This document shows, piece after piece, positions 1 to 64,000 of a stretch of DNA of 64,000 nt. The stretch is from Bacteroidota bacterium (GTDB lineage Bacteria > Bacteroidota > Bacteroidia > NS11-12g > UBA955), in contig CAUJCT010000056.1 of NCBI GenBank assembly GCA_963169345.1, forward strand, positions 62,001 through 126,000. The letters run 5' to 3'. The stretch's first letter is position 1; every line of letters starts with the position of its first letter. Both the position numbers and the translations under genes were made by a program. The notes beneath the pieces are model-generated. The model had not been told where the DNA came from, did not search any database, and saw nothing but the letters and a program-made list of their open reading frames with translations.

Positions 1-752
1 TTCAGTGCATTTTCAGCAACGTCCTGAATATTGATATCTAAAGTTGTATATAAATCCAGTCCATTTCTGGAAGCCATTTCTTCACTGTTGTCAACAGGTC
101 GCCAAACGCCACCTTTTACTCTGCGCTCTAATCTTTTTCCCATGGCACCCGATAGCAAAGAATCATAAGTTCCTTCCAAACCAATTTTCACATTGGCTTC
201 ACGGTTGACGTAACCAATTGAACGTGCCGCAAGTGTACCAAATGGAATCTCTCTTTTGAAATTTTCAATCTTAATAAAACCACCTTTGTATTTGCCCAAC
301 TTGAAAATAGGCCAGTTCTCCATTTGTTTGACGATGTGATAATCGACATCTCGCTTTAACAGTAAATACCTGTCTCCTCTGCTTCTGGCAGCAACAAGAT
401 AATTGCGCCATTCAGAAGCAGTTTTATCTGTAAATACCGAAGCGAAATACCATGAAAGGCTATCAATATTTGCGTTGAAAAACTCGTTGGTTACAGTTTC
501 AACTCTGGTATCCATTCGCAACTCATATCGAGGTATACTTGTAGCAAGTAAACTGCCATCATCAGCATAAATATTACCTCTCGAAGCCTGAATAACTCTC
601 CATTTAGTACTTTGTTCCATGCTAATGGACATGTACTTTTCTTTTTGGTTAAACTGAAGGTCAACTATTTGCCAGATGATTCTAATACCTAATGCAAAAA
701 TCATCAGAAATGCAATCCAGGAACGCAGCAATATGGCTTTCTTTAAATTCAC
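1..752 (-). CDS. ftsI: Penicillin-binding protein, FtsI/PBP3-like (N-terminal part, runs off the window)
   Basis: Septal peptidoglycan transpeptidase of the division complex. About 250 N-terminal residues are present and the gene continues past base 1. The start is GTG at 752, overlapping the TGA of the upstream FtsL-like gene (GTGA). The translation opens with a short basic stretch and one membrane helix (about residues 8-28), then the PBP dimerisation region beginning around QASRGNIYADDGSLLATSIP, the usual R-G-x-I-x-D-x-x-G pattern. The transpeptidase domain with its SxxK, SxN and KTG motifs would lie beyond the window, so a spore-type or other class B PBP cannot be strictly excluded. Position in the mraZ-rsmH-ftsL cluster makes FtsI by far the best call. 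Confidence 0.88.
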   Translation of the reverse strand, partial: MNLKKAILLRSWIAFLMIFALGIRIIWQIVDLQFNQKEKYMSISMEQSTKWRVIQASRGNIYADDGSLLATSIPRYELRMDTRVETVTNEFFNANIDSLSWYFASVFTDKTASEWRNYLVAARSRGDRYLLLKRDVDYHIVKQMENWPIFKLGKYKGGFIKIENFKREIPFGTLAARSIGYVNREANVKIGLEGTYDSLLSGAMGKRLERRVKGGVWRPVDNSEEMASRNGLDLYTTLDINIQDVAENAL

Positions 753-1141
753 TTATTGCCCTCCTTTTCTATAATGTTTGGTGGTGTGCGCAATTCTTTA
801 ACACCTTCTGCTTCGAGTCTGTGCGCCACTTCACTCTGATTGCTCCTTTTCATCAGATAACTTTTAGCACTGATATATTCTGAGCGTAGTTCATTTAACT
901 CCTTGCTCAAGTCATCCTTTTCTTTTAAACTTTTAACATGAAAATGTGATAGAGAGATATAGACAGTCATAACCGCAACTCCCATAATCAACGGGGGCAT
1001 CAGCTTAGACAAGCCATCTTTAGAAATAAAGAAAGTGAAGTCACCTGCCTTTTTAAGCACTTCATCAGCCTGAGCTATTTTATCAGCTCCTTCTGTTTCT
1101 TTAATCTCTTTTGTCTGTATGTTCTCTCTGAACTTGTTCAA
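749..1141 (-). CDS. FtsL-like cell-division protein
   Basis: A 130-residue bitopic membrane protein: charged cytoplasmic N-terminus (about 1-50), one hydrophobic helix (about 51-68), then a predicted extracytoplasmic coiled coil (about 70-115, rich in K, E and L). Size, topology and location between rsmH and ftsI match the FtsL position of the dcw cluster; the Bacteroidetes version shares little sequence with E. coli FtsL. It probably pairs through its coiled coil with a DivIC/FtsB-type partner and helps recruit the septal synthase. Start overlaps the rsmH stop by 4 nt and the stop overlaps the ftsI GTG, so the three genes look translationally coupled. Call is by context and topology, not by motif. 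Confidence 0.75.
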   Translation of the reverse strand: MNKFRENIQTKEIKETEGADKIAQADEVLKKAGDFTFFISKDGLSKLMPPLIMGVAVMTVYISLSHFHVKSLKEKDDLSKELNELRSEYISAKSYLMKRSNQSEVAHRLEAEGVKELRTPPNIIEKEGNK

Positions 1142-2052
1142 ATTTTTTCTGCTATTCTCAGTTTGGCACTTCTTGCCCTTTTATTTGTCTCAATTTCTTC
1201 AGCGGTTGGTACTATAGGTTTCTTAGTTACAGCGCGCATTTTCAAATCGGTTCTTCCGTATAAATCTTTTTTGAGTTCCCCATTAATATTTCCGGTTTGA
1301 ATAAAGTTTTTAACCAATCTGTCTTCAAGTGAATGGTAACTCATCACCACTAATCTGCCACCGGGAGCCAGTAAATCTGTAACATTCTCCAACAAGGCTT
1401 CCAGTGCTTTTAATTCCTGATTGACTTCAATTCTTAATGCCTGAAAAACCTGCGACAGATATTTGCTTTCTTCTTTTGCCGGTATACAAATGCGGATGGC
1501 ATCTTTAAAATCTTCAATAGTGGTAATAGGCTTAGTCTTTCTTTGTTCCAGTATGGTCTGAACAAGTTTGTAAGCATTTTTAACTTCACCGTATTGATTG
1601 AAGATTCTCAATAATTCCTTTTCAGAATAAATATTCAGCACATCGCTTGCTTTAATGCCCGAACCTTGATCCATACGCATATCGAGGTCACCACCAAGCC
1701 TGTGAGCGAATCCTTTCTCAGCTTTATTAATTTGATAAGAGGAGATGCCCAGATCTGCTAAAATTCCATCTACAGGAACTGCTTTTAAATACTCTAAGAA
1801 CTGACGGATATACTTGAAGTTGTGATTGATAAAAACCAATCGTGGATCATCCGGTAAGTTTTGAACTGCATCTGAATCCTGATCAAATGCATACAATTTA
1901 CCTTCATCTCCGAGATGCTTCAGTATTTCTTTTGAATGTCCCCCTCCCCCGAAAGTAACGTCGACATAAATCCCATCCTTCTTAATCGCAAGGCCTTCGA
2001 TGCATTCATTGAGCATCACAGGAAGGTGATATGCCTCAGTCGTCTTTACCAT
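1138..2052 (-). CDS. rsmH: 16S rRNA (cytosine(1402)-N(4))-methyltransferase RsmH
   Basis: SAM-dependent enzyme (MraW) that N4-methylates C1402 in the decoding centre of 16S rRNA. The 304-residue length is normal. Opening HLPVMLNECIEGL and the glycine-rich SAM loop VDVTFGGGGHS (about residues 32-42) are family hallmarks, as are DGILADLGISSYQ, the GGDLDMRMDQG segment, and the C-terminal SYHSLEDRLVKNF. The ATG at 2052 lies 17 nt inside the 3' end of mraZ, and the stop overlaps the FtsL-like gene by 4 nt. It is the second gene of the dcw cluster. Confidence 0.97.
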   Translation of the reverse strand: MVKTTEAYHLPVMLNECIEGLAIKKDGIYVDVTFGGGGHSKEILKHLGDEGKLYAFDQDSDAVQNLPDDPRLVFINHNFKYIRQFLEYLKAVPVDGILADLGISSYQINKAEKGFAHRLGGDLDMRMDQGSGIKASDVLNIYSEKELLRIFNQYGEVKNAYKLVQTILEQRKTKPITTIEDFKDAIRICIPAKEESKYLSQVFQALRIEVNQELKALEALLENVTDLLAPGGRLVVMSYHSLEDRLVKNFIQTGNINGELKKDLYGRTDLKMRAVTKKPIVPTAEEIETNKRARSAKLRIAEKI

Positions 2053-2524
2053 TCGTCGTGAATCCTAAGATTGTTGGATCTTGTCCGCCCATGAGTTCCT
2101 CTGCCATTTTTGCAAACTCCTCATCATCAAACTTCAATTCCTCTTCGTAATGTTTCTTATCCCATATCTCTATCTTGTGGTTGTAACACGATATGATGAT
2201 ATCATCTTTCAGAGAAGCATATTCAATCAGGTTATTTGGAATATTTATTCTGCTGCTTGAATCGATGTTAACGATGTTGGCTCCATTGTTAAACTGTCGT
2301 ATGAATTTACGAGCCATACGATTGAAGTCATTCAAAATTGTCAGCTTTTCTGTTTCCAAATTCCAATCTGCTGAAGTGTAAAGCACCAGACATTTTTCAA
2401 ATCCGCGATTGATCACCATGGCTTTGGCATCCTTGTCAGGAATTTGAGAACGCAATTTTGCCGGCAAGATGATTCTACCCTTGCTGTCAATTTTACATTC
2501 GAATTCCCCGATAAACCTAGCCAT
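2036..2524 (-). CDS. mraZ: Transcriptional regulator / division protein MraZ
   Basis: DNA-binding MraZ with two SpoVT/AbrB-like domains, first gene of the division cluster. An upstream frame runs to 2611, but the family N-terminus MARFIGEFECKIDSKGRIILP begins at the ATG at 2524, giving 162 residues. The first AbrB-like repeat is about residues 7-50 (DSKGRIILPAKLR) and the second about 80-125 (DSSSRINIPNNL). The upstream extension would translate across the putative operator, so it is rejected. In E. coli MraZ represses its own operon through direct repeats in front of the gene; a matching repeat array is visible here and is listed separately. Confidence 0.95.
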   Translation of the reverse strand: MARFIGEFECKIDSKGRIILPAKLRSQIPDKDAKAMVINRGFEKCLVLYTSADWNLETEKLTILNDFNRMARKFIRQFNNGANIVNIDSSSRINIPNNLIEYASLKDDIIISCYNHKIEIWDKKHYEEELKFDDEEFAKMAEELMGGQDPTILGFTTNGKDD

Positions 2525-2563
2525 TCCGTACTGGAAAAATTTTCGGTAAAGTAAAATCAAAAA

Positions 2564-2592
2564 ATCCACTTTTCGCCACTTTTCTCCACTTT
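2564..2592 (-). promoter_or_regulatory. Candidate MraZ operator: three direct repeats with 10-bp period
   Basis: On the minus strand three AGTGG boxes (ccact on the given strand at 2566-2570, 2576-2580 and 2586-2590) repeat with an exact 10-bp period, about 40-66 bp in front of the mraZ ATG. Each is preceded by A-rich spacer (AAAGTGG). E. coli MraZ binds TGGGN boxes separated by 5 bp, also a 10-bp period, so array geometry and location fit autoregulation. The core differs (GTGG rather than TGGG). Confidence 0.7.
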
Positions 2593-2719
2593 GTGGAAAA
2601 TTATTTATCAACAGAGGTCTATTTATTTGATTTTCATTTACTTAAGAATGCTATTTGAAATTTAAGAAAATGCAATAATTCGGTAGACTTAATCGTTTTT
2701 TTGTCTCATATTTGTTAAA

Positions 2720-3658
2720 ATGAATTTTGTTCAACTTTTTAAAACATTTCTCTCTGTTATAATTTTATTGGCCTCGTTTAATATTTACGCTCAAGGTTGT
2801 AGTGACGCAGGTTTGTGCACTGCAGGTGGAATGAAACACTCTGAATCAGAAAATGAAAAAACACTTACAGCAAACTTTCAGTACGGTAAAGGCGAACAAA
2901 ATGTTTCTATAAGCAGCATTCAGTTGGAATACCGACAACAGATTAAAAACAAGTGGGCATTTCAAATTAAACTTCCTTTTGTGATGGCTTCAGGAAACCT
3001 TGGAAATACAAGTGCGCTAGGTGATTTAAGCTTAGTTGGTTCATATAAAACACAATCCGAGAAACAATGGCAATCTGAATTTAATTTGGGCTTTAAATTA
3101 CCAACTGGTCAAACCAACCTGAATAAAAATCAATTAACAGGTTACACCGCTCCGATGCCTTATCAGAGCGGACTTGGCACTTTCGATATACTGATTGGCG
3201 CAAGTATAGCACACAAAAAAGGTTGGTTTTTTGCAACTGGTATTCAATTGCCTTTGATTCAAAACAACAAGAATGTGTTTGACACAAGTATAAGTTCATT
3301 TACGCCAGAACAAAGAGCTTACTTTTCATCAACAAAGCTTATTAGACAACCCGATATAGTTGCCAGAATTGAAAAGACCTTTGTTATTAAAGAAAAAATG
3401 CGCATTCAACTGGGCTTTGTTCCAATTTACCATTTGGGCAATGATAACTACACTGAATTTTTCGGCAACCGTGAAAAAATTACATTAACAGGCTCGGAAG
3501 GACTAACATTGAATATGAGCAGCGGTATTACATATAAGTTTAATGACAAGCTACATGCAAGCTTCAGATACTCTCAACCATTTATCGTAAGAAAGGTAAG
3601 ACCTGACGGATTAACCAGGCATTATGTGTTTGGATTTGAGTTGAGTTATGGGTTGTAA
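2720..3658 (+). CDS. Outer-membrane beta-barrel-like protein of unknown function
   Basis: 312 residues. An N-terminal signal peptide ends near SFNIYAQ, followed by a short Cys-containing stretch (GCSDAGLCTAGG). The rest alternates polar and hydrophobic/aromatic residues in short strands ending in aromatics, as in transmembrane beta-barrels, and the C-terminus finishes with a strand-like FGFELSYGL. It is likely an outer-membrane channel or transporter-like barrel; substrate is unknown. A CATATTTG (2707-2714), one mismatch from the -7 consensus, sits 5 nt before the ATG. Transcribed divergently from mraZ, and its 3' end faces the DinB-like gene with a 9-nt gap. Confidence 0.7.
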   Translation: MNFVQLFKTFLSVIILLASFNIYAQGCSDAGLCTAGGMKHSESENEKTLTANFQYGKGEQNVSISSIQLEYRQQIKNKWAFQIKLPFVMASGNLGNTSALGDLSLVGSYKTQSEKQWQSEFNLGFKLPTGQTNLNKNQLTGYTAPMPYQSGLGTFDILIGASIAHKKGWFFATGIQLPLIQNNKNVFDTSISSFTPEQRAYFSSTKLIRQPDIVARIEKTFVIKEKMRIQLGFVPIYHLGNDNYTEFFGNREKITLTGSEGLTLNMSSGITYKFNDKLHASFRYSQPFIVRKVRPDGLTRHYVFGFELSYGL

Positions 3659-3667
3659 ACCGTGAGC

Positions 3668-4126
3668 TTATATGACCTCAGTTCTATTATAGAAAATATA
3701 GTCTGTAATCATTGCCTGCTTACCTTCTTTAACCAGCAGTTGATTAATTTGACCTCTGTGATAAGAGCTGTGATTGAAAATATGCAACAGTATTTGTAAA
3801 ATTGAATTGATATACGTTTGGCCTTTTGTGTTTCTATATTGTATAGAATCTTCGAGATTTCGTGTCGTCAAAATTGTTAAAGTAAGTTGATTGTTTTCCA
3901 GAATTTGTTGTTTGAGTTCATGATAAGAACGGACTTCAAAAACAGCTACTGAATTAGGAATACCAAGGATTCTCTCGAGCCAGATCTGATGCGCATTGAC
4001 TATATGAGACATCAATATCTGGACTCTTTCATCATGCGCTGATTGTTGAATCAAATGCTCAACTAAATCGACATTAACTTTAGTATTGTAGGCATTATTT
4101 TCTTCGAATAGATATTGTGCTGTCAT
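3668..4126 (-). CDS. DinB-like / DfsB family protein
   Basis: 152-residue protein of the DinB/YfiT four-helix-bundle superfamily, which includes metal-dependent thiol transferases and damage-inducible proteins of unknown role. Visible hallmarks are the first-helix histidine in SHIVNAHQIWLERI and the C-terminal HIFNHSSYHRGQI, which supply the three-His metal site. The HxxxHRGQ ending is very typical. The function in this organism is not known. ATG at 4126; a TAAATTTA on the minus strand lies about 15 nt upstream and could be a -7 element. Confidence 0.82.
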   Translation of the reverse strand: MTAQYLFEENNAYNTKVNVDLVEHLIQQSAHDERVQILMSHIVNAHQIWLERILGIPNSVAVFEVRSYHELKQQILENNQLTLTILTTRNLEDSIQYRNTKGQTYINSILQILLHIFNHSSYHRGQINQLLVKEGKQAMITDYIFYNRTEVI

Positions 4127-4260
4127 TTTTATATGCTTTAAATTTAGTTCAAACTTAATATGAAACTTTTATATCTGAAAGTATTATTGGCAGAATAATC
4201 GACTTGTAAATCAAGACAAATCACTAGTGATAGTTTAACAAATTTTCTTATATTTGTTTG

Positions 4261-4566
4261 ATGGTTCGCCTTTATGATTACTATGGTTTGGAAGTCTATT
4301 TCAAGAATAAGGCAGAACTCCCGATTACAGTTTTTGCCAAGAGAGGAGACTCAGAAAGTGCCATGTCCATTACTTTCAAAAATGGATTGGTAGATGACAT
4401 CCATTTTCTTCAGGTTGAAAAAGAGCTGGATGATGAAGACCGCGAATTGTTTCGACTTTTAATGGAGCGAAACATTAGTGAGATTATAAAAATGTGGCTG
4501 GATGTGTTTTTGTACAAACGTCCGGTTGAAATGGAAGTCATCAAATCCAATTTAAAAGAGCAATAA
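4261..4566 (+). CDS. Small protein of unknown function (weak DUF4160-like pattern)
   Basis: 101 residues if the ATG at 4261 is used (a TTG sits directly before it at 4258). Sequence runs YYGLEVYFKNKAELPITVFAKRG, then an acidic helix and a C-terminal WLDVFLYKRP. The order strand-strand-acidic helix-WxxxF recalls DUF4160, often found in toxin-antitoxin-like gene pairs, but the family's PHxH histidines are absent and no paired gene is next to it, so no function is claimed. A perfect -7 element TATATTTG (4249-4256) ends only 4 nt before the ATG, predicting a leaderless mRNA. Confidence 0.6.
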   Translation: MVRLYDYYGLEVYFKNKAELPITVFAKRGDSESAMSITFKNGLVDDIHFLQVEKELDDEDRELFRLLMERNISEIIKMWLDVFLYKRPVEMEVIKSNLKEQ

Positions 4567-4569
4567 AAA

Positions 4570-4592
4570 AAGGGATCCGTTTTGAATCCCTT
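4570..4592 (-). terminator. Intrinsic terminator, best on the minus strand
   Basis: A 7-bp stem AAGGGAT/ATCCCTT with a 9-nt loop. Read on the minus strand it is followed by seven T, so it would end transcripts from the acyl-CoA dehydrogenase gene after they cross the repeat element at 4605-4792. On the plus strand the T tract is weak. Confidence 0.65.
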
Positions 4593-4604
4593 ATTAAATA
4601 TTTA

Positions 4605-4792
4605 AGAGCTGGTCACAAAAATAGGATTTAGAGCCAAAAACGAGTATTTTTTATTCAGACCAGGCGTATTTCGAAGCACATACCAACGGTGGTCTGAGCA
4701 AGAAATACAACGACGTATGAATAAAAAAGACGAGTTGTAATAAATATCCAAAATACTGATTTGGCCTAAAGGTTATTTTAGAGACCAGCTTT
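4605..4792 (+). repeat. 188-bp palindromic repeat element, copy A
   Basis: An element with imperfect terminal inverted repeats (AGAGCTGGTC at the left, GACCAGCTTT at the right) and further nested inverted segments (TTTAGAGCCAAA/TTTGGCCTAAA; TTTTTTATTC/GAATAAAAAA; GTATTTC/GAAATAC), so the whole unit can fold into one long hairpin. A second copy lies in opposite orientation at 15110-15298, about nine in ten bases identical by eye; the central 60-70 bp are best conserved. Both copies begin 36-38 bp after the stop codon of a plus-strand gene. No transposase is nearby and no convincing target duplication is seen. A frame without ATG is open from 4609 to 4740. MITE-like; a 3'-UTR structural role is possible. 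Confidence 0.85.
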
Positions 4793-4800
4793 ATTTTCTT

Positions 4801-5940
4801 TTATTTTAAAATATCTCTTGAAATTACCACACGTTGAACTTCGCTGGTACCTTCGTAGATCTGAGTGATTTTTGCATCACGCATCAGACGTTCAACATGG
4901 TATTCTTTTACATAACCATATCCACCGTGTATTTGAACGGCTTCAACTGCAGTTTTCATTGCAACTTCAGAAGAGAACAATTTTGCCATGCTGCTGGCTC
5001 TGCCATAGTCCATTTTATTGTCTTTAAGCCAGGCAGCTTTCAAACATAGAAGGCGGGCTGCTTCAATTTCAGTAGCCATATCTGCCAATTTAAACTGTAT
5101 AGCCTGGTGATTCATAATTTCAGTACCGAAAGCTTTTCTTTCTTTAGAATATTGAAGCGCTAACTCATAAGCACCACTTGCTATACCCAAAGCTTGAGCA
5201 GCAATACCTATACGACCACCGGTTAAGGTTTTCATAGCGAACTTAAAACCAAAACCATCTTCACCAATTCGGTTGGCTTTTGGAACCTTAACATCTGTAA
5301 ACATCAGAGAGTGTGTGTCACTACCTCTGATACCCATTTTATCTTCTTTTTTACCGATGACAAAACCATCCCATCCTTTTTCAACTATAAAAGCATTGAT
5401 ACCTTTATGTCCGGCTTCAGCATTTGTTTGAGCAATTACCAGATAATACGTGGCAGTTTTACCATTGGTTATCCAGTTTTTAGTGCCGTTCAACAGGTAA
5501 TAATCACCCATATCGATTGCTGTGGTGCGTTGTGAAGTTGCATCGCTACCGGCTTCAGGTTCACTTAAACAGAAAGCACCGTGAACCTCCCCTTTAGCAA
5601 GAGGAACCAGATATTTTTGTTTTTGCTCTTCAGAGCCAAATGTTTCGAGACCCCAGCATACCAACGAGTTGTTTACAGAGACTACTACAGAAGCAGAAGC
5701 ATCCACTTTAGAGAGTTCCTCCATAGCCAGAACATAACTTACAGTATCCATTCCACTACCACCGTATTTCGGATCAACCATCATACCAAGGAAGCCGAGC
5801 TCTCCAAGTTTCTTAATTTGTTCTGCAGGAAACTCCTGGTTATTATCACGTTCTATAACACCAGGCAACAGCTCGGTTTGAGCAAAATCACGAGCAGCTT
5901 GTTGGACTGCCAATTGTTCTTCTGTTAATTCGAAATTCAT
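4801..5940 (-). CDS. Acyl-CoA dehydrogenase
   Basis: FAD-dependent enzyme catalysing alpha,beta-dehydrogenation of acyl-CoA in fatty-acid or branched-chain degradation; 379 residues. ATG at 5940 chosen: the longer frame to 6057 is a read-through of a repeat and crosses the promoter. The family N-terminus is NFELTEEQLAVQQAARDFA. Visible motifs are FCLSEPEAGSDA and WITNG (FAD/substrate binding), RIGIAAQALGIASGA, ERKAFGTEI, and YEGTSEVQRVVISRDIL, which carries the catalytic-base region (YEGTSE) typical of short/butyryl-chain enzymes. Chain-length specificity cannot be set. Own promoter at 5949-5980; terminator likely at 4570-4592. Confidence 0.93.
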   Translation of the reverse strand: MNFELTEEQLAVQQAARDFAQTELLPGVIERDNNQEFPAEQIKKLGELGFLGMMVDPKYGGSGMDTVSYVLAMEELSKVDASASVVVSVNNSLVCWGLETFGSEEQKQKYLVPLAKGEVHGAFCLSEPEAGSDATSQRTTAIDMGDYYLLNGTKNWITNGKTATYYLVIAQTNAEAGHKGINAFIVEKGWDGFVIGKKEDKMGIRGSDTHSLMFTDVKVPKANRIGEDGFGFKFAMKTLTGGRIGIAAQALGIASGAYELALQYSKERKAFGTEIMNHQAIQFKLADMATEIEAARLLCLKAAWLKDNKMDYGRASSMAKLFSSEVAMKTAVEAVQIHGGYGYVKEYHVERLMRDAKITQIYEGTSEVQRVVISRDILK

Positions 5941-5948
5941 TGCGGGTG

Positions 5949-5980
5949 CAAAAATAAAGGGTTTTATTGTTTTAACACAA
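5949..5980 (-). promoter_or_regulatory. Bacteroidetes-type promoter of the acyl-CoA dehydrogenase gene
   Basis: On the minus strand TTG (5978-5980), a 21-bp spacer, then a perfect -7 box TATTTTTG (5949-5956), 8 nt before the ATG. Matches the TTTG/TAnnTTTG pattern of the Bacteroidetes housekeeping sigma factor and implies a leader of only a few nucleotides. Confidence 0.7.
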
Positions 5981-5984
5981 CATG

Positions 5985-6046
5985 GATTAGTTTTTTTAAC
6001 GCAATTAACCCTGCTAGGGTGTCGGGAATTAAAAAAATTCAAAATC
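5985..6046. repeat. ACCCTGSCAGGGT-type palindromic repeat, single copy
   Basis: Palindrome ACCCTGCTAGGGT (6008-6020) followed by GTCGGGAATTAAAAAAATTCAAAA. Its reverse complement matches the core of the tandem array at 54632-55066 (TCAATTTTTTTAATTTC, then CACCCTAGCAGGGTG). It lies in the divergent gap between the acyl-CoA dehydrogenase and lplA genes. Between this copy and the next (6047-6159) I see only AT-rich sequence. Confidence 0.75.
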
Positions 6047-6157
6047 TGCTCCCTCAACTGGATAAAAATTCTATCATTTCCATAAAAAATTAAGTGGTTT
6101 TCAATAAAGTGTGCTTGCTTTTTTCAATTAAAATATAGATAACATAGAGTGCAATGG

Positions 6158-6214
6158 AATTATTTTAACCTTAAACACCCTGCCAGGGTATCACAAATTA
6201 AAACAATTCAAAAC
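6158..6214. repeat. ACCCTGSCAGGGT-type palindromic repeat, single copy
   Basis: Palindrome ACCCTGCCAGGGT (6177-6189) flanked by GGAATTATTTTAA upstream and AATTAAAACAATTCAAAA downstream. Both flanks match the reverse complement of the array unit at 54632-55066, so homology extends beyond the palindrome. The remaining bases up to the lplA promoter (6215-6335) show no other feature. Confidence 0.75.
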
Positions 6215-6335
6215 CTTCTCAACCCACTCACAAAAAATACTGCCTCACTCAACAAATATTCTACCTGCTCCTGAATACATGAACAATTGATTTCCAACAT
6301 TTACTTATTTTACCGCCTTATTTCTACCAATTCCC

Positions 6336-6343
6336 TAATTTTG
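6336..6343 (+). promoter_or_regulatory. -7 element of lplA
   Basis: Perfect TAATTTTG, ending 8 nt before the lplA ATG at 6352. No clear TTG is seen at the -33 position. Confidence 0.5.
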
Positions 6344-6351
6344 CAGCCCTA

Positions 6352-7344
6352 ATGCTCATCATTAAAAACCCTCAAACAGACCCCTACTTTAATCTGGCTG
6401 CTGAAGAATACCTGCTGAAAAACTTCGATGAAGATATTTTTACCCTTTGGAGAAATGAAAATGCCATCATTGTTGGTAAACACCAAAATACACTTGCAGA
6501 AATTAATACCGACTACGTCCGCGATAATCATGTGAAGGTCGTGCGCCGCTTATCAGGAGGTGGTGCAGTGTTTCACGACCTGGGAAATTTAAACTTTACC
6601 TTTATTAGCAATGCCACTAACAGAGATGAAATTAAAATTGACTTCAAACATTATACTATTCCAATTCTTGAAGTACTGCAATCCTTGGGGGTAAACGCCG
6701 AATTCAGCGGCAGAAATGACTTATTAATTGATGGCATGAAAATCAGTGGAAACGCTGAACACATTTACCCCCAAAAGAAAAGAACTTTGCATCATGGAAC
6801 ATTGCTATTCACTTCTCAAATAGCTGATTTGTCTGCTGCTCTTAAAGTTAATCCTCTAAAGTTTCAAGATAAAGCAGTTAAATCTGTCAGAAGCAGAGTG
6901 ACCAATATCAGCTCGCATTTGAAGAATGAATTATCTGTCTCCGAATTCTATAATCTCATCATCGATCATATTGCTAAAAAATATCCCGATGCTCATTTCT
7001 ACGAATACAGTCCTAAAGATATTGAAGCTATCAACCAACTGGCTGATGAAAAATACCGCACCTGGGAATGGAATTTTGGCTACTCTCCTAAATATACTTT
7101 CCGTAAAATGGTAAAGTCTGAAGGTGGAAATATTGAAGTTTTAATCAATGTAGAAAAAGGAATTATTACCGAATTTAAATTCTATGGCGACTTCTTTAAT
7201 GTAAAAGATAAGGAGGAAATCGAAAGTGCTTTAATTGGGAAACGCCATGAACACAATGATTTGCTATCGGTTATCAGTCAGTTTGACATCCCTCAGTACT
7301 TCAACAATACAAGTGCAGATGAGTTAATGTCTGCAATGTTTTAA
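6352..7344 (+). CDS. lplA: Lipoate-protein ligase A
   Basis: Activates free lipoate with ATP and attaches it to the lysine of lipoyl domains in 2-oxoacid dehydrogenases and the glycine cleavage system. 330 residues, the full two-domain length. Visible landmarks are NPYFNLA-like NPQTDPYFNLAAEEYL at the N-terminus, IIVGKHQNTLAEIN, the RRLSGGGAVFHDLGNLNFTF motif that binds the lipoyl-adenylate, and DGMKISGNA with the conserved lysine. The C-terminal accessory domain (about 250-330) is present, so it can probably activate free lipoate rather than only transfer octanoate. Its stop faces the xerD stop with a 3-nt gap. Confidence 0.95.
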   Translation: MLIIKNPQTDPYFNLAAEEYLLKNFDEDIFTLWRNENAIIVGKHQNTLAEINTDYVRDNHVKVVRRLSGGGAVFHDLGNLNFTFISNATNRDEIKIDFKHYTIPILEVLQSLGVNAEFSGRNDLLIDGMKISGNAEHIYPQKKRTLHHGTLLFTSQIADLSAALKVNPLKFQDKAVKSVRSRVTNISSHLKNELSVSEFYNLIIDHIAKKYPDAHFYEYSPKDIEAINQLADEKYRTWEWNFGYSPKYTFRKMVKSEGGNIEVLINVEKGIITEFKFYGDFFNVKDKEEIESALIGKRHEHNDLLSVISQFDIPQYFNNTSADELMSAMF

Positions 7345-7347
7345 GGA

Positions 7348-8256
7348 TTATTTTTTTCGAGACCTCGGATGGTAAAGCTGTATGGTTTCTTTTAAAAAGC
7401 TTCTGTCGAGATGTGTGTATATTTCAGTGGTTGTGATACTCTCGTGCCCTAGCATCTGCTGAACTGCCCTCAAATCTGCTCCTCCTTCTACTAAACATGT
7501 TGCAAACGAATGTCTGAATGTATGCGGACTGATTGTCTTGCGTATCCCCGCAGCTGTAGCTAATGATTTGATTATTTTAAAAACTGAAACTCTGCTGATG
7601 CCCGTTCCAAGATGATTTAGAAAAAGTACATCACTGAATTTATTCTGTACTTTCATGTGAACTCTAGTTTGATTCAGGTAGATATCTATTGCTTTCAAAG
7701 CATGTCTTCCAATTGGCACCAATCGCTCCTTATTGCCTTTTCCTCTTACTTTCAGAAATTCATCCTTAAAATAAATTTCGGATATATTCATACCAATCAG
7801 TTCGCTTACCCTTAATCCGCTACTAAAAAGTGTTTCAATCATAGCTTTGTCTCTATGACCCATGGGCTTGCTCAAATCAATACTATCCAACATTTTATTG
7901 ATCTCTTCCAGACTTAATACCTCAGGCAATTTGCGGGCTTGCTTCGGCATCTCAAGAAATGTAGTTGGATCATTTTGCAGTACATCTTCCATCAAAAGAT
8001 ATTTATAAAATGCCCGCAAACCACTGATCATACGAGCTTGCGAACTTGATGCAACACCTATTTCATTCAATGAACTGACATACTCAAGTAAATCAGGATA
8101 AGTAACTGCAAGCGGACTTATTTCTTTACCAATTGATTTTAAATGATTGGTAAAACAATTGATGTCGTGAAGATAGGCTTCTATACTGTTTTTTGACAGC
8201 GATTTTTCAAGTAAGAGATACTGTTTAAACCCAATGCCGGCACTGCGCCAATCCAT
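7348..8256 (-). CDS. xerD: Site-specific tyrosine recombinase XerD
   Basis: Chromosome-dimer resolution recombinase acting at dif with XerC. 302 residues with the SAM-like N-terminal DNA-binding domain (1-100) and catalytic domain. The catalytic set is visible: R149 (SSGLRVSEL), K173 (RGKGNKERLVP), H245 and R248 (SPHTFRHSFAT), H271 (LGHESITTTEIY) and nucleophile Y280. The gene is 3 nt downstream of an Omp28-like lipoprotein gene and likely shares its transcript. No phage or integron neighbours, which supports the housekeeping role over a mobile-element integrase. Confidence 0.92.
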   Translation of the reverse strand: MDWRSAGIGFKQYLLLEKSLSKNSIEAYLHDINCFTNHLKSIGKEISPLAVTYPDLLEYVSSLNEIGVASSSQARMISGLRAFYKYLLMEDVLQNDPTTFLEMPKQARKLPEVLSLEEINKMLDSIDLSKPMGHRDKAMIETLFSSGLRVSELIGMNISEIYFKDEFLKVRGKGNKERLVPIGRHALKAIDIYLNQTRVHMKVQNKFSDVLFLNHLGTGISRVSVFKIIKSLATAAGIRKTISPHTFRHSFATCLVEGGADLRAVQQMLGHESITTTEIYTHLDRSFLKETIQLYHPRSRKK

Positions 8257-8259
8257 GTA

Positions 8260-9102
8260 TTATTTCAAATGAATGGTACGCACATTGACTACATCGCCAC
8301 TTACAGCATCTGTAATAACGCATACTAAATGACAATTATCAATATCATAATCTGCAGGCACAGCATAATCCAACTCTTTCTCGAAAACTCTGCCTGCTAC
8401 TAATGGCGCATTCAATGCAATTCCTAAAGGATTTCCGAATGAATATCGCAAAGCATGATTGTGTACGTATGTATCACTGGCACCTGTCTGTTTACTTACA
8501 ACCCCGCTTTCTGTGACGTATAAAGCATATTTATGTGTGCTGGCACTAGCATCTGAATTGTATTCCAGTTTTAACTTAACAGTTGCGTTTCTGCCAGAAA
8601 CAATACTTGTCATAGAAATATTGACGGGTGTACTTTCTTTTAATCGCTGATTTACCAGATTTTTCCAGGTTGTGTATGCGTTGAATCTGACTGTACTTGG
8701 TGTAAAAATATGTCTGTCAATATACCCATTTGGTAAACCGCTTGGTACGCCATAAAAGTCTACGACAGTGTTGGCTATAGTACTATTGAGCAGCGGAAAA
8801 CCATCCCATGGTGTTGTAAACTGTGGCAAATGATTGGTATAAAGAGCCACAACCACTACACTATCTTCTGATTTTTCTGCTATAATTTCTGATGCCTTTG
8901 CTGCAGCTTGAGGACAATTGATACATCTGACACCAGTAATATCCTCAATTAACACCGCTTTATGCTGGGCTGCCGGAGCAGAACTTACTACATACGTAGT
9001 ATCTTTGGTTTTGTAAGGTGCTTTAAAATCTATTGCTGGTGGAACTTCTTCACAAGCGCTAAAAATGACAATACTCAAAAGTGCTAAAACATAAGGTTTC
9101 AT
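8260..9102 (-). CDS. Omp28-like thioredoxin-fold lipoprotein
   Basis: 280 residues from the ATG at 9102. Signal peptide with lipobox ending IFSAC, so a lipid-anchored envelope protein. Residues about 45-130 look like a thioredoxin-fold domain: AVLIEDITGVRCINCPQAA contains a CxxC (CINC), followed by VVVVALYTNHLPQF. The C-terminal half is beta-rich. This matches the Omp28-related family of Bacteroidetes, whose function is not settled; a thiol-disulfide role is suggested by CxxC only. A perfect -7 box TATATTTG lies 4 nt before the ATG. The ATG at 9168 in the same frame would cross this promoter and the divergent one, so it is not used. Confidence 0.8.
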   Translation of the reverse strand: MKPYVLALLSIVIFSACEEVPPAIDFKAPYKTKDTTYVVSSAPAAQHKAVLIEDITGVRCINCPQAAAKASEIIAEKSEDSVVVVALYTNHLPQFTTPWDGFPLLNSTIANTVVDFYGVPSGLPNGYIDRHIFTPSTVRFNAYTTWKNLVNQRLKESTPVNISMTSIVSGRNATVKLKLEYNSDASASTHKYALYVTESGVVSKQTGASDTYVHNHALRYSFGNPLGIALNAPLVAGRVFEKELDYAVPADYDIDNCHLVCVITDAVSGDVVNVRTIHLK

Positions 9103-9106
9103 AATA

Positions 9107-9151
9107 CAAATATAATTCAAAGGATTAATTTTTAAAAATCCTTTAATTTTG
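9107..9151. promoter_or_regulatory. Back-to-back -7 elements for the Omp28-like and dgkA genes
   Basis: Minus strand: TATATTTG at 9107-9114, 4 nt before the ATG at 9102. Plus strand: TAATTTTG at 9144-9151, 9 nt before the ATG at 9161. Two divergent promoters thus fit in a 58-bp gap and their -33 regions must overlap. Neither has a clear TTG at -33. Confidence 0.5.
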
Positions 9152-9160
9152 TTGCATAAA

Positions 9161-9520
9161 ATGGCCAAAAACAGCCTGCTAAAATCTTTTGTATATGCTT
9201 TTCAGGGATTGAATTATGCCTGGACTGAACGCAATTTTAAACTTCACATAGTATCTATGTGTATTGCAATTGGTTTTGGAATATACTTTAGTATAAGCTT
9301 AATTGAATGGACTGTAATCGTAATTTGCATTGGAGGAGTTCTGGCTTTGGAAACTATGAACACTGCTATCGAAAACTTAGTCGACAAAATCAGTCCTGAA
9401 CGCAATGAACTGGCCGGAAGAATTAAAGACCTTAGCGCTGCTGCAGTTCTAATATTTTCTATAGCCGCTTTGATTGTTGGACTAATTGTTTTTCTGCCAT
9501 ACATTTTATTGCTGTTTTAG
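9161..9520 (+). CDS. dgkA: Diacylglycerol kinase / undecaprenol kinase (DgkA family)
   Basis: Small integral membrane lipid kinase of 119 residues with three hydrophobic helices. Family signatures are FVYAFQGLNYAWTERNFKLH at the N-terminus (surface helix and start of the active site), LALETMNTAIENLVDKISPE (E and N residues of the catalytic/Mg site) and the following KDLSAAAVL. In Gram-positives and Bacteroidetes this family often phosphorylates undecaprenol for cell-wall carrier recycling; substrate cannot be decided here. The ATG at 9161 is used; a TTG at 9149 lies inside the promoter. Confidence 0.88.
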   Translation: MAKNSLLKSFVYAFQGLNYAWTERNFKLHIVSMCIAIGFGIYFSISLIEWTVIVICIGGVLALETMNTAIENLVDKISPERNELAGRIKDLSAAAVLIFSIAALIVGLIVFLPYILLLF

Positions 9521-9557
9521 GTCCTTATACTGAAATCTGACCGGACTTTAATATTAC

Positions 9558-9588
9558 TTGAAAAATTTCAAAAGTTCATCTATCTTTG
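9558..9588 (+). promoter_or_regulatory. Promoter of the tRNA-Leu pair
   Basis: TTG (9558-9560), 20-bp spacer, perfect -7 TATCTTTG (9581-9588). Transcription would start near 9594, a few bases before the first tRNA at 9601. Confidence 0.75.
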
Positions 9589-9600
9589 CCGCCCTACTTT

Positions 9601-9683
9601 GCCCATGTGATGAAATTGGTAGACATGCCATCTTGAGGGGGTGGTGACTTACGGTCGTGCAAGTTCGAATCTTGTCGTGGGCA
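9601..9683 (+). tRNA. tRNA-Leu (anticodon GAG)
   Basis: 83 nt, no encoded CCA. Acceptor GCCCATG pairs with CGTGGGC (one G-U), discriminator A. The anticodon stem CCATC/GGTGG encloses the loop TTGAGGG with GAG at the anticodon. There is a long class II variable arm (TGACTTACGGTCG) and a T arm with GTTCGAATC. Decodes CUC/CUU. Confidence 0.93.
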
Positions 9684-9708
9684 CAGCAAAGTAGCCGAAT
9701 GGCTATCA

Positions 9709-9791
9709 GCCCGGATGGCGAAATTGGTAAACGTTGCGGTCTCAGAAGCCGTTGGAGTTAATCCTTGTGAGTTCGAGTCTCACTTCGGGCA
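9709..9791 (+). tRNA. tRNA-Leu (anticodon CAG)
   Basis: 83 nt, no encoded CCA. Acceptor GCCCGGA pairs with TTCGGGC, discriminator A. The anticodon stem GCGGT/GCCGT encloses CTCAGAA with CAG. Long variable arm and GTTCGAGTC T-loop are as in class II tRNA-Leu. Lies 25 nt after the first tRNA; a small hairpin TAGCC-gaat-GGCTA (9692-9705) sits between them and may guide processing. Decodes CUG. Confidence 0.93.
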
Positions 9792-9805
9792 CCCAAATCG
9801 CTATT

Positions 9806-9835
9806 ATTCCCGTTTTTAAAGCGGGAATTTTTTTT
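9806..9835 (+). terminator. Intrinsic terminator of the tRNA-Leu pair
   Basis: Stem ATTCCCG (9806-9812) with CGGGAAT (9822-9828), followed by a run of T to 9835. Confidence 0.85.
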
Positions 9836-9859
9836 GCCAAAAGTCGAATCCAAAAGTTG

Positions 9860-9972
9860 AACCTGTCAGGTTGGCGAAACATCAAAATAAAAGCATCTTT
9901 TAGCTAATTATATAGTTATATATCAGATATTTACAAAAATATATAATTCGTAAAACGTCAACCTGACAGGTT
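9860..9972. repeat. Pair of AACCTGWCAGGTT palindromes 100 bp apart
   Basis: AACCTGTCAGGTT at 9860-9872 and AACCTGACAGGTT at 9960-9972, exactly 100 bp apart. The flanks are inverted relative to each other (GGTTGG versus GTCAACC), as in REP-type pairs. The sequence between is very AT-rich, and nothing else is seen from the tRNA terminator to 10041. Confidence 0.65.
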
Positions 9973-10041
9973 GTTTTACTTTGCATTCTAAACGAAAAAA
10001 GTACCTTTTCAAAGCCAAATCTTCAATTTCGAAAAATGCCA

Positions 10042-10563
10042 CTATTGGACTAAATATTCGTACCAATTACACATCTCACCATCGTAATCAAATTGATTTT
10101 TCTTACTTAATCCGATTTTTTGCAAAACCTTATTGGATGCAATGTTATCAATGTGCGCTACGGCAAATATTTTGTCATACTTAAGTTCATTCAAACCATA
10201 TTGCATACATGCTTCAGCACACTCTGAGGCAATGCCTTTACCCCAGTGCCGCTTTTGCAAACGATATCCAATATCTATATAATTAACATGACCATTACGC
10301 TCTTCTGTGTTAAACTTAAAACCTGTCCAACCCATAAACTCCTGGGTACTTTTATCAATTACCGACCATCTGCCAATTCCGAAATCAACATATTGCCGGC
10401 GAACAAATTCTATCACCTGCTTAATTGTCTCAATGTCTTTCACGGGTTGATTGCCAAGATATCTGTGCACCTCCGGATCCGAATCCATGATAAACATGCC
10501 TTCCAAATCTTCAGGTAACATCTCTCTTATGATAAGTCTTGGTGTTTCTATGAAAATTTTCAT
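10042..10563 (-). CDS. GNAT family N-acetyltransferase (RimJ/RimL-like)
   Basis: 173 residues. The start IETPRLIIREMLPEDLEGMF is the standard beginning of RimJ/RimL-type acetyltransferases (TxRLxLR). The acetyl-CoA loop appears as RLQKRHWGKGIASECAEACMQYGL, and the end of the fold as HIDNIASNKVLQKIGLSK. Such enzymes acetylate protein N-termini, amino sugars or antibiotics; the substrate is unknown here. A perfect -7 box on the minus strand (TAATTTTG, 10577-10584) lies 13 nt before the ATG. Confidence 0.88.
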   Translation of the reverse strand: MKIFIETPRLIIREMLPEDLEGMFIMDSDPEVHRYLGNQPVKDIETIKQVIEFVRRQYVDFGIGRWSVIDKSTQEFMGWTGFKFNTEERNGHVNYIDIGYRLQKRHWGKGIASECAEACMQYGLNELKYDKIFAVAHIDNIASNKVLQKIGLSKKNQFDYDGEMCNWYEYLVQ

Positions 10564-10744
10564 GTATAAATGGTTTCAAAATTAAAGAAATAAACTTTCT
10601 GAATTCGACATGCATAATTAGAATTAAAATCGCATTTCTAAGTATGAAAATTTAAGTCATCAGAAATAAATTTTCAAATGAATTTTATCCAAACATATTA
10701 AATTCTTTTTGAACTGAGTAAAATTTTTTATGAATTGAAACTTA

Positions 10745-10786
10745 ATGATTTGAATTTTTTTAATTTCCAACATCCGCCTGAGGCGA
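10745..10786. repeat. Divergent member of the palindromic repeat family
   Basis: TTGAATTTTTTTAATTTCC followed by a different palindrome CGCCTGAGGCG (10775-10785). The leader matches that of the ACCCTGSCAGGGT repeats (TCAATTTTTTTAATTTC) while both arms of the palindrome have changed together. The remaining 10587-10744 between the GNAT and GH3 genes is AT-rich with nothing recognisable. Confidence 0.55.
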
Positions 10787-10807
10787 ATAGACGGTTAAAA
10801 AAAAATA

Positions 10808-12316
10808 TTATTTAACCTTTAATATTTCCTCAACAACCTTCCTGTCGTTACTCAACCTCGGCACTTTATGTTGTCCACCAAGTTTACCTTTTTCCTTCAA
10901 CCAGTTATAAAAAGTGTTTCCTGGAACTGCCTGTATCCGCGGCATCTTCAATGCAATATCCTTGTGCCGCTTTGCTTCATAGTCGCTGTTGACTTCCTTC
11001 AGTTTACTGTCGAGTGCGGTGGCAAAATCGTGTATACTATGAGGTTCCTTTTCAAATTCAATTAACCACTCATGTCCTGCATGGTCTTCATGATCAAGAT
11101 AAATGGGTGCCGCAGTGTATTCTCTCACCTTGCTGTCGGTAACTGCACAGGCGTGTGCTATTGCTTTCTCAGCATTATCAATAACTACCTCTTCCCCGAA
11201 AGCATTGATAAACAATTTCGTCCTTCCGGTAATCGTAAATTTATATGGATTAACAGACGAAAACACTACAGTATCGCCAAGTTGATAACGCCATAATCCA
11301 CTCGTATTACTAATGATTACTGCATAATTTACGCCTGTCTCAACTTCACCAAGTAAATAGGTTTTTGGATGTGTCTGATCCAAATCACTCACCTTAACAA
11401 ACTCATAAAAAATACCATAATCCGGCATTAATAACATGGATGGGTCATGAAGATCGTTTTGTAATCCAAAGAAACCTTCACTGGCATTATAGGTTTCCAG
11501 ATAGCGCATCTTTGTATTGCCTATCATGTTTTTAAAAACATCCCTGTATGGCGCAAAACTTACACCACCATGAATATACAATTGTAAATTAGGCCAAACT
11601 TCAGCAATATTATCTACACCTTTCATTGCCATTAACTTTTCCAGCAACACTATTGTCCATGTAGGTACTCCTGAGATACTGGTTACATTTTCATGTATCA
11701 CCTGATTGGCCATTTTATCCAGTTTCAACTCCCAATCATCCATCAAAGCAATGGATTTATCCGGTGTTTTTAACAAATTTGCCCAGGTTGGCATATTGTT
11801 CATCAATACGGCACTCAAATCGCCATAATAGGAACTGTCATTAAATGAATTGATTTTATGGCTGCCACCTATCAGTAAGCTCTTGCCATCAAAAATATCC
11901 GTTTCAGGCGTATTGAGACAGTAATAGGATAAAATATCTTTTCCTCCCTGGAAATGACATTCCTCAAGTGTTTCATAACTTACCGGTATAAATTTACTCT
12001 TGTCATTAGTGGTTCCACTGCTTTTTGCAAACCAAATAATTTCTCCAGGCCACAAAACATTAGCCTCTCCTTTCATGACTCTCTCAATGAATGGCTTTAA
12101 TGTTTCGTAATCCTGAATTGGAAAGCGCTCTTTAAAATCCTGATAGTTTTGAACAGATTTAAAATCGAAATTCCGTCCCCATTCTGTGTCTCTGGCATCT
12201 GATATTAGCCTTTTCAGAACATTATTCTGTACTTCAGGTGCGTTTCGGACTGTTGCATCCAACGATGTCGCCCGCTTCCTAAAATACCAACTCATCATAG
12301 TGCTGATTACTGCCAT
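10808..12316 (-). CDS. GH3 auxin-responsive promoter family protein (acyl-adenylate-forming)
   Basis: 502 residues from the ATG at 12316. GH3 proteins belong to the ANL adenylating superfamily; plant members conjugate amino acids to hormones, while bacterial roles are mostly unknown. Visible motifs are the ATP loop WFAKSSGTTNDKSKFIPVS, YNASEGFFG (the YxxSE adenylation motif), and GLWRYQLGDTVVF followed by ITGRTKLFINAFGEEV at the hinge to the C-terminal domain. Length is typical for bacterial GH3. A TTG-start extension to 12340 would begin inside the -7 box TATATTTG (12338-12345) and is rejected. Bacteroidetes often carry one copy without an obvious operon, as here. Confidence 0.88.
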   Translation of the reverse strand: MAVISTMMSWYFRKRATSLDATVRNAPEVQNNVLKRLISDARDTEWGRNFDFKSVQNYQDFKERFPIQDYETLKPFIERVMKGEANVLWPGEIIWFAKSSGTTNDKSKFIPVSYETLEECHFQGGKDILSYYCLNTPETDIFDGKSLLIGGSHKINSFNDSSYYGDLSAVLMNNMPTWANLLKTPDKSIALMDDWELKLDKMANQVIHENVTSISGVPTWTIVLLEKLMAMKGVDNIAEVWPNLQLYIHGGVSFAPYRDVFKNMIGNTKMRYLETYNASEGFFGLQNDLHDPSMLLMPDYGIFYEFVKVSDLDQTHPKTYLLGEVETGVNYAVIISNTSGLWRYQLGDTVVFSSVNPYKFTITGRTKLFINAFGEEVVIDNAEKAIAHACAVTDSKVREYTAAPIYLDHEDHAGHEWLIEFEKEPHSIHDFATALDSKLKEVNSDYEAKRHKDIALKMPRIQAVPGNTFYNWLKEKGKLGGQHKVPRLSNDRKVVEEILKVK

Positions 12317-12464
12317 AATTCCAAACGCCTGTTTGTGCAAATATAGTACAAATTGACTATACCTGACATGCAGAAAATGGCTAAATTATACCCACATTCC
12401 TGTAATGACTGGTCTATATTTTTTTCAATCTTCATTTCTTCTTAAATCAGTATCTTCGCCCGTC

Positions 12465-13448
12465 ATGCGCATATTGTGTTTTATGGGTTTTTTGGCTTTG
12501 CTGAACTTCTCCTGTCAAAGTCCTGCTGATTCTGAAAAAAATCAATACGAAATGCGTTTTTTAAATATTGATTCCAGCCTGTCAGATGTCAATACTTACG
12601 CCATTGCTTTGATACATAAAGATTCTGCATTTAAAAAGGTGAAAGGATTCAATACAACTCATTCAAATGCTAACGAATTTACCATTTTTGAAGGTGCATC
12701 CCTGAGTAAAACATTGTTTGCTTTTCTATTCTGGAAAATGCGAAAAGATTATCCTGATTTACAACATTCATTGTCCGTCCAGATGTGCGATGGTGGCTAT
12801 AAAAAAATAGACCCCTTAATGCTTCTGAAACATTCCTTGAAATCTGCTGATACCTGCTTAATTAATGAATCTCCTGCAGCATTTCAATACTCTGAAAATA
12901 ATTACATCCTATTGCAGCGATTGATAGAGCAAATCAGTGGGAAAACATTGGAAGAATTGGCTCAGACTTATATTTTCAAACCATTCGGTATGACAAGAAG
13001 TTCCTTTATCTGGCAATCAGACTTTGAATCCAATTACGTCAATGGTTACTACGAAAACAATCAGTTGCACCGAACTATCAGAAAGACAACTGAAGCTAAA
13101 TCAAATGGCACATTATTCACTTGTTTATACGACTTAAAACTATTCAGCAAAAAACTACTTCAATCGGAAGTTTTAGACTCCGTATTAAAACACCAGGTAC
13201 CTGTAGGACAATTTAAGCAGCTTTCATGGGGAAATGGGATGGGAATTGACAGAAGTACCGGCCATGAGGTGCTTTGGCAATGGGGCTGCAATTGGTCGTA
13301 TAACCATATCCTGATAGTCGATAAAGAGAATCAACTCATTTTTATAGCTTTAACGAATAGTATGATAGGTGCTAAAAGGCTACGAGAAATTTGTAATTAC
13401 TTGTTTAATAAAGAATTAGAGTTATTTAATTACATAAATTGGTATTAA
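12465..13448 (+). CDS. Serine hydrolase lipoprotein, class C beta-lactamase/PBP-like fold
   Basis: 327 residues from the ATG at 12465; the signal peptide MRILCFMGFLALLNFSC ends in a lipobox cysteine. Catalytic SxxK is visible as ASLSKTLFAF (about residue 78). The second motif, normally YxN, reads QYSENNYILLQRLIEQISG, so Tyr is kept but Asn is Glu in the usual place. The GMTRSSF and GYYENN segments are also typical. A clear HxG/KTG third motif is not evident (WQWGCNWSYNH lies there). It is probably an esterase or peptidase rather than an antibiotic-inactivating enzyme. A near-consensus -7 TATCTTCG (12451-12458) lies 6 nt before the ATG. Confidence 0.8.
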   Translation: MRILCFMGFLALLNFSCQSPADSEKNQYEMRFLNIDSSLSDVNTYAIALIHKDSAFKKVKGFNTTHSNANEFTIFEGASLSKTLFAFLFWKMRKDYPDLQHSLSVQMCDGGYKKIDPLMLLKHSLKSADTCLINESPAAFQYSENNYILLQRLIEQISGKTLEELAQTYIFKPFGMTRSSFIWQSDFESNYVNGYYENNQLHRTIRKTTEAKSNGTLFTCLYDLKLFSKKLLQSEVLDSVLKHQVPVGQFKQLSWGNGMGIDRSTGHEVLWQWGCNWSYNHILIVDKENQLIFIALTNSMIGAKRLREICNYLFNKELELFNYINWY

Positions 13449-13462
13449 CTCAACTTTCCTTT

Positions 13463-13491
13463 TTGATTATTCCATTTATTGCTTACCTTTG
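13463..13491 (+). promoter_or_regulatory. Promoter of tRNA-Leu(UAG)
   Basis: TTTTG ending at 13465, 18-bp spacer, perfect -7 TACCTTTG (13484-13491). Predicted start near 13498, 26 nt before the tRNA. Confidence 0.75.
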
Positions 13492-13523
13492 CAGCCCTGA
13501 TTTCAAAGACGGAATCAAGACTA

Positions 13524-13605
13524 GCGGATGTGGCGTAATTGGTAGCCGTGCCAGACTTAGGATCTGGTGCCGAAAGGCGTGGGGGTTCGAGTCCCTTCAT
13601 CCGCA
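13524..13605 (+). tRNA. tRNA-Leu (anticodon UAG)
   Basis: 82 nt without encoded CCA. Acceptor GCGGATG pairs perfectly with CATCCGC, discriminator A. The anticodon stem CCAGA/TCTGG encloses CTTAGGA with TAG. Long variable arm TGCCGAAAGGCG and T-loop GTTCGAGTC. Decodes CUA and, by wobble, other CUN codons. Confidence 0.95.
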
Positions 13606-13608
13606 CTT

Positions 13609-13637
13609 AAAGACATCGGAACTCCCGGTGTCTTTTT
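13609..13637 (+). terminator. Intrinsic terminator after tRNA-Leu(UAG)
   Basis: 11-bp stem AAAGACATCGG (13609-13619) / CCGGTGTCTTT (13625-13635) with a 5-nt loop and a T run. It separates the tRNA from tig, whose own promoter in 13638-13699 I could not identify. Confidence 0.85.
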
Positions 13638-13699
13638 GCAATAGATAAGTCTGCGACATAAACTGATATCCGTTCTGAAATCGAATAGCCCAAAATTCA

Positions 13700-15073
13700 A
13701 TGGAATTAAATTTCAACAAAATCGATGATCTTAATGCTACTCTTACTGTAGCACTTGCAAAGGCCGACTACGCCGAACTCGTAGAGAAACAACTTAAAAA
13801 ACACCAAAAAACCATCACCGTTAAAGGTTTCCGTCAAGGTTCTGCTCCAATGGGTATGATTAAAAGCATTTACGGTAAAAGCATTTTGGTGGATGAAATT
13901 AATCGTCTCGCTTCTCAGGGTCTTTACGATTATCTTAAAGAACAGAATATCGATATCATTGCTCAGCCTCTTCCTAGTGAATCGGTTAACTCTGATGTTG
14001 ACATCGAAAATAAAGAAGATTTTACTTTTGCTTTCGACCTTGGACTAGCTCCTAAATTTGAATTCAACATCTCTTCAGCTGATAAACTGGACAGATATGT
14101 TATCTCTGTTGATGATGCTGAAGTCAATAAAGAAGTTGAATCTTTAAGAGTAAGATATGGCACCATGGACAAAGCTGAAAAGGTTGAGGAAAAAGATGTT
14201 GTTTATGGTGTATTGACTGAATTAAATGATAATGACGAGGCTCTTGAAGGTGGTGTAAATGGTAAGAAAACATCTTTCACTCCTGAACTTATTACCGATG
14301 CTAAACTTAAAAAACAAATCATTGGTAAAAAAGTCGGTGATACACTGACTGCAGACATTTTTAAATTGTTCAACGACAATCAAAGTGTCATTGCCAGTTC
14401 ATTAGGTATTGCAAAAGAAGCTGTTAACGACCTTAACAAAAACTTCAAACTTGAAATTGAAGAAATCAACAGAAGAGTTTTAGCAGATGTCAATCAGGAA
14501 TTATTTGATCAAGTGCTTGGTGAAAACATTGTTAACGATGAAGATGCATTCAAAGCTAAAATCAAAGAAAATCTTGAAGCATATTACAGAAGTGAAAGCG
14601 ATCACCATGTCGACCACATGATAGGTCATTTGTTGGCTGAAAAGCACAATGTGCCACTTCCTGATGCATTTCTTAAACGCTGGTTGATCAGTACTAAAGA
14701 AGAAAACTACAATGCAGAAAATATCGATGAGCGCTATGAACAGGAATCTAAAGTCTTAAGAGAAATCCTGATTCGTGAAAAAGCTGCTCAGCAATTCAAT
14801 ATCCAAATTACTCAACAGGATATAGAAGATGCTTCTCTGGGTTATACCTTATCTATGTTCAGAAATTATGGTCTTCAGAATCCTGAATTTGAATTTGTAA
14901 AAAAATTCAGTGACGACTCATTGAAAAAGAGAGATTATGTTGAACAAATGAACGATATCGCTTTAAGAAGAAAAGTATATCACGAAATCAAAAACATTAT
15001 CTCCTACAACGATAAGCCTGTCAGCATCGAGGAATTCTATAAACTCATCGAAGAACACAATCATCAGCATTAA
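13700..15073 (+). CDS. tig: Trigger factor
   Basis: Ribosome-bound chaperone at the nascent-chain exit tunnel; 457 residues. The N-terminal ribosome-binding domain carries the signature GFRQGSAP (family GFRxGxxP) at about residues 48-55. The middle region (about 150-245) is in the place of the FKBP-type isomerase domain but looks divergent, as in many Bacteroidetes versions, so isomerase activity is doubtful. The C-terminal helical substrate cradle (about 250-450) is charged and ends in a His-rich HNHQH. Followed by clpP and clpX, a common pairing, although clpP has its own promoter and a repeat element lies between. Confidence 0.93.
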   Translation: MELNFNKIDDLNATLTVALAKADYAELVEKQLKKHQKTITVKGFRQGSAPMGMIKSIYGKSILVDEINRLASQGLYDYLKEQNIDIIAQPLPSESVNSDVDIENKEDFTFAFDLGLAPKFEFNISSADKLDRYVISVDDAEVNKEVESLRVRYGTMDKAEKVEEKDVVYGVLTELNDNDEALEGGVNGKKTSFTPELITDAKLKKQIIGKKVGDTLTADIFKLFNDNQSVIASSLGIAKEAVNDLNKNFKLEIEEINRRVLADVNQELFDQVLGENIVNDEDAFKAKIKENLEAYYRSESDHHVDHMIGHLLAEKHNVPLPDAFLKRWLISTKEENYNAENIDERYEQESKVLREILIREKAAQQFNIQITQQDIEDASLGYTLSMFRNYGLQNPEFEFVKKFSDDSLKKRDYVEQMNDIALRRKVYHEIKNIISYNDKPVSIEEFYKLIEEHNHQH

Positions 15074-15109
15074 TTGCTGCAACTTTTTTGAATCTTAATT
15101 GTCTATACT

Positions 15110-15298
15110 AAAGCTGGTCTCAAAAATAACCTTTAGGCCAAACAGGTATTGGATGATATGTATTTGAACGCGTCTTTTTTATTCATACGTCGTTGTATTT
15201 CTTGCTCAGACCACTTTTGGTATGTGCTTCGAAATACGTCTAATCTGAATAAAAAATACTCGGTTTTGGCTCTAAATCCAATTTTTGAGACCAACTCT
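15110..15298 (-). repeat. 189-bp palindromic repeat element, copy B
   Basis: Reverse-oriented copy of the element at 4605-4792. Ends AAAGCTGGTCTCAAAAAT and ATTTTTGAGACCAACTCT form the terminal inverted repeat. It begins 36 bp after the tig stop. On the minus strand a frame without ATG is open from 15294 to 15133 and aligns codon for codon with the frame in copy A. The bases from the element to the clpP promoter (15299-15393) show nothing else. Confidence 0.85.
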
Positions 15299-15393
15299 AA
15301 TCGTTGTGACATTTCGTCCAGCTTAAGTTTAGTACTATTTGTATGCTATACTAGGCTATTTCATGGAAATGTTGGCTAGATTAGGCGGATAAT

Positions 15394-15424
15394 TTGTGCC
15401 TTTATGTCACAACCACTAAATTTG
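15394..15424 (+). promoter_or_regulatory. Promoter of clpP-clpX
   Basis: TTTG ending at 15396, 20-bp spacer, perfect -7 TAAATTTG (15417-15424), 27 nt before the clpP ATG. One of the best two-box matches in the window. Confidence 0.78.
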
Positions 15425-15451
15425 TATAATTATTGTTGAATTAAAACCATT

Positions 15452-16156
15452 ATGGACCAAGGAAACGAATTTAAAAAATACGCCAGCAAACATCTGGGAT
15501 TAAACAGCCTCACAGTTGACAGATATATCAACAGCGCAACCCCTAATGTTATTACCAATCTTACACCTAATATCATCGAGGAACGTCCTCTGAACATTGC
15601 TGCCATGGATATTTTCTCCAGGCTTATGATGGACAGAATCATATTCCTTGGTGTACCTATCAACGACGAAGTAGCCAATATTGTTATGGGTCAGTTGCTC
15701 TTTTTAGAAAGCACCAACCCTAACCGCGATATTCAAATTTATATCAATAGTCCTGGTGGCTCTGTTTATGCCGGACTGGGTATCTACGACACCATGCAGT
15801 TTATTACCAGCGATGTGAGTACTATCTGTACTGGTATGGCTGCCAGCATGGGCGCAGTTTTAATGTGTGCCGGTGCAGCAGGTAAAAGAACAGCTCTTAA
15901 ACACAGCCGTGTAATGATTCACCAGCCTCTTGGTGGTGTGCAAGGTCAGGCAACTGAAATTGAAATTACCTACAAGGAAATCTCTAAACTTAAAAAAGAA
16001 TTATACGATATCATCTCTTTCCACAGTGGTCAACCCTACGAGAAAGTTGAAAAAGACAGCGACCGTGATTACTGGATGACTGCCGAAGAAGCTAAAGCAT
16101 ACGGCATGGTGGATGAGGTGCTTTTCAGAAGCAAAGACAAGTCTAATGGCAAGTAA
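15452..16156 (+). CDS. clpP: ATP-dependent Clp protease proteolytic subunit
   Basis: Serine peptidase that forms the tetradecameric chamber fed by ClpX. 234 residues. The catalytic triad is visible: S132 in GMAASMGAVLM, H157 in RVMIHQPLGG and D206 in DRDYWMTAEEA. The INSPGGSVYAGLGIYDTM segment forms the oxyanion/substrate strand. An N-terminal extension of about 35 residues before the core is probably partly removed as a propeptide. The 3' end overlaps the clpX start by 11 nt, so the two subunits are made from one message. Confidence 0.97.
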   Translation: MDQGNEFKKYASKHLGLNSLTVDRYINSATPNVITNLTPNIIEERPLNIAAMDIFSRLMMDRIIFLGVPINDEVANIVMGQLLFLESTNPNRDIQIYINSPGGSVYAGLGIYDTMQFITSDVSTICTGMAASMGAVLMCAGAAGKRTALKHSRVMIHQPLGGVQGQATEIEITYKEISKLKKELYDIISFHSGQPYEKVEKDSDRDYWMTAEEAKAYGMVDEVLFRSKDKSNGK

Positions 16157-17378
16157 AAAATCCAATTCCTTCTGCTCGTTTTGCGGCAAACCAAAGGAAG
16201 AAGCAACTATGCTCATTTCGGGTATAGAAGCCAACATCTGTGATGCTTGTGTTGAACAGGCATCTAAAATTGTTGAAGTTGAACTTGGAAATACAGTTAA
16301 ACCCAAAAAAGGTCATAACGATTTACAAATCAATCTTCTTAAACCGGCAGAAATCAAGAAACACCTCGATGAGTATGTCATCGGTCAGGATCAGGCTAAA
16401 AAGGTGCTGTCAGTGGCTATATACAACCACTACAAACGCATCATGAATGCACCGGAAAAGGAAGATACCGAAATCGAAAAATCCAATGTATTGCTTGTAG
16501 GTGAAACAGGTACCGGTAAAACGCTCCTTGTAAGAACTCTGGCTAAAATATTAAAAGTACCATTTTGTATCGCAGATGCCACAGTGCTCACTGAAGCTGG
16601 TTATGTAGGTGAAGACGTTGAAAGCGTTATCTCCAGATTGTATCAGGCCAGCGACTATGACGTTGAGGCTACTCAAAGAGGGATTGTTTACATTGATGAG
16701 ATTGATAAAATTGCCCGTAAAGGCGATAACCCTTCCATCAGCAGAGATGTGAGTGGTGAAGGTGTGCAACAGGGCTTGCTCAAATTACTCGAAGGCACAA
16801 TTGCCAACATCGCTCCTGAAGGTGGAAGAAAACACCCTGACCAGAAATTTGTTAAAATAGATACACGTAATATCTTATTTATCTGTGGAGGTGCGTTTAA
16901 TGGCATTGAAAAAGTAATAGCCAAACGTCTCAACTCCGCTGCCGTTGGTTTTCAGTCTTCTTTGCGCGACAGAATCAATGAAAATGATCTGATTGAACAA
17001 ATTGCTCCTGGTGACCTTAAATCGTTCGGATTAATTCCTGAAATCATTGGCCGTATGCCTATGATAACTTATCTGCAACCTCTCGACAGAGATGCTTTGA
17101 AAAATATTCTAATCAAACCTAAGAACGCATTGCTTAAACAGTACATTCGTCTTATGGAACTTGAAGGTATTAAACTGGTGTTTGATAAAAAAGCAGTTGA
17201 TTTGATCGTCAGCAAAGCTGTTGAATTCAAGCTCGGAGCAAGAGGTCTCAGAACAATTTGCGAAAAACTGATGTTGGATGTGATGTACGATGCCCCTTCC
17301 AAAAATGAAAAGGAAATCACCATCACTTCTGATATGGTCGTTAACAAATTAGCTGACCTCGACCACAAAGCTGCTTGA
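16146..17378 (+). CDS. clpX: ATP-dependent Clp protease ATP-binding subunit ClpX
   Basis: AAA+ unfoldase partner of ClpP; 410 residues from the ATG at 16146, which removes an out-of-family leader. The N-terminal zinc-binding domain has CSFCGK...ANICDAC (two CxxC pairs). Walker A is GETGTGKT, Walker B IVYIDEIDK, the pore loop GYVGEDVES follows, and sensor 2 is in FKLGARGLRTICEKLM. The IGF-like ClpP-binding loop lies in the region around GFQSSLRDRINEND, although the tripeptide itself is not conserved in an obvious form. The start overlaps clpP; the stop overlaps the next gene's start (TGATG). Confidence 0.97.
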   Translation: MASKKSNSFCSFCGKPKEEATMLISGIEANICDACVEQASKIVEVELGNTVKPKKGHNDLQINLLKPAEIKKHLDEYVIGQDQAKKVLSVAIYNHYKRIMNAPEKEDTEIEKSNVLLVGETGTGKTLLVRTLAKILKVPFCIADATVLTEAGYVGEDVESVISRLYQASDYDVEATQRGIVYIDEIDKIARKGDNPSISRDVSGEGVQQGLLKLLEGTIANIAPEGGRKHPDQKFVKIDTRNILFICGGAFNGIEKVIAKRLNSAAVGFQSSLRDRINENDLIEQIAPGDLKSFGLIPEIIGRMPMITYLQPLDRDALKNILIKPKNALLKQYIRLMELEGIKLVFDKKAVDLIVSKAVEFKLGARGLRTICEKLMLDVMYDAPSKNEKEITITSDMVVNKLADLDHKAA

Positions 17379-18007
17379 TGATGTCAAATGTAGCTCAAGT
17401 TTATACAGATTTTGAACCGGGTCTTGTCAAGACAATTGAAGATACTGCTGTTGTAAGACATTTTAAGGCTGGTGAAGTCATAATTAGAACCGGTCAGTAT
17501 ATCCAAAATACCATGCTTATCCTTAGTGGTAAAATAAAGGTTTACCGCGAAGACAGTGAAGGCAACGAATTCTTTATGTATTACCTCATGCCGGGTCAGG
17601 CGTGTGCCATCTCGATGATTTGTGCAACCAAAATGGAAACTTCCAAAATAATGGCCAGAGTCATGGAGGATGCCGAAGTCCTGATGGTGCCACTTAACAT
17701 GATGGAGAAATGGATGGGTGAATTTAAAAGCTGGTACGAATTTGTTGTTACTACATACAGAAACCGCTTTGAAGAATTGCTCACTGTACTGGATCAGGTC
17801 GCTTTCAGAAGCATGGACGAACGCCTGGAGTTTTACCTGAAAAGACATGCAGACAGCATCAATTCTAAAATTATTCCTTTATCACACCAGGAAATCGCCA
17901 ATGAACTCAATTCAAGCAGAGAGGTCATTTCACGTTTGCTTAAAAAAATGGAGCAAAGAGGTCTGGTGCGACTAAACAGAAATAATATAGAATTGTTGAA
18001 GGACTAA
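17378..18007 (+). CDS. Crp/Fnr family transcriptional regulator
   Basis: 209 residues. An N-terminal cyclic-nucleotide-binding-like beta roll (about 25-120; FKAGEVIIRTGQYIQNTMLILSGKIKVYRED) and a C-terminal winged helix (about 150-205), with the recognition helix in LSHQEIANELNSSREVISRLLKKMEQRGLV. A cysteine cluster for an Fnr-type Fe-S centre is not obvious (isolated Cys in QACAISMICA). Its ATG is fused to the clpX stop (TGATG), so it is probably read from the clpP-clpX message. It could link proteolysis to stress, but the ligand is unknown. Confidence 0.85.
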   Translation: MMSNVAQVYTDFEPGLVKTIEDTAVVRHFKAGEVIIRTGQYIQNTMLILSGKIKVYREDSEGNEFFMYYLMPGQACAISMICATKMETSKIMARVMEDAEVLMVPLNMMEKWMGEFKSWYEFVVTTYRNRFEELLTVLDQVAFRSMDERLEFYLKRHADSINSKIIPLSHQEIANELNSSREVISRLLKKMEQRGLVRLNRNNIELLKD

Positions 18008-18098
18008 TCAAATTTTCACATTTTAGTTTTAAAACAACCTTTTTAGCAATAAATTTGTCTAATTGTAATTGGTAATTTGCCAATTTCAAAAATTTGCT

Positions 18099-21000
18099 AT
18101 GAAATTCTTACTTAAATCATTTTTGCTCGTTTGGGCATTCCAAATTCATTTCAATTCTCTGAGTGCACAATGTTTCATCTCTACAAATGGTGTTGCTTGT
18201 GCAGGCCAACCTATAATCTTTAATTGCAATTCCCCCGGTTCAACCAACATCAATTGGGATTTTAATGGAGAAGGTACCAATAATGTAAATATTTCCCCTT
18301 TTTTCACTTTTAATAACCCAGGTGTTAAGCTAATTAAAGTCTCTTTAAAGCTGCCGAATGGCTCAACTTGTAATGCTCAGCTCACTCTTACTATAATGCC
18401 AAGTCCGGAAATTAAGAGCAGCATGATAAGTTTGAAAAAACAATGTTTCTTTGATAATAAATTCTGCTTTGTTGACAGCAGTACTATAGCGGGTGATAGC
18501 ATTTGCTTTAGAGAATATTTGATGGATGATGGCGTCAAATATGAATTTACCGGCAATAAGAAAGTTCAATTTTGTCATAGTTTTCAGGATCCTGCAGGTG
18601 GTAATTACGGTTATACTGTAAGAGTTTATTCTTGCAATGGTTGCTATACATCCAAACGATTCGATTATGTTGCCTCAACTCAGGCAAGTCTTGGTCTGTT
18701 CATTTCATCTCCTGTTCCTAAAGCATGTGACAGTGTTGAACTGGTGATAACGAATAATTCAACTACCCCACTGGATAGCCTGCAATCCTTTGAATGGGAC
18801 TGGGGTGATGGAACCAAAACAAGTGGGACAAAACTCACGCCTGCACTTTGGAAAGTACAAATAAAACACGTCTATCATACACAAGGTCCTAATAATGGGT
18901 TTTTCGATGTTAAATTAAGCGCTGTAGCTAAAAATGGCTGTAAAGACGTCTATACTTTTTCAAATGCAGCCTTTAATTCTTTAACTCCAAAATCTATTCT
19001 TGCAAGCGCCGACTCGGTTTGTTATTCGAATGCTCAACTTAATTTTAGCCTTAAAAACGGACCAATTCCCGGCTCCAGTAACCCTTTATATATATTCGAA
19101 ACACCACCTACACCTAATAATATTAAACGTGATTGGTCAGGTTCTCATAGATTTTCAAAACCAGGCCCTCATCTGATTAAGTTTTCATATACTTCAACAA
19201 TACCGGGCTGTGGCAAAACTATAACAGATACAATTTTAGTAGTTGGTCCGCAGTCATTAATTGAACTTGGTGGAAGCAACTCTATTAACACTGCTGAACG
19301 TTTTCAATGCACTATTAAAGACAGTGTCCATTTCACCAATTTCTCGAGATATTACCACAACGACGGCAATATGAGAGATGATGACAGTGTTATCCTGAAA
19401 CCGGGTGGATTCAACTCTCCCCTGACCCATGCATTCAATTTCTCAGCTCAGTCAAGCTTAAATCCTGTTAAACTAAAACGAGACTTAAAGCATATTGATA
19501 TAATATGGAACACAGATGATATATACTGTGAGCCTTGTACCAGCGACATTAAAAACAATATCAATATCAATAAGAACTGTCGCTATAGCAAAGATGTTTA
19601 CCCTGTTCATAAATACACGGATTGGGAAGATATTTATACGCGATTCTTTGCTGCTAAATCCATTCAAACCAGCACATTTAATAAAGATTCCGGTTATGCG
19701 GCTAAAAAATCGCTTTGGGCAGATGATTCTGTTGCCATTGTAAGAGACACATTACTTTATTATGCCAATAATCCATGGGGAATTTCAGCCAGAGATTCAT
19801 CTATATATAAAAATGTAAAGAAATATCCATTTAAATATGCCTTTGTAACCGGAACATCAAGACAAGATATCAGTCATACAACCCGAATCTATCTTAAAGC
19901 AGGTCAGGCAGCACAAATTAACCCAAATAATGGAGCTCCGCCAAGTAACATCACTGGTCCGGGATACAGAACACTCATACCTGGTGTCAGTGTAAGCACT
20001 TCATCAGTTTCGGATACTATTTTCTTCACTTACACGATTGAATACCGTCAGGACACTGTTCCAAGTTATAAAGCATATAACAATAAAAATGTCTGGAAAA
20101 GAATACCAACTCCAGGCTTTCAGTCCACTGATATTGTCAACATGAGTTTGCACAGAAAGAAATTTTATGAAAGCTCTTATGTCCGTTGTTTTGATATAAC
20201 TTTAAATCAAAAGGACACAATACATCCGCTTGCCTGTGCATCTGAAAATAACGTCAAACTTTCTCTTTCACCACCTTCAGCCAGTAACCTTCGGATAGAA
20301 GGAATTCAATGCTTAGGGGCAAGTCAGTCTGATTATGGTGTTACATTTGTTTTGGATGATACCAAACCGGGCTGTAGCATGACCTGGGCTTCGGTTAAAA
20401 TTGGCAATGACTGGGTACCACTGGTAGATAAAAACCTCTCTTCAGGAAGCATGTCCATGGGTGGACTACCTCCGGTCAATCCTCCGTATTTAAATGCTCC
20501 AGGTGCTTCAAGTCCGGGTTCAAGATACTCAACCAATATAGATCGTACCGGCTTACCTGATAACACCGGTGTGGTAGATGTTTCTCTCATAGTTGGCAAT
20601 GGCATTCATGCAGGAGGTAATTACCCTGAACAATGCCAGGATACAGTTCATTATCCTAAATTACTTAAGTTTCCAATTCTCGAGCCTTTCTTTACACTGC
20701 AATTGGGAAATATTTACGGAGACTATTACTCTTTCTGCAAAAACAACCCAATTGCTGTGAAACCTTTTGGAAGTTCACCTGGCATTGGAAACAACATCAA
20801 CAACCCACGCGAAATTGGCAATATCACTTATACCTTATTTAGTGATAATGCCGGTAAGTTTAACAATAAAGTTTACACTCAAACCATTAGCGAAACCTAT
20901 AAACGTTTTCAATATGTCAGCCAGGATTCGAGCTTTATGATGGATTCACTGATACTGGAAAAAACAAGCAGTTTCGACGGTGTGACAAACACTAAAACCC

Positions 21001-22754
21001 GCAGTGCTATTGCTGTAGCTCGTATTAACAAGTGGCATGTAATGACTAATTTAGGTAATGCATTTGGTGATTTTAAATCGCAATTATCTGCTAATGGCAT
21101 CAATATATTTGAAATAGACCCTTCAGATTATGTGCATCTTATCTGGAATGGAAAAGGCAATATTGGCAAAGCATATACTGGTTCACGAGGCATCGTAGAC
21201 ACGAGTGGTTTCGGACATAAACTGAGTTTCGAATTTATTTCGGATGAAAGAGTTAAGCTTCATTGGAGAGATACCAGTATTTTACCATTAGATAGTTTTA
21301 TTGCCGTCAACAATGTTGTCCATCGCTCTTATCTGTTCATACCAAAATTTGCCGGATCTTATGTGGTAACATTAAAGATTCGTTCTAATGACCCTAAGCA
21401 ATGTGAAGCTGTATCTGCAGAAAAAGCACTTGTAGGATTTTATATGAATATGGGTTATCAGGATACCATAATTTGTCCGGGACAATCTGTTTTGACTCAT
21501 CCAATGCTCAGATATTACAATCCATATCCTGAAATTATTACTACCAATTGTCCAAGCTCAGGTTCAGGTTTGTTAGATTGCGTAGATTACTGGCGAGACA
21601 GAATTGCTGAAGCCGGAAATGTCAACAGAGAGGGCTATACACGTACAGACTTAAGTAAAGACGATGATGGCACCCACATTCAATCCATCTTCGGAGGATT
21701 TCCATACAGTATGTCAGGTTTAGACAACAAACCCGGCAATATTCTGGAATTAAGTTCTCCGTTTGGACTTTACTATAATCAAGACACTGGTAAAGTATAC
21801 ACTATACGTACAGCAGCCAGTGATAGCAATGGTTGTCGAGATACATTTACCCAAAATCTCTACGTTATAGCACATAGAAGTAAAACGAGCATACTTCCAA
21901 TAGATATGTCTTGTGGCAAACTTATCAATTTAAATGATAGTATATATTTCCAGAACCCGCAAAGCTCTATCAGCGGAATTTCTGATCAAGTAACTAAAAT
22001 GACAATTAACTGGGGAGATAACAGTGTCAACAAAGTGAGTACTTTCTTTAACCCTCTGCCGGCAAAAATATCGCATCAATATGCCCGTAGCGGACAATAT
22101 GATATTACTGTAACGCATGAAACCAACCTTGGCTGTTCATCTGTCAAATCTTATGAATATTCAATTGCTGGCCCTCAACCAATGTTTGACACTTTATTTA
22201 AAAGTGAATATTGCATCAGAGATACAGTGGTATTCAAAAATACCAGTACAGGATGTAACCCATCCGACTCCTGTTTATGGACCTGGGATCTTGGTGATTT
22301 AACATATATCAATCAGTCTTTGCCAATCAATTCACCAAGTGATTGGATTAAACACAAATATCAAGGTCCTGGATCTTATCCAATTTATCTCCATTTAAAC
22401 TATAAAATAAAAACCGGGAATACATTTGAAAACTGTGTCAATGTATATCCCAATTTCTATGAACAGGATAAAAATAAAATAGTTAAAGTCATTAAGTGTG
22501 ACCCCAATTCCATCGATAATCATAGCGATTCTGCCTACTTCCTGATGCATCCTAATCCTGCCAGTCAAACAGTCCAATTTACAACGCTGGAGCCTTTGAC
22601 TCTTCAAATAATCAACAGTTTGGGACAGGTAGTGGCAACGCTTACAGTTGATGGCACAGTGGCATTTGATTTATCCGGATTAAATTCAGGACTGTACATA
22701 GTCAAAACCCTTGACCAAAGATATGTAGGTCGATTAATTGTGAACCACGAATAG
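18099..22754 (+). CDS. Large secreted PKD-domain protein with T9SS C-terminal sorting domain
   Basis: 1551 residues from the ATG at 18099. A signal peptide (MKFLLKSFLLVWAFQ... to LSAQ) is followed by several Ig/PKD-like modules: FEWDWGDGTKTSG at about 225-300, MTINWGDNSVNK near 1310, CLWTWDLGDLTY near 1405. It ends in a type A Por sorting domain (MHPNPASQTVQF, LQIINSLGQVVATL, FDLSGLNSGLYIVKTL). It is thus exported by Sec, crosses the outer membrane by type IX secretion and is probably attached to surface lipopolysaccharide. The middle 500-1200 resembles no domain I know. Role unknown; adhesin-like or gliding-related is a guess. A -7 box TAAATTTG (18050-18057) lies 41 nt upstream. Confidence 0.85.
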   Translation: MKFLLKSFLLVWAFQIHFNSLSAQCFISTNGVACAGQPIIFNCNSPGSTNINWDFNGEGTNNVNISPFFTFNNPGVKLIKVSLKLPNGSTCNAQLTLTIMPSPEIKSSMISLKKQCFFDNKFCFVDSSTIAGDSICFREYLMDDGVKYEFTGNKKVQFCHSFQDPAGGNYGYTVRVYSCNGCYTSKRFDYVASTQASLGLFISSPVPKACDSVELVITNNSTTPLDSLQSFEWDWGDGTKTSGTKLTPALWKVQIKHVYHTQGPNNGFFDVKLSAVAKNGCKDVYTFSNAAFNSLTPKSILASADSVCYSNAQLNFSLKNGPIPGSSNPLYIFETPPTPNNIKRDWSGSHRFSKPGPHLIKFSYTSTIPGCGKTITDTILVVGPQSLIELGGSNSINTAERFQCTIKDSVHFTNFSRYYHNDGNMRDDDSVILKPGGFNSPLTHAFNFSAQSSLNPVKLKRDLKHIDIIWNTDDIYCEPCTSDIKNNININKNCRYSKDVYPVHKYTDWEDIYTRFFAAKSIQTSTFNKDSGYAAKKSLWADDSVAIVRDTLLYYANNPWGISARDSSIYKNVKKYPFKYAFVTGTSRQDISHTTRIYLKAGQAAQINPNNGAPPSNITGPGYRTLIPGVSVSTSSVSDTIFFTYTIEYRQDTVPSYKAYNNKNVWKRIPTPGFQSTDIVNMSLHRKKFYESSYVRCFDITLNQKDTIHPLACASENNVKLSLSPPSASNLRIEGIQCLGASQSDYGVTFVLDDTKPGCSMTWASVKIGNDWVPLVDKNLSSGSMSMGGLPPVNPPYLNAPGASSPGSRYSTNIDRTGLPDNTGVVDVSLIVGNGIHAGGNYPEQCQDTVHYPKLLKFPILEPFFTLQLGNIYGDYYSFCKNNPIAVKPFGSSPGIGNNINNPREIGNITYTLFSDNAGKFNNKVYTQTISETYKRFQYVSQDSSFMMDSLILEKTSSFDGVTNTKTRSAIAVARINKWHVMTNLGNAFGDFKSQLSANGINIFEIDPSDYVHLIWNGKGNIGKAYTGSRGIVDTSGFGHKLSFEFISDERVKLHWRDTSILPLDSFIAVNNVVHRSYLFIPKFAGSYVVTLKIRSNDPKQCEAVSAEKALVGFYMNMGYQDTIICPGQSVLTHPMLRYYNPYPEIITTNCPSSGSGLLDCVDYWRDRIAEAGNVNREGYTRTDLSKDDDGTHIQSIFGGFPYSMSGLDNKPGNILELSSPFGLYYNQDTGKVYTIRTAASDSNGCRDTFTQNLYVIAHRSKTSILPIDMSCGKLINLNDSIYFQNPQSSISGISDQVTKMTINWGDNSVNKVSTFFNPLPAKISHQYARSGQYDITVTHETNLGCSSVKSYEYSIAGPQPMFDTLFKSEYCIRDTVVFKNTSTGCNPSDSCLWTWDLGDLTYINQSLPINSPSDWIKHKYQGPGSYPIYLHLNYKIKTGNTFENCVNVYPNFYEQDKNKIVKVIKCDPNSIDNHSDSAYFLMHPNPASQTVQFTTLEPLTLQIINSLGQVVATLTVDGTVAFDLSGLNSGLYIVKTLDQRYVGRLIVNHE

Positions 22755-22836
22755 AAATATTCCACTAAAAACTGGTGATTTCTTATTGAAAAATGGGGAA
22801 TACTCCATTTTCTTTTATCCTAATTTAGCCTTCCGA

Positions 22837-24744
22837 TTGAGACAGCCGGAAGATATACTGAAACAATACTTTGGATACGATAATTTTCGTCCCCTTCAGC
22901 GCGAAATTGTACTGAGTATTTTAGAGAAAAAAGATACTTTGGCTCTATTGCCTACCGGTGGGGGTAAATCCGTTTGCTTCCAGGTACCTGCACTGATGCA
23001 GGATGGCGTTTGTGTAGTGGTAACACCCCTTGTTGCCTTAATGAAAGATCAGGTCGAAAATCTTAAAAAAAGGGATATTCAGGCTTTGGCTTTATTTGGA
23101 GGTATGAGCCGTAAAGAAATGGAATTTGAACTTGAAAATTGCATCAATGGCAAATACAAGTTTCTTTATGTTTCACCTGAGCGACTTTTAAGCAAACATT
23201 TTCTTGGTTATGCAGTTAATATTAAAGTCAGCTTTATTGCAGTTGATGAAGCACACTGTATTTCTCAATGGGGTTACGATTTTCGTCCGCCGTATCTCAA
23301 AATAGCAGAATTCAGAGAAAAAGTTGGCAAACCACCTGTAATGGCGCTTACAGCCTCTGCTACTCCTGCGGTCGTTCAGGATATAGCCAAAAAACTTGAA
23401 CTTAAAAATCATCAGCTCTTTAAGAAAAGTTTTACCAGAGACAATTTAAGCTACATTGTTGAACATACCGAAAACAAATGGGAAAGAATGAAAACCCTGT
23501 TCAGCAAGGTAAAAGGTACTGGATTGGTCTATGTAAAAAGCAGACGAAGAACTGTTGAAATTGCTGAATTTCTATGTAAAAACGGTATTAAAGCGGATTA
23601 CTATCACGCCGGTCTGGATGCTCAACTGCGTACCAATAAGCAGGACGACTGGAAAATGGGTCGTACCCCGGTGATTGTTTGCACCAACGCTTTTGGAATG
23701 GGTATCGACAAACCGGATGTCAGATTGGTGGTTCACGAACAGAAACCGGATACTCCTGAAGCTTATTACCAGGAAGCCGGAAGAGCAGGTCGTGATGGCA
23801 ACCGATCCTATTGTGTGCTGCTCTGGCATGAATCCGATTTTCTGGATGATCAAAGACAAATTGATTCTAAATATCCTCTTCCCAAAGAAATAGAGAGAAT
23901 CTATGAGTTAATCTGCAATTATTTACGAGTGGCTGTTGGCTCAGGTGAAGGTCAGTCCTTCAATTTTGACATCACCGAATTTTGCAATTACTATAAACTC
24001 AATCCAGGCCTGGTTTTTAATTGTATCCGGATACTTGAATCCGAAGCTTATCTGCAAAGTTCAGATGCCTTGTATCTTCCATCCAGATTAAAATTTGTGG
24101 TTAATTATGAAGCTTTGTACGAATGGCAACTCAAACACGAAAGCGTTAATGAATTATCAAAATTGATCCTCAGGTCTTATGGTGGTGTTTTCGATTTCTA
24201 TACCAATATTTACGAAAATGAATTGGCCAGACGATTGAAAAAGCCCGAAAAATGGGTCAAAGAGCAACTAAAAAAAATGCATGATGTTGATTTGATTGAT
24301 TACATTCCTCAAAACAATAAACCACAAATTATTTTTCTCGAAAATCGATTTCCGAAAGTACATATCTCTTCAGAAAAAATAGAATTCTTAAGAGCCCGCT
24401 ACAAGGAGATGCTTAAAGCTATGAACGATTTTGTCAAAAATAAAAAGGACTGTCGATCTAAAGTTTTAGTCGCCTATTTTGGAGAGACCGACGCCACAGA
24501 TTGCGGAAAATGCGATGTTTGCCTGGAAAAGAAAAAATTACTTGACCCTGCAAATAAAGATAAAGTCAAATTGGAAAAACTAATGTCCATGTTTGATGAT
24601 GGGTTGCTGACTATTGAAAAATTACAAAAAACACTGGAACCATCAGAATTAGATGGATATTTGATATTATTGCGCTGGCTGATTGATGAAGGACGGGTTA
24701 AAGAAACAGAAGGAAAATGGTTATGGGTAGGAAGAAAATCATAA
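22837..24744 (+). CDS. recQ: RecQ family ATP-dependent DNA helicase
   Basis: 3'-5' helicase of recombination and fork repair; 635 residues from TTG at 22837. No ATG precedes the Q motif FGYDNFRPLQREIV; TTG at 22786 is the alternative, but 22837 gives the usual family N-terminus (xxPEDILKQYFGY) and lies 8 nt after a near-consensus -7 TAATTTAG (22821-22828). Motifs: Walker A PTGGGKS, DEAHCISQWGYDFRPPYL (DExH and aromatic-rich loop), TASATP, AFGMGIDKPDVR, QEAGRAGRDG. The RecQ zinc-binding site is CRSKVLVAYFGE..DCGKCDVC, then a winged-helix region. No HRDC domain. It overlaps the next gene by 28 nt. Confidence 0.93.
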   Translation: MRQPEDILKQYFGYDNFRPLQREIVLSILEKKDTLALLPTGGGKSVCFQVPALMQDGVCVVVTPLVALMKDQVENLKKRDIQALALFGGMSRKEMEFELENCINGKYKFLYVSPERLLSKHFLGYAVNIKVSFIAVDEAHCISQWGYDFRPPYLKIAEFREKVGKPPVMALTASATPAVVQDIAKKLELKNHQLFKKSFTRDNLSYIVEHTENKWERMKTLFSKVKGTGLVYVKSRRRTVEIAEFLCKNGIKADYYHAGLDAQLRTNKQDDWKMGRTPVIVCTNAFGMGIDKPDVRLVVHEQKPDTPEAYYQEAGRAGRDGNRSYCVLLWHESDFLDDQRQIDSKYPLPKEIERIYELICNYLRVAVGSGEGQSFNFDITEFCNYYKLNPGLVFNCIRILESEAYLQSSDALYLPSRLKFVVNYEALYEWQLKHESVNELSKLILRSYGGVFDFYTNIYENELARRLKKPEKWVKEQLKKMHDVDLIDYIPQNNKPQIIFLENRFPKVHISSEKIEFLRARYKEMLKAMNDFVKNKKDCRSKVLVAYFGETDATDCGKCDVCLEKKKLLDPANKDKVKLEKLMSMFDDGLLTIEKLQKTLEPSELDGYLILLRWLIDEGRVKETEGKWLWVGRKS

Positions 24745-25820
24745 TAGGTATTAGCGGACACATCTTCTCCGACCAAAGAATGAAACGCATAGCTTCTGCT
24801 CTGGTCGAAATGGGTTATGATGTCGAAATTCTGTATAGACATTATTTTAAATATAAATCCATTGAAACACGCCATTCTGAACAAGCTGCTTATTCAACTC
24901 ATGCGTATAAAATTCCATTTAAAAGTGGAATTGGTATGTATCTTTTACTCAACCATCGATATTTCTGGTCTCAGCTATTAAAACCTGCTGATGTGTATTA
25001 TGCTGTAGATTCTGATACTTTACCGGCGTTTACTCTGCTTTCCATCATAAAACGCAAACCTCTGATTTACGATGCGCATGAATATTTTACAGAGGTCCCC
25101 GAATTGAAAAGCCGATGGAAAAAGTCCATCTGGGATTGGATAACAAAATGGGGTGTTAATCATTCTCAGGTCCGATATACAGTTGCCGAAGGTCTGGCTA
25201 AAGAACTCAGCAATCGCTACGGCAAACCTTTTGGTGTGGTGCGCAATGTGCCTGTTCTCGCTCAAAATACAACCATCATCAAACAATTCGAACGCCCCTG
25301 TATTATTTATCAGGGCGCACTTAATGAAGGCAGGCAACTTGAATTGCTCATTGATGCCATGAGACAATTGGCTGAATGTGATTGCTATTTAATTGGAGAA
25401 GGCGATTTGAGTGTTTCCCTCAGAGCAAGAGCAAAAGACTTGAAAAATGTCTATTTCAAAGGCCTCATGAGTCCTGAAGAATTGAGAATTATTACGCCTT
25501 CGTGTTTTGCAGGCTTTAATCTGCTGGAAGCAAAGAATAGCTTGAGTTATTACTATTCCCTGAGCAATAAATATTTTGATTATATGCATGCAGGAGTACC
25601 TTCTATTTCATCTCATTTACCCGAATATGAACTGCTCAATACTGCCACTTCAGCAGGTGTATGTATCGATGACACAGTGGATGCAATGGTTTCCACTATC
25701 CGGCTTTGGCTGAACAACAGACAAATCTATGAGAAGTTGAGAGAAAATGCTATACTTGCGAGTAAGAGCTATAACTGGGGAAATGAAAAAGAAAACCTCA
25801 AGACACTTATACAGATTTGA
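24717..25820 (+). CDS. Glycosyltransferase, GT4/GT-B fold
   Basis: 367 residues. N-terminal acceptor domain begins KIIIGISGHIFSDQRMKRIASALVEMGYDVEIL, with the diagnostic YDAHEYFTEVPEL stretch about residue 118. The C-terminal nucleotide-sugar domain shows IIYQGALNEGRQLELLIDAMRQL and YFDYMHAGVPSISSHLPEYELL (donor-site region; the canonical EX7E is only loosely kept). It likely transfers a sugar in surface glycan or protein O-glycan synthesis. ATG at 24717 lies inside the 3' end of recQ; ATG 24723 is equally possible. The stop overlaps the next gene's TTG. Confidence 0.85.
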   Translation: MVMGRKKIIIGISGHIFSDQRMKRIASALVEMGYDVEILYRHYFKYKSIETRHSEQAAYSTHAYKIPFKSGIGMYLLLNHRYFWSQLLKPADVYYAVDSDTLPAFTLLSIIKRKPLIYDAHEYFTEVPELKSRWKKSIWDWITKWGVNHSQVRYTVAEGLAKELSNRYGKPFGVVRNVPVLAQNTTIIKQFERPCIIYQGALNEGRQLELLIDAMRQLAECDCYLIGEGDLSVSLRARAKDLKNVYFKGLMSPEELRIITPSCFAGFNLLEAKNSLSYYYSLSNKYFDYMHAGVPSISSHLPEYELLNTATSAGVCIDDTVDAMVSTIRLWLNNRQIYEKLRENAILASKSYNWGNEKENLKTLIQI

Positions 25821-26932
25821 AAAAGACCCTTCATATCGTATCATTCGACGTTCCTTTTCCTGCAGATTATGGCGGGGTAATCGATATTTATCATAAAGCT
25901 CGAATTCTTCATAAATTAGGTATCAATGTTATCATGCATTGTTTTCAATACGGGCGAGCAGAAGCCCCGGAGCTGAACGAGATTTGTAAAAAAGTATACT
26001 ATTACAAACGCAGCCGATATAAAAACCCATTTATCGGAGATACACCCTATATCGTCTCTACACGAAGTGATGAACAATTGCTGAAAAATTTATGCAAAGA
26101 CCAGCACCCCATTTTACTGGAAGGCATACATTGCACTTATTTTTTGAATCATCCCAAACTGAGTGGACGCATTCAGCTGGTGAGAAATCACAATATAGAG
26201 CACGATTACTACAAGAACCTCGAACTGGTTGAGACCAACTACTTTAAAAAGTACTTTTTCAGAGGAGAATCAGATAAACTTAAAGGTTATGAAAAACACC
26301 TTAAAAACGCTACTAAAGTATTAGCCATTTCACCACAGGACCATCAGTATCTCAATAAAAAATACCACAATTCGGTATTGATTCCGGCTTTTCACCCTAA
26401 TGACGATGTGGACATTCGCACCGGCAAGGGAAAATTTATTCTTTATCATGGCAATCTTGGTGTAGGTGAAAACAACTTTGCGGCATTGTATCTTGTAAAA
26501 GATGTATTTTCTAAAATCCGAATCCCGTGTACCATAGCAGGAAGTAATCCCAGCGATGAACTTAAGAAAGCCTGTATGAAACATCCACATATTCGTTTAA
26601 TTGATAACTGGAACAATGCCCAGATAATGGAGGCCATTTCGAAAGCCCATATCAATGTACTGCCAACCTTTCAGGGAACCGGTATTAAACTCAAACTTTT
26701 GAATGCCTTGTACAGAGGACGGTATTGTGTGGTCAATCCCACAATGGTTGTCAATACTGGTCTTGAAAAAGCCTGTATCATTGCGGAAAATGCTGAGAAA
26801 ATGATATTTGATATCGAAAAATACTGGCAGGAAACCTTCACTGAATCGGAATTAAAAGTACGTTCAGAGATACTCAGTAAAAGTATTTTCGACAATGAAG
26901 TCAATGCCCGAAACCTGATAGGATTACTCTAG
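25817..26932 (+). CDS. Glycosyltransferase, GT4-like
   Basis: 371 residues. Starts with TTG at 25817, overlapping the previous stop (TTGA); the next Met is about 40 residues in and would remove the first beta-strand KTLHIVSFDVPFPADYGGVID, whose GG loop is needed in GT-B enzymes, so TTG is preferred. The donor-domain strand is KFILYHGNLGVGENNFAALYLV, then VLPTFQGTGIKLKLLNALYRGRYCVVN, which resembles the conserved GTGIKxKxxEAxxxG region. Substrate unknown. It forms a coupled pair with the glycosyltransferase before it. Confidence 0.82.
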   Translation: MKKTLHIVSFDVPFPADYGGVIDIYHKARILHKLGINVIMHCFQYGRAEAPELNEICKKVYYYKRSRYKNPFIGDTPYIVSTRSDEQLLKNLCKDQHPILLEGIHCTYFLNHPKLSGRIQLVRNHNIEHDYYKNLELVETNYFKKYFFRGESDKLKGYEKHLKNATKVLAISPQDHQYLNKKYHNSVLIPAFHPNDDVDIRTGKGKFILYHGNLGVGENNFAALYLVKDVFSKIRIPCTIAGSNPSDELKKACMKHPHIRLIDNWNNAQIMEAISKAHINVLPTFQGTGIKLKLLNALYRGRYCVVNPTMVVNTGLEKACIIAENAEKMIFDIEKYWQETFTESELKVRSEILSKSIFDNEVNARNLIGLL

Positions 26933-26941
26933 AAATATCAA

Positions 26942-26949
26942 TATCTTTG
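26942..26949 (+). promoter_or_regulatory. -7 element in front of mutL
   Basis: Perfect TATCTTTG just after the glycosyltransferase stop and 107 nt before the mutL ATG, giving an unusually long leader for this window. No clear -33 TTG. Confidence 0.5.
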
Positions 26950-27056
26950 CAAGGTGAGGGGAAACATGATAGAATTGTTGTTTTACAGGGCTTCAAAGCG
27001 ATTAAAAAGCCATAATCAGGAACTTATTATTTACACTTTTTACAGCGGAGTTTCTT

Positions 27057-28859
27057 ATGGATCGAATTAAACTTTTACCTGACAATATTGCCAATCAGAT
27101 TGCAGCAGGTGAGGTGGTACAACGCCCCGCCTCAGCTGTTAAAGAATTGCTCGAAAATGCACTGGATGCCGGTGCAACTGAAATCCGACTAATTGTCAAA
27201 GAAGGCGGCACTCAGTTGATTCAAATAACAGATAATGGCATGGGTATGAGTGCTACTGATGCACGTATGTGCTGGGAAAGACACGCTACCTCAAAAATCT
27301 CTAAAGCCGATGATTTATTTAATCTCAATAGTTTTGGGTTCAGAGGTGAAGCTTTAGCCTCCATAGCTGCTATTGCCCATGTGGAAATGAAAACTAAAAG
27401 ACGTGAAGACGAAATGGGTACACTTATCCGAATTGAAGGTAGTAAAATTATAGAACAATCGCATACTGCCTGCCTAAACGGAACTCAGTTTGCCATCAAA
27501 AATCTCTTTTACAATGTGCCGGCAAGACGTAATTTTCTTAAAAGTATACCGGTAGAACTCCGACACATAATTGATGAATTTACACGTGTTGCAATGCCTC
27601 ATCCTGATGTGGCCTTCAGCATGTACCACAACGATAAAGAAGTCTTCGATCTTCATCCCGGTCCTGCAGGTAAACGCATTGCCGAACTCATGGGTAAAAA
27701 GAATGATAACGATTTTTTGCCTGTAGCCGAATCACATGACTTGCTTACGGTTAAGGGTTATATCGGCAAACCTGAAGTTGCTAAAAAGACACGCGGTGAA
27801 CAATTTCTATTTGCCAATAACCGCTTCATCAAGGATGCTTATATTCATCATGCTATAGTCAACGCATTTGACCAATTAATAGCCAAAGACCAATACCCAA
27901 CTTATGTGCTTTTTCTCGAAATTGACCCTTCGCGAATAGATGTAAATATCCATCCTACCAAAACTGAAATCAAATTCGATGACGAAAGAGCCATCTACAC
28001 TTTGGTTAAATCTGCAGTTAAAAAAGCGCTTGGTCAATATGTAGTTATACCTGAACTAGATTTTGGGGACCCAAATACATTTAATCCGGTCGCTTTTCTG
28101 CAACAGGACAATGCTTCTGAAAGCACCAAATCATTGCCTAAATCTCCATCATTCGACCCATTCAAATCGGGCTCCAACATGAGAGGTGTACAAACCTCAC
28201 AATGGCACAAATTGTTTGAGAACAATTACCTCGAAAATCGGGAAGATGCTGTTAAACCGCTCAATGATCTTCTTGGTCATGAGAAAAAAACAGCCCGCAT
28301 ATCCGATGCCTTTCAAATAGCTGAAGGATTCATTGTAGCCAATAAAGATATGCGTTTGATAGTGGTTGATCAACGCGCTGCTCACGAACGCATTTTGTTC
28401 GAAAAACACATGCATAATATCAGCCGCCGTTCTGCACCAATTCAACAGCTGCTTTTCCCTAGAACCATTGAACTTACAGGTCCAGATTATGTCATGGCAC
28501 ACGATATTTTAGATGAAATGAAAGAACTCGGTTTTGATGTAGCCGACTTTGGCACCAATTGTCTCATCATAAATGGAGTGCCTGCCGAAACCATGAAAGG
28601 GACCGAAAAAGAATTGCTCGAAGGTTTGCTCGAACATTATAAAAACAATGCCTCTCATTTTGCCAATGACAAACGCAAAAACCTGGCTGTTTCTCTGGCT
28701 CAGAATGAAGCTATTTTCAGAACGAGGAGTATGGAAAAAGAAGAACTTATTCAACTGCTCGAGCAGCTTTTTGAATGCGAACAACCGGCAGTACGCCCCA
28801 ATGGCAAAGCTGTTTATATAGAACTCAATAATCAATATCTTAGCGAAAGATTCAAATAG
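27057..28859 (+). CDS. mutL: DNA mismatch repair protein MutL
   Basis: 600 residues. The GHKL ATPase domain is intact: NQIAAGEVVQRPASAVKELL, NALDAGATEI, DNGMGM, ERHATSKI, FGFRGEALASIAA. A linker (about 345-415) leads to the C-terminal dimerisation/nuclease domain. There D438-QRAAHERILFE fits the endonuclease pattern DQHA(x2)E(x4)E except that His is Arg. The CPHGRP zinc motif is replaced by AVRPNGKA and the ACR motif by SLAQNEA, so latent nuclease activity is uncertain. A short frame (26967-27071) overlaps the start out of frame and is not called. The next gene starts on the base after the stop. Confidence 0.95.
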   Translation: MDRIKLLPDNIANQIAAGEVVQRPASAVKELLENALDAGATEIRLIVKEGGTQLIQITDNGMGMSATDARMCWERHATSKISKADDLFNLNSFGFRGEALASIAAIAHVEMKTKRREDEMGTLIRIEGSKIIEQSHTACLNGTQFAIKNLFYNVPARRNFLKSIPVELRHIIDEFTRVAMPHPDVAFSMYHNDKEVFDLHPGPAGKRIAELMGKKNDNDFLPVAESHDLLTVKGYIGKPEVAKKTRGEQFLFANNRFIKDAYIHHAIVNAFDQLIAKDQYPTYVLFLEIDPSRIDVNIHPTKTEIKFDDERAIYTLVKSAVKKALGQYVVIPELDFGDPNTFNPVAFLQQDNASESTKSLPKSPSFDPFKSGSNMRGVQTSQWHKLFENNYLENREDAVKPLNDLLGHEKKTARISDAFQIAEGFIVANKDMRLIVVDQRAAHERILFEKHMHNISRRSAPIQQLLFPRTIELTGPDYVMAHDILDEMKELGFDVADFGTNCLIINGVPAETMKGTEKELLEGLLEHYKNNASHFANDKRKNLAVSLAQNEAIFRTRSMEKEELIQLLEQLFECEQPAVRPNGKAVYIELNNQYLSERFK

Positions 28860-29606
28860 ATGAACAGGATATACCTCACCCCTGCTGTTAAACAAATTGT
28901 TATAGCTTGTGTCGTACTTTACATAGGTACAATTTTAATGTCTGCAAAAAGCATCATTGACTTAAATTCAATTTTGGCTATGCATTACCCGCTTAACCCC
29001 GAATTTAAGCCCTGGCAAATTATCACACACATGTTTATGCATGATACCAACGGCATTTCGCCTCACCTTATTTTCAATATGATTGCATTGATTAGCATAG
29101 GCACAACGGTTGAAAATGTGCTGGGCACTAAACGTTTTGTGAAGTTATTTGTGTATTCTGGACTGGGCTCCATATTCCTGCATTTACTGATTGAAACAGT
29201 CATGGTACATAATGCGCTGGGTGTTTGGTTGCCATCTTTAGAATCACTTCACATTACTGAAGATAATGGTACTTTTTCATCTAATTTACCTATTTACACC
29301 AAAGAATCCTTTGACACAGTAGTGAAAGCATATTATGGTGAACTTTTAGGTGCAAGTGGCGCCATATATGGAATTGTTGTTGCCTTTGCCATCTTTTTCC
29401 CTAACACTCAACTGATGTTTATGTTTATCCCTTACCCAATAAAGGCTAAATTTTTGGTGCCTGTCATCATTGGTTTAGATATTTATTTAGGTGTAAGTGA
29501 TTTCAACTGGGACCCAATTGCCCACTTTGCTCACATTGGTGGAGCTGTGACTGGTTTACTGATTGCCTGGTACTGGCGCAAGTTTGATAGAAGAAACTTC
29601 TTTTAA
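28860..29606 (+). CDS. Rhomboid-family intramembrane serine protease
   Basis: 248 residues with about six membrane helices. The catalytic dyad is visible: S166 in GASGAIYGIV (GxSG motif) and H225 in AHFAHIGGAVTG. The N-terminal loop helix and HMFMHDTNGISPHLIFNM match the conserved WR/HxxxH...N region (HMFMH...HLIFNM). The ATG follows directly on the mutL stop, so the gene is probably co-transcribed with mutL. The substrate is not predictable. Confidence 0.92.
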   Translation: MNRIYLTPAVKQIVIACVVLYIGTILMSAKSIIDLNSILAMHYPLNPEFKPWQIITHMFMHDTNGISPHLIFNMIALISIGTTVENVLGTKRFVKLFVYSGLGSIFLHLLIETVMVHNALGVWLPSLESLHITEDNGTFSSNLPIYTKESFDTVVKAYYGELLGASGAIYGIVVAFAIFFPNTQLMFMFIPYPIKAKFLVPVIIGLDIYLGVSDFNWDPIAHFAHIGGAVTGLLIAWYWRKFDRRNFF

Positions 29607-29638
29607 TTCTATAATATCTTCTATACTGGGACTTGAGA

Positions 29639-29670
29639 CAAAACACATTTTGTTTTCATAAAGTGTTTTG
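29639..29670. terminator. Weak stem-loop in the convergent gap after the rhomboid gene
   Basis: CAAAACAC (29639-29646) pairs with GTGTTTTG (29663-29670) around a 16-nt loop; T-rich sequence follows. It may serve both convergent genes. Confidence 0.4.
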
Positions 29671-29683
29671 ATTTTCATTGTTT

Positions 29684-30397
29684 TTATTGAAGTATTTTAT
29701 AGTCTATGAGTTCCCATGAGTATTTCTCACTCAAATTCAATCTGCATATCAAACCTATGTCCCTTACCCAAAAATATCTCGTTTTTGGATACCTCGTTTG
29801 TAATGGATGTGTGTTGGGATACCATATATCATCCATATCCAACTCAAATACTTTTGCGTGTTTATATAAACTATCGCCGATAATTATGCTGGTATCAATG
29901 TTCTTACACCATTTAGTAGTACTGCCATTACCAATTGCAGCATTATATCTAAATGGAAAGTCGAATAGATAAATCATACCTTGTCCGCCAACTAACCTGT
30001 CTAATATAACTCTATAGGTGCCATCGAAGAAAACATCATTCGGTACAACTTTATGAGTCTTATCTTCATAAGTCCATTGGTTATAACTGCTGTATATGCC
30101 CCTGGATAAAACTTCATAATCTACGTTTCTTTGTTGGGTTGCTTTTGTGGTGCCTTTAACATTCATCCAGTAAGTCTTACAATAAGTCACTGTCTGCGTA
30201 TCCAAATCACCCGTTTTGGTATTGCGGTAAATCCAGTAACTGCCTGGTGCTGCCCAAAGGTACTGTTTGGCTTCTCCCAGCTCAAATCGATAATTTTCGG
30301 GTGGACAGTTGCCTTTCTTATGACAATCAGTTTCGCATGAACTTAGAAGCAGGAGTAGGAAACTAAAAGGTATTATATGGAATAAACCAGCTTTCAT
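29684..30397 (-). CDS. Putative lipoprotein of unknown function
   Basis: 237 residues. The signal peptide MKAGLFHIIPFSFLLLLLSSC ends in a clear lipobox. A short Cys-containing segment (ETDCHKKGNCPPE) is followed by a beta-rich domain with many aromatics (PGSYWIYRNTKTGDLDTQTV, RYFWVRDIGLICRL), the pattern of small Bacteroidetes lipoproteins that fold as open beta structures. No catalytic motif and no family I recognise. It is isolated: faces the rhomboid gene and is 240 bp from rpiB. Confidence 0.6.
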   Translation of the reverse strand: MKAGLFHIIPFSFLLLLLSSCETDCHKKGNCPPENYRFELGEAKQYLWAAPGSYWIYRNTKTGDLDTQTVTYCKTYWMNVKGTTKATQQRNVDYEVLSRGIYSSYNQWTYEDKTHKVVPNDVFFDGTYRVILDRLVGGQGMIYLFDFPFRYNAAIGNGSTTKWCKNIDTSIIIGDSLYKHAKVFELDMDDIWYPNTHPLQTRYPKTRYFWVRDIGLICRLNLSEKYSWELIDYKILQ

Positions 30398-30638
30398 AAT
30401 TTTTCAGCATGGAGCTTTAAACGTTTTATCTTAGATTTAATTCAAATGTAAAACTTTATTTCAGAAAAACAGTCTAAAAAGTAGTATTTCATAAAGTAAC
30501 CAGGTCTTCCATTCCATACTATGTAAATATAGAATACTGAAACATCAGTTTGTTGAATGTTTAAATCACACTCGCTTTTATGAATCTTTATTCAAGATAC
30601 TTGGGTAAAAAAGCAATTTCTAACCCTTAAAAATAGAA
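30398..30638. other. AT-rich intergenic stretch, nothing recognised
   Basis: 241 bp between the end of rpiB and the start of the lipoprotein gene. I see no tRNA, strong hairpin or repeat family member; it should contain the lipoprotein promoter but no perfect TAnnTTTG is near the start. Confidence 0.5.
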
Positions 30639-31079
30639 TTAACAATCAATCTTCTTCACTCTGTTCTCATGCCTGCCACCCTCAAACGTGGCACTGAGAT
30701 AAGCCGATACGATTTCAAATGCAGTTTCAGTGCTGATGAATCTGGCAGGTAAACACAATATATTGGCGTTGTTATGCTGTCTGGCCAATGCGCCTAACTC
30801 GGGCAACCAACACAATGCAGCTCTGATGCCTTTGTGCTTATTAGCAGTTAAACAAACACCATTCCCACTGCCACAAATCAGAATACCTAAACTGCCTTCT
30901 TCAGATAAAACAGCTTCGGCTACAGGGTGCGCTACATCCGGATAATCCATTGAGTCGGTGCTGTAACAGCCAAAGTCTTTAACTGTAAATCCGGCATTGT
31001 TTAGAAATTCTATCACTTTGCCTTTGAGTTCGAAACCTGCATGGTCTGAACCTATTTGAATTTTAATTGAATTATCCAT
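30639..31079 (-). CDS. rpiB: Ribose 5-phosphate isomerase B
   Basis: Interconverts ribulose 5-phosphate and ribose 5-phosphate in the pentose phosphate pathway; RpiB/LacAB fold, 146 residues. N-terminal IQIGSDHAGFELKG is the family signature, with the catalytic Cys C69 in GILICGSGNGVCLTANKHKGIRAA, and the D-H-N pattern in ARQHNNANILCLPAR. The 5' end overlaps the tatC stop by 8 nt, so it is the last gene of fabG-tatC-rpiB. Confidence 0.95.
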   Translation of the reverse strand: MDNSIKIQIGSDHAGFELKGKVIEFLNNAGFTVKDFGCYSTDSMDYPDVAHPVAEAVLSEEGSLGILICGSGNGVCLTANKHKGIRAALCWLPELGALARQHNNANILCLPARFISTETAFEIVSAYLSATFEGGRHENRVKKIDC

Positions 31080-31914
31080 TTACTTCACTTAATTTTTGTT
31101 TTTCTACTCGCTTGATAATAAATATCCCTATTTCGAATAAGGAATACAAAGGTATGGTTAAAATAACCTGACTGACTACATCCGGCGGAGTTGCAATAGC
31201 CGCTATAATCAAAATCACTATGAAGGCATGCTTGCGGTACTTAACAAGAAACTCAGATGTCAGAATGCCAATTCTGCCTAAAAAATACATCAATACCGGC
31301 AATTCAAATATAAGTCCTGTTCCCAAAACAATCATAGAAATAAAGGAAATGACATTTTGTACATTAATATCATTTTTAATCAAAGGACTCAAAACGAAAC
31401 TTCCCAAAAAATTGATGGAGATAGGACACAAGACATAATAGCCGAAAAGCACACCTGCCATAAATAAAAAACTGGTATAGAATACAAACCCTCTTGTGTT
31501 TTTAATTTCCTTTTTGCTAAGTGCAGGTCGAATAAACAACCATACCTGATACAACACAAATGGCATTGCCAATATAATCCCAACTAAAAAGGCCAGTTTA
31601 AATGCTGTCATAAACTGTCCGGCCATTTCGGTATTCTGCAGGCTGAAATGTAGATCCTTTACACAGAAATCGTCATTGCCATTGAAATACCTCGAGGCTT
31701 TGCACATCAATCTGTAAGTCAGAAAGTCGGGATTCATGGGACCTATGATAATCGAATGAAAAATAGTATCCATGTATATCAGGGCTACTATTGAAAATCC
31801 AACTATGAGATAAGCACTGCGCAATAAATGTTTACGCAGTTCGTCTATATGGTCAAAGAAAGACATTTCCTTGTCTTCCTTCGTTTCTTCGATATATTCC
31901 TGGTCGAGCGACAA
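31072..31914 (-). CDS. tatC: Sec-independent protein translocase TatC
   Basis: Polytopic core of the twin-arginine translocase, six predicted helices. The family start motif EMSFFDHIDELRKHLLRSAY is present, as are the conserved GxxFxxPFxxYQ-like stretch (AMPFVLYQVWLFIRPALSKKE) and the F.ELP region (GTGLIFELPVLMYFLGRIG). The frame opens with TTG at 31914 (280 residues); ATG at 31866 would give 264 and keeps all motifs. I keep the longer frame because charged N-terminal extensions are common in this phylum, but the start is open. tatA/B is not in the window. Confidence 0.9.
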   Translation of the reverse strand: MSLDQEYIEETKEDKEMSFFDHIDELRKHLLRSAYLIVGFSIVALIYMDTIFHSIIIGPMNPDFLTYRLMCKASRYFNGNDDFCVKDLHFSLQNTEMAGQFMTAFKLAFLVGIILAMPFVLYQVWLFIRPALSKKEIKNTRGFVFYTSFLFMAGVLFGYYVLCPISINFLGSFVLSPLIKNDINVQNVISFISMIVLGTGLIFELPVLMYFLGRIGILTSEFLVKYRKHAFIVILIIAAIATPPDVVSQVILTIPLYSLFEIGIFIIKRVEKQKLSEVNG

Positions 31915-31932
31915 ATTGAATTCTTAAAAATA

Positions 31933-32676
31933 TTACATTACCATACCACCGCAAACATTGATGGTTTGACCGGTAATGTACGTGCTCATATCGCTGGCGA
32001 GAAACAAACAGGTATTGGCAACATCCTCAGTGCTGCCACCTCTTTTCAATGGAATGGTTTCGACCCAGGTTTTGCGCACTGCTTCATCGAGTGTAGCTGT
32101 CATTTCAGTTTCAATAAAACCTGGAGCAATTGCGTTGCATCTGACATTGCGACTGCCTAATTCCTTTGCAATAGATTTGGTGAAACCTATCATTCCGGCC
32201 TTACTGGCGGCATAATTCGCCTGACCTGCATTACCTGTTACGCCTATCACAGAAGACATGTTGATGATACTACCGGCTTTGTTTTTCAGAAAAGTCTTTA
32301 AGCAGGCTTTTGTAAGATTAAAAGTTGATTTTAAATTGGTATTGATGACATCATCCCATTGTTCTTCTGACATTCTCATCAGAAGTGTGTCTTTGGTGAT
32401 ACCTGCATTGTTGATAAGAACATCAATATTGCCAAAATCAGCCACTACCTGATCGGCCAGTGCCTGAGCAGCATTGTAATCAGAAGCATCACTTTGATAC
32501 CCTATGGCTTTGATACCATACTTTTCGCTGAGTTCTTTCTCAAAAGCTCTTGCCTTTTCAACTGAACTGGCAAATGTAAACGCGATATTGGAACCATTTT
32601 TAGCAAAAAGTTCAGCAATACCCTTGCCTATGCCTCTGCTGGCTCCGGTAATCAAAGTGGTTTTTCCTTTTAGCAT
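31933..32676 (-). CDS. fabG: 3-oxoacyl-[acyl-carrier-protein] reductase
   Basis: NADPH-dependent reduction of beta-ketoacyl-ACP in fatty-acid synthesis; classical short-chain dehydrogenase, 247 residues. Cofactor motif TGASRGIGKGIA (residues 10-21), NNAG at 89-92, and the catalytic S142, Y155 and K159 (NYAASKAG). The C-terminal CNAIAPGFIETEMT and TGQTINVCGGMVM match FabG closely. A 7/8-match -7 box TAATTTCG on the minus strand lies about 17 nt before the ATG. First gene of fabG-tatC-rpiB; stop to tatC frame is 18 nt. Confidence 0.92.
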   Translation of the reverse strand: MLKGKTTLITGASRGIGKGIAELFAKNGSNIAFTFASSVEKARAFEKELSEKYGIKAIGYQSDASDYNAAQALADQVVADFGNIDVLINNAGITKDTLLMRMSEEQWDDVINTNLKSTFNLTKACLKTFLKNKAGSIINMSSVIGVTGNAGQANYAASKAGMIGFTKSIAKELGSRNVRCNAIAPGFIETEMTATLDEAVRKTWVETIPLKRGGSTEDVANTCLFLASDMSTYITGQTINVCGGMVM

Positions 32677-32762
32677 AATTGTTTTTTTGGCTGCGAAATT
32701 AATTAAAATTACGCGAGTTGTCGCATAGTTATAATTATTTTATGACATAGCTTTAAAGGCCT

Positions 32763-33188
32763 TCAGTTTCGTTTTAATTTCATGGCAAAATGCCTAATAC
32801 CCGCTTCATCAAACTCAGGTCCATAAGTTTCAAATCCCTGTTTTTCATAAAATGGAATGGCGTGTAACTGGGCATGCATCATCACTTTTTCGGCTAAGGG
32901 CAAATCCTCCAAAACGGCTTTAACCAAAGCTGCTCCAACACCTTTACCCCTGTATTCCTTTTCAACTGCAAAACGCTCCAGTTTAATGATGCCTTTTTCT
33001 TTGAATCTCCATCTGGCTGTTCCTGCAGCTTCCCCATCTACAAAAGCTATGAAATGTGTGCACTTTTCGTCATCTTCATCGTATTCTTCAGCAGGATCTA
33101 CTTCCTGCTCTACAACAAAAACGCGTCGTCTTATTTCAAAGGCTTGTTCCTTCTCTTTTATATTTCGTATCTTTCTAACTACTATCAT
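32763..33188 (-). CDS. GNAT family N-acetyltransferase (ElaA/YjcF-like)
   Basis: 141 residues. The start IRNIKEKEQAFEIRRRVFVVEQEVDPAEEYDEDDE is typical of the ElaA/YjcF subgroup (R-x-x-VF-V-EQ). The acetyl-CoA loop is KLERFAVEKEYRGKGVGAALV, followed by LHAIPFYEKQGFETYGPEFDEAGIRH. Substrate unknown. The ATG overlaps the stop of the small HExxH gene by 4 nt, so it is the last gene of a coupled three-gene unit. Confidence 0.88.
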   Translation of the reverse strand: MIVVRKIRNIKEKEQAFEIRRRVFVVEQEVDPAEEYDEDDEKCTHFIAFVDGEAAGTARWRFKEKGIIKLERFAVEKEYRGKGVGAALVKAVLEDLPLAEKVMMHAQLHAIPFYEKQGFETYGPEFDEAGIRHFAMKLKRN

Positions 33189-33553
33189 TGCTTCTTAAAT
33201 TTTTTCTTAAAATAAGTCCAGCTGGCTAACCATTGTCTGTTGTTTAAATAAGAAAATTCAGATTGTTTATCGAATGCCTCCTGTTCAAAACTCACCGATA
33301 CATACGCATCAAAATGCCTGAACCCGTTCTTAAACATCTTTATCCAGTACTCTAAAAAATACCAGATGTAATAAGGAATAATGAGTAATTCTAATTGCTG
33401 TCGGTGATGTATGCGCTCGTGATTTAAGATAACTTTATCATTGAGCAATTCCTGGTTTCTAAAGATAACAAATGGCCACAATGCCATTGCACTGACTTTC
33501 TTATTGCCGAGAGTCAGAACATTTAAAAGTCCGGAGCTGACCAGAATGATCAT
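33185..33553 (-). CDS. Small HExxH-motif protein, possible minimal zinc metallopeptidase-like protein
   Basis: 122 residues. NHERIHHRQQLELL holds H45-E46-x-x-H49, the zincin motif, and 41 residues later FEQEAFD gives E90/E92, in the style of the third gluzincin ligand (ExxxD). A hydrophobic segment IIPYYIWYFLEYWI (about 58-71) separates them and may be a membrane or amphipathic helix; a second hydrophobic stretch is at the N-terminus. No signal peptide is clear. Overlaps both neighbours by 4 nt. Resembles an M56-like core cut down to the motif helices; activity is inference. Conserved hypothetical proteins of this shape occur in Bacteroidetes, from memory. Confidence 0.65.
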   Translation of the reverse strand: MIILVSSGLLNVLTLGNKKVSAMALWPFVIFRNQELLNDKVILNHERIHHRQQLELLIIPYYIWYFLEYWIKMFKNGFRHFDAYVSVSFEQEAFDKQSEFSYLNNRQWLASWTYFKKKFKKQ

Positions 33554-34938
33554 CCCCCGCCTCCATTGTTCTGCTTCTCTTCTTCTTCTTTACGCAATCT
33601 TTCCCGCTCTTCTTCTTCTCTTTTCTTTCTGCGTTCTTCCCGCTCCTTTTCTATAATCTGTTGCAATTTCTCATCATCTGTCAACTCCTTAACAGGAGCT
33701 CCTTTAGATTTGCTTGTATCACTGTTCTTTTTGTTGAGCGAATCCTTCATTGAGAAAATCAACTTACGCAAACTGTCGAGTTCATATTGCATACGGATAT
33801 TTTTAGCACGCTCACTTGTCAAATCATTGGTGTTCTTATCAAGTTGTTTGGTGAGATCTTTCGTTTCCATAAACAAATCGTTGTTCTCTTTGTTCAGGGA
33901 TTTATTTTCGTTTTCCAGTGATTCTATCTTCGTTTTCTGAGTCGCAACCATATTGGTGAGGTTAATGATGATATCACCATCCTCATTGCCTTTTTCAATT
34001 CTGTCTTTAAATTCTCTTAGCGATTTCAATTCTTCTTCCATCATAGCCAGCTGAGTTTTCAGATTTTCATTTTCCACCTCCAGTTCATCTACTCTGGTGT
34101 TCAGTCTGTTTCGCTGAGCAATCAATGCTGTATCAGAAGTCTTAACTCCGCCACCACTGCCAGATTCACACAATTTCAATTTAGTCCTTAATTCATCAAT
34201 TTCTTTATCCTTTTTGTTGATCTGATCCTTCAACTTAACAATGATTTGAGTGAAGGATTCCTCCATAGATTTTGCATCTGTGGTTGTCAGGTTTGTCAGG
34301 TCCTTTTTATCCTCACCAAATACTCTCAGATAATCAAACTTCACTTTACTGTCAGGACCCACATAAATACCTACCTTGCCTTTACTCAGTTCGATGTAAG
34401 TAAAACTTTGAACAAACTGACCATTGAGGTACAAATCGTAAACTTTATCATAAGTTTTTACAGATATCAGGTTCTCCCCTTTTGTCAGGGCATTGCTAGC
34501 TTTCATCCAGCCATTCCCATTGCCAACCAAAGGAGTCTGCTTATCCTTACTGATTTTCATAATACGGAATTCTTTCTTCTGATTTATTTCTATCAGTACA
34601 CCTCCGCTTGTTTCAGCCTGAGCCATTAATACCACACCTGCACTTTGCTTTTTATTGCTGTGTTCGTTAAAAACGACTGTAGATTCAAGCAGATAATTGT
34701 TGTATTCTTCTCCTGCATTAGAAAACAGATAATAGCCCGACTTTTTAGACTTTCTGTATAATTCGTAATATCCGTTCTGGGCGATAAACAAATTATCGGC
34801 ATTAAAAGTACTGCTCCAGTTTTTATCAGCCTGATTAAATTGTTCGTCAAGTAATAATTTGGTAAATTCTTTGTTGACTTCTTGTCCTTGAACAAAAAAT
34901 CCACTCGCAAATATCCAAATTAGAAATAATTTCTTCAT
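33550..34938 (-). CDS. Secreted protein with jelly-roll (LamG/DUF1080-like) domain and long coiled coil
   Basis: 462 residues. Signal peptide (MKKLFLIWIFASGFFVQGQ). Residues about 25-205 form a beta-rich concanavalin-like domain, with LIEINQKKEFRIMKISK, WMKASNALTKGENLISVKTYDKVYDLYLNGQFVQSF and KGKVGIYVGPDSKVKFDYLRVF, as in family-16-type glycan-binding domains (DUF1080). Residues about 225-425 are a continuous coiled coil, ending in a Glu/Arg/Lys-rich tail and GGGG. Probably periplasmic or surface, binding a glycan and oligomerising. A -7 box TAATTTTG (34970-34977, minus) lies 31 nt upstream. Overlaps the HExxH gene by 4 nt. Confidence 0.72.
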   Translation of the reverse strand: MKKLFLIWIFASGFFVQGQEVNKEFTKLLLDEQFNQADKNWSSTFNADNLFIAQNGYYELYRKSKKSGYYLFSNAGEEYNNYLLESTVVFNEHSNKKQSAGVVLMAQAETSGGVLIEINQKKEFRIMKISKDKQTPLVGNGNGWMKASNALTKGENLISVKTYDKVYDLYLNGQFVQSFTYIELSKGKVGIYVGPDSKVKFDYLRVFGEDKKDLTNLTTTDAKSMEESFTQIIVKLKDQINKKDKEIDELRTKLKLCESGSGGGVKTSDTALIAQRNRLNTRVDELEVENENLKTQLAMMEEELKSLREFKDRIEKGNEDGDIIINLTNMVATQKTKIESLENENKSLNKENNDLFMETKDLTKQLDKNTNDLTSERAKNIRMQYELDSLRKLIFSMKDSLNKKNSDTSKSKGAPVKELTDDEKLQQIIEKEREERRKKREEEERERLRKEEEEKQNNGGGG

Positions 34939-34992
34939 CTTTGCAATTGCTCTCTCCCTTGGGTTTGGGCAAAATTAAGATAATTATCCCAA

Positions 34993-35991
34993 ATGAAGTT
35001 GTGTTTTAGATTTTTATTCCCAATTCTCTGTGTTTTTACCTTCAGCTCCTGCTCCAACGAAATTGATGTTTTGGCTGATTATGAAGAAAGTGCTTCCATC
35101 TATGCTTTACTTGACCCCAATTACTCCATTCAGTTTGTAAAAATCAATAAAGTATTCGTTAATCCCAATGCCAAAGCTGGCGATGTAGCCCGTATCAGCG
35201 ATTCACTCTATTTTGATACCATTGCTCCCTATCTGATAGAACTTGGTTCGGGTAAAAAGATACCGCTGATTAAAGCCAATATTTTACTTAAAGACAGTGG
35301 CTATTTTGCCAATTCACCAAACTATCTCTATGTAACAAATGAACGTATTTATTCTAATCAGAAATACCGAATCGAACTTATTTTACCAAAAACAGGCAAG
35401 TTAGTTTCAGCAGAAACCGATATAGTGGGAACCACCATACTAACTCAGCCTGTCTCCATGTTTTCGATGTCCAGAGTTTTTAGTGTCTTGCCAACAGGAA
35501 GTGTCCCTGTCGAATTCAGATGCCCTCCAAATGGTAAAATCTATGATGCCTTTTTCTATTTCAACTATATTGAAATTGATAAAGCAGATACCAATATCAA
35601 AGTCAAAAAAACGATTCCCTGGAAAATTGTCAGAAGCTACAGAAGTTCAACAAACCTTGGCGGCGAATATGTCATTCAACGCATTCCGGGTGGATTGTTT
35701 TACGATTTGATTAAAGCCAATGTAAAAGTTAATCCCAATGTTACCCGACATTTTACTAATTGCGAAATTGAACTTGTGGCCGGCAATTTAACGCTTGATA
35801 CCTACATTCAAGCTTCAACTCCTTCTATCGGAATCGTGCAAAAACAGACTGATTTTACCAATGTGACCAATGGGGTAGGTTTATTTGGCTCCAGAAGTAC
35901 CCTGTACATAGATCAGGTTTCCATCGGACCTCAAACCAAAACATATCTTACAGTAGATACTGCCTATAAAAAATTAGGGTTCGTAAGATAA
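34993..35991 (+). CDS. DUF4249 family lipoprotein
   Basis: 332 residues; signal peptide MKLCFRFLFPILCVFTFSSC with lipobox. The body starts IDVLADYEESASIYALLDPNYSIQFVKINKVF, the pattern of DUF4249 lipoproteins (a beta-rich domain of Bacteroidetes, often encoded beside TonB-dependent receptors, which are absent here). No catalytic motif. Function unknown. Divergent from the coiled-coil gene across 54 bp. Confidence 0.75.
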   Translation: MKLCFRFLFPILCVFTFSSCSNEIDVLADYEESASIYALLDPNYSIQFVKINKVFVNPNAKAGDVARISDSLYFDTIAPYLIELGSGKKIPLIKANILLKDSGYFANSPNYLYVTNERIYSNQKYRIELILPKTGKLVSAETDIVGTTILTQPVSMFSMSRVFSVLPTGSVPVEFRCPPNGKIYDAFFYFNYIEIDKADTNIKVKKTIPWKIVRSYRSSTNLGGEYVIQRIPGGLFYDLIKANVKVNPNVTRHFTNCEIELVAGNLTLDTYIQASTPSIGIVQKQTDFTNVTNGVGLFGSRSTLYIDQVSIGPQTKTYLTVDTAYKKLGFVR

Positions 35992-36069
35992 TTTACTTCT
36001 CAAAATTTCTATTTTACTGCCCATTCTGACACTGACTGGGCTTATTAATTCCGACTTTTTGTCATAGTT

Positions 36070-36101
36070 TTTTATGGAATTCGACAAAATTGTCCATAAA
36101 A
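36070..36101. promoter_or_regulatory. Inverted repeat upstream of dnaK
   Basis: TTTTATGGA (36070-36078), 14-bp spacer, TCCATAAAA (36093-36101): a perfect 9-bp inverted repeat, 24 bp before the -7 box of dnaK. It is not the CIRCE sequence. It could be an operator or part of a leader hairpin of unknown use. Confidence 0.4.
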
Positions 36102-36124
36102 CTGACAGATTCTGTGTGTGGCAC

Positions 36125-36132
36125 TAGGTTTG
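36125..36132 (+). promoter_or_regulatory. -7 element of dnaK
   Basis: Perfect TAGGTTTG, 35 nt before the dnaK ATG. No TTG is found 17-23 bp upstream; an alternative sigma factor or activator could replace it. Confidence 0.45.
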
Positions 36133-36167
36133 AAAACGCATTAATACCCAATTGAAATAACATATTT

Positions 36168-38069
36168 ATGAGCAAAATAATAGGCATAGACTTAGGAACT
36201 ACGAACAGTTGCGTATCTGTAATGGAAGGCAACGAACCGGTTGTGATTGCCAACAGCGAAGGCAAGCGCACAACACCCTCCGTTGTAGCTTTCATGAAAG
36301 ATGGCGAACGAAAAATTGGAGACCCTGCTAAACGTCAGGCTATCACCAATCCAAAAAATACCATCTTCTCCATCAAACGTTTTATGGGTAACAACTTCGA
36401 TCAGGTTACAATGGAAACCGGAAGAGTACCATACGAAGTGGTGAAGGGCGACAACAATACCCCTAGGGTAAAAATTGACGATCGTCTATACACCCCGCAG
36501 GAAATCAGCGCCATGATTCTTCAGAAAATGAAGAAAACAGCTGAAGATTACCTCGGTACAGAAGTGAAAGAAGCTGTCATTACAGTTCCTGCTTACTTCA
36601 ATGATGCCCAAAGACAAGCAACAAAAGAAGCTGGTGAAATTGCCGGTCTTAATGTCAGAAGAATTATCAACGAACCAACTGCTGCTGCCCTGGCCTATGG
36701 TCTGGATAAAAAACACAGCGATATGAAAATTGTGGTGTTCGACTGCGGTGGTGGTACTCACGACGTATCAGTTCTTGAACTCGGCGATGGTGTATTTGAA
36801 GTTAAATCAACAGATGGGGATACGCACCTGGGTGGTGACGACTTCGACCAAAAAATCATCGACTGGCTGGTTCAGGAATTTAAAGATGAAAATGGCGGTC
36901 TGGATTTAAGCAAAGACCCAATGGCGCTTCAACGTTTGAAGGAAGCTGCTGAAAAAGCTAAAATCGAATTGTCAAGCACCAACAATACTGAAATCAACCT
37001 GCCATATATCATGCCGGTAGATGGTATTCCAAAACACCTTGTAAGATCGCTTTCAAGAGCCAAATTTGAACAATTGGTGGACGACCTGGTTCAAAGAACA
37101 ATTGAGCCTTGTAAATCTGCTTTGAAAAATGCAGGTTACAGCACTTCAGATATCAATGAAATCATCCTTGTAGGCGGTAGTACCCGTATCCCTGCAGTTC
37201 AGGCTGCTGTCGAAAAATTCTTCGGAAAAGCCCCTTCTAAAGGTGTAAATCCTGATGAAGTAGTAGCAGTTGGAGCAGCAATCCAGGGTGGTGTATTGAC
37301 AGGTGAAGTGAAAGATGTATTGTTGCTGGATGTCACTCCGCTTAGTCTTGGTATCGAAACCTACGGAGGTGTAATGACCAAATTAATTGAGGCAAACACA
37401 ACAATTCCTACAAAGAAAAGCGAAACTTTCAGTACTGCCAGCGATAATCAACCAAGTGTACAATTACACGTATTGCAAGGTGAACGCCCAATGGCTAAAG
37501 ACAACAGAACTATCGGTATGTTCAACCTGGATGGTATTCCACCTGCGCCAAGAGGTGTACCTCAGATTGAAGTTACTTTCGATATAGATGCCAATGGTAT
37601 CTTACACGTGAGTGCAAAAGATAAAGGAACCGGTAAAGAACAAAAAATCCGTATTGAAAGCTCAAGCGGCTTAAGCAAAGAGGAAATCGACAGAATGAAA
37701 CGCGAAGCTGAAGCCAATGCCGAAACCGACAGAAAGGCTAAAGAAGAAGCTGATAAGCTGAATACTGCTGATACTCTTATTTTCACTTCTGAAAAGAATT
37801 TGAAAGAATATGGCGACAAAATTCCTGCGGATAAAAAACAGGCTATCGAAGATGCTTTGGCTCAGTTAAAAACTGCACACCAAAACAAAGACCTAAATGC
37901 TTGCGATTCTGCTTCAGAAAGTCTCAACAAAGCATGGGAAGCTGCCAGTCAGGATATCTATAATGCACAGCAAAACGCACAGGCTCAACCTGGTGCTGAA
38001 AATACTGGTGCTCAAAATGGCAATGCTGCCAGCGATGTAGAAGATGTATCTTTTGAGGAAGTGAAATAA
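36168..38069 (+). CDS. dnaK: Molecular chaperone DnaK (Hsp70)
   Basis: 633 residues, normal length. Nucleotide-binding domain motifs: [17 protein letters not shown] (phosphate 1), [17 protein letters not shown] (phosphate 2; Cys-Gly-Gly and His where DLGGGTFD is usual), [13 protein letters not shown] (adenosine). The linker [19 protein letters not shown] leads to the substrate-binding domain, then the lid (about 505-610) and an EEVK-type tail ([10 protein letters not shown]). Works with DnaJ/GrpE, which are not nearby. Expected to be heat-inducible; the inverted repeat and -7 box upstream are listed. Ends in a strong terminator. Confidence 0.98.
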
Positions 38070-38090
38070 TAAATCCAACAAGATAAAACG

Positions 38091-38121
38091 AAAAAAGCCC
38101 TGTTTATCGGGGCTTTTTTTT
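38091..38121 (+). terminator. Intrinsic terminator of dnaK
   Basis: AAAAAAGCCCTG pairs with CGGGGCTTTTTT around a 5-nt loop, followed by T. GC-rich core plus T8 makes this one of the strongest terminators in the window; the A tract suggests it may act on both strands. Confidence 0.9.
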
Positions 38122-38429
38122 CGAGCGTGTTATTTATTTTTAGTCCTTAAATGGTAGTAGCTATTGTCGAAGTACATACTTCGATGGTACAAAGATGATA
38201 AGATAATTTGGCGACTATCAACTCAATTTACCAAATGCAGTTTTCAATATGTCAATATGGACTCCCATTTTACACAAATTTAAACCTCAGCAGACTGTTT
38301 AATCTTTTGCTAAAGGGCGTTAACAAAGTGCCATAAGTCAATTAGTTGCCGTTAAGTACTCTCAAGTCTTCAATATTAAGCACTTAGAGCAACTGCTTAA
38401 AATTTGGCAAAAAAAATACATATTTGCCT
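38122..38429. other. 308-bp intergenic region with palindromes, upstream of the LytS-type kinase
   Basis: Contains the perfect palindrome TCGAAGTACATACTTCGA (38167-38184) and a looser inverted pair AGTTGC...GCAACT (about 38344-38393) with inner TTAAGT/ACTTA. CATATTTG (38419-38426), one mismatch from the -7 box, sits 3 nt before the kinase ATG. No open frame is convincing. Confidence 0.4.
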
Positions 38430-41315
38430 ATGGGATTAAAGAAACTATTGCTGTGCTGCTTTCTGCTGTTATCTGGTATTACTCAATCCCAAAATCTTGT
38501 CTATAAGTTTCTTACGATTAAAGAAGGTCTCCCAACCAACAACATTTTTAAAATAAAATTCGACAACAAAGGGTTCCTTTGGATTGCTCACGATAATGGG
38601 ATATCCCGCTATGATGGCTTTACCTTTAAACATTATATCAGTCCATATCAAAAATCCAATGTTTATACAGATTTGTTAATCGGACCGGATGGAAAAATCT
38701 GGATGACCAACCTGGGTTTACAGGTCTTTTATATTGAAAATGATGAGATGAAACTTTTCAAATCCTTCAATCTCAACTTTCCTCCCTCTACACTTAAAAT
38801 CAATTTTCTAAGCAATGGCAATTTAATTGTGAATGCAGAAGGAGGTCTATTTGAATTTGATTTGAAGAAAAACAAGGAAACGAAAATTTCACTGAACATC
38901 ACCATACAAAATTTTGCTGTCAACGATGATGTTGTTTATTTCAATAATCCATCTAATCAAAAACTATATAAATACCATAATGGACGATTGGATACAACCA
39001 ATTTAAACTTGCCTTTTGCAGTTATTTATGGCAATGATTCATGTGTTATCAGTAGTTATAACGTGTCCAGTGAATTGCTAATCAGATATGGCAAAAACTA
39101 TGAAAAAACAAAGATTCTTCCATTGTCTGCCAATTACAACCACTCTGAAATAATTGATAATTACTTTTATGTGTTTACGACCAAAAGCATTACAAGAATT
39201 AATCTTCAGGATGGAAGTTTTACACTTGAAAAAACTATGGAAGGTCGTAGTTTTACCCATTATACCAAAGACAAACTTGGCAATGAATGGTATTCGACGC
39301 TCAGTGAGGGTATTATTATTAAGCCTGTCAGTAATATACAATTAGTGGAAGTTGGGGAAAAATCACCCTTCATTCGACTGGTACAATTCAGAGATAACGC
39401 TTATGGCATTACAGTTGACAATCAGCTGTACCGCATGAATGAGAACGCTTTGGAATTCATCGCTAATTTTGATGAATACTTTGACTATAAACCTGTCATA
39501 TTAGCTAAAAACCTCAACAATGTTTACCTTTTACTGGGAAACAGCCGATTCCTATTAATCGATTCAACACTGAAAGTCAGACCCTATTTTCAGCAACTGG
39601 CTATGAAAGACGCCAGCCTGCATTCCAATGGCAATATTTATCTTGCAACAACCGGTAATATACTTTATCATCAATTTTCAGATAAAGCCATCCATTATTT
39701 GTCTAATAAAATCGCTTTTAAAGCTAACGACTCAACCATTCAAAGGGTGAATATGGTGGGCAGATTTTTCTGCGTGAAATACGATACGTACAGTAAAACT
39801 CTGTACTATGGCGGAGTTCCGGGATTCTTCAGCGTTAAAAATGATGAAAACCCCGTTGAAATAAAGGACGGAGATAAACAAATATTCAGCAGTTTCATTG
39901 ACTTCAGTAATCCGTATCTCATTATTGGCACCATTCAGTCGGGTATATATATATTGAAAAATGGTCAAATTTACCGCAATTTCAACGACCTTAACAGCAC
40001 CTTAGGAAATACAATCATCAAAACAAAACTCTATCAGAACAAGATTTGGGTATTAAGTAATAAAGGTATTCATACGATTGATTTGACAGATTTTCAAATA
40101 CAATCTTACTCTTACATTGGAGCTGTTGAGCTCAATAAGAACAATGATTTTACTCTGGCAAAAGACATTCTGTATCTTATATCCGGCCAAAAAACCTATA
40201 AGGTTAAACTGAGTGAATTGCGCAAAAGTCCTCCCGTTATACCAATTTACTTTAATTATGTTGAAGTGGGTGAATTGAAATTGTTTAACCCGAAATCCGT
40301 TCAATTAGCCTATAATGAAAACAGTTTTGCAATAGGAATTGACGTGCCTGCAGCTTCAGTATTGGGCAACGTCGACTATGAATATAAAATTAATAACAAT
40401 AACTGGTTCCAGCTGAGCAAAGGGCAAACTAAAATTTATCTCAGTCAGCTGGCACCGGGTACCTATACACTTTATGTACGGCAAATAGGTATCCCTAAGA
40501 CCTACAGCCTCAATTTTACGATTCAATCCCCGTTCTGGAAACAATGGTGGTTCTTTGTGCTCATATCTATATTTATTGCAGGTGTTATAGCTATCATTTA
40601 TATTAACAGAGTCAATACCATTCGACAAAAAACGCAGTCAGAAATCGAGAAATTCAAACTTGAAAAAGCCTTACAGTTAAATGTTCTAAGCAGTATCCGC
40701 TCTCAAATGAATCCGCATTTTCTGTTCAATGCGCTCAATACCATTCAGAGCTATATTTACCTCAACGATAAGAAACAAGCCATCAATTATTTGGGTAAAT
40801 TTTCAGTTCTGACAAGAAAAATTTTGGATGAATCGAACCGGGAAACCATCTCTCTTGCTGAAGAAATGGAGACCCTCGACCTTTACCTTCAACTGGAGAA
40901 AATGCGATTCGAAAATATTCTTGAGTACTCTATAGAACTCGAAGGCATTCGATATCCTGAACAATTTAAAATACCTCCCATGCTTATCCAACCTTATGTT
41001 GAGAATGCAGTTAAGCATGGATTGATGCATAAACCCAGCAACAGGAAATTAAAAGTTCTGTTTACTTACAATGAAGAGGATAAACTTCTTCAGGTGAAAA
41101 TTGATGATAATGGAATAGGACGCAGGCGCTCTGAGGAAATAAACTCCAAACGAAATGCCTCCCACAGATCTTTTTCAACAAAAGCCAACAAAACACGATT
41201 AGACATTCTGAATAGCGACAGGGTTAACCCTATCAGCGTGCAAATTATTGACAAAACGGACGAATATGACAACCCGATAGGTACCCTGGTACAAATCAAT
41301 ATCCCTGTTTTATAA
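38430..41315 (+). CDS. LytS-type sensor histidine kinase with beta-propeller sensor domain
   Basis: 961 residues from the ATG at 38430. After a signal peptide (ending GITQSQN), residues about 20-610 form propeller repeats: NNIFKIKFDNKGFLWIAHDNGISRYDGFTFKHY is the typical Reg_prop repeat. A Y_Y_Y immunoglobulin-like domain follows (about 630-700), then one membrane helix (WWFFVLISIFIAGVIAIIYI). The cytoplasmic part is a His_kinase domain with phospho-acceptor H763 in QMNPHFLFNALNTIQSYI and a HATPase (VENAVKHGL, DDNGIGRRRSEE). Pairs with the LytTR regulator 60 nt downstream. It resembles hybrid sensors but has no receiver of its own. The signal sensed is unknown. Confidence 0.9.
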   Translation: MGLKKLLLCCFLLLSGITQSQNLVYKFLTIKEGLPTNNIFKIKFDNKGFLWIAHDNGISRYDGFTFKHYISPYQKSNVYTDLLIGPDGKIWMTNLGLQVFYIENDEMKLFKSFNLNFPPSTLKINFLSNGNLIVNAEGGLFEFDLKKNKETKISLNITIQNFAVNDDVVYFNNPSNQKLYKYHNGRLDTTNLNLPFAVIYGNDSCVISSYNVSSELLIRYGKNYEKTKILPLSANYNHSEIIDNYFYVFTTKSITRINLQDGSFTLEKTMEGRSFTHYTKDKLGNEWYSTLSEGIIIKPVSNIQLVEVGEKSPFIRLVQFRDNAYGITVDNQLYRMNENALEFIANFDEYFDYKPVILAKNLNNVYLLLGNSRFLLIDSTLKVRPYFQQLAMKDASLHSNGNIYLATTGNILYHQFSDKAIHYLSNKIAFKANDSTIQRVNMVGRFFCVKYDTYSKTLYYGGVPGFFSVKNDENPVEIKDGDKQIFSSFIDFSNPYLIIGTIQSGIYILKNGQIYRNFNDLNSTLGNTIIKTKLYQNKIWVLSNKGIHTIDLTDFQIQSYSYIGAVELNKNNDFTLAKDILYLISGQKTYKVKLSELRKSPPVIPIYFNYVEVGELKLFNPKSVQLAYNENSFAIGIDVPAASVLGNVDYEYKINNNNWFQLSKGQTKIYLSQLAPGTYTLYVRQIGIPKTYSLNFTIQSPFWKQWWFFVLISIFIAGVIAIIYINRVNTIRQKTQSEIEKFKLEKALQLNVLSSIRSQMNPHFLFNALNTIQSYIYLNDKKQAINYLGKFSVLTRKILDESNRETISLAEEMETLDLYLQLEKMRFENILEYSIELEGIRYPEQFKIPPMLIQPYVENAVKHGLMHKPSNRKLKVLFTYNEEDKLLQVKIDDNGIGRRRSEEINSKRNASHRSFSTKANKTRLDILNSDRVNPISVQIIDKTDEYDNPIGTLVQINIPVL

Positions 41316-41375
41316 ATCGACAAGCCCGATTAATAAAATTGAACTGATTGAAATACAATATAAATACAAATTTGA

Positions 41376-42134
41376 ATGGTGTTAAAAGCGATAATAATAG
41401 ATGATGAAATAAGAGCTGTAAAAATGCTACAGGCTATTATTGAGGATACTTGTGCAGAAGATGTAGTGGTTGTAGCCACATGTAATGATTTGCCTGAAGG
41501 TGTAAAATCTATTAAGAAATTTAAACCCGATCTGGTTTTTCTTGATATAGAAATGCCTGGTTACAGTGGCTTACAAATTCTTGATTTCTTCAATGATGAT
41601 GAAATTAATTTCGAAATAGTCTTTACTACTGCTTATAATGAATTTGCCCTACAAGCATTTAAATTATCCGCTATCGATTATCTCTTAAAGCCAATTCAGC
41701 CTGAAATGATCAGAGAGGCTGTAGACAGAGTCATTCACAAATTCAATAAATCAGAAAACATACAGAGATACAATGCTCTGAAACAAAATCTGGATACCGA
41801 ATCTACGAAGAAAGTAGCTGTGGCTATCGGACAATCCATCAAGTTTCTTGATATCGATGACATCGTATTTATAAAGGCCGATGGCGCTTATTCTGAGATT
41901 GTATTGAAGGATGACAGTAAATTGGTTATTTCTAAAAACCTCAAACATTTTGAAGATATACTCTCCTTTGCAAAATCTTTTATTCGTGTACACAAATCGT
42001 ATTTAATCAATACAAAATATGTCAGTGAATATGTTAAAAGCGATGGAGGTTACCTCAAATTGAAAGATAAGTATGAAGTCAATATTACACACGACAAGGT
42101 GGACAAATTGCTTCAGGTATTAGGTGCCGGCTAA
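41376..42134 (+). CDS. LytTR-type response regulator
   Basis: 252 residues. Receiver domain 1-120 with D57 (LVFLDIEMPGYSG), acidic pair D9/D10 (IIIDDE) and K in YLLKPI. The C-terminal LytTR DNA-binding domain (about 145-250) shows VAIGQSIKFLDIDDIVFIKADGAYSEIVL and FIRVHKSYLIN. The partner of the kinase just upstream, likely co-transcribed. Targets cannot be seen from the window. Confidence 0.95.
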   Translation: MVLKAIIIDDEIRAVKMLQAIIEDTCAEDVVVVATCNDLPEGVKSIKKFKPDLVFLDIEMPGYSGLQILDFFNDDEINFEIVFTTAYNEFALQAFKLSAIDYLLKPIQPEMIREAVDRVIHKFNKSENIQRYNALKQNLDTESTKKVAVAIGQSIKFLDIDDIVFIKADGAYSEIVLKDDSKLVISKNLKHFEDILSFAKSFIRVHKSYLINTKYVSEYVKSDGGYLKLKDKYEVNITHDKVDKLLQVLGAG

Positions 42135-42165
42135 CCCGTGATTTATTCTTATAATTAGTGGAATT

Positions 42166-42189
42166 AGGAAGTGAAAAGCTTCCTTTTTT
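42166..42189 (+). terminator. Intrinsic terminator between lytT-type and phosphatase genes
   Basis: AGGAAG / CTTCCT stem with TGAAAAG loop followed by TTTTT. Sits in the convergent gap after the response regulator. Confidence 0.7.
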
Positions 42190-42192
42190 CTT

Positions 42193-43257
42193 TTATAAAC
42201 CTAATAACATTTTCATTTGCCTGAAAACTTCTGTGTTTTCGTGAGTGCCTTTAAAAAATGATGCACCGGGTCCGAATGCATAGACAGGTACCATTATTCC
42301 CGAATGATGGGTGCTTGAATAATGATGTTGTATGGACCTGGGGTTTAATGTACCTGCATCCAGACTTAATCCTCCGGTCTCATGGTCGGCAGTTACCAAT
42401 ATCAGTGTATTGCCGTCTTTTTTCGCGAATTCGAGCGCTACCTGTATCGCCAGATCAAAATCCTTCAATTCGCTGACCGTATAATTAAAGTCTGTATCAT
42501 GTCCGCCCCAGTCTATCTGACTTCCTTCTACCATCAAAAAGAATCCTTTTTTGTTTTGTGAAAGATGCTGAATCCCTGCTTTTGTCATTTCTGCCAGCCA
42601 GTTTCCCCTTTCATTTGCTTTGGGTGGATGAATACTGTCATTATAAAACCAGAATTGCTTTTTACTTTTGTCCCAGTTAGGAACTGAAACACCTGTATAA
42701 GTCTCATATCCATCTTGCTTGAGTTTTTCTATACTAAAATAGGGTTTGCCAGTTCCGGCAACAAAGTCTATCCCTTTTTTGTAAAAATCTTCAGCAATCT
42801 GAACATGCATTTCTCTGTTAACCCTGTGACCAAAGAAAGAACCCGGAGTAGCATGTGTAACGCTGCAAGTTGAAATTAAACCACTTGATAAACCATTTTT
42901 CTCAGCCAGTTCAAGGATCGTCACTCTGGGCAGACTATCCAATCCAACACCTATTGCTCCGTTAAAAGTCTTCTCTCCGGTACTATAGGCTGTGGCGCCA
43001 GCTGCACTGTCGGTGATGTAATCATCTCCCGAGGAAGTACGCAACAAGCCAATTTCTAAAAACTGATCTAATGTAAGACCGCCATACAGGAAAGAGGCCG
43101 CAGATATCTGTGCCAACCCCATGCCGTCTCCTATCATCAGAATGATGTTTAATGGTTTTTTTATTTGTGAAGCCACCACTTTCATGCCGCTGCCGCAATT
43201 GACAAACATCAAAATGGTGATTAAAAATACCGAAGTCGTTTTTCTTAAATACAACAT
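42193..43257 (-). CDS. Alkaline phosphatase family lipoprotein
   Basis: 354 residues from the ATG at 43257 (MLYLRKTTSVFLITILMFVNC, a lipobox). PhoA-type metal-dependent phosphatase: MIGDGMG holds the first metal ligand, the nucleophile Ser is in YITDSAAGATAYSTG, and further ligands are in SQIDWGGHDTDF (DxxxH) and VTADHETGG (DHE). Shorter than E. coli PhoA because surface insertions are missing. Periplasmic or outer-membrane anchored, releasing phosphate from esters. Start at 43284 in the same frame would delay the signal peptide and is not used. No Pho-box is claimed. Confidence 0.9.
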   Translation of the reverse strand: MLYLRKTTSVFLITILMFVNCGSGMKVVASQIKKPLNIILMIGDGMGLAQISAASFLYGGLTLDQFLEIGLLRTSSGDDYITDSAAGATAYSTGEKTFNGAIGVGLDSLPRVTILELAEKNGLSSGLISTCSVTHATPGSFFGHRVNREMHVQIAEDFYKKGIDFVAGTGKPYFSIEKLKQDGYETYTGVSVPNWDKSKKQFWFYNDSIHPPKANERGNWLAEMTKAGIQHLSQNKKGFFLMVEGSQIDWGGHDTDFNYTVSELKDFDLAIQVALEFAKKDGNTLILVTADHETGGLSLDAGTLNPRSIQHHYSSTHHSGIMVPVYAFGPGASFFKGTHENTEVFRQMKMLLGL

Positions 43258-43346
43258 ATTGCAAATTTGGGTGTTTTCAAACAAAATTCTACCAGTTCAA
43301 TAAAACTTAGTTTTTTAATTGAATCAGACTTAATAATTTCGAGTTT

Positions 43347-43712
43347 ATGAGAGAAAAAGTTTGCTTGGAATGTCGCAAACCTTTGAATGGAAGACGCGAT
43401 AAAAAATTTTGTGACGAAGGCTGCAGAAACACCTATCACAATCGGATTAACAGTGAAAAACCACTATCAGTCAGGTCTGTGAACACTATTTTAAGTAAAA
43501 ACAGAAAAATTATAAGTCAAATAATGTACATGAAGGGCGAACTGGAGATTACTGAGCAAAAATTAAGTGGGATGGGATTCAATTTTGAGTATTTCACTGG
43601 TCTTAGCAATGAAAACAATAAAATCTATCACCACTGCTATGAATTTGCTTATGTCAGCGAAAACAAAGGGATATATAAAGTATATCAACTTCCTATCCTT
43701 GAAGAGTCTTGA
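43347..43712 (+). CDS. Small protein with N-terminal four-Cys zinc motif
   Basis: 121 residues. KVCLECRKPLNGRRDKKFCDEGCRNTYHN places C6, C9, C22 and C26 in a treble-clef-like zinc ribbon of the type CxxC...GRxDKKFCxxxCR. The rest is helical, with YHHCYEFAYVSENKGIYKVYQL at the end. Conserved small proteins of this build are frequent in Bacteroidetes; role unknown, nucleic-acid binding is possible. A 7/8-match -7 box TAATTTCG (43334-43341) is 5 nt before the ATG. Its 3' end overlaps the convergent pabA-like gene by 20 nt. Confidence 0.7.
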   Translation: MREKVCLECRKPLNGRRDKKFCDEGCRNTYHNRINSEKPLSVRSVNTILSKNRKIISQIMYMKGELEITEQKLSGMGFNFEYFTGLSNENNKIYHHCYEFAYVSENKGIYKVYQLPILEES

Positions 43713-44262
43713 GCCAGTTTTGCAACAAATCCAAACCATACTCAGTTAATATGGCTTCAGGATGGTACTGCATTCCTGCAACAGGCAGGCTCTGATGTTT
43801 AAACCCCATGCATTCGCCTTCAGGAGAGTATGCAGTTTGAACAAGTTCCTTTTCAGTATTCAAGTCCAAAATTAAGCTATGGTATCGGCAAACATTAAAT
43901 GATTCGGGTAAATCTTTGTAAATACCTTCACCATTGTGAATTAAGCGGGATACCTTTCCATGCATAGGTTGAAGGGCAAGAATTAATTCCGAACCAAAAT
44001 ACTGGCCCAATGCCTGATGTCCCAGACAAATCCCCAATATTGGGAACCTGCCTACCAGTTCGGGAATAACCTGCATAAGATTTCCTGACTCATAGGGTGT
44101 ATTGGGACCTGGAGAAAGTACTACTTTGTCGAAATTGAAATCCGCTAAATTATCTGCTGATATATGGTCGTTTTCAACCACTTCAACTTCTTCACCCAAT
44201 TGCTGGAAATAATCTTTTAAATTAAATGTAAATGAATCGTAATTATCAATCAGTAGAAGCAT
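43693..44262 (-). CDS. pabA: Glutamine amidotransferase of anthranilate/aminodeoxychorismate synthase (component II)
   Basis: 189-residue class I amidotransferase supplying ammonia from glutamine to a chorismate enzyme. Start MLLLIDNYDSFTFNLKDYF is the family signature; oxyanion VLSPGPNTP; nucleophile C79 in GICLGHQALGQYFG; catalytic H-x-E in GMQYHPEAIL. No component I (pabB/trpE) or other trp genes are adjacent, so folate (PabA) is more likely than tryptophan (TrpG), though one protein may serve both. It lies 15 nt downstream of the long purF-like gene. Confidence 0.88.
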   Translation of the reverse strand: MLLLIDNYDSFTFNLKDYFQQLGEEVEVVENDHISADNLADFNFDKVVLSPGPNTPYESGNLMQVIPELVGRFPILGICLGHQALGQYFGSELILALQPMHGKVSRLIHNGEGIYKDLPESFNVCRYHSLILDLNTEKELVQTAYSPEGECMGFKHQSLPVAGMQYHPEAILTEYGLDLLQNWLKTLQG

Positions 44263-44277
44263 ACGATTTTCGGAGTA

Positions 44278-46170
44278 TTAGTAGGCTCTAGCGTTGTTTT
44301 TCTCCATAAAATATATGAAGGCTCTGTTGGTGATTTTATTACCACCCGGAGTTGGAAAATCTCCGGTGAAATACCAGTCACCGGTATGATTAGGGCAAGC
44401 CAGATGAAGATCTTCAACAGTCTGGAAAATAATCTGAACTTTAGGTTTGAAGTTTTCAGGAGTCACTATTTCTGCAATCTTCTTAGATATTTCTTCCTGA
44501 GAGAAAAGTTTATACAACCCAATAACCTGATTTTCCATCTGATCTGCCGGCTTCTGCATTTCTGCTTTGCAAAGGGCGTATGTTTCATCCAGTTTGTGCA
44601 TCAATCCTCTTTCTTTTAACAACTCAAGTAAAGCCCTGAAAGCAACAAAATCTTTGAGTCGACTCATATCTATACCATAGCAATCCGGAAATAATATCTG
44701 AGGTGCACTCGAAACAATAATGATTTTCTTTGGTTTTAATCTGCCCAGAATCCTGAGAATACTGGTTTTAAGAGTTGTCCCTCTTACAATCGAATCATCT
44801 ATAATAACAAGCGTATCTTTCTCAGGTTCAATGACGCCATAAGTCACATCATAAGCATGTCCAACCAGATCTTCTCTGTCGTTGTCATTGGTTATGAATG
44901 TTCTCATTTTGGCATCTTTGACCAGAATTTTTTCTCTTCGAATTCTATAGGTGAGTATTTCCTGTATGCGTTCAGGTGTCAGAGTTTCCCGTTCTGCCAT
45001 CAATACTTCCGAACGGCGAATCTTTAACCAGTCATTTATGCCATCAATCATGCCATAAAAGGAGGTTGCGGCAGTATTTGGAATATAGGCAAATACCGTG
45101 TTTTCAATATCGTTGTTAAGAGCATCCAGAACTTTCGGAGCTAATAATTTTCCCAATGCTTTTCTTTCATGGTAGATATCCGCATCATTACCTCTTGAGA
45201 AATAGATACGTTCAAATGAACATGACTTCTGAGGTTTAGCTTCCAAAATTCGCTTTTCTTCATAGGAACCATCTTTCTGAATAATGAGCGCACAACCTGG
45301 TGTAACTTCTTTTATAGATTTATAATCGACATTAAACGTAGTTGTAATAGCAGCTCTTTCACTGGCCACTACAAGCATCTCATCATTTGCATACCAAAAT
45401 GATGGTCGGATACCATTTGGGTCGCGCATAACAAAAGAAGCACCGTGACCAATCATACCAACCATATTATACCCGCCATCGGTTCTTTTGAATGCATTTT
45501 TCAAAATATTTTCGACATTCAGATGCTCTTTTATTTTCTGCGTGATTTCGAAATTGGTATAACCTTCTTTTTTGAATTGCTTAAAAAGCCTTTCGTTTTC
45601 CTCGTCCAGAAAGTGCCCGATTTTTTCGAGCATTGTCACGTTATCGCTTATTTCCTTAGGTTGCTGACCTAATTCTATCAATTGACTGAATAGCTCATCT
45701 ACATTGGTTAGATTGTAATTTCCTGCCAAAACAAGATTACGACACATCCAGTTGTTTTGTCTTAAAAATGGGTGCAGATTTTCGAGACTATTGCCACCAT
45801 GTGTACCGTATCTTAAATGTCCCAGTAACAATTCACCTGCATAAGGAAAATTTTCTTTGAGATAGAGAGCATTGGTTATTTTATCCTGATCGAGCTCAGA
45901 AAGTGTTTGGTTGACTTCGTCAAAAATACCGGCAACAGGATTGGAAGCATTCGATCGTTTTCTGGCAATATACCTCTGACCAAATTGAGGGTCGAGTTTA
46001 ATGACACCTATTCCGGCACCATCTTGTCCGCGATTGATTTGTTTGGCCATCAGGAGCTGAAGTTTTTTCAGACCGTAAAATGGCGTACCATATTTTTCAG
46101 TAAAATACTCCAGGGGTTTTAGAAGCCTTATGAATGCGACACCGCATTCGTGTTTTATGGCATCACTCAT
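44278..46170 (-). CDS. purF: Amidophosphoribosyltransferase family protein, long form
   Basis: 630 residues from the ATG at 46170; canonical PurF is about 470-510. The N-terminal class II amidotransferase has its nucleophile at C9 (HECGVAF), so an 8-residue propeptide must be cleaved, and RGQDGAGIG, LGHLRYGTHG and NLVLAGNYNLTN motifs. The C-terminal phosphoribosyltransferase carries the PRPP loop TLVIIDDSIVRGTTLKTS. Extra segments occur around 155-200 and 505-630 (including CPNHTGDWYFTGDFPTPGG). First step of purine synthesis by family; the long form could be a specialised paralog. Promoter: perfect -7 TATCTTTG (46187-46194), 16 nt upstream. Confidence 0.85.
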   Translation of the reverse strand: MSDAIKHECGVAFIRLLKPLEYFTEKYGTPFYGLKKLQLLMAKQINRGQDGAGIGVIKLDPQFGQRYIARKRSNASNPVAGIFDEVNQTLSELDQDKITNALYLKENFPYAGELLLGHLRYGTHGGNSLENLHPFLRQNNWMCRNLVLAGNYNLTNVDELFSQLIELGQQPKEISDNVTMLEKIGHFLDEENERLFKQFKKEGYTNFEITQKIKEHLNVENILKNAFKRTDGGYNMVGMIGHGASFVMRDPNGIRPSFWYANDEMLVVASERAAITTTFNVDYKSIKEVTPGCALIIQKDGSYEEKRILEAKPQKSCSFERIYFSRGNDADIYHERKALGKLLAPKVLDALNNDIENTVFAYIPNTAATSFYGMIDGINDWLKIRRSEVLMAERETLTPERIQEILTYRIRREKILVKDAKMRTFITNDNDREDLVGHAYDVTYGVIEPEKDTLVIIDDSIVRGTTLKTSILRILGRLKPKKIIIVSSAPQILFPDCYGIDMSRLKDFVAFRALLELLKERGLMHKLDETYALCKAEMQKPADQMENQVIGLYKLFSQEEISKKIAEIVTPENFKPKVQIIFQTVEDLHLACPNHTGDWYFTGDFPTPGGNKITNRAFIYFMEKNNARAY

Positions 46171-46253
46171 TGTTTGAAATTCACTGCAAAGATAAGGATT
46201 TTTTAAGGCTTGAGAAATAGACAAGCCCTATTTCATGCATTAGTCTTCTCTAT

Positions 46254-46292
46254 AAACACGAAAACCCCTGTTATGCAAGGGTTCTCGTGTTT
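46254..46292 (-). terminator. Long stem-loop terminator downstream of hsp20
   Basis: 17-position stem, AAACACGAAAACCCCTG with CAAGGGTTCTCGTGTTT, 15 pairs matched, 5-nt loop. Located 70 bp after the hsp20 stop and before purF, so it ends the heat-shock transcript. Confidence 0.8.
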
Positions 46293-46361
46293 CTTGTTGA
46301 TGTTTAAGCAGTTCTTAAAAGACTACTTGATTATAGCGGTCACTTTCCGCCTTAACGTAAC

Positions 46362-46808
46362 TCACTTAATGGCTATTTCCTTTTTGTTAGGATTGCCAGG
46401 GAGCTCTTTTTTGGCTATGTCCAGCATTAATATACCATTTTCATACCTGGCATCTATTGCTTCAGCATTGGCATTGGCGGGCATAGTAAACGAACGTGAA
46501 AAAGAATTGTAACTGTATTCTTTACGCGTGTACTTTTCTTCTTTCTTTTCTGTTTCAGATTTCTTTTGAGCACTGATGTTCAAAACATCTCCATCCATGC
46601 TTATTTTGAAATCTTCCTTTGAGAAGCCCGGAACGGCCAATTCTATATTGAATTGCTTATCCGACTCTTTAATGTTCACTGCTGGAAAGAAATCCTCAAA
46701 CTCCTTTCCAAACCATCTGGCAGGAGAAAAAAATCTGTCAGAATTAAAAAAATCTGTCACAAACTCAGGAAACAGATCTACATTTTTTGTTGATTTTAAC
46801 TGTGTCAT
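46362..46808 (-). CDS. Small heat-shock protein (Hsp20/alpha-crystallin)
   Basis: ATP-independent holdase of 148 residues. The alpha-crystallin domain (about 42-140) includes FPAVNIKESDKQFNIELAVPGFSKEDFKI, EKYTRKEYSYNSFSRSFTMP and AEAIDARYENGILMLDIAKKE, with the C-terminal anchoring motif reduced to KEIAIK. A perfect -7 TAGCTTTG (46832-46839, minus) lies 23 nt before the ATG. The remaining bases up to 46961 show nothing else. Confidence 0.95.
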   Translation of the reverse strand: MTQLKSTKNVDLFPEFVTDFFNSDRFFSPARWFGKEFEDFFPAVNIKESDKQFNIELAVPGFSKEDFKISMDGDVLNISAQKKSETEKKEEKYTRKEYSYNSFSRSFTMPANANAEAIDARYENGILMLDIAKKELPGNPNKKEIAIK

Positions 46809-46961
46809 AAGATTAGAAATTTAACTCAGTACAAAGCTATACTTCAACTATTCAAATTACACTGACCCAAATCAGTTTATCGCGATGACTTCCATAAGTT
46901 GAAGGAAAATCTGAATAAAAACTCTATCCACCCATTTCCTGTCGCTTAATTGCTCATCCAA

Positions 46962-47465
46962 TCACTTTACCGTAACAGTAATTTCGTTACTCATTGCGGG
47001 ACCATAAGACATGTGCAAACCATTGGCAAATTGTAGTCTCAATTTATGGGTTCCCTTTGTCAACATTGGGTATTTCTTTATGTTTAATGTGTCCGATGTC
47101 TGTCCTTTTCCGAAATGGTAATATCCTGAAGATTCGTTGCCCATTGGCACCATTGTATTGGCTGTAACTGCACCCTGGTCAATCAATAAATGGTGATGTC
47201 CTTTATTTGGATTTGGCACAGATGCGGGTTCAACTTCCATTCCTTCTACGCCAAATTCTACAACAAATGGTAAACTTATTTCCTGCCCATCATTTATGTT
47301 CTTGAAAAATACACGCTGTCCTGCTTGTATTGCCACTGTATCTTTAGGAGCATCCTGCATCATTGAGTCATGGTTATGACCTTCATGGCTTTCTGCTTCC
47401 TTTGCCGGTTGATTGCTGCAGGAAAACATCGTTAATGACAAACCTATAAATATTAACTTTTTCAT
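46962..47465 (-). CDS. DUF4399 lipoprotein
   Basis: 167 residues; signal peptide with lipobox MFSC, then a His/Glu-rich linker (ESHEGHNHDSMM). The conserved domain (about 50-165) shows VFFKNINDGQEISLPFVVEFGVEGMEVEPA, GHHHLLID, GYYHFGKGQTSDTL and GTHKLRLQFANGLHMSYGP, the DUF4399 pattern, which may bind metal through its histidines. Function unproven. Perfect -7 TAATTTTG (47488-47495, minus) 22 nt upstream. Confidence 0.85.
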   Translation of the reverse strand: MKKLIFIGLSLTMFSCSNQPAKEAESHEGHNHDSMMQDAPKDTVAIQAGQRVFFKNINDGQEISLPFVVEFGVEGMEVEPASVPNPNKGHHHLLIDQGAVTANTMVPMGNESSGYYHFGKGQTSDTLNIKKYPMLTKGTHKLRLQFANGLHMSYGPAMSNEITVTVK

Positions 47466-47614
47466 AAGTCATTCTCAAATATCAATTCAAAATTAGGTTT
47501 TTTAAAGTAATTAAATGTCAATTGAGAAAAAAAATTACATTTGAAGAATTAGTTAATTAATAAATGATAAGACTTTTTAAAAAGTGTCACCAATTCTGAA
47601 ATGCAAAATAATCT

Positions 47615-48193
47615 ATGACCCATAAGCTTATCAACTATTTTAATCAAATTATACCTCTTTCTGAAGATGAAAAAAATGCTATTCTGGAAACCTTAACCAT
47701 CAAGTCGTTTAAGAAAGGTGCTATTTTGTTAAAAGAAGGTGAAACATCTTCTGAAGCGTATTTCGTATTAGAAGGCTGTGTAAGACAATTCTATATTGTT
47801 GATGGGGAAGAATTAACCAATAATTTCTTTACAGAAGAACAGTGGGTTGTAGCTATTAAAAGCATTAGTCAGGGTATTCCTTCCGATCATTTTATTGATT
47901 GTTGCACAGATTGTCAATTAGTAGTAGGAAACCGTGATAAAGAGGAAGAATTATACAGACGTTTTCCAAAACTGGAAACAATTTCAAGAAAAGTAATGGA
48001 ACTGGTATTTGCAGAACAACAAGAAATCATGGCTGCATATTTAACTGAAAGTCCCGAACAACGCTATCTCAGACTGCTAAAAACTCGTCCAAATCTATTT
48101 CAAATACTACCACAATATCAGATTGCCAGTTATATTGGTGTAAAACCTGAATCCTTGAGCCGAATCAGAAAACGCATTCAAGGTAAAAGCTAA
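47615..48193 (+). CDS. Crp/Fnr family transcriptional regulator
   Basis: 192 residues. Cyclic-nucleotide-like beta roll (about 20-110): IKSFKKGAILLKEGETSSEAYFVLEGCVRQFYIVDGEE; the C-terminal helix-turn-helix is short (YQIASYIGVKPESLSRIRKRI). This is the common small Crp/Fnr subtype of Bacteroidetes. It is likely to regulate its convergent neighbour (MDR oxidoreductase) or the DUF4399 gene; that is inference from position only. Perfect -7 TACATTTG at 47536-47543. The stop overlaps the neighbour's stop by 4 nt. Confidence 0.88.
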   Translation: MTHKLINYFNQIIPLSEDEKNAILETLTIKSFKKGAILLKEGETSSEAYFVLEGCVRQFYIVDGEELTNNFFTEEQWVVAIKSISQGIPSDHFIDCCTDCQLVVGNRDKEEELYRRFPKLETISRKVMELVFAEQQEIMAAYLTESPEQRYLRLLKTRPNLFQILPQYQIASYIGVKPESLSRIRKRIQGKS

Positions 48194-49149
48194 TCGCCAA
48201 TGTTGATAACGACATTGCCTTTTTTATGACCCAGTTCAACATATTGATGGGCCTCCGACATTTGCTCCAGTTCATACATTTTGTCTATCACTGGTCTTAA
48301 ATGTCCGTCCTTTATTAGTGTTCCTATAAATTCCATAACACTCTGATTGTGCTTAATCATGCCGAATTTTACTTTTACTGAACTAAATACACTTGAAATA
48401 GAACTAAGTAACATCACCTTAAGATCTGCTGCACCCAAGATCATTGTGCCATCTGATTTCAGTATTTTTTTGATTTTAGATAACTCAAACTTGTTTACCG
48501 TATCATAAACTATGTCGAACTGCTCAGATGAGTTTATCCAATCTTCTGACTTGTAATCAACAACTTTATCAGCACCAAGACTATATGCTAAATCCGCGTT
48601 ATTTTTACTGCAAACCGCAGTTACATGAGCCCCGTAATACCTGGCAAGTTGAATAGCTGCAGTACCAACAGCTCCCGTTGCCCCATAAATTAATATTTTC
48701 TGTCCTTTTACTATATTTACTTTGCGAAGAAAATACAATGCTGTACATGCTCCAAAGGGAATAGCAGCTGCCTCCTGATGTGAAACATTTTCAGGCTTGA
48801 TAGCTATACTTTCATGCTCTGAAAAACATTTGTACTGAGCGTAAGTGCCAAATTTTAAATCGCTCGAACCAAATATATTATCCCCTACTTTAAATTGCTT
48901 TACCTGACTGCCAACTCTGACTACAGTACCTGAAAAAACACTACCTAATACATGAATTTTAGGAGTAAACAAACCAAGCATAAATCTAACTGCAAACGGA
49001 TCAGCTTTTCGAAGTCGTATATCTCCCGAATTTACAGCTGTTGCGTGTAATCTCACCAAAATTTCCGTTGCCTTTGGTTCTGGCATTTTTAATTCGACTA
49101 ATTTAAGCTCATCGGGATTTCCATACTTATAAAAGGCAATTGCTTTCAT
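48190..49149 (-). CDS. MDR-family NAD(P)-dependent alcohol dehydrogenase / quinone oxidoreductase
   Basis: 319 residues of the zinc-independent quinone-oxidoreductase type. N-terminal GroES-like domain: MKAIAFYKYGNPDELKLVELKMPEPKATEILVRLHATAVNSGDIRLR; the nucleotide fold carries ILIYGATGAVGTAAIQLARYYGAHVTAVCS. No catalytic zinc cysteines. Substrate unknown; quinone or enone reduction is likely. A perfect -7 TAGTTTTG (49168-49175, minus) is 18 nt upstream. Confidence 0.88.
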   Translation of the reverse strand: MKAIAFYKYGNPDELKLVELKMPEPKATEILVRLHATAVNSGDIRLRKADPFAVRFMLGLFTPKIHVLGSVFSGTVVRVGSQVKQFKVGDNIFGSSDLKFGTYAQYKCFSEHESIAIKPENVSHQEAAAIPFGACTALYFLRKVNIVKGQKILIYGATGAVGTAAIQLARYYGAHVTAVCSKNNADLAYSLGADKVVDYKSEDWINSSEQFDIVYDTVNKFELSKIKKILKSDGTMILGAADLKVMLLSSISSVFSSVKVKFGMIKHNQSVMEFIGTLIKDGHLRPVIDKMYELEQMSEAHQYVELGHKKGNVVINIGD

Positions 49150-49235
49150 TTAAATAAAATAATGCTGCAAAACTACCTTTCACTTCAAGCCTAAAAATTG
49201 ACTTGAGTTAAGAAATATGGAGTGATAGAAATTCT

Positions 49236-49931
49236 TTATATTGTTGCCTCTGATAATAAACTTTCAACCAGTTCGGGTAAGGCCTTTGCTGCTGTATTCT
49301 TAATCAGCTTGATTTTTGTCTTACCTAAATCCTCATGTCTGTTAGGGTCAATCAGATAAATATCACAGTGATTTGGGGCGTAATGCATCAAACCTGCCGC
49401 CGGATAAACTTCAAGTGATGTGCCTACTATGATAAGTTTATCAGCTTTAGATACCATTTCAATGGCTGGTTCTATCATTGGTACCGCTTCTCCAAACCAA
49501 ACAATATGTGGTCGTAACAAAGTGCCCCTGGGACATTTTCTTCCATAAGGTATTTCATTGTACCCTACTTCGTAAATATCTTCCTCATAATGCACGCTGC
49601 GCATTTTAATAAGTTCTCCGTGTAAATGTAGAATACGGCTGCTGCCTGCTCTTTCGTGCAAATCGTCTACATTCTGAGTAACAATGTAAGTATTGTATTT
49701 AGATTCAAGTTGCTTTAATGCCAAATGCCCTTCGTTTGGATTAACCTGAGCTAACTGAGCTCTTCTTTGATTGTAAAATTGAGTAACGAGTTCAGGATTT
49801 CTTCTCCAACCCTCTAGACTGGCAACACTCATCACATCGTGCCCTTCCCATAAACCATCAGCATCCCTAAAAGTTTTTATACCACTTTCAGCGCTCATTC
49901 CGGCACCGCTTAAAACCACAACATTCTGCAT
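49236..49931 (-). CDS. Sirtuin-family NAD-dependent protein deacylase
   Basis: 231 residues, class III CobB-type. NAD motifs VVLSGAGMSAESGIKTFRDADGLW, TQNVDDLHERAGS and the catalytic LHGEL are all present. FYNQRRAQL carries the Tyr and Arg pair that in class III sirtuins recognise succinyl or malonyl lysine. The zinc tetrad is not recognisable: only GRKCPRGTLLRPHIVWFGE holds a cysteine where two CxxC pairs are usual. Removes acyl groups from lysines. 2-nt gap after the GT2 gene, so the last gene of the helicase operon. Confidence 0.92.
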   Translation of the reverse strand: MQNVVVLSGAGMSAESGIKTFRDADGLWEGHDVMSVASLEGWRRNPELVTQFYNQRRAQLAQVNPNEGHLALKQLESKYNTYIVTQNVDDLHERAGSSRILHLHGELIKMRSVHYEEDIYEVGYNEIPYGRKCPRGTLLRPHIVWFGEAVPMIEPAIEMVSKADKLIIVGTSLEVYPAAGLMHYAPNHCDIYLIDPNRHEDLGKTKIKLIKNTAAKALPELVESLLSEATI

Positions 49932-49933
49932 TT

Positions 49934-50956
49934 TCAGGACTTAAATACTTCTCCGAAAATACGACATTTCTTTATAAAATGCCTGTATACTATGCTGCCT
50001 TTTAGAACTTGTTCATTGTAATATGCTTTGTTGTCGTCTACTACCTTCCTGCGAGATCTCCAGTATTTTAAATGCAGAAGAAAATGTCTGTGAGCTGCTG
50101 CTATAGCTTTAAAATCTCCTAGCTTACCCTGAAATAAAAAGCGGTAAGCTGCAATATGATCTAGAAGCAAACGCATGCAGATAACCGGAAAGACTTTTCC
50201 TTTAGGTAAATTTTTCATCAATAGCAGCAAACCATTTCTGAAATTGTAATATGTTTTTCTGGGATTGGTTTTTTGTAGAGTTCCGCCTCCAACGTGGTAA
50301 ACTATACTTTCAGGACAGACCCAAACTTCATGACCTGAATTCTGCAATCTCCAGCAAAGGTCAATTTCTTCCATGTGCGCAAAGAAATCCTCATCTAAGC
50401 CGCCAATGGCATGATAGGTTGGGGCATGCACAAACAATGCTGCTCCACTGGCCCAAAATACTTTTCTGGCATCCTGATATTGACCATTGTCCTTTTCCAG
50501 ACTATCAAATATTCGGCCTCTGCAAAATGGAAATCCGTACTTATCAATAAAACCACCCGCTGCACCTGCATACTCAAATGCAGAACGGTCGTGATAGGCC
50601 AGTAACTTCGGTTGTATTGCTGCAATTTTTGGATTGGCTTTCACCATCTCCACCATCGGCTTAATCCAATGTCTATCAACTTCTACATCACTATTGAGTA
50701 AGACATAATAATCTGCCTGAACCTGAGCCAATGCCCTATTATAACCTCCGGTAAAACCGTAATTCTGGTCGAGCTGAATGACAGTAATCCATGGATATTT
50801 AAAACGGACAAATTGTACAGATGTGTCAGTAGATGCATTATCAGCAACAACTATCTCAAGATTCTCGTAGTCGGTTGTCACAACATACGGTAGGAATTTC
50901 TCGAGAAACTCCCTGGTATTGTAATTGAGTATGACAACAGCTACTTTATATCCCAT
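49934..50956 (-). CDS. Glycosyltransferase family 2 (rhamnosyltransferase-like)
   Basis: 340 residues from ATG at 50956; a longer frame to 51022 overlaps the upstream gene and is not used. GT-A fold: KVAVVILNYNTREFLEKFLPYVV, VVADNASTDTSVQFV and LLNSDVEVDRHWI (DxD-like metal site), then FFAHMEEIDLCWRLQNSGHEVWVCPES (the ED/EEID acceptor site) and VYHVGGGT. The type is WbbL/rhamnosyltransferase-like, adding a sugar to a surface glycan. ATG begins 1 nt after the preceding stop. Confidence 0.88.
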   Translation of the reverse strand: MGYKVAVVILNYNTREFLEKFLPYVVTTDYENLEIVVADNASTDTSVQFVRFKYPWITVIQLDQNYGFTGGYNRALAQVQADYYVLLNSDVEVDRHWIKPMVEMVKANPKIAAIQPKLLAYHDRSAFEYAGAAGGFIDKYGFPFCRGRIFDSLEKDNGQYQDARKVFWASGAALFVHAPTYHAIGGLDEDFFAHMEEIDLCWRLQNSGHEVWVCPESIVYHVGGGTLQKTNPRKTYYNFRNGLLLLMKNLPKGKVFPVICMRLLLDHIAAYRFLFQGKLGDFKAIAAAHRHFLLHLKYWRSRRKVVDDNKAYYNEQVLKGSIVYRHFIKKCRIFGEVFKS

Positions 50957-50957
50957 A

Positions 50958-51350
50958 TCAGCTTTCAGTCTCTGTCTTAGTGTCCGTACTAATTTCAAAA
51001 GGCACGAAGACAAACTGCGCACCGTGTTCAGTCACCAAAAAGATGCAACACTGTTTTTCGGGATCTTTATAAGCTTTTTTAAATTTTTCTACATTGGCCG
51101 GTAAAACTACCTTTTTCTCAACTAGGTCTTCCAATGTAGTAGCCTGAATGGTAAAATTAGTTCCCAATTCCTCTCGGTCCAATATCACTTCGCCAATCTT
51201 GACCTCAGCTTGATGTGCTATGAAAATTGGGTACTTACTATACCCTTCGGAAATAATATCCTGACTTACTTCGCGAATTGACTCCTTGAAAAAATTCAGG
51301 TCCAATCTCAAAGTATTCAGATAGCTCTTAAGCATGTCCTCAGTCATCAT
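50958..51350 (-). CDS. Conserved hypothetical protein
   Basis: 130 residues from ATG at 51350 (51347 is also possible; the TTG at 51362 is not needed). Sequence MMTEDMLKSYLNTLRLDLNFFKESIREVSQDIISEGYSKYPIFIAHQ shows a helix then a beta-alpha pattern; no catalytic motif. The tail is acidic/polar (ISTDTKTETES). No family recognised. A perfect -7 TAACTTTG (51360-51367, minus) overlaps the helicase stop and lies 9 nt before the ATG, so it may be transcribed apart from the helicase. Confidence 0.6.
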   Translation of the reverse strand: MMTEDMLKSYLNTLRLDLNFFKESIREVSQDIISEGYSKYPIFIAHQAEVKIGEVILDREELGTNFTIQATTLEDLVEKKVVLPANVEKFKKAYKDPEKQCCIFLVTEHGAQFVFVPFEISTDTKTETES

Positions 51351-51364
51351 AACAGTCGGCAAAG

Positions 51365-54300
51365 TTAAGATATTCCTTCCTCTTCTTCAACTTTGCTGCC
51401 GGGCAATGATTCAGTGACATAAACTTCTTTCTTCAGATAGTACTTTACAAAGTTGCACCAATGACAGTTCTCCTCACCACAACCACGCTCAAATTCGTGC
51501 GCTTTGATCTTTTTATAAGTATCCAAAACCTGTTCCTTTACAATGGATACTTCGTTCGGATTCATAACAAAGACTTCATTGTGAAATCCATCGTGTTTAT
51601 CAGGTTCTACAAAGTTCATCTCGCCTCTCACCATGTGCCATGAATGCATTTTATCGTTTTCTATAAGCAAATGGTAGAATATCATCTGTCTCCAGTAATC
51701 ACCTCCGTATGTTTCTTCATAATGACCCTCTTTTGGTTCCGGTTTCGGTGGTTTGCATTTCTTTAAGGCCTTCTCGTAATCACCGGTCTTGAAATCTATC
51801 ACATAAGCTTCATTTCCATTGAAAATAATCTTATCCAGTTTACCTTTTATCGGAACTCCTCCAACCTCAATATTTGTCATATTCCTTTCAACAACGAATA
51901 CGTTATCCTTTAACCATTCATCTTTGTACTTGGCGTAATATTTTGGAATAATGTTTCTGCCATGTTCCTTATATCTTTTATATCCTGCTTCCGTGAAACT
52001 GTCTCTGTTCTGGTACATTGAACGATCGAAAAAATCGATCATATCGTTAAGCGATGGCACTTTTTTCTGTTCAGAAATTACTTTGAAAACCTCTTCCAAA
52101 GCTGAGTGCATGGCAGTACCAAAACTTGCACTTTCGCTTTTAGCGCTCGGCACCTTTAAAACATGATTAAAATAAAAGGTGATAGGACACTTCAGATAAG
52201 TATTTAAATGAGTGGCAGAAAGGGTGTATTTCTCTAATAAAACATCCAGATAATCATGATCGAGCAACTCAAATTCAGGCGTTTCTTCATACCGATAATA
52301 CTCCATCTCAAATTTCATGATGTCATCATCTGACACAAAAGGCTTGGTTTCCTTTAATCCTGCCCACTCTTCAAGTTCAGCAAGAAACTGTAATTTGTTT
52401 AGCTCCTTTTCCTTTAAATCCTTACGGAAATAAGACATGTACAAACCTGATTTAGCACGGGTCATGCCCACATACATCAAACGTCTTAATTCTTCTATAT
52501 CCTTATCATCCGAAGATTGACTTAAAATTTTACTCAATCCAAAATCATGCTTATTGCCTCTTTTACCTTGCCAGTCACTATCAATACAGCGCATGATAAA
52601 GACATGTTCAAATTCAAGTCCCTTACTACCGTGAAGCGTCATCAGATTGACACTGTCAGGTACATGCAACACCTGCATAGCTTCGAGAGGTATGTCTGAA
52701 GTGATATAAGTATCTATAGTTTCAAGGAATTGCTTAAGAGTCAACTCAGGTCTTCTTGCAGCTTCTTCTTTTACAAAATCAAAAAATGTCCTCAGAATTT
52801 GCATTTGCCAGCGCTTGGTATCTGCATGCATTACATGTGACAATATGCCACCTTTAGCTATCAGCTTTTCAATTAACTGCGGAACTGTAACATTGTCAAC
52901 CAACTTTATCCAAAATTCCAGGTCACTGGCAATTCTTTTAATTTCAGCTTTTGAACCATGCCCTGGCTGACCATCAAATAACTCTTGTTGTCCAGTTATC
53001 TCCTCTTCAAGTATATCTCTCCACTTGCCATATTTTCTGCTCTTCACAGTCAGACTCATTTTGGCTAAATCCAACGGATTGATATCGTAAAAATCATAAT
53101 TTAGAATCTCAAATAAAAGATGTTCGCCCGAATAAGGTGATTTACTTTCAGCGTGAATATATCTGAGAATTGTCAATAGTTTTTTAATTAACAATTCGTA
53201 AAGTATGTTGACTTTTCTTTTCGAATTATAAGGTATTGAATTGGCGCTAAAAAACTTGATTAAATCTTCAACATGCCTGTGATTTCTATACAAGACTGCC
53301 ATCTCTTTATAAGAAACCCCTGCCTGATGCAATCTCATTATTTCGTTACCTATAGCAACTGTTTCCTGCATAGGATTTTCATAAACATGAATCTGAGGTA
53401 AAGTATCCATATTTTTGTAATCTGGATGTTTGGCCTCGAGATGTTTGTCAATATCCTTCAGTCTCTCTGTATTGAGATTTATCAGATGTCTTGAAGCATC
53501 CAATATGGGTTGAGATGATCGGTAATTATCCTTAAGAACTGTTGTATACAGGTGTGACTGATATTTATTCTTGAATATTTCAATGTTATCCTTATTAGCC
53601 CCCTGAAATTTATATATTGACTGATCCTCATCTCCAACCACAAACAAATTTGGGATTTCCCAATATTCGGCCAGATAATTTACCAATTGCAACTGTGCAC
53701 CATTGGTATCCTGAAACTCATCCACCAGGAAATACAAGAACTTCTCCTGATAATTTAAAAGGAAATCCTTGTCTTCTTCGAATGCCTTCAATACCCATAA
53801 AATCATATCAGCAAAATCGTACAATTTCCGATCGGTCATTTTACGGTTAAAGACTTCATATAAATCAATAGCAGCTTTTAACTTCTCAACTCTAAGCTTT
53901 TCCTCTTTTTCGTCTTTAGCTTTTCTCTCTCCCTTTTTAAAATTCTTACCTGATGTTTTATAGATAAAATCGCCATTCTCATCCTTTTGTTTAAAATAGT
54001 CATCTGCTTGATTTTTCAAGCCTTCAGGACTAAAATTTTCTTTTTTGATGATTGAAAATAAATTCTTCAAATCTCCCGCTTCAAGATAGACATCGCCCTT
54101 GTATCTTTTAAGAGGGTGACCGGATGGCAATTCGTCTAAAATCTCCATGATGATTTCTTGAATTTCGAGCTCACCAGCCGGCTGAAGATTTTTATATCCA
54201 AAATAACTGGAATTGAACTGGATGATATCATTACACAGAGAGTGAAAAGTGTGGATATGGACTCTATAGGCAGCAGGACCAATAAACTGCAGTAATCTGT

Positions 54301-54523
54301 CTCTCATGGCAACTACTCCGGCATCTGTGTATGTCAGGCAGAGGATTTGGCCAGGGTTGGTATCGGTCTTAACTAAAATATTGGCAATACGGGCAGCCAG
54401 GATTTGAGTTTTTCCGGTACCTGGGCCGGCCACAACCATTACAGGACCTTCAATTTGTTCAACTGCTTCACGTTGTTGAGCGTTTAATCTGGAGAGTAAA
54501 GTTTGAAAATCTGCCTTAGCCAT
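51365..54523 (-). CDS. UvrD/Rep-type helicase fused to an AddB-like Fe-S PD-(D/E)xK nuclease
   Basis: 1052 residues. SF1A helicase motifs: AQQREAVEQIEGPVMVVAGPGTGKTQ (Q and Walker A), YFLVDEFQDTNGAQ (II), VVGDEDQSIYKFQGA (III), NLMTLHGSKGLEFEHVFIM (V), RLMYVGMTRAKSGLY (VI). The C-terminal 300 residues are a nuclease: YVIDFKTGDYEK (D...K of the active site), an early Cys in TYLKCPITFYF and ERGCGEENCHWCNF (Cx4Cx2C) build an AddB-type 4Fe-4S site. So one polypeptide combines strand separation with resection, like RecBCD/AddAB. Perfect -7 TATCTTTG (54528-54535, minus) 4 nt before the ATG. Confidence 0.9.
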   Translation of the reverse strand: MAKADFQTLLSRLNAQQREAVEQIEGPVMVVAGPGTGKTQILAARIANILVKTDTNPGQILCLTYTDAGVVAMRDRLLQFIGPAAYRVHIHTFHSLCNDIIQFNSSYFGYKNLQPAGELEIQEIIMEILDELPSGHPLKRYKGDVYLEAGDLKNLFSIIKKENFSPEGLKNQADDYFKQKDENGDFIYKTSGKNFKKGERKAKDEKEEKLRVEKLKAAIDLYEVFNRKMTDRKLYDFADMILWVLKAFEEDKDFLLNYQEKFLYFLVDEFQDTNGAQLQLVNYLAEYWEIPNLFVVGDEDQSIYKFQGANKDNIEIFKNKYQSHLYTTVLKDNYRSSQPILDASRHLINLNTERLKDIDKHLEAKHPDYKNMDTLPQIHVYENPMQETVAIGNEIMRLHQAGVSYKEMAVLYRNHRHVEDLIKFFSANSIPYNSKRKVNILYELLIKKLLTILRYIHAESKSPYSGEHLLFEILNYDFYDINPLDLAKMSLTVKSRKYGKWRDILEEEITGQQELFDGQPGHGSKAEIKRIASDLEFWIKLVDNVTVPQLIEKLIAKGGILSHVMHADTKRWQMQILRTFFDFVKEEAARRPELTLKQFLETIDTYITSDIPLEAMQVLHVPDSVNLMTLHGSKGLEFEHVFIMRCIDSDWQGKRGNKHDFGLSKILSQSSDDKDIEELRRLMYVGMTRAKSGLYMSYFRKDLKEKELNKLQFLAELEEWAGLKETKPFVSDDDIMKFEMEYYRYEETPEFELLDHDYLDVLLEKYTLSATHLNTYLKCPITFYFNHVLKVPSAKSESASFGTAMHSALEEVFKVISEQKKVPSLNDMIDFFDRSMYQNRDSFTEAGYKRYKEHGRNIIPKYYAKYKDEWLKDNVFVVERNMTNIEVGGVPIKGKLDKIIFNGNEAYVIDFKTGDYEKALKKCKPPKPEPKEGHYEETYGGDYWRQMIFYHLLIENDKMHSWHMVRGEMNFVEPDKHDGFHNEVFVMNPNEVSIVKEQVLDTYKKIKAHEFERGCGEENCHWCNFVKYYLKKEVYVTESLPGSKVEEEEGIS

Positions 54524-54631
54524 AGGGCAAAGATAAAGTAGTTTAGGTATTAATTTAAGGAGCAGTGATTGCGATGAAAATATGGTAATTAAAAATTAAA
54601 AAAACAAGTGCCTTAAATTGAAACCTAACAT

Positions 54632-55066
54632 ATTTTTTTCGAATGATGAAGGAAATTTGTTGAATGGGGAAAGTTGATTTTCAATTTTTTTAATTTCATA
54701 CACCCTAGCAGGGTGTTGTCCATTAAAATAATTCCAAACAATATTTTAATAACTTCTTCAACTCAATTTTCCAATAGCCTTTTACCGAAATGATGCTAAT
54801 TTTTTTCGAATGATGAAGGAAATTTGTTGAATAGGGAAAGATGATTTTCAATTTTTTTAATTTCATACACCCTGGCAGGGTGTTGTCCATTAAAATAATT
54901 CCAAATAATATTTAATACCTTCTTCAACTCAATTTTCCAATAGCCTTTTACCGAAATGATGCTTATTTTTTTCGAATGATGAAGGAAATTTGTTGAATAG
55001 GGAAAGATGATTTTCAATTTTTTTAATTTCATACACCCTAGCAGGGTGTTGTCCATTAAAATAATT
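54632..55066. repeat. Tandem array of the ACCCTGSCAGGGT repeat, about 2.6 units
   Basis: Units of 166-167 bp start at TTCGAATGATGAAGG (54641, 54808 and 54974, taking GAATGATGAA as anchor). Each carries TCAATTTTTTTAATTTCATACAC and the palindrome CACCCTRGCAGGGTG at 54701-54715, 54868-54882 and 55034-55048 (the second has GG for AG), followed by TTGTCCATTAAAATAATTC. The last unit stops after that segment. Single copies with the same core occur at 5985-6046 and 6158-6214. It fills the divergent gap between the helicase and the GT-C-like gene. Not a CRISPR: unit length and identity are wrong. Confidence 0.88.
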
Positions 55067-55134
55067 CATTCCCTCTCAAAAGCCCCTCAAAACAAAAACA
55101 TCCTTTTAATCCTCTTTTAGAATATCTTTGTCTC

Positions 55135-56412
55135 ATGAACAGAAAAACTTTCTGGATCATTCTCGCCTGCTTGCACGCCGTCTTTATGCTTAAGCAGATC
55201 CTCATCTACAATAGCCTGCTTCAGGATAGTGTCGAATATCTCTTTGCTGCCGATAATCTGATTCAACATAAATCCCTGTACGCCTGGAATTACAATTTCG
55301 CTCATAACCCCGACTGGCTCACTAAACGACCATTCCTTTACCCGGTCATTCTTGTTTTTTTTAAGTTCATCAGCTTTCAAAATACTACCCTTTTCTTCCT
55401 GCTGATTTATTTAGTCCAAAATTTAATCAGCCTCAATAATATTCGACTCAGCTTAAAACTCGCCGATAAATTCAACCCCGGATTTAACAACCTAAAGGCT
55501 TTGTTCTTCATGCTCCTCTCCGTTTCTCAGCTAATCTATGCTAATTTTATTATGTGCGAAATCTGGTTGCAAGCTACTTTCATCGGCATAACTTATCTCT
55601 TACTAACTCATGAGAATAGTTTTAAGAAGTTTCTTAACATCAGTTTGCTTTTAATTGCTGCAATGTCTCTTAAACCTGTCGTAATGCCAGCCGCAGTAAT
55701 ATACCCAATCATCCTGCTGATTACATTCAATAAGAAAACCAAAATTAGTTACTTCTTAATCTCTTTACTACCTGTTTTTTTCGCCTATATAAGCTCGCTA
55801 ATCAACGAATCCCGCACCGGTTACAGACAGTATTCTTCAATTAGCACCATCAATCTTTTGCATTACAACTCTTATGTTATGCTCATGCAGACTTATGGTA
55901 CACACAAAGCAGACAGCATCATCGATAATATCAAATTACAGACACGAGGCATGTCTTACAGTGACCGACAATCCTTTATCGAAAACTCCTGCAAAAAATT
56001 AATTGGTGATCACTTGGCAACTTACACTTACCTGCATCTGAGAGGAGTAGTTTTCGCTCTGATTGACCCCGGACGATTCGATTTTACTCAGTTCTTTCAT
56101 TTGGCACATAAAAGCAATCTCATTTATCAAACCAATCAGAAAGGCACGTTTGGAAAAATTATTCAATCATTTATGAACCCATTAGGTTTTCTGCTTATCC
56201 TAATCCTATTGTTTAATTTGTTTAGACTAATAAAAGCTATAGACTTCTTATTTCAAAAACGCTATTCCTGGCCTTTCAAACTTCTGGTATTCTCTATACC
56301 TGTTTATATTCTTGCTCTTACCGGCCCTATCGGAACCAGCAGGTTCTTCATGCCTTTGATACCGATTGCTCTCCTCATCTATTTATTAAGTACCAAACCC
56401 CAATCATCATGA
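55135..56412 (+). CDS. Polytopic membrane protein, GT-C/ArnT-like glycosyltransferase candidate
   Basis: 425 residues with about nine to ten hydrophobic helices. The first extracytoplasmic loop carries DSVEYLFAADN, which resembles the D-x-x-E/Y first-loop motif of GT-C enzymes that use polyprenyl-phosphate sugars; LTGPIGTSRFFMPLIPIALL near the end matches their last helices. No clear second Asp motif, so the call is tentative. Perfect -7 TATCTTTG (55123-55130) 4 nt before the ATG. The stop overlaps the beta-helix gene (ATGA). Confidence 0.6.
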   Translation: MNRKTFWIILACLHAVFMLKQILIYNSLLQDSVEYLFAADNLIQHKSLYAWNYNFAHNPDWLTKRPFLYPVILVFFKFISFQNTTLFFLLIYLVQNLISLNNIRLSLKLADKFNPGFNNLKALFFMLLSVSQLIYANFIMCEIWLQATFIGITYLLLTHENSFKKFLNISLLLIAAMSLKPVVMPAAVIYPIILLITFNKKTKISYFLISLLPVFFAYISSLINESRTGYRQYSSISTINLLHYNSYVMLMQTYGTHKADSIIDNIKLQTRGMSYSDRQSFIENSCKKLIGDHLATYTYLHLRGVVFALIDPGRFDFTQFFHLAHKSNLIYQTNQKGTFGKIIQSFMNPLGFLLILILLFNLFRLIKAIDFLFQKRYSWPFKLLVFSIPVYILALTGPIGTSRFFMPLIPIALLIYLLSTKPQSS

Positions 56413-58118
56413 GACTGCTGCTGTTAATTGCAATACTTAGTTGTGCATTTGCTGATGCTCAAATCCCTGCTCATAGATTTGGAAAATGGAAACATATAGC
56501 TGAGTTTGATACATCATTTTTACCTCTAACTGTTCATGTAGATGATTTTAATAATGGAACATCGCAATACCTGGATTCATCTCTTAACAAGGCTATTCAA
56601 TATGTGTCTGCACAAGGTGGAGGCACTGTGCTTATATGCCCCGGTGTGTATACATTGAAAAAACCTGTCAATCTTGCCAGTCATGTCAAAGTAAAAGGTT
56701 CCGGTAAATCAACCGAAATTCACTTAAAATTTGGAACAAATACATGGAATGGCTTCGAACTAAAAGGAAGAACCGTCCAGAAAAACATAGGTTACGACTC
56801 CATCCGAGGTAATGTCATTTTTCTTAAAACTCCGCTTTCTGATACAAGTGTCAGACTTATCAAATTTTCATACAATGACAGTCATCTCATGAATAATGAT
56901 TGGGCCTACGGATCAGCTGGTCAATTGCTTGCAATAAAATCCATTAACAATAAAATAGTCATTCTAGAAGACTCTGTAAATTTGACTGAAGCTAAAGATA
57001 AGAACATAGTTTTTATTTCAATTGCTCCGATTCAACATGCAGCTGTCGAATGTATATATATCATTAGGGATGACTCAGCCAATGGTCAGGCAAGTAATAT
57101 CAGTCTGGAACTCGCCTATAATTGCCAAATCACCGGTGTGGAGAGTAATCTATGCAATTTTGCTCATATCAATGTATACAACAGCACCGGATGTATCATT
57201 CAACGCAATTATCTACATCATTCATTTGGATATGGCGGAGGTGGTCAGGGATACGGAATAGTTCTTCAATATGGTGCTTACAGAAATCTTATCAGAGATA
57301 ATGTTCTGAAACATTTAAGGCATAGCATTCTCCTTCAAAGTGGGGCTAATAACAATGTAATTGCTTACAATTACTCTATCGACCCATTCGTCACGGATAA
57401 CATTTTTCAGGATGCCGGAGGTGATTTAGTTTGCCATGGGAATTATCCCTATCTGAATTTGTTTGAAGGCAATGTATGTCAGACCTTGATAATAGACAAT
57501 TCGCATGGAAAAAATGGTCCATACAATACCTTCTTCCGCAACCGAATGGAGTTATATGGTGTTATTGTCAGTGCTAATCAGGATTCTCAAAACTTCATAG
57601 CTAATGAAGTCACCAACACCGGCTCTCTTAAAGGTCAATTTGCTATCAATGGTTCTGGACATTTTCGTTATGCCAATAATATCAAAAACAGCATTACAGA
57701 TGGTGGTTCCTACACTTTCCCAAATTCGCTTTACTTAAATGCATTACCAGATTTCTGGGTTATTCCATATAAATTCTGGGGCATAGGACCCCCTTTCCAA
57801 TACAATCAAGGCAGCAATCCAGCCCATTCCAGATTTAAAGATTCCAATGAAATTACCATCTGTGAAATTCCATTAAAAACAAGCTCAATAAAGAATCTAA
57901 CCAAAAACAATTTATTTGTTTATCCTAATCCTTTGCAAATTGGAAGTACTTTATACATCTCCAAATTTTGTACAAAGGCAGAATTATTTAACTCTGAAGG
58001 TATGAAACTGGGTGATTTTTATAATTTTAATAGTCTTCCAATCTCCCATCTACCAACAGGTTTATATATCCTATTGATAAATTCTATATCATACAAATTT
58101 ATTATAACTGAAAGTTAA
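56409..58118 (+). CDS. Secreted right-handed beta-helix protein with T9SS sorting domain
   Basis: 569 residues. Signal peptide to ADAQ. Residues about 40-80 show FNNGTSQYLDSSLNKAIQYVSAQGGGTVLICPGVYTL, the opening of pectate-lyase superfamily (Pectate_lyase_3) folds. Repeating N-rich coils follow (TGCIIQRNYLHHSF, YRNLIRDNVLKHLRHSILLQSGANNNVIAYNYSID), consistent with a parallel beta-helix. The last 75 residues form a T9SS type A sorting domain (FVYPNPLQIGSTLYIS, LPTGLYILLINS). Probably a surface polysaccharide lyase or hydrolase-like protein; catalytic residues are not identified. It overlaps the preceding gene by ATGA. Confidence 0.75.
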   Translation: MRLLLLIAILSCAFADAQIPAHRFGKWKHIAEFDTSFLPLTVHVDDFNNGTSQYLDSSLNKAIQYVSAQGGGTVLICPGVYTLKKPVNLASHVKVKGSGKSTEIHLKFGTNTWNGFELKGRTVQKNIGYDSIRGNVIFLKTPLSDTSVRLIKFSYNDSHLMNNDWAYGSAGQLLAIKSINNKIVILEDSVNLTEAKDKNIVFISIAPIQHAAVECIYIIRDDSANGQASNISLELAYNCQITGVESNLCNFAHINVYNSTGCIIQRNYLHHSFGYGGGGQGYGIVLQYGAYRNLIRDNVLKHLRHSILLQSGANNNVIAYNYSIDPFVTDNIFQDAGGDLVCHGNYPYLNLFEGNVCQTLIIDNSHGKNGPYNTFFRNRMELYGVIVSANQDSQNFIANEVTNTGSLKGQFAINGSGHFRYANNIKNSITDGGSYTFPNSLYLNALPDFWVIPYKFWGIGPPFQYNQGSNPAHSRFKDSNEITICEIPLKTSSIKNLTKNNLFVYPNPLQIGSTLYISKFCTKAELFNSEGMKLGDFYNFNSLPISHLPTGLYILLINSISYKFIITES

Positions 58119-58120
58119 TT

Positions 58121-58852
58121 CTATTTGGTATTCTCAACTTTATCAAAGTCGATACTTTCGAAAAGCTTTGTTTTATATACTTCCTGAATTAAGTCCAAAT
58201 GATCCGTACTATGAGCATCTGTTCCTAAAAAATCGTAATACCCATTTTTAATCAGCCATTGAGCCAGTTTTTTTGCACCCGGTGAATAATAGCCGGTCAA
58301 TGACAATAAATTTATCTGCATTTTCACGCCAGATTGCACAATTTCTTCTATTTCATCGTATTTCTCCTGAAAATAAATGTAGCGTTCAGGATGTGCTAAA
58401 ATAGGAGATAAACCAAGAGTTCTCAATTCAAAAAACAGTTGCTTGAAGAAAACTGGCCTGTTCATAAATGAAGTCTCAACTAAAATATGATTGCCGTTAA
58501 AAACCATCAGTTGTTCTTTAGACCGCACTTTTTCAAGAAAAAACTCATCCATATAATATTCAGCTGCGGCTTCAACTTCAAGGGGAATTTCTTTTTCTTT
58601 CAGTGCTATTCTGAGTAAATTTAAACGTTCCTCAATAATTTGTCTGTTATTGGGATAATAATCGCTCATGATATGGGGCGTTGCGATTATTTTATGATAC
58701 CCATTGCGAACAAAACGCTCTGCCATTAACAATGAATAATCCAGACTTTTGGATCCATCATCTATACCAAACAAAATATGGTTGTGCATATCCCATTTTA
58801 AGGGAGAATCTGCTGATTTGCCTGATTTAAATAAATTTCCAAAAAATCCCAT
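58121..58852 (-). CDS. CpsB/YwqE-type tyrosine-protein phosphatase (PHP fold)
   Basis: 243 residues. PHP metal-binding motifs in order: WDMHNHILFGIDDGSKS, KIIATPHIMSDYY, NHILVET, PILAHPERY and FLGTDAHST. In this genomic setting these manganese-dependent phosphatases dephosphorylate the Wzc-type tyrosine kinase and tune polysaccharide export. The ATG at 58852 overlaps the stop of the wzc-like gene (TAATG), the classic pairing. Confidence 0.93.
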   Translation of the reverse strand: MGFFGNLFKSGKSADSPLKWDMHNHILFGIDDGSKSLDYSLLMAERFVRNGYHKIIATPHIMSDYYPNNRQIIEERLNLLRIALKEKEIPLEVEAAAEYYMDEFFLEKVRSKEQLMVFNGNHILVETSFMNRPVFFKQLFFELRTLGLSPILAHPERYIYFQEKYDEIEEIVQSGVKMQINLLSLTGYYSPGAKKLAQWLIKNGYYDFLGTDAHSTDHLDLIQEVYKTKLFESIDFDKVENTK

Positions 58853-61257
58853 TACCTATTTCTTTTGAAAAAACGGGTAAACCTGTTGCCAATCTTGTTT
58901 TCGCGATCATCTTCATAATACCCGTAACCGTAGCCATAACCATAACCGTAGCCATAGCCGTATTTGTTTCCATAAGTATTCTTTCTGTTGACATCGTTGA
59001 TAATAACCGAAAGATTGGTGTAGTTCTTACTTTTATATAAACTATTGATGTTATTGATAACGTTCTCTTTACTGTAACCCGAACGAACAACATAAATAGA
59101 CAAGTCGCATTTCTTGAATACACTGCTGGCATCTGTCACCAATCCTATTGGCGGATTGTCTGCCATAATGATATCATATTCCACAAATAACTGATCTATC
59201 AAATCATCAAACTCCTTTTTCAAGAGCAATTCATTAGGATTTGGCGGTATTGGACCGGCAGGAATCAAATCCAGATTTCCTAAAGTGGAATGTTTAACAG
59301 CATCTTTCCAGTTCGACATACCCGACAAAATAGAACTCATCCCTATTGAATTATCTACGTTAAATCCAACGTGAATCTTCGGTTTACGCATGTCAAGGTC
59401 GAGAATCACCACCTTCTTGCCAGTTAATGCCAATATCGCAGCATAATTGATGGCAAAAAATGTCTTACCCTCTCCCGATATAGTCGACGTTACACCTATA
59501 ATCTGCTTGTTCTTTTTAGGCAACATAAAATCGGAATTGGTACGTATCGATCTTAACGCTTCACTTATGGATGATTTAGGATTCTTGTCAACCACCAGGG
59601 TAGATGCTGAAAGACGCTTTCTGTACGATGGGATGGAACCTAATATTGGTGCCAGTAATTTGCTTTCTAATTGCGACTGACTGTAAATTACATTCATCAA
59701 CAAATACTTAATGAATATAAATAATAAAACAGGCACTATGCCACCCAACATAAACATCAGCCAAATCTTATTTTTATTCGGTGAAATCGGTGTATTTGGA
59801 GCGTAAGCCTCAGATAAAATTGTAAACTCAGGTACTGTTCCGGCTTTCGAAATCTGATACTCTATCTGCTTCTCAATCAAACTTAAATAGTATTTTTCAT
59901 ACAGAGTATTGAATCTTTTCAACCTGTTTAATTCAGTTTCCTTGTTTGGTAAACCTTCAAACTGACCGCTCAATTGCCCAATCTTAGAATTGAGTTCTGC
60001 CAACTGTTGAGAGATATAACGCTTTGTTTCTGTAATAAAATTGAGAAGTTGTGATTTAACTATCGATATTTCAAGCTCAATTTTTCTGAATGGCACTGTT
60101 GATTCCTTATTTGAAATCTTGAGCATCTCACGATTCTTGTACAATTCGTTTAACTCATTAATTCCATTGGCTATTTGTAAATTTTCTACTCCATAAACCA
60201 ATGGTACAATATTGTTTTTGCTAGAATTTCCCTGAACAAAACTCAACAATTCATCAAACTTTTTCATGGATGAAGCTACTTCCGACTTCTTTGCATCCAG
60301 TTCCTCCATCTGAGCAGCTATCTGGGTGTATTCGGCGCTTGGCGAAATGGATCCAGTGCGTTTGACAAAATTTTCAATGTCATTTTCATACTGTTCCAAC
60401 TTTCCTGCTGTATTTTCTATCTGCGATTCAATGAACAACAATGTTTGCTCTTGCGATTTTTGCTTTTTCTCTATAGACTGCTTCAGATAAACTGTATCAT
60501 AGGCATTGACTATGTCTTTTGCTTTTTGCAGATTATTGTCTGAAAATGCAATGGTTAAAGTCCTTGCTTCTGTATTGGACGCTTCTACTTCCAATTGACT
60601 TAACAGATAAGAAACCAGTGCTCCCTGACTATTGATCTTAAATATGTACTCCTTGCCTTCTATTTCGTGTTCCTTAACCTTCGACCACCTTAATGAAAAT
60701 TTAAATTTGCCAAAGTCAATAACATCGCCAATCTTAAAGATACGTTCGGTACCATCACCTTCTGTTTCAAAAATCTTAAACTGATATTTATTGATGAAGA
60801 CTACTGAAAAATTTCTGTCGTATGCTACCGTTGCAGGATCACCATAGGTTTCAACTAAAAATGGAGTAGCTTTATATATCTCAGTGGTAAGTATATTCCC
60901 AACTGCGTAATAAGAAACATTCAAATCCAGATTCTTTATTAACTCCTCAGCTACCAGTCGAGATTTAATTAATTCAATTTCCGACAACAAATTATCAGTT
61001 TGAATGGTTTGCATATTAGCCATACCGATATTGGTTGCTTCCTTCTGTATCTCTAATCTAATAAGTGAGCTTGCTTTATAAACAGGTTTGGAGTATTTGA
61101 GAAAATAATGTGCTCCAATCATTGAAAGTAAAACAGAAATCGGAATCCAAATCCAGAATTTCTTCAATATAAGCACAAGTTTTTCAAACGAAAAACCTTC
61201 CATCTCGGAGGCAACTCTTTGTTCTAACTTGACGTGTTCAGACTCGAAATCTATCAT
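58852..61257 (-). CDS. wzc: Polysaccharide co-polymerase / tyrosine autokinase (Wzc-like)
   Basis: 801 residues. Wzz domain with membrane helix near 35-55, periplasmic coiled coil (about 230-480) and second helix near 500-520, then a BY-kinase: Walker A STISGEGKTFFAINYA, A' VVILDLDMRKP, B IIMADNPPIG. The C-terminal tyrosine cluster is extraordinary: about eight alternating Gly-Tyr pairs (around 775-790) before YYEDD. Autophosphorylation of this tail controls chain length and export of the polysaccharide, with CpsB as the phosphatase. Between the wza- and cpsB-like genes. Confidence 0.93.
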   Translation of the reverse strand: MIDFESEHVKLEQRVASEMEGFSFEKLVLILKKFWIWIPISVLLSMIGAHYFLKYSKPVYKASSLIRLEIQKEATNIGMANMQTIQTDNLLSEIELIKSRLVAEELIKNLDLNVSYYAVGNILTTEIYKATPFLVETYGDPATVAYDRNFSVVFINKYQFKIFETEGDGTERIFKIGDVIDFGKFKFSLRWSKVKEHEIEGKEYIFKINSQGALVSYLLSQLEVEASNTEARTLTIAFSDNNLQKAKDIVNAYDTVYLKQSIEKKQKSQEQTLLFIESQIENTAGKLEQYENDIENFVKRTGSISPSAEYTQIAAQMEELDAKKSEVASSMKKFDELLSFVQGNSSKNNIVPLVYGVENLQIANGINELNELYKNREMLKISNKESTVPFRKIELEISIVKSQLLNFITETKRYISQQLAELNSKIGQLSGQFEGLPNKETELNRLKRFNTLYEKYYLSLIEKQIEYQISKAGTVPEFTILSEAYAPNTPISPNKNKIWLMFMLGGIVPVLLFIFIKYLLMNVIYSQSQLESKLLAPILGSIPSYRKRLSASTLVVDKNPKSSISEALRSIRTNSDFMLPKKNKQIIGVTSTISGEGKTFFAINYAAILALTGKKVVILDLDMRKPKIHVGFNVDNSIGMSSILSGMSNWKDAVKHSTLGNLDLIPAGPIPPNPNELLLKKEFDDLIDQLFVEYDIIMADNPPIGLVTDASSVFKKCDLSIYVVRSGYSKENVINNINSLYKSKNYTNLSVIINDVNRKNTYGNKYGYGYGYGYGYGYGYYEDDRENKIGNRFTRFFKRNR

Positions 61258-61272
61258 TTTCTGAATATTGAA

Positions 61273-62052
61273 TTAAAGTGTGTTTCTTAGCAAAATAGTG
61301 GTGGTGAGTATAATCTGCAGAATATTGAAGAAATATAAGTTATCTCTGATACTTTCAGCTGCCGGACGTCGCACTGGCTCTATGTAAATGATATCATCCG
61401 GTCGCAAACTAACAATCGTGCTCTTCATGTCCTTCACAGTTTTTAAATTCACAACTGTTACTTCAGGATTTTTTAAGTCTCCCCTGATAACTCGAATGTT
61501 GTATCCTTTTGCATTATCATCAAGTCCACCATAAATTGCCAGTACTTCCAATAAGTTCATATTTGAAGTAAATGGAATCAGCTTTCCACCCTTCGAACCA
61601 AACACTATAATTTTCTTATTGACTATTTTTGAAATAACATAAACTCCATTGTAAAAAGATTCAAACTTGACTGACAAAACACTGTCCAAATCTGAAGTTT
61701 TAAGTCCAACTACCACTATCTTACCAATTACCGGAAAATGACAGGTACCATCTTCCAGGACTTCGTAACTAGGCTTTTGAACATTAGTGGCATTCTCATC
61801 ACCAAAAATATTGGCAGCCACAACCAAGGCTCCTGAAGGATCAATGATTGCCTCTCCCTGATTGGTATATATTGTAAACTGAATTTTGTCTCCCACTTTT
61901 ATTGGATATTGCACCAATACTTTTGAAAAAGAGTCCTTCCAGTTGACGTCGCCTGCCTCTGTTGTGAGTATTATATTGGATTTATATGAACTGCAACTGC
62001 TTAAAGCTACAATCATAATTACCAATGCGACTATTTTATGAATATGTTTCAT
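61273..62052 (-). CDS. wza: Polysaccharide export lipoprotein (Wza-like)
   Basis: 259 residues; signal peptide and lipobox in [11 protein letters not shown]. The Poly_export domain (about 50-130) has [34 protein letters not shown] and [22 protein letters not shown]; a SLBB-type domain follows ([31 protein letters not shown]). A C-terminal helix ([15 protein letters not shown]) may insert in the outer membrane. Forms the export channel with the Wzc-like kinase downstream. The ATG overlaps the rfbA stop by 4 nt. Confidence 0.92.
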
Positions 62053-62912
62053 TTTTTCATTAAACCTAATAAATATGTGCCATAACCGCTCTTGGTTAGT
62101 GGTTCTGCAATCTTTTTTAACTGGTCGTTGTCAATATATTTCATTCGCCATGCCACTTCTTCAATACTGCCAATTTTCAATCCCTGTCTTTCTTCAATTA
62201 CCTGTACAAACTGACCTGCCTGCATCAAACTGGCAAATGTCCCTGTATCTAACCAAGCCGTTCCTCTCTGCAAAATGCCGACTTTTAATTTACCTAATCT
62301 CAGATACTCTTTGTTTACATCCGTTATTTCATATTCACCCCTTGCAGATGGCTGTAAATTTTTGGCAATTCTCACCACATCATTATCATAAAAATACAAG
62401 CCTGGTACAGCAAAATTGGACTTTGGATGTGTAGGTTTCTCTTCAATACTGATTGCCTGATTATTCTCATCAAACTCAACTACACCATAACGTTCAGGAT
62501 CACTGACATGATAGGCATAGATGACACTACCTTCCGGATTATTATTGTCCTGTAAAAGCTTTTGAAGTGAAGCTCCAAAAAAGATATTATCTCCTAAAAT
62601 AAGAGCTACTTTATCAGTTCCAATAAAATGCTCTCCAATTACAAAGGCCTGTGCTAATCCATTTGGCTCTGGTTGTTCTGCATACTCAAATCTGCATCCT
62701 AACTGAGTACCATCTCCAAGCAATTTCTTAAAATGTGGTAAATCGTGCGGAGTTGAAATAATCAATATTTCACGTATGCCCGCCATCATGAGTGTAGAAA
62801 GCGGATAATATATCATTGGTTTATCATAAACCGGCATTAACTGCTTACTTACTGCCAGTGTCAATGGATGTAATCTTGTTCCGCTTCCTCCTGCTAATAT
62901 GATTCCTTTCAT
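62049..62912 (-). CDS. rfbA: Glucose-1-phosphate thymidylyltransferase
   Basis: Converts dTTP and glucose 1-phosphate to dTDP-glucose, first step of dTDP-rhamnose and related sugars. 287 residues. Opening [18 protein letters not shown] (nucleotide loop), then [54 protein letters not shown] and [10 protein letters not shown] all match RfbA/RmlA. It follows rfbB by 3 nt and overlaps wza by 4. rfbC/rfbD are not in the window. Confidence 0.97.
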
Positions 62913-62915
62913 GTT

Positions 62916-63977
62916 TTATCTGTTTGAATACATGTTCTGATAGTATTCTCTGTAAGCTCCACTTGTTACATGCTGAAGCCAGTCCTGATTTGCAAGATAC
63001 CAGTCAACCGTCCTTTCCAAACCTTGCTCAAATGTAACGGATGGCTGCCAGTTCAATTGATTCATTAGTTTACTTGAATCTATTGCATATCTGAAATCAT
63101 GACCTGCCCTATCTCCTACAAAGGTAATCAGTTGCTCTGATACTCCTTCCCCTCTGCCTAGCTTCCTGTCCATCATTCTACACAGCAATCTGACCAGATC
63201 AATATTTTTCCATTCGTTATTCCCTCCAATATTGAATGTTTCACCAATACTTCCTTTATGGTAAATCACATCAATTGCCGCCGCATGATCCTCGACAAAC
63301 AGCCAGTCGCGCACATTCTCCCCTTTTCCGTAAACAGGCAAAGGCTGATTGTGCATGATGTTATTGATCATTAATGGAATTAACTTCTCAGGAAAATGAT
63401 GAGAACCATAATTATTGCTACAGTTCGAAATCTTTACCGGAAGTTTATAGGTATGATGATAAGCTCTTACAAAATGATCACTTGAGGCTTTTGAGGCTGA
63501 ATAAGGGCTATTGGGACTGTACGGAGTTGATTCAGTAAATTTACCTTCGTCTCCAAGTTCACCATATACTTCATCCGTACTTACATGGTAAAAAACTTTA
63601 CCATCCATATTGTCTTTCCAGATATTTTTGGCAGCATTCAATAAGTTAACAGTTCCAACAACATTCGTAAAGACAAAATCCATTGGATGACTGATAGAAC
63701 GGTCTACGTGCGACTCTGCTGCCAGATGAATTACACCATCAAACTGATGCGTTTCAAATAGTTTATTTATTTCGGCAGAATCTGTAATATCCATTTTGAC
63801 AAAATGATAATTAGATGCCTTCTCAATATCCTTAAGATTCTCAAGATTGCCGGCATAGGTCAATTTGTCCAGATTGAAAATTGTGTAATCGGGGTATTGC
63901 TTTACAAACCTTCTCACAACATGTGAACCAATAAAACCGGCACCTCCGGTAATTAATATCTTTTTGCTCCCACTCAT
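62916..63977 (-). CDS. rfbB: dTDP-glucose 4,6-dehydratase
   Basis: Dehydrates dTDP-glucose to the 4-keto-6-deoxy sugar; extended short-chain dehydrogenase, 353 residues. NAD motif ITGGAGFIGSHVVRR; LDKLTYAGNLENL; catalytic HVSTDEVYGEL (T-D-E) and YSASKASSDHFVRAYHHTY (Y-x3-K); SNNYGSHHFPEKLIPL; VRDWLFVEDH. The remaining 23 bases to the window edge hold its leader. First visible gene of the rfbB-rfbA-wza-wzc-cpsB unit, which may start further upstream. Confidence 0.97.
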   Translation of the reverse strand: MSGSKKILITGGAGFIGSHVVRRFVKQYPDYTIFNLDKLTYAGNLENLKDIEKASNYHFVKMDITDSAEINKLFETHQFDGVIHLAAESHVDRSISHPMDFVFTNVVGTVNLLNAAKNIWKDNMDGKVFYHVSTDEVYGELGDEGKFTESTPYSPNSPYSASKASSDHFVRAYHHTYKLPVKISNCSNNYGSHHFPEKLIPLMINNIMHNQPLPVYGKGENVRDWLFVEDHAAAIDVIYHKGSIGETFNIGGNNEWKNIDLVRLLCRMMDRKLGRGEGVSEQLITFVGDRAGHDFRYAIDSSKLMNQLNWQPSVTFEQGLERTVDWYLANQDWLQHVTSGAYREYYQNMYSNR

Positions 63978-64000
63978 TTTAAATCGTACAGGTACATGTC

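Follow-up and report, generated by a model that had tools for sequence, protein, structure and literature searches.

A palindromic TA-flanked MITE family in Bacteroidia with an IS5-family insertion sequence as candidate helper

The window – the whole 64,000-nucleotide stretch of DNA analysed here – holds two inverted palindromic elements that are, with high probability, copies of a non-autonomous MITE of about 190 bp with an IS5-type helper, the best explanation of the pair as a whole. The earlier note had offered a MITE as one of two readings, and that reading is strengthened by the many copies found, by a TA duplication at an empty site, and by ends common to IS5-family insertion sequences (ISs) of other Bacteroidia.

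We propose that an IS5-family transposase would recognise the terminal inverted repeats and insert the element at TA, which is duplicated, as one empty site shows. Both ends begin with TA followed by A or G; a stop codon struck in its TA would thus be rebuilt, so that insertions at gene ends would be tolerated. The copies in the window's genome are probably decaying, since no matching transposase is detectable there. Between lineages, compensatory change appears to preserve the inner hairpin, an indication that selection falls on the mobile source copies and not separately on every resident insertion.

Two window copies and a dispersed family

When the target TA is taken into the element's limits, copy 1 (190 bp; 4604..4793, minus strand) scores 221.9 bits with model R1, and copy 2 (191 bp, with TA on both sides; 15109..15299, plus strand) scores 220 bits. 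The inverted arrangement described earlier, at 4605-4792 (minus) and 15110-15298 (plus), is confirmed, with 89% identity over 189 bp. The window elements are imperfect palindromes, and the single long hairpin that had been suggested for them is well supported, with folding energies of -56.5, -53.5 and -56.8 kcal/mol, where shuffled sequence averages about -30 to -32 (z-scores of -6.0, -6.9 and -8.2). In copy 2 the left terminal inverted repeat, TAAAGCTGGTCTCAAAAATAA with the target TA included, occupies 15109..15129 (plus), and the right repeat, with reverse complement TAGAGTTGGTCTCAAAAATT, lies at 15280..15299 (minus). Between them are a variable bulge of about 25 nt on the 5′ side of the hairpin (15150..15172, plus) and a conserved inner core hairpin (15173..15261, plus). 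Rfam covariance models gave no match to the element at either the gathering or a lax threshold.

Both copies adjoin core genes, and the observation that no transposase is near them is correct. Copy 1 lies between a small plus-strand ORF (stop 4566) and a minus-strand acyl-CoA dehydrogenase gene, whose stop at 4801 is only 8 nt from the element; copy 2 lies between tig (13700-15073) and clpP (15452-16156). The two were noted to start at the same short distance after a plus-strand stop. The distances themselves are real (36 nt from tig, 38 nt from the 102-aa ORF), but the shared spacing is a coincidence and is rejected as a rule, because elsewhere the distance to a stop ranges from 2 to 99 nt, or the copy is within a gene.

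The pair belongs to a dispersed family with more than two copies, as a BLASTN count in the genome and model searches of relatives establish. In the 3.63-Mb genome that the window comes from (59 contigs), blastn detects eight copies 85-100% identical to copy 2, plus several partial ones; in all there are eight near-full copies and at least seven that are older or deleted. Pairwise identity among the eight close copies is 78-94%, as expected for an old, orphaned family. The element is thus short, non-coding, multi-copy and dispersed, and carries terminal inverted repeats, as MITEs do. Two old copies (L110 and L112, 222 and 211 bp) have in common an extra insert of about 30 nt near the hairpin tip. 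Solo ends of 16-17 nt (AAAGCTGGTCTCAAAA) with no element remaining, mostly near gene ends, occur at four loci of this genome (L021, L022, L027 and L028, on contigs C53, C27 and C19 of G000), and are probably deletion remnants.

A first covariance model, built from ten copies, added older own-genome copies, bringing those placed and analysed to 15, and identified relatives in five other genomes, three of the same genus (G003, G009, G013) and two of the same family (G024, G028). A copy in G080 was added by a pattern scan, from generic TCTCAAAA pairs in the order, where other pairs were mostly chance. The second model, drawn from six genomes of four genera, matches 20 of 295 sampled Bacteroidia genomes, the window's own included; eight candidates per genome were scored in this count, which makes the copy numbers minimum values and may have cost some weak matches. 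Most matches outside the window's family are about 165-169 bp long and lack the extra bulge of about 25 nt that the window's family carries on one arm. In G216, matches confined to the inner core come from elements truncated where a contig stops.

Scanning named genomes for the pattern gave one real match, in the Bacteroidia MAG contig JANWHK010000094.1, and an archaeal match that is chance. The G024 copy has no match in plasmid and phage collections, and the core pattern has none in viral contigs; the end pattern has many single matches in viral contigs, and the loose pairs inspected there are chance.

A second dispersed repeat is also present in the window (54578-55067, 5986-6260 and 10749-10775), with units of about 166 bp, three of them in tandem, and a hairpin ACACCCTGGCAGGGTGT. 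Elsewhere in the genome (G000:C48:22953-23159, locus L035) a Y1_Tnp gene has related units on either side, and this repeat together with the Y1_Tnp gene looks like a REP/RAYT system.

Element ends, target duplication and the candidate helper

The left end reads TA(A/G)AAGC..TCTCAAAA in most copies and the right end is its complement, and a TA usually bounds the element on either side. One copy, L097, interrupts a small secreted-protein ORF, and excising it with one TA restores the frame (MKAAF...GGCYYLKTKKKVKVYVDKMHCNC), which then reads MKAAFSLLVVAGLALASFTSVSYKPKPCGTYNGRNLYKGEKGGCYYLKTKKKVKVYVDKMHCNC followed by a stop. An ungapped 64-codon homologue of the interrupted protein, with 72% identity, is encoded in G015 of the same genus, and an uninterrupted GGCYYLK stretch of the same protein is present in G007, G012 and G014. 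Because removing L097 with one TA restores the gene as it stands in congeners, the target duplication at this locus is shown, by reconstruction from sequence, to be TA. The same reconstruction places copy L100 five codons before a stop.

Ends vary across the class, and a second end type, GAGGCTGTTTAAA, is found in other families. At seven loci in other Bacteroidia (L251, L252, L261, L263, L268, L275 and L277), TAGAAGCCATCTCAAAA-type ends enclose differing palindromic interiors, for example TTTCGACA.GCTCAACCTGAC and CGTCATTGCAAGG...GCAATGACG, a pattern that would fit the mobilisation of several hairpins by a single set of ends. Conversely, the same core hairpin lies within ends like TAGAGGCTGTTTAAA or TAGAAGCTGTCTAAA at seven loci from several families (L292, L294, L295, L298, L300, L306 and L314).

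The search for an IS with the same ends, suggested earlier, yielded an IS5-family match in other Bacteroidia, for the GAAGCCATCTCAAAA subfamilies. An exact match to the 17-mer TAGAAGCNATCTCAAAA is present in 17 of 395 Bacteroidia genomes, against one match for the reversed control pattern, and facing pairs of it are either 92-165 bp apart or 875, 898 or 899 bp apart. The transposase encoded by the units of about 0.9 kb combines DUF4096 and DDE_Tnp_1 domains and scores above cut-off for the NCBIfam IS5 family. Eleven IS matches, in which the open frame spans 283 codons, are present in G228; where junctions are readable on both sides, nine are TA/TA and one is TC/TC, and these junctions indicate that the two-base duplication also belongs to the IS. 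In the genus of G228 the MITE and the IS share their terminal 17-23 bp and nothing else significant. The common ends and target suggest that an IS5-family IS moves the MITE.

No IS with GGTCTC ends – those of the window's own subfamily – was found in the window's genome, and an IS5 orfB query had no match there or in the related genomes tested. The ends of the window's subfamily have a partial identity to the IS ends (TCTCAAAAATA, 11 bp) that is not significant alone; from this and the TA duplication we infer, less firmly, that the GGTCTC subfamily is also linked to the IS. The sole DDE_Tnp_1 gene in the window's genome encodes a 414-aa IS4-like transposase without matching ends. An IS630/Tc1 helper is rejected, there being no DDE_3 match in this genome. 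With no matching transposase detected in it, the copies in the window's genome look orphaned.

Gene ends, orientation and the conserved fold

The preference for gene ends proposed earlier holds in the window's genome but does not extend to its relatives. Here, by empty-site reconstruction, 13 of the 15 copies lie within 60 nt of a stop, against a null of 0.516 (p=0.005). The null is the share among TA sites located either between genes or within a gene's final 60 nt, and it depends on that definition of tolerated sites and on a simple ORF caller; among all TA sites the share within 60 nt of a stop is 0.10. In relatives, where insertions within genes and between divergent genes are also seen, the corresponding count is 5 of 13; the class sample gives 12 of 24. 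Of 51 copies, seven occupy a stop codon's TA, compared with a background of 5.3% of tolerated sites. Insertion tolerance, including regeneration of a stop codon that has been hit, explains the gene-end excess. Relative to the neighbouring gene, the ratio of sense to antisense copies is 9:3 in the own genome, 4:4 in the family and 4:15 across the class, and orientation thus shows no consistent preference.

The fold is conserved well beyond the window. In an alignment of 20 copies, 91.1% of cells are paired versus 73.3% in shuffles, and 30 of 43 pairs show double-sided changes; the alignment was made without structure, and deriving the structure from it gives that structure some advantage. The covariation score is 0.471, versus 0.154 for shuffled and 0.048-0.100 for slid alignments; kinship inflates such scores, but the slid controls retain it. 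Class-wide, double changes are found in 38 of 44 pairs. Among the eight close own-genome copies the pair is kept in 4 of 28 unique single stem changes, where 4.1 are expected, a comparison of limited power. Changes per site number 0.25 in stems versus 0.82 in unpaired positions, from which no conclusion is drawn because the unpaired set includes the hypervariable bulge. In our reading, source copies are the target of selection, or of correction of one arm by the other, whereas resident copies are not.

These data bear on three other explanations. The earlier note had alternatively proposed a mobile 3′-UTR module, a hairpin that spread by terminating transcription or protecting mRNA 3′ ends, with each insertion retained for that function. 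The long and stable hairpin, the proximity to stops of the own-genome copies and the sense orientation of 9 of the 12 that can be assigned would all suit such a module, which nevertheless seems improbable: orientation is inconsistent across the family and class, relatives are less often near stops and several are in divergent regions, the close copies keep no excess of pairs, and both window loci have separate terminator-like sites, identified by consensus scan only. One of these is that of tig, upstream of copy 2 (15065..15089, plus); the other, in the direction of the acyl-CoA dehydrogenase gene, now lies beyond the inserted copy 1 (4560..4592, minus). We give still less credence to a REP/REPIN-type element whose hairpin would be recognised as single-stranded DNA by a Y1 (RAYT) transposase. 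The element is palindromic and intergenic, compensation preserves its fold, and Y1_Tnp genes are present in the genome; these are not flanked by the element or otherwise associated with it, however, and a Y1/RAYT helper is therefore rejected. Moreover, the element's ends match a DDE IS, and the empty site shows a TA duplication, which Y1 enzymes do not, to our knowledge, produce.

The remaining alternative accepts a MITE and attributes the compensatory changes not to selection but to quasi-palindrome correction, whereby a template switch in replication overwrites one arm with the sequence of the other. Palindromes are known targets of template switching, and the changes between subfamilies are grouped into blocks that affect both arms. 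Internal loops and the asymmetric 5′ bulge, however, stay in place across genera, although correction would tend to remove them; this counts against it and leaves it unlikely, if less so than the other two. A point against the MITE with an IS5-type helper that we prefer is that transposase recognition alone does not account for the strong fold conservation, since MITEs of DDE elements normally need no conserved interior. We tentatively raise the possibility that the core hairpin is a functional module selected across Bacteroidia and carried under different ends (TCTCAAAA and TTTAAA types). If this were so, it might be, for example, a DNA or RNA structure that promotes transposition or shields the element, and the MITE family would be defined by its conserved fold and not by its ends.

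Comparison with known systems

In a review of small mobile repeats of bacteria, Correia/NEMIS, ERIC and RUP are listed as elements of about 100-200 bp that have long stem-loops, terminate in TA, carry terminal repeats and duplicate their target; among them an IS end match was known at that time for RUP alone (PMC2229807). The present family fits this ERIC/Correia/RUP type of TA MITE and is itself new. A literature search found no description of it, which is weak evidence because subscription papers fell mostly outside the search. The family adds a widespread Bacteroidia MITE for which there is a candidate helper IS and for which TA duplication has been demonstrated. Its fold, conserved over the class while the ends vary, offers a clean test case for why ERIC and other palindromic MITEs retain their interior.

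Among individual systems, the ERIC (IRU, RU-1) elements of enterobacteria are likewise intergenic, dispersed stem-loops having TA termini with target duplication (PMC2229807), but they are about 127 bp long and belong to a different phylum, and by description the present element is set apart from them by its 165-191 bp length and its IS end match. RUP of Streptococcus pneumoniae is also a palindromic TA MITE with ends matching an IS, which is IS630-Spn1 of the same genome (PMC2229807) as opposed to an IS5-family IS of other genomes here. Correia/NEMIS elements of Neisseria resemble the present one as TA-flanked MITEs with size classes and a long stem-loop (PMC2229807), and differ in their ends and sequence. 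In Bacteroidota, a Cardinium MITE similarly has the ends of a known IS, ISCca4 (PMC9769881); it derives from the IS982 family, whereas the present element has IS5-type ends. Closest in its termini is the IS5-family IS with TAGAAGCCATCTCAAAA ends in G228, G287 and G148, which has the terminal 17-23 bp and the TA duplication in common with the MITE, and which differs in being about 0.9 kb long, in encoding a transposase, and in having an interior unrelated to that of the MITE.
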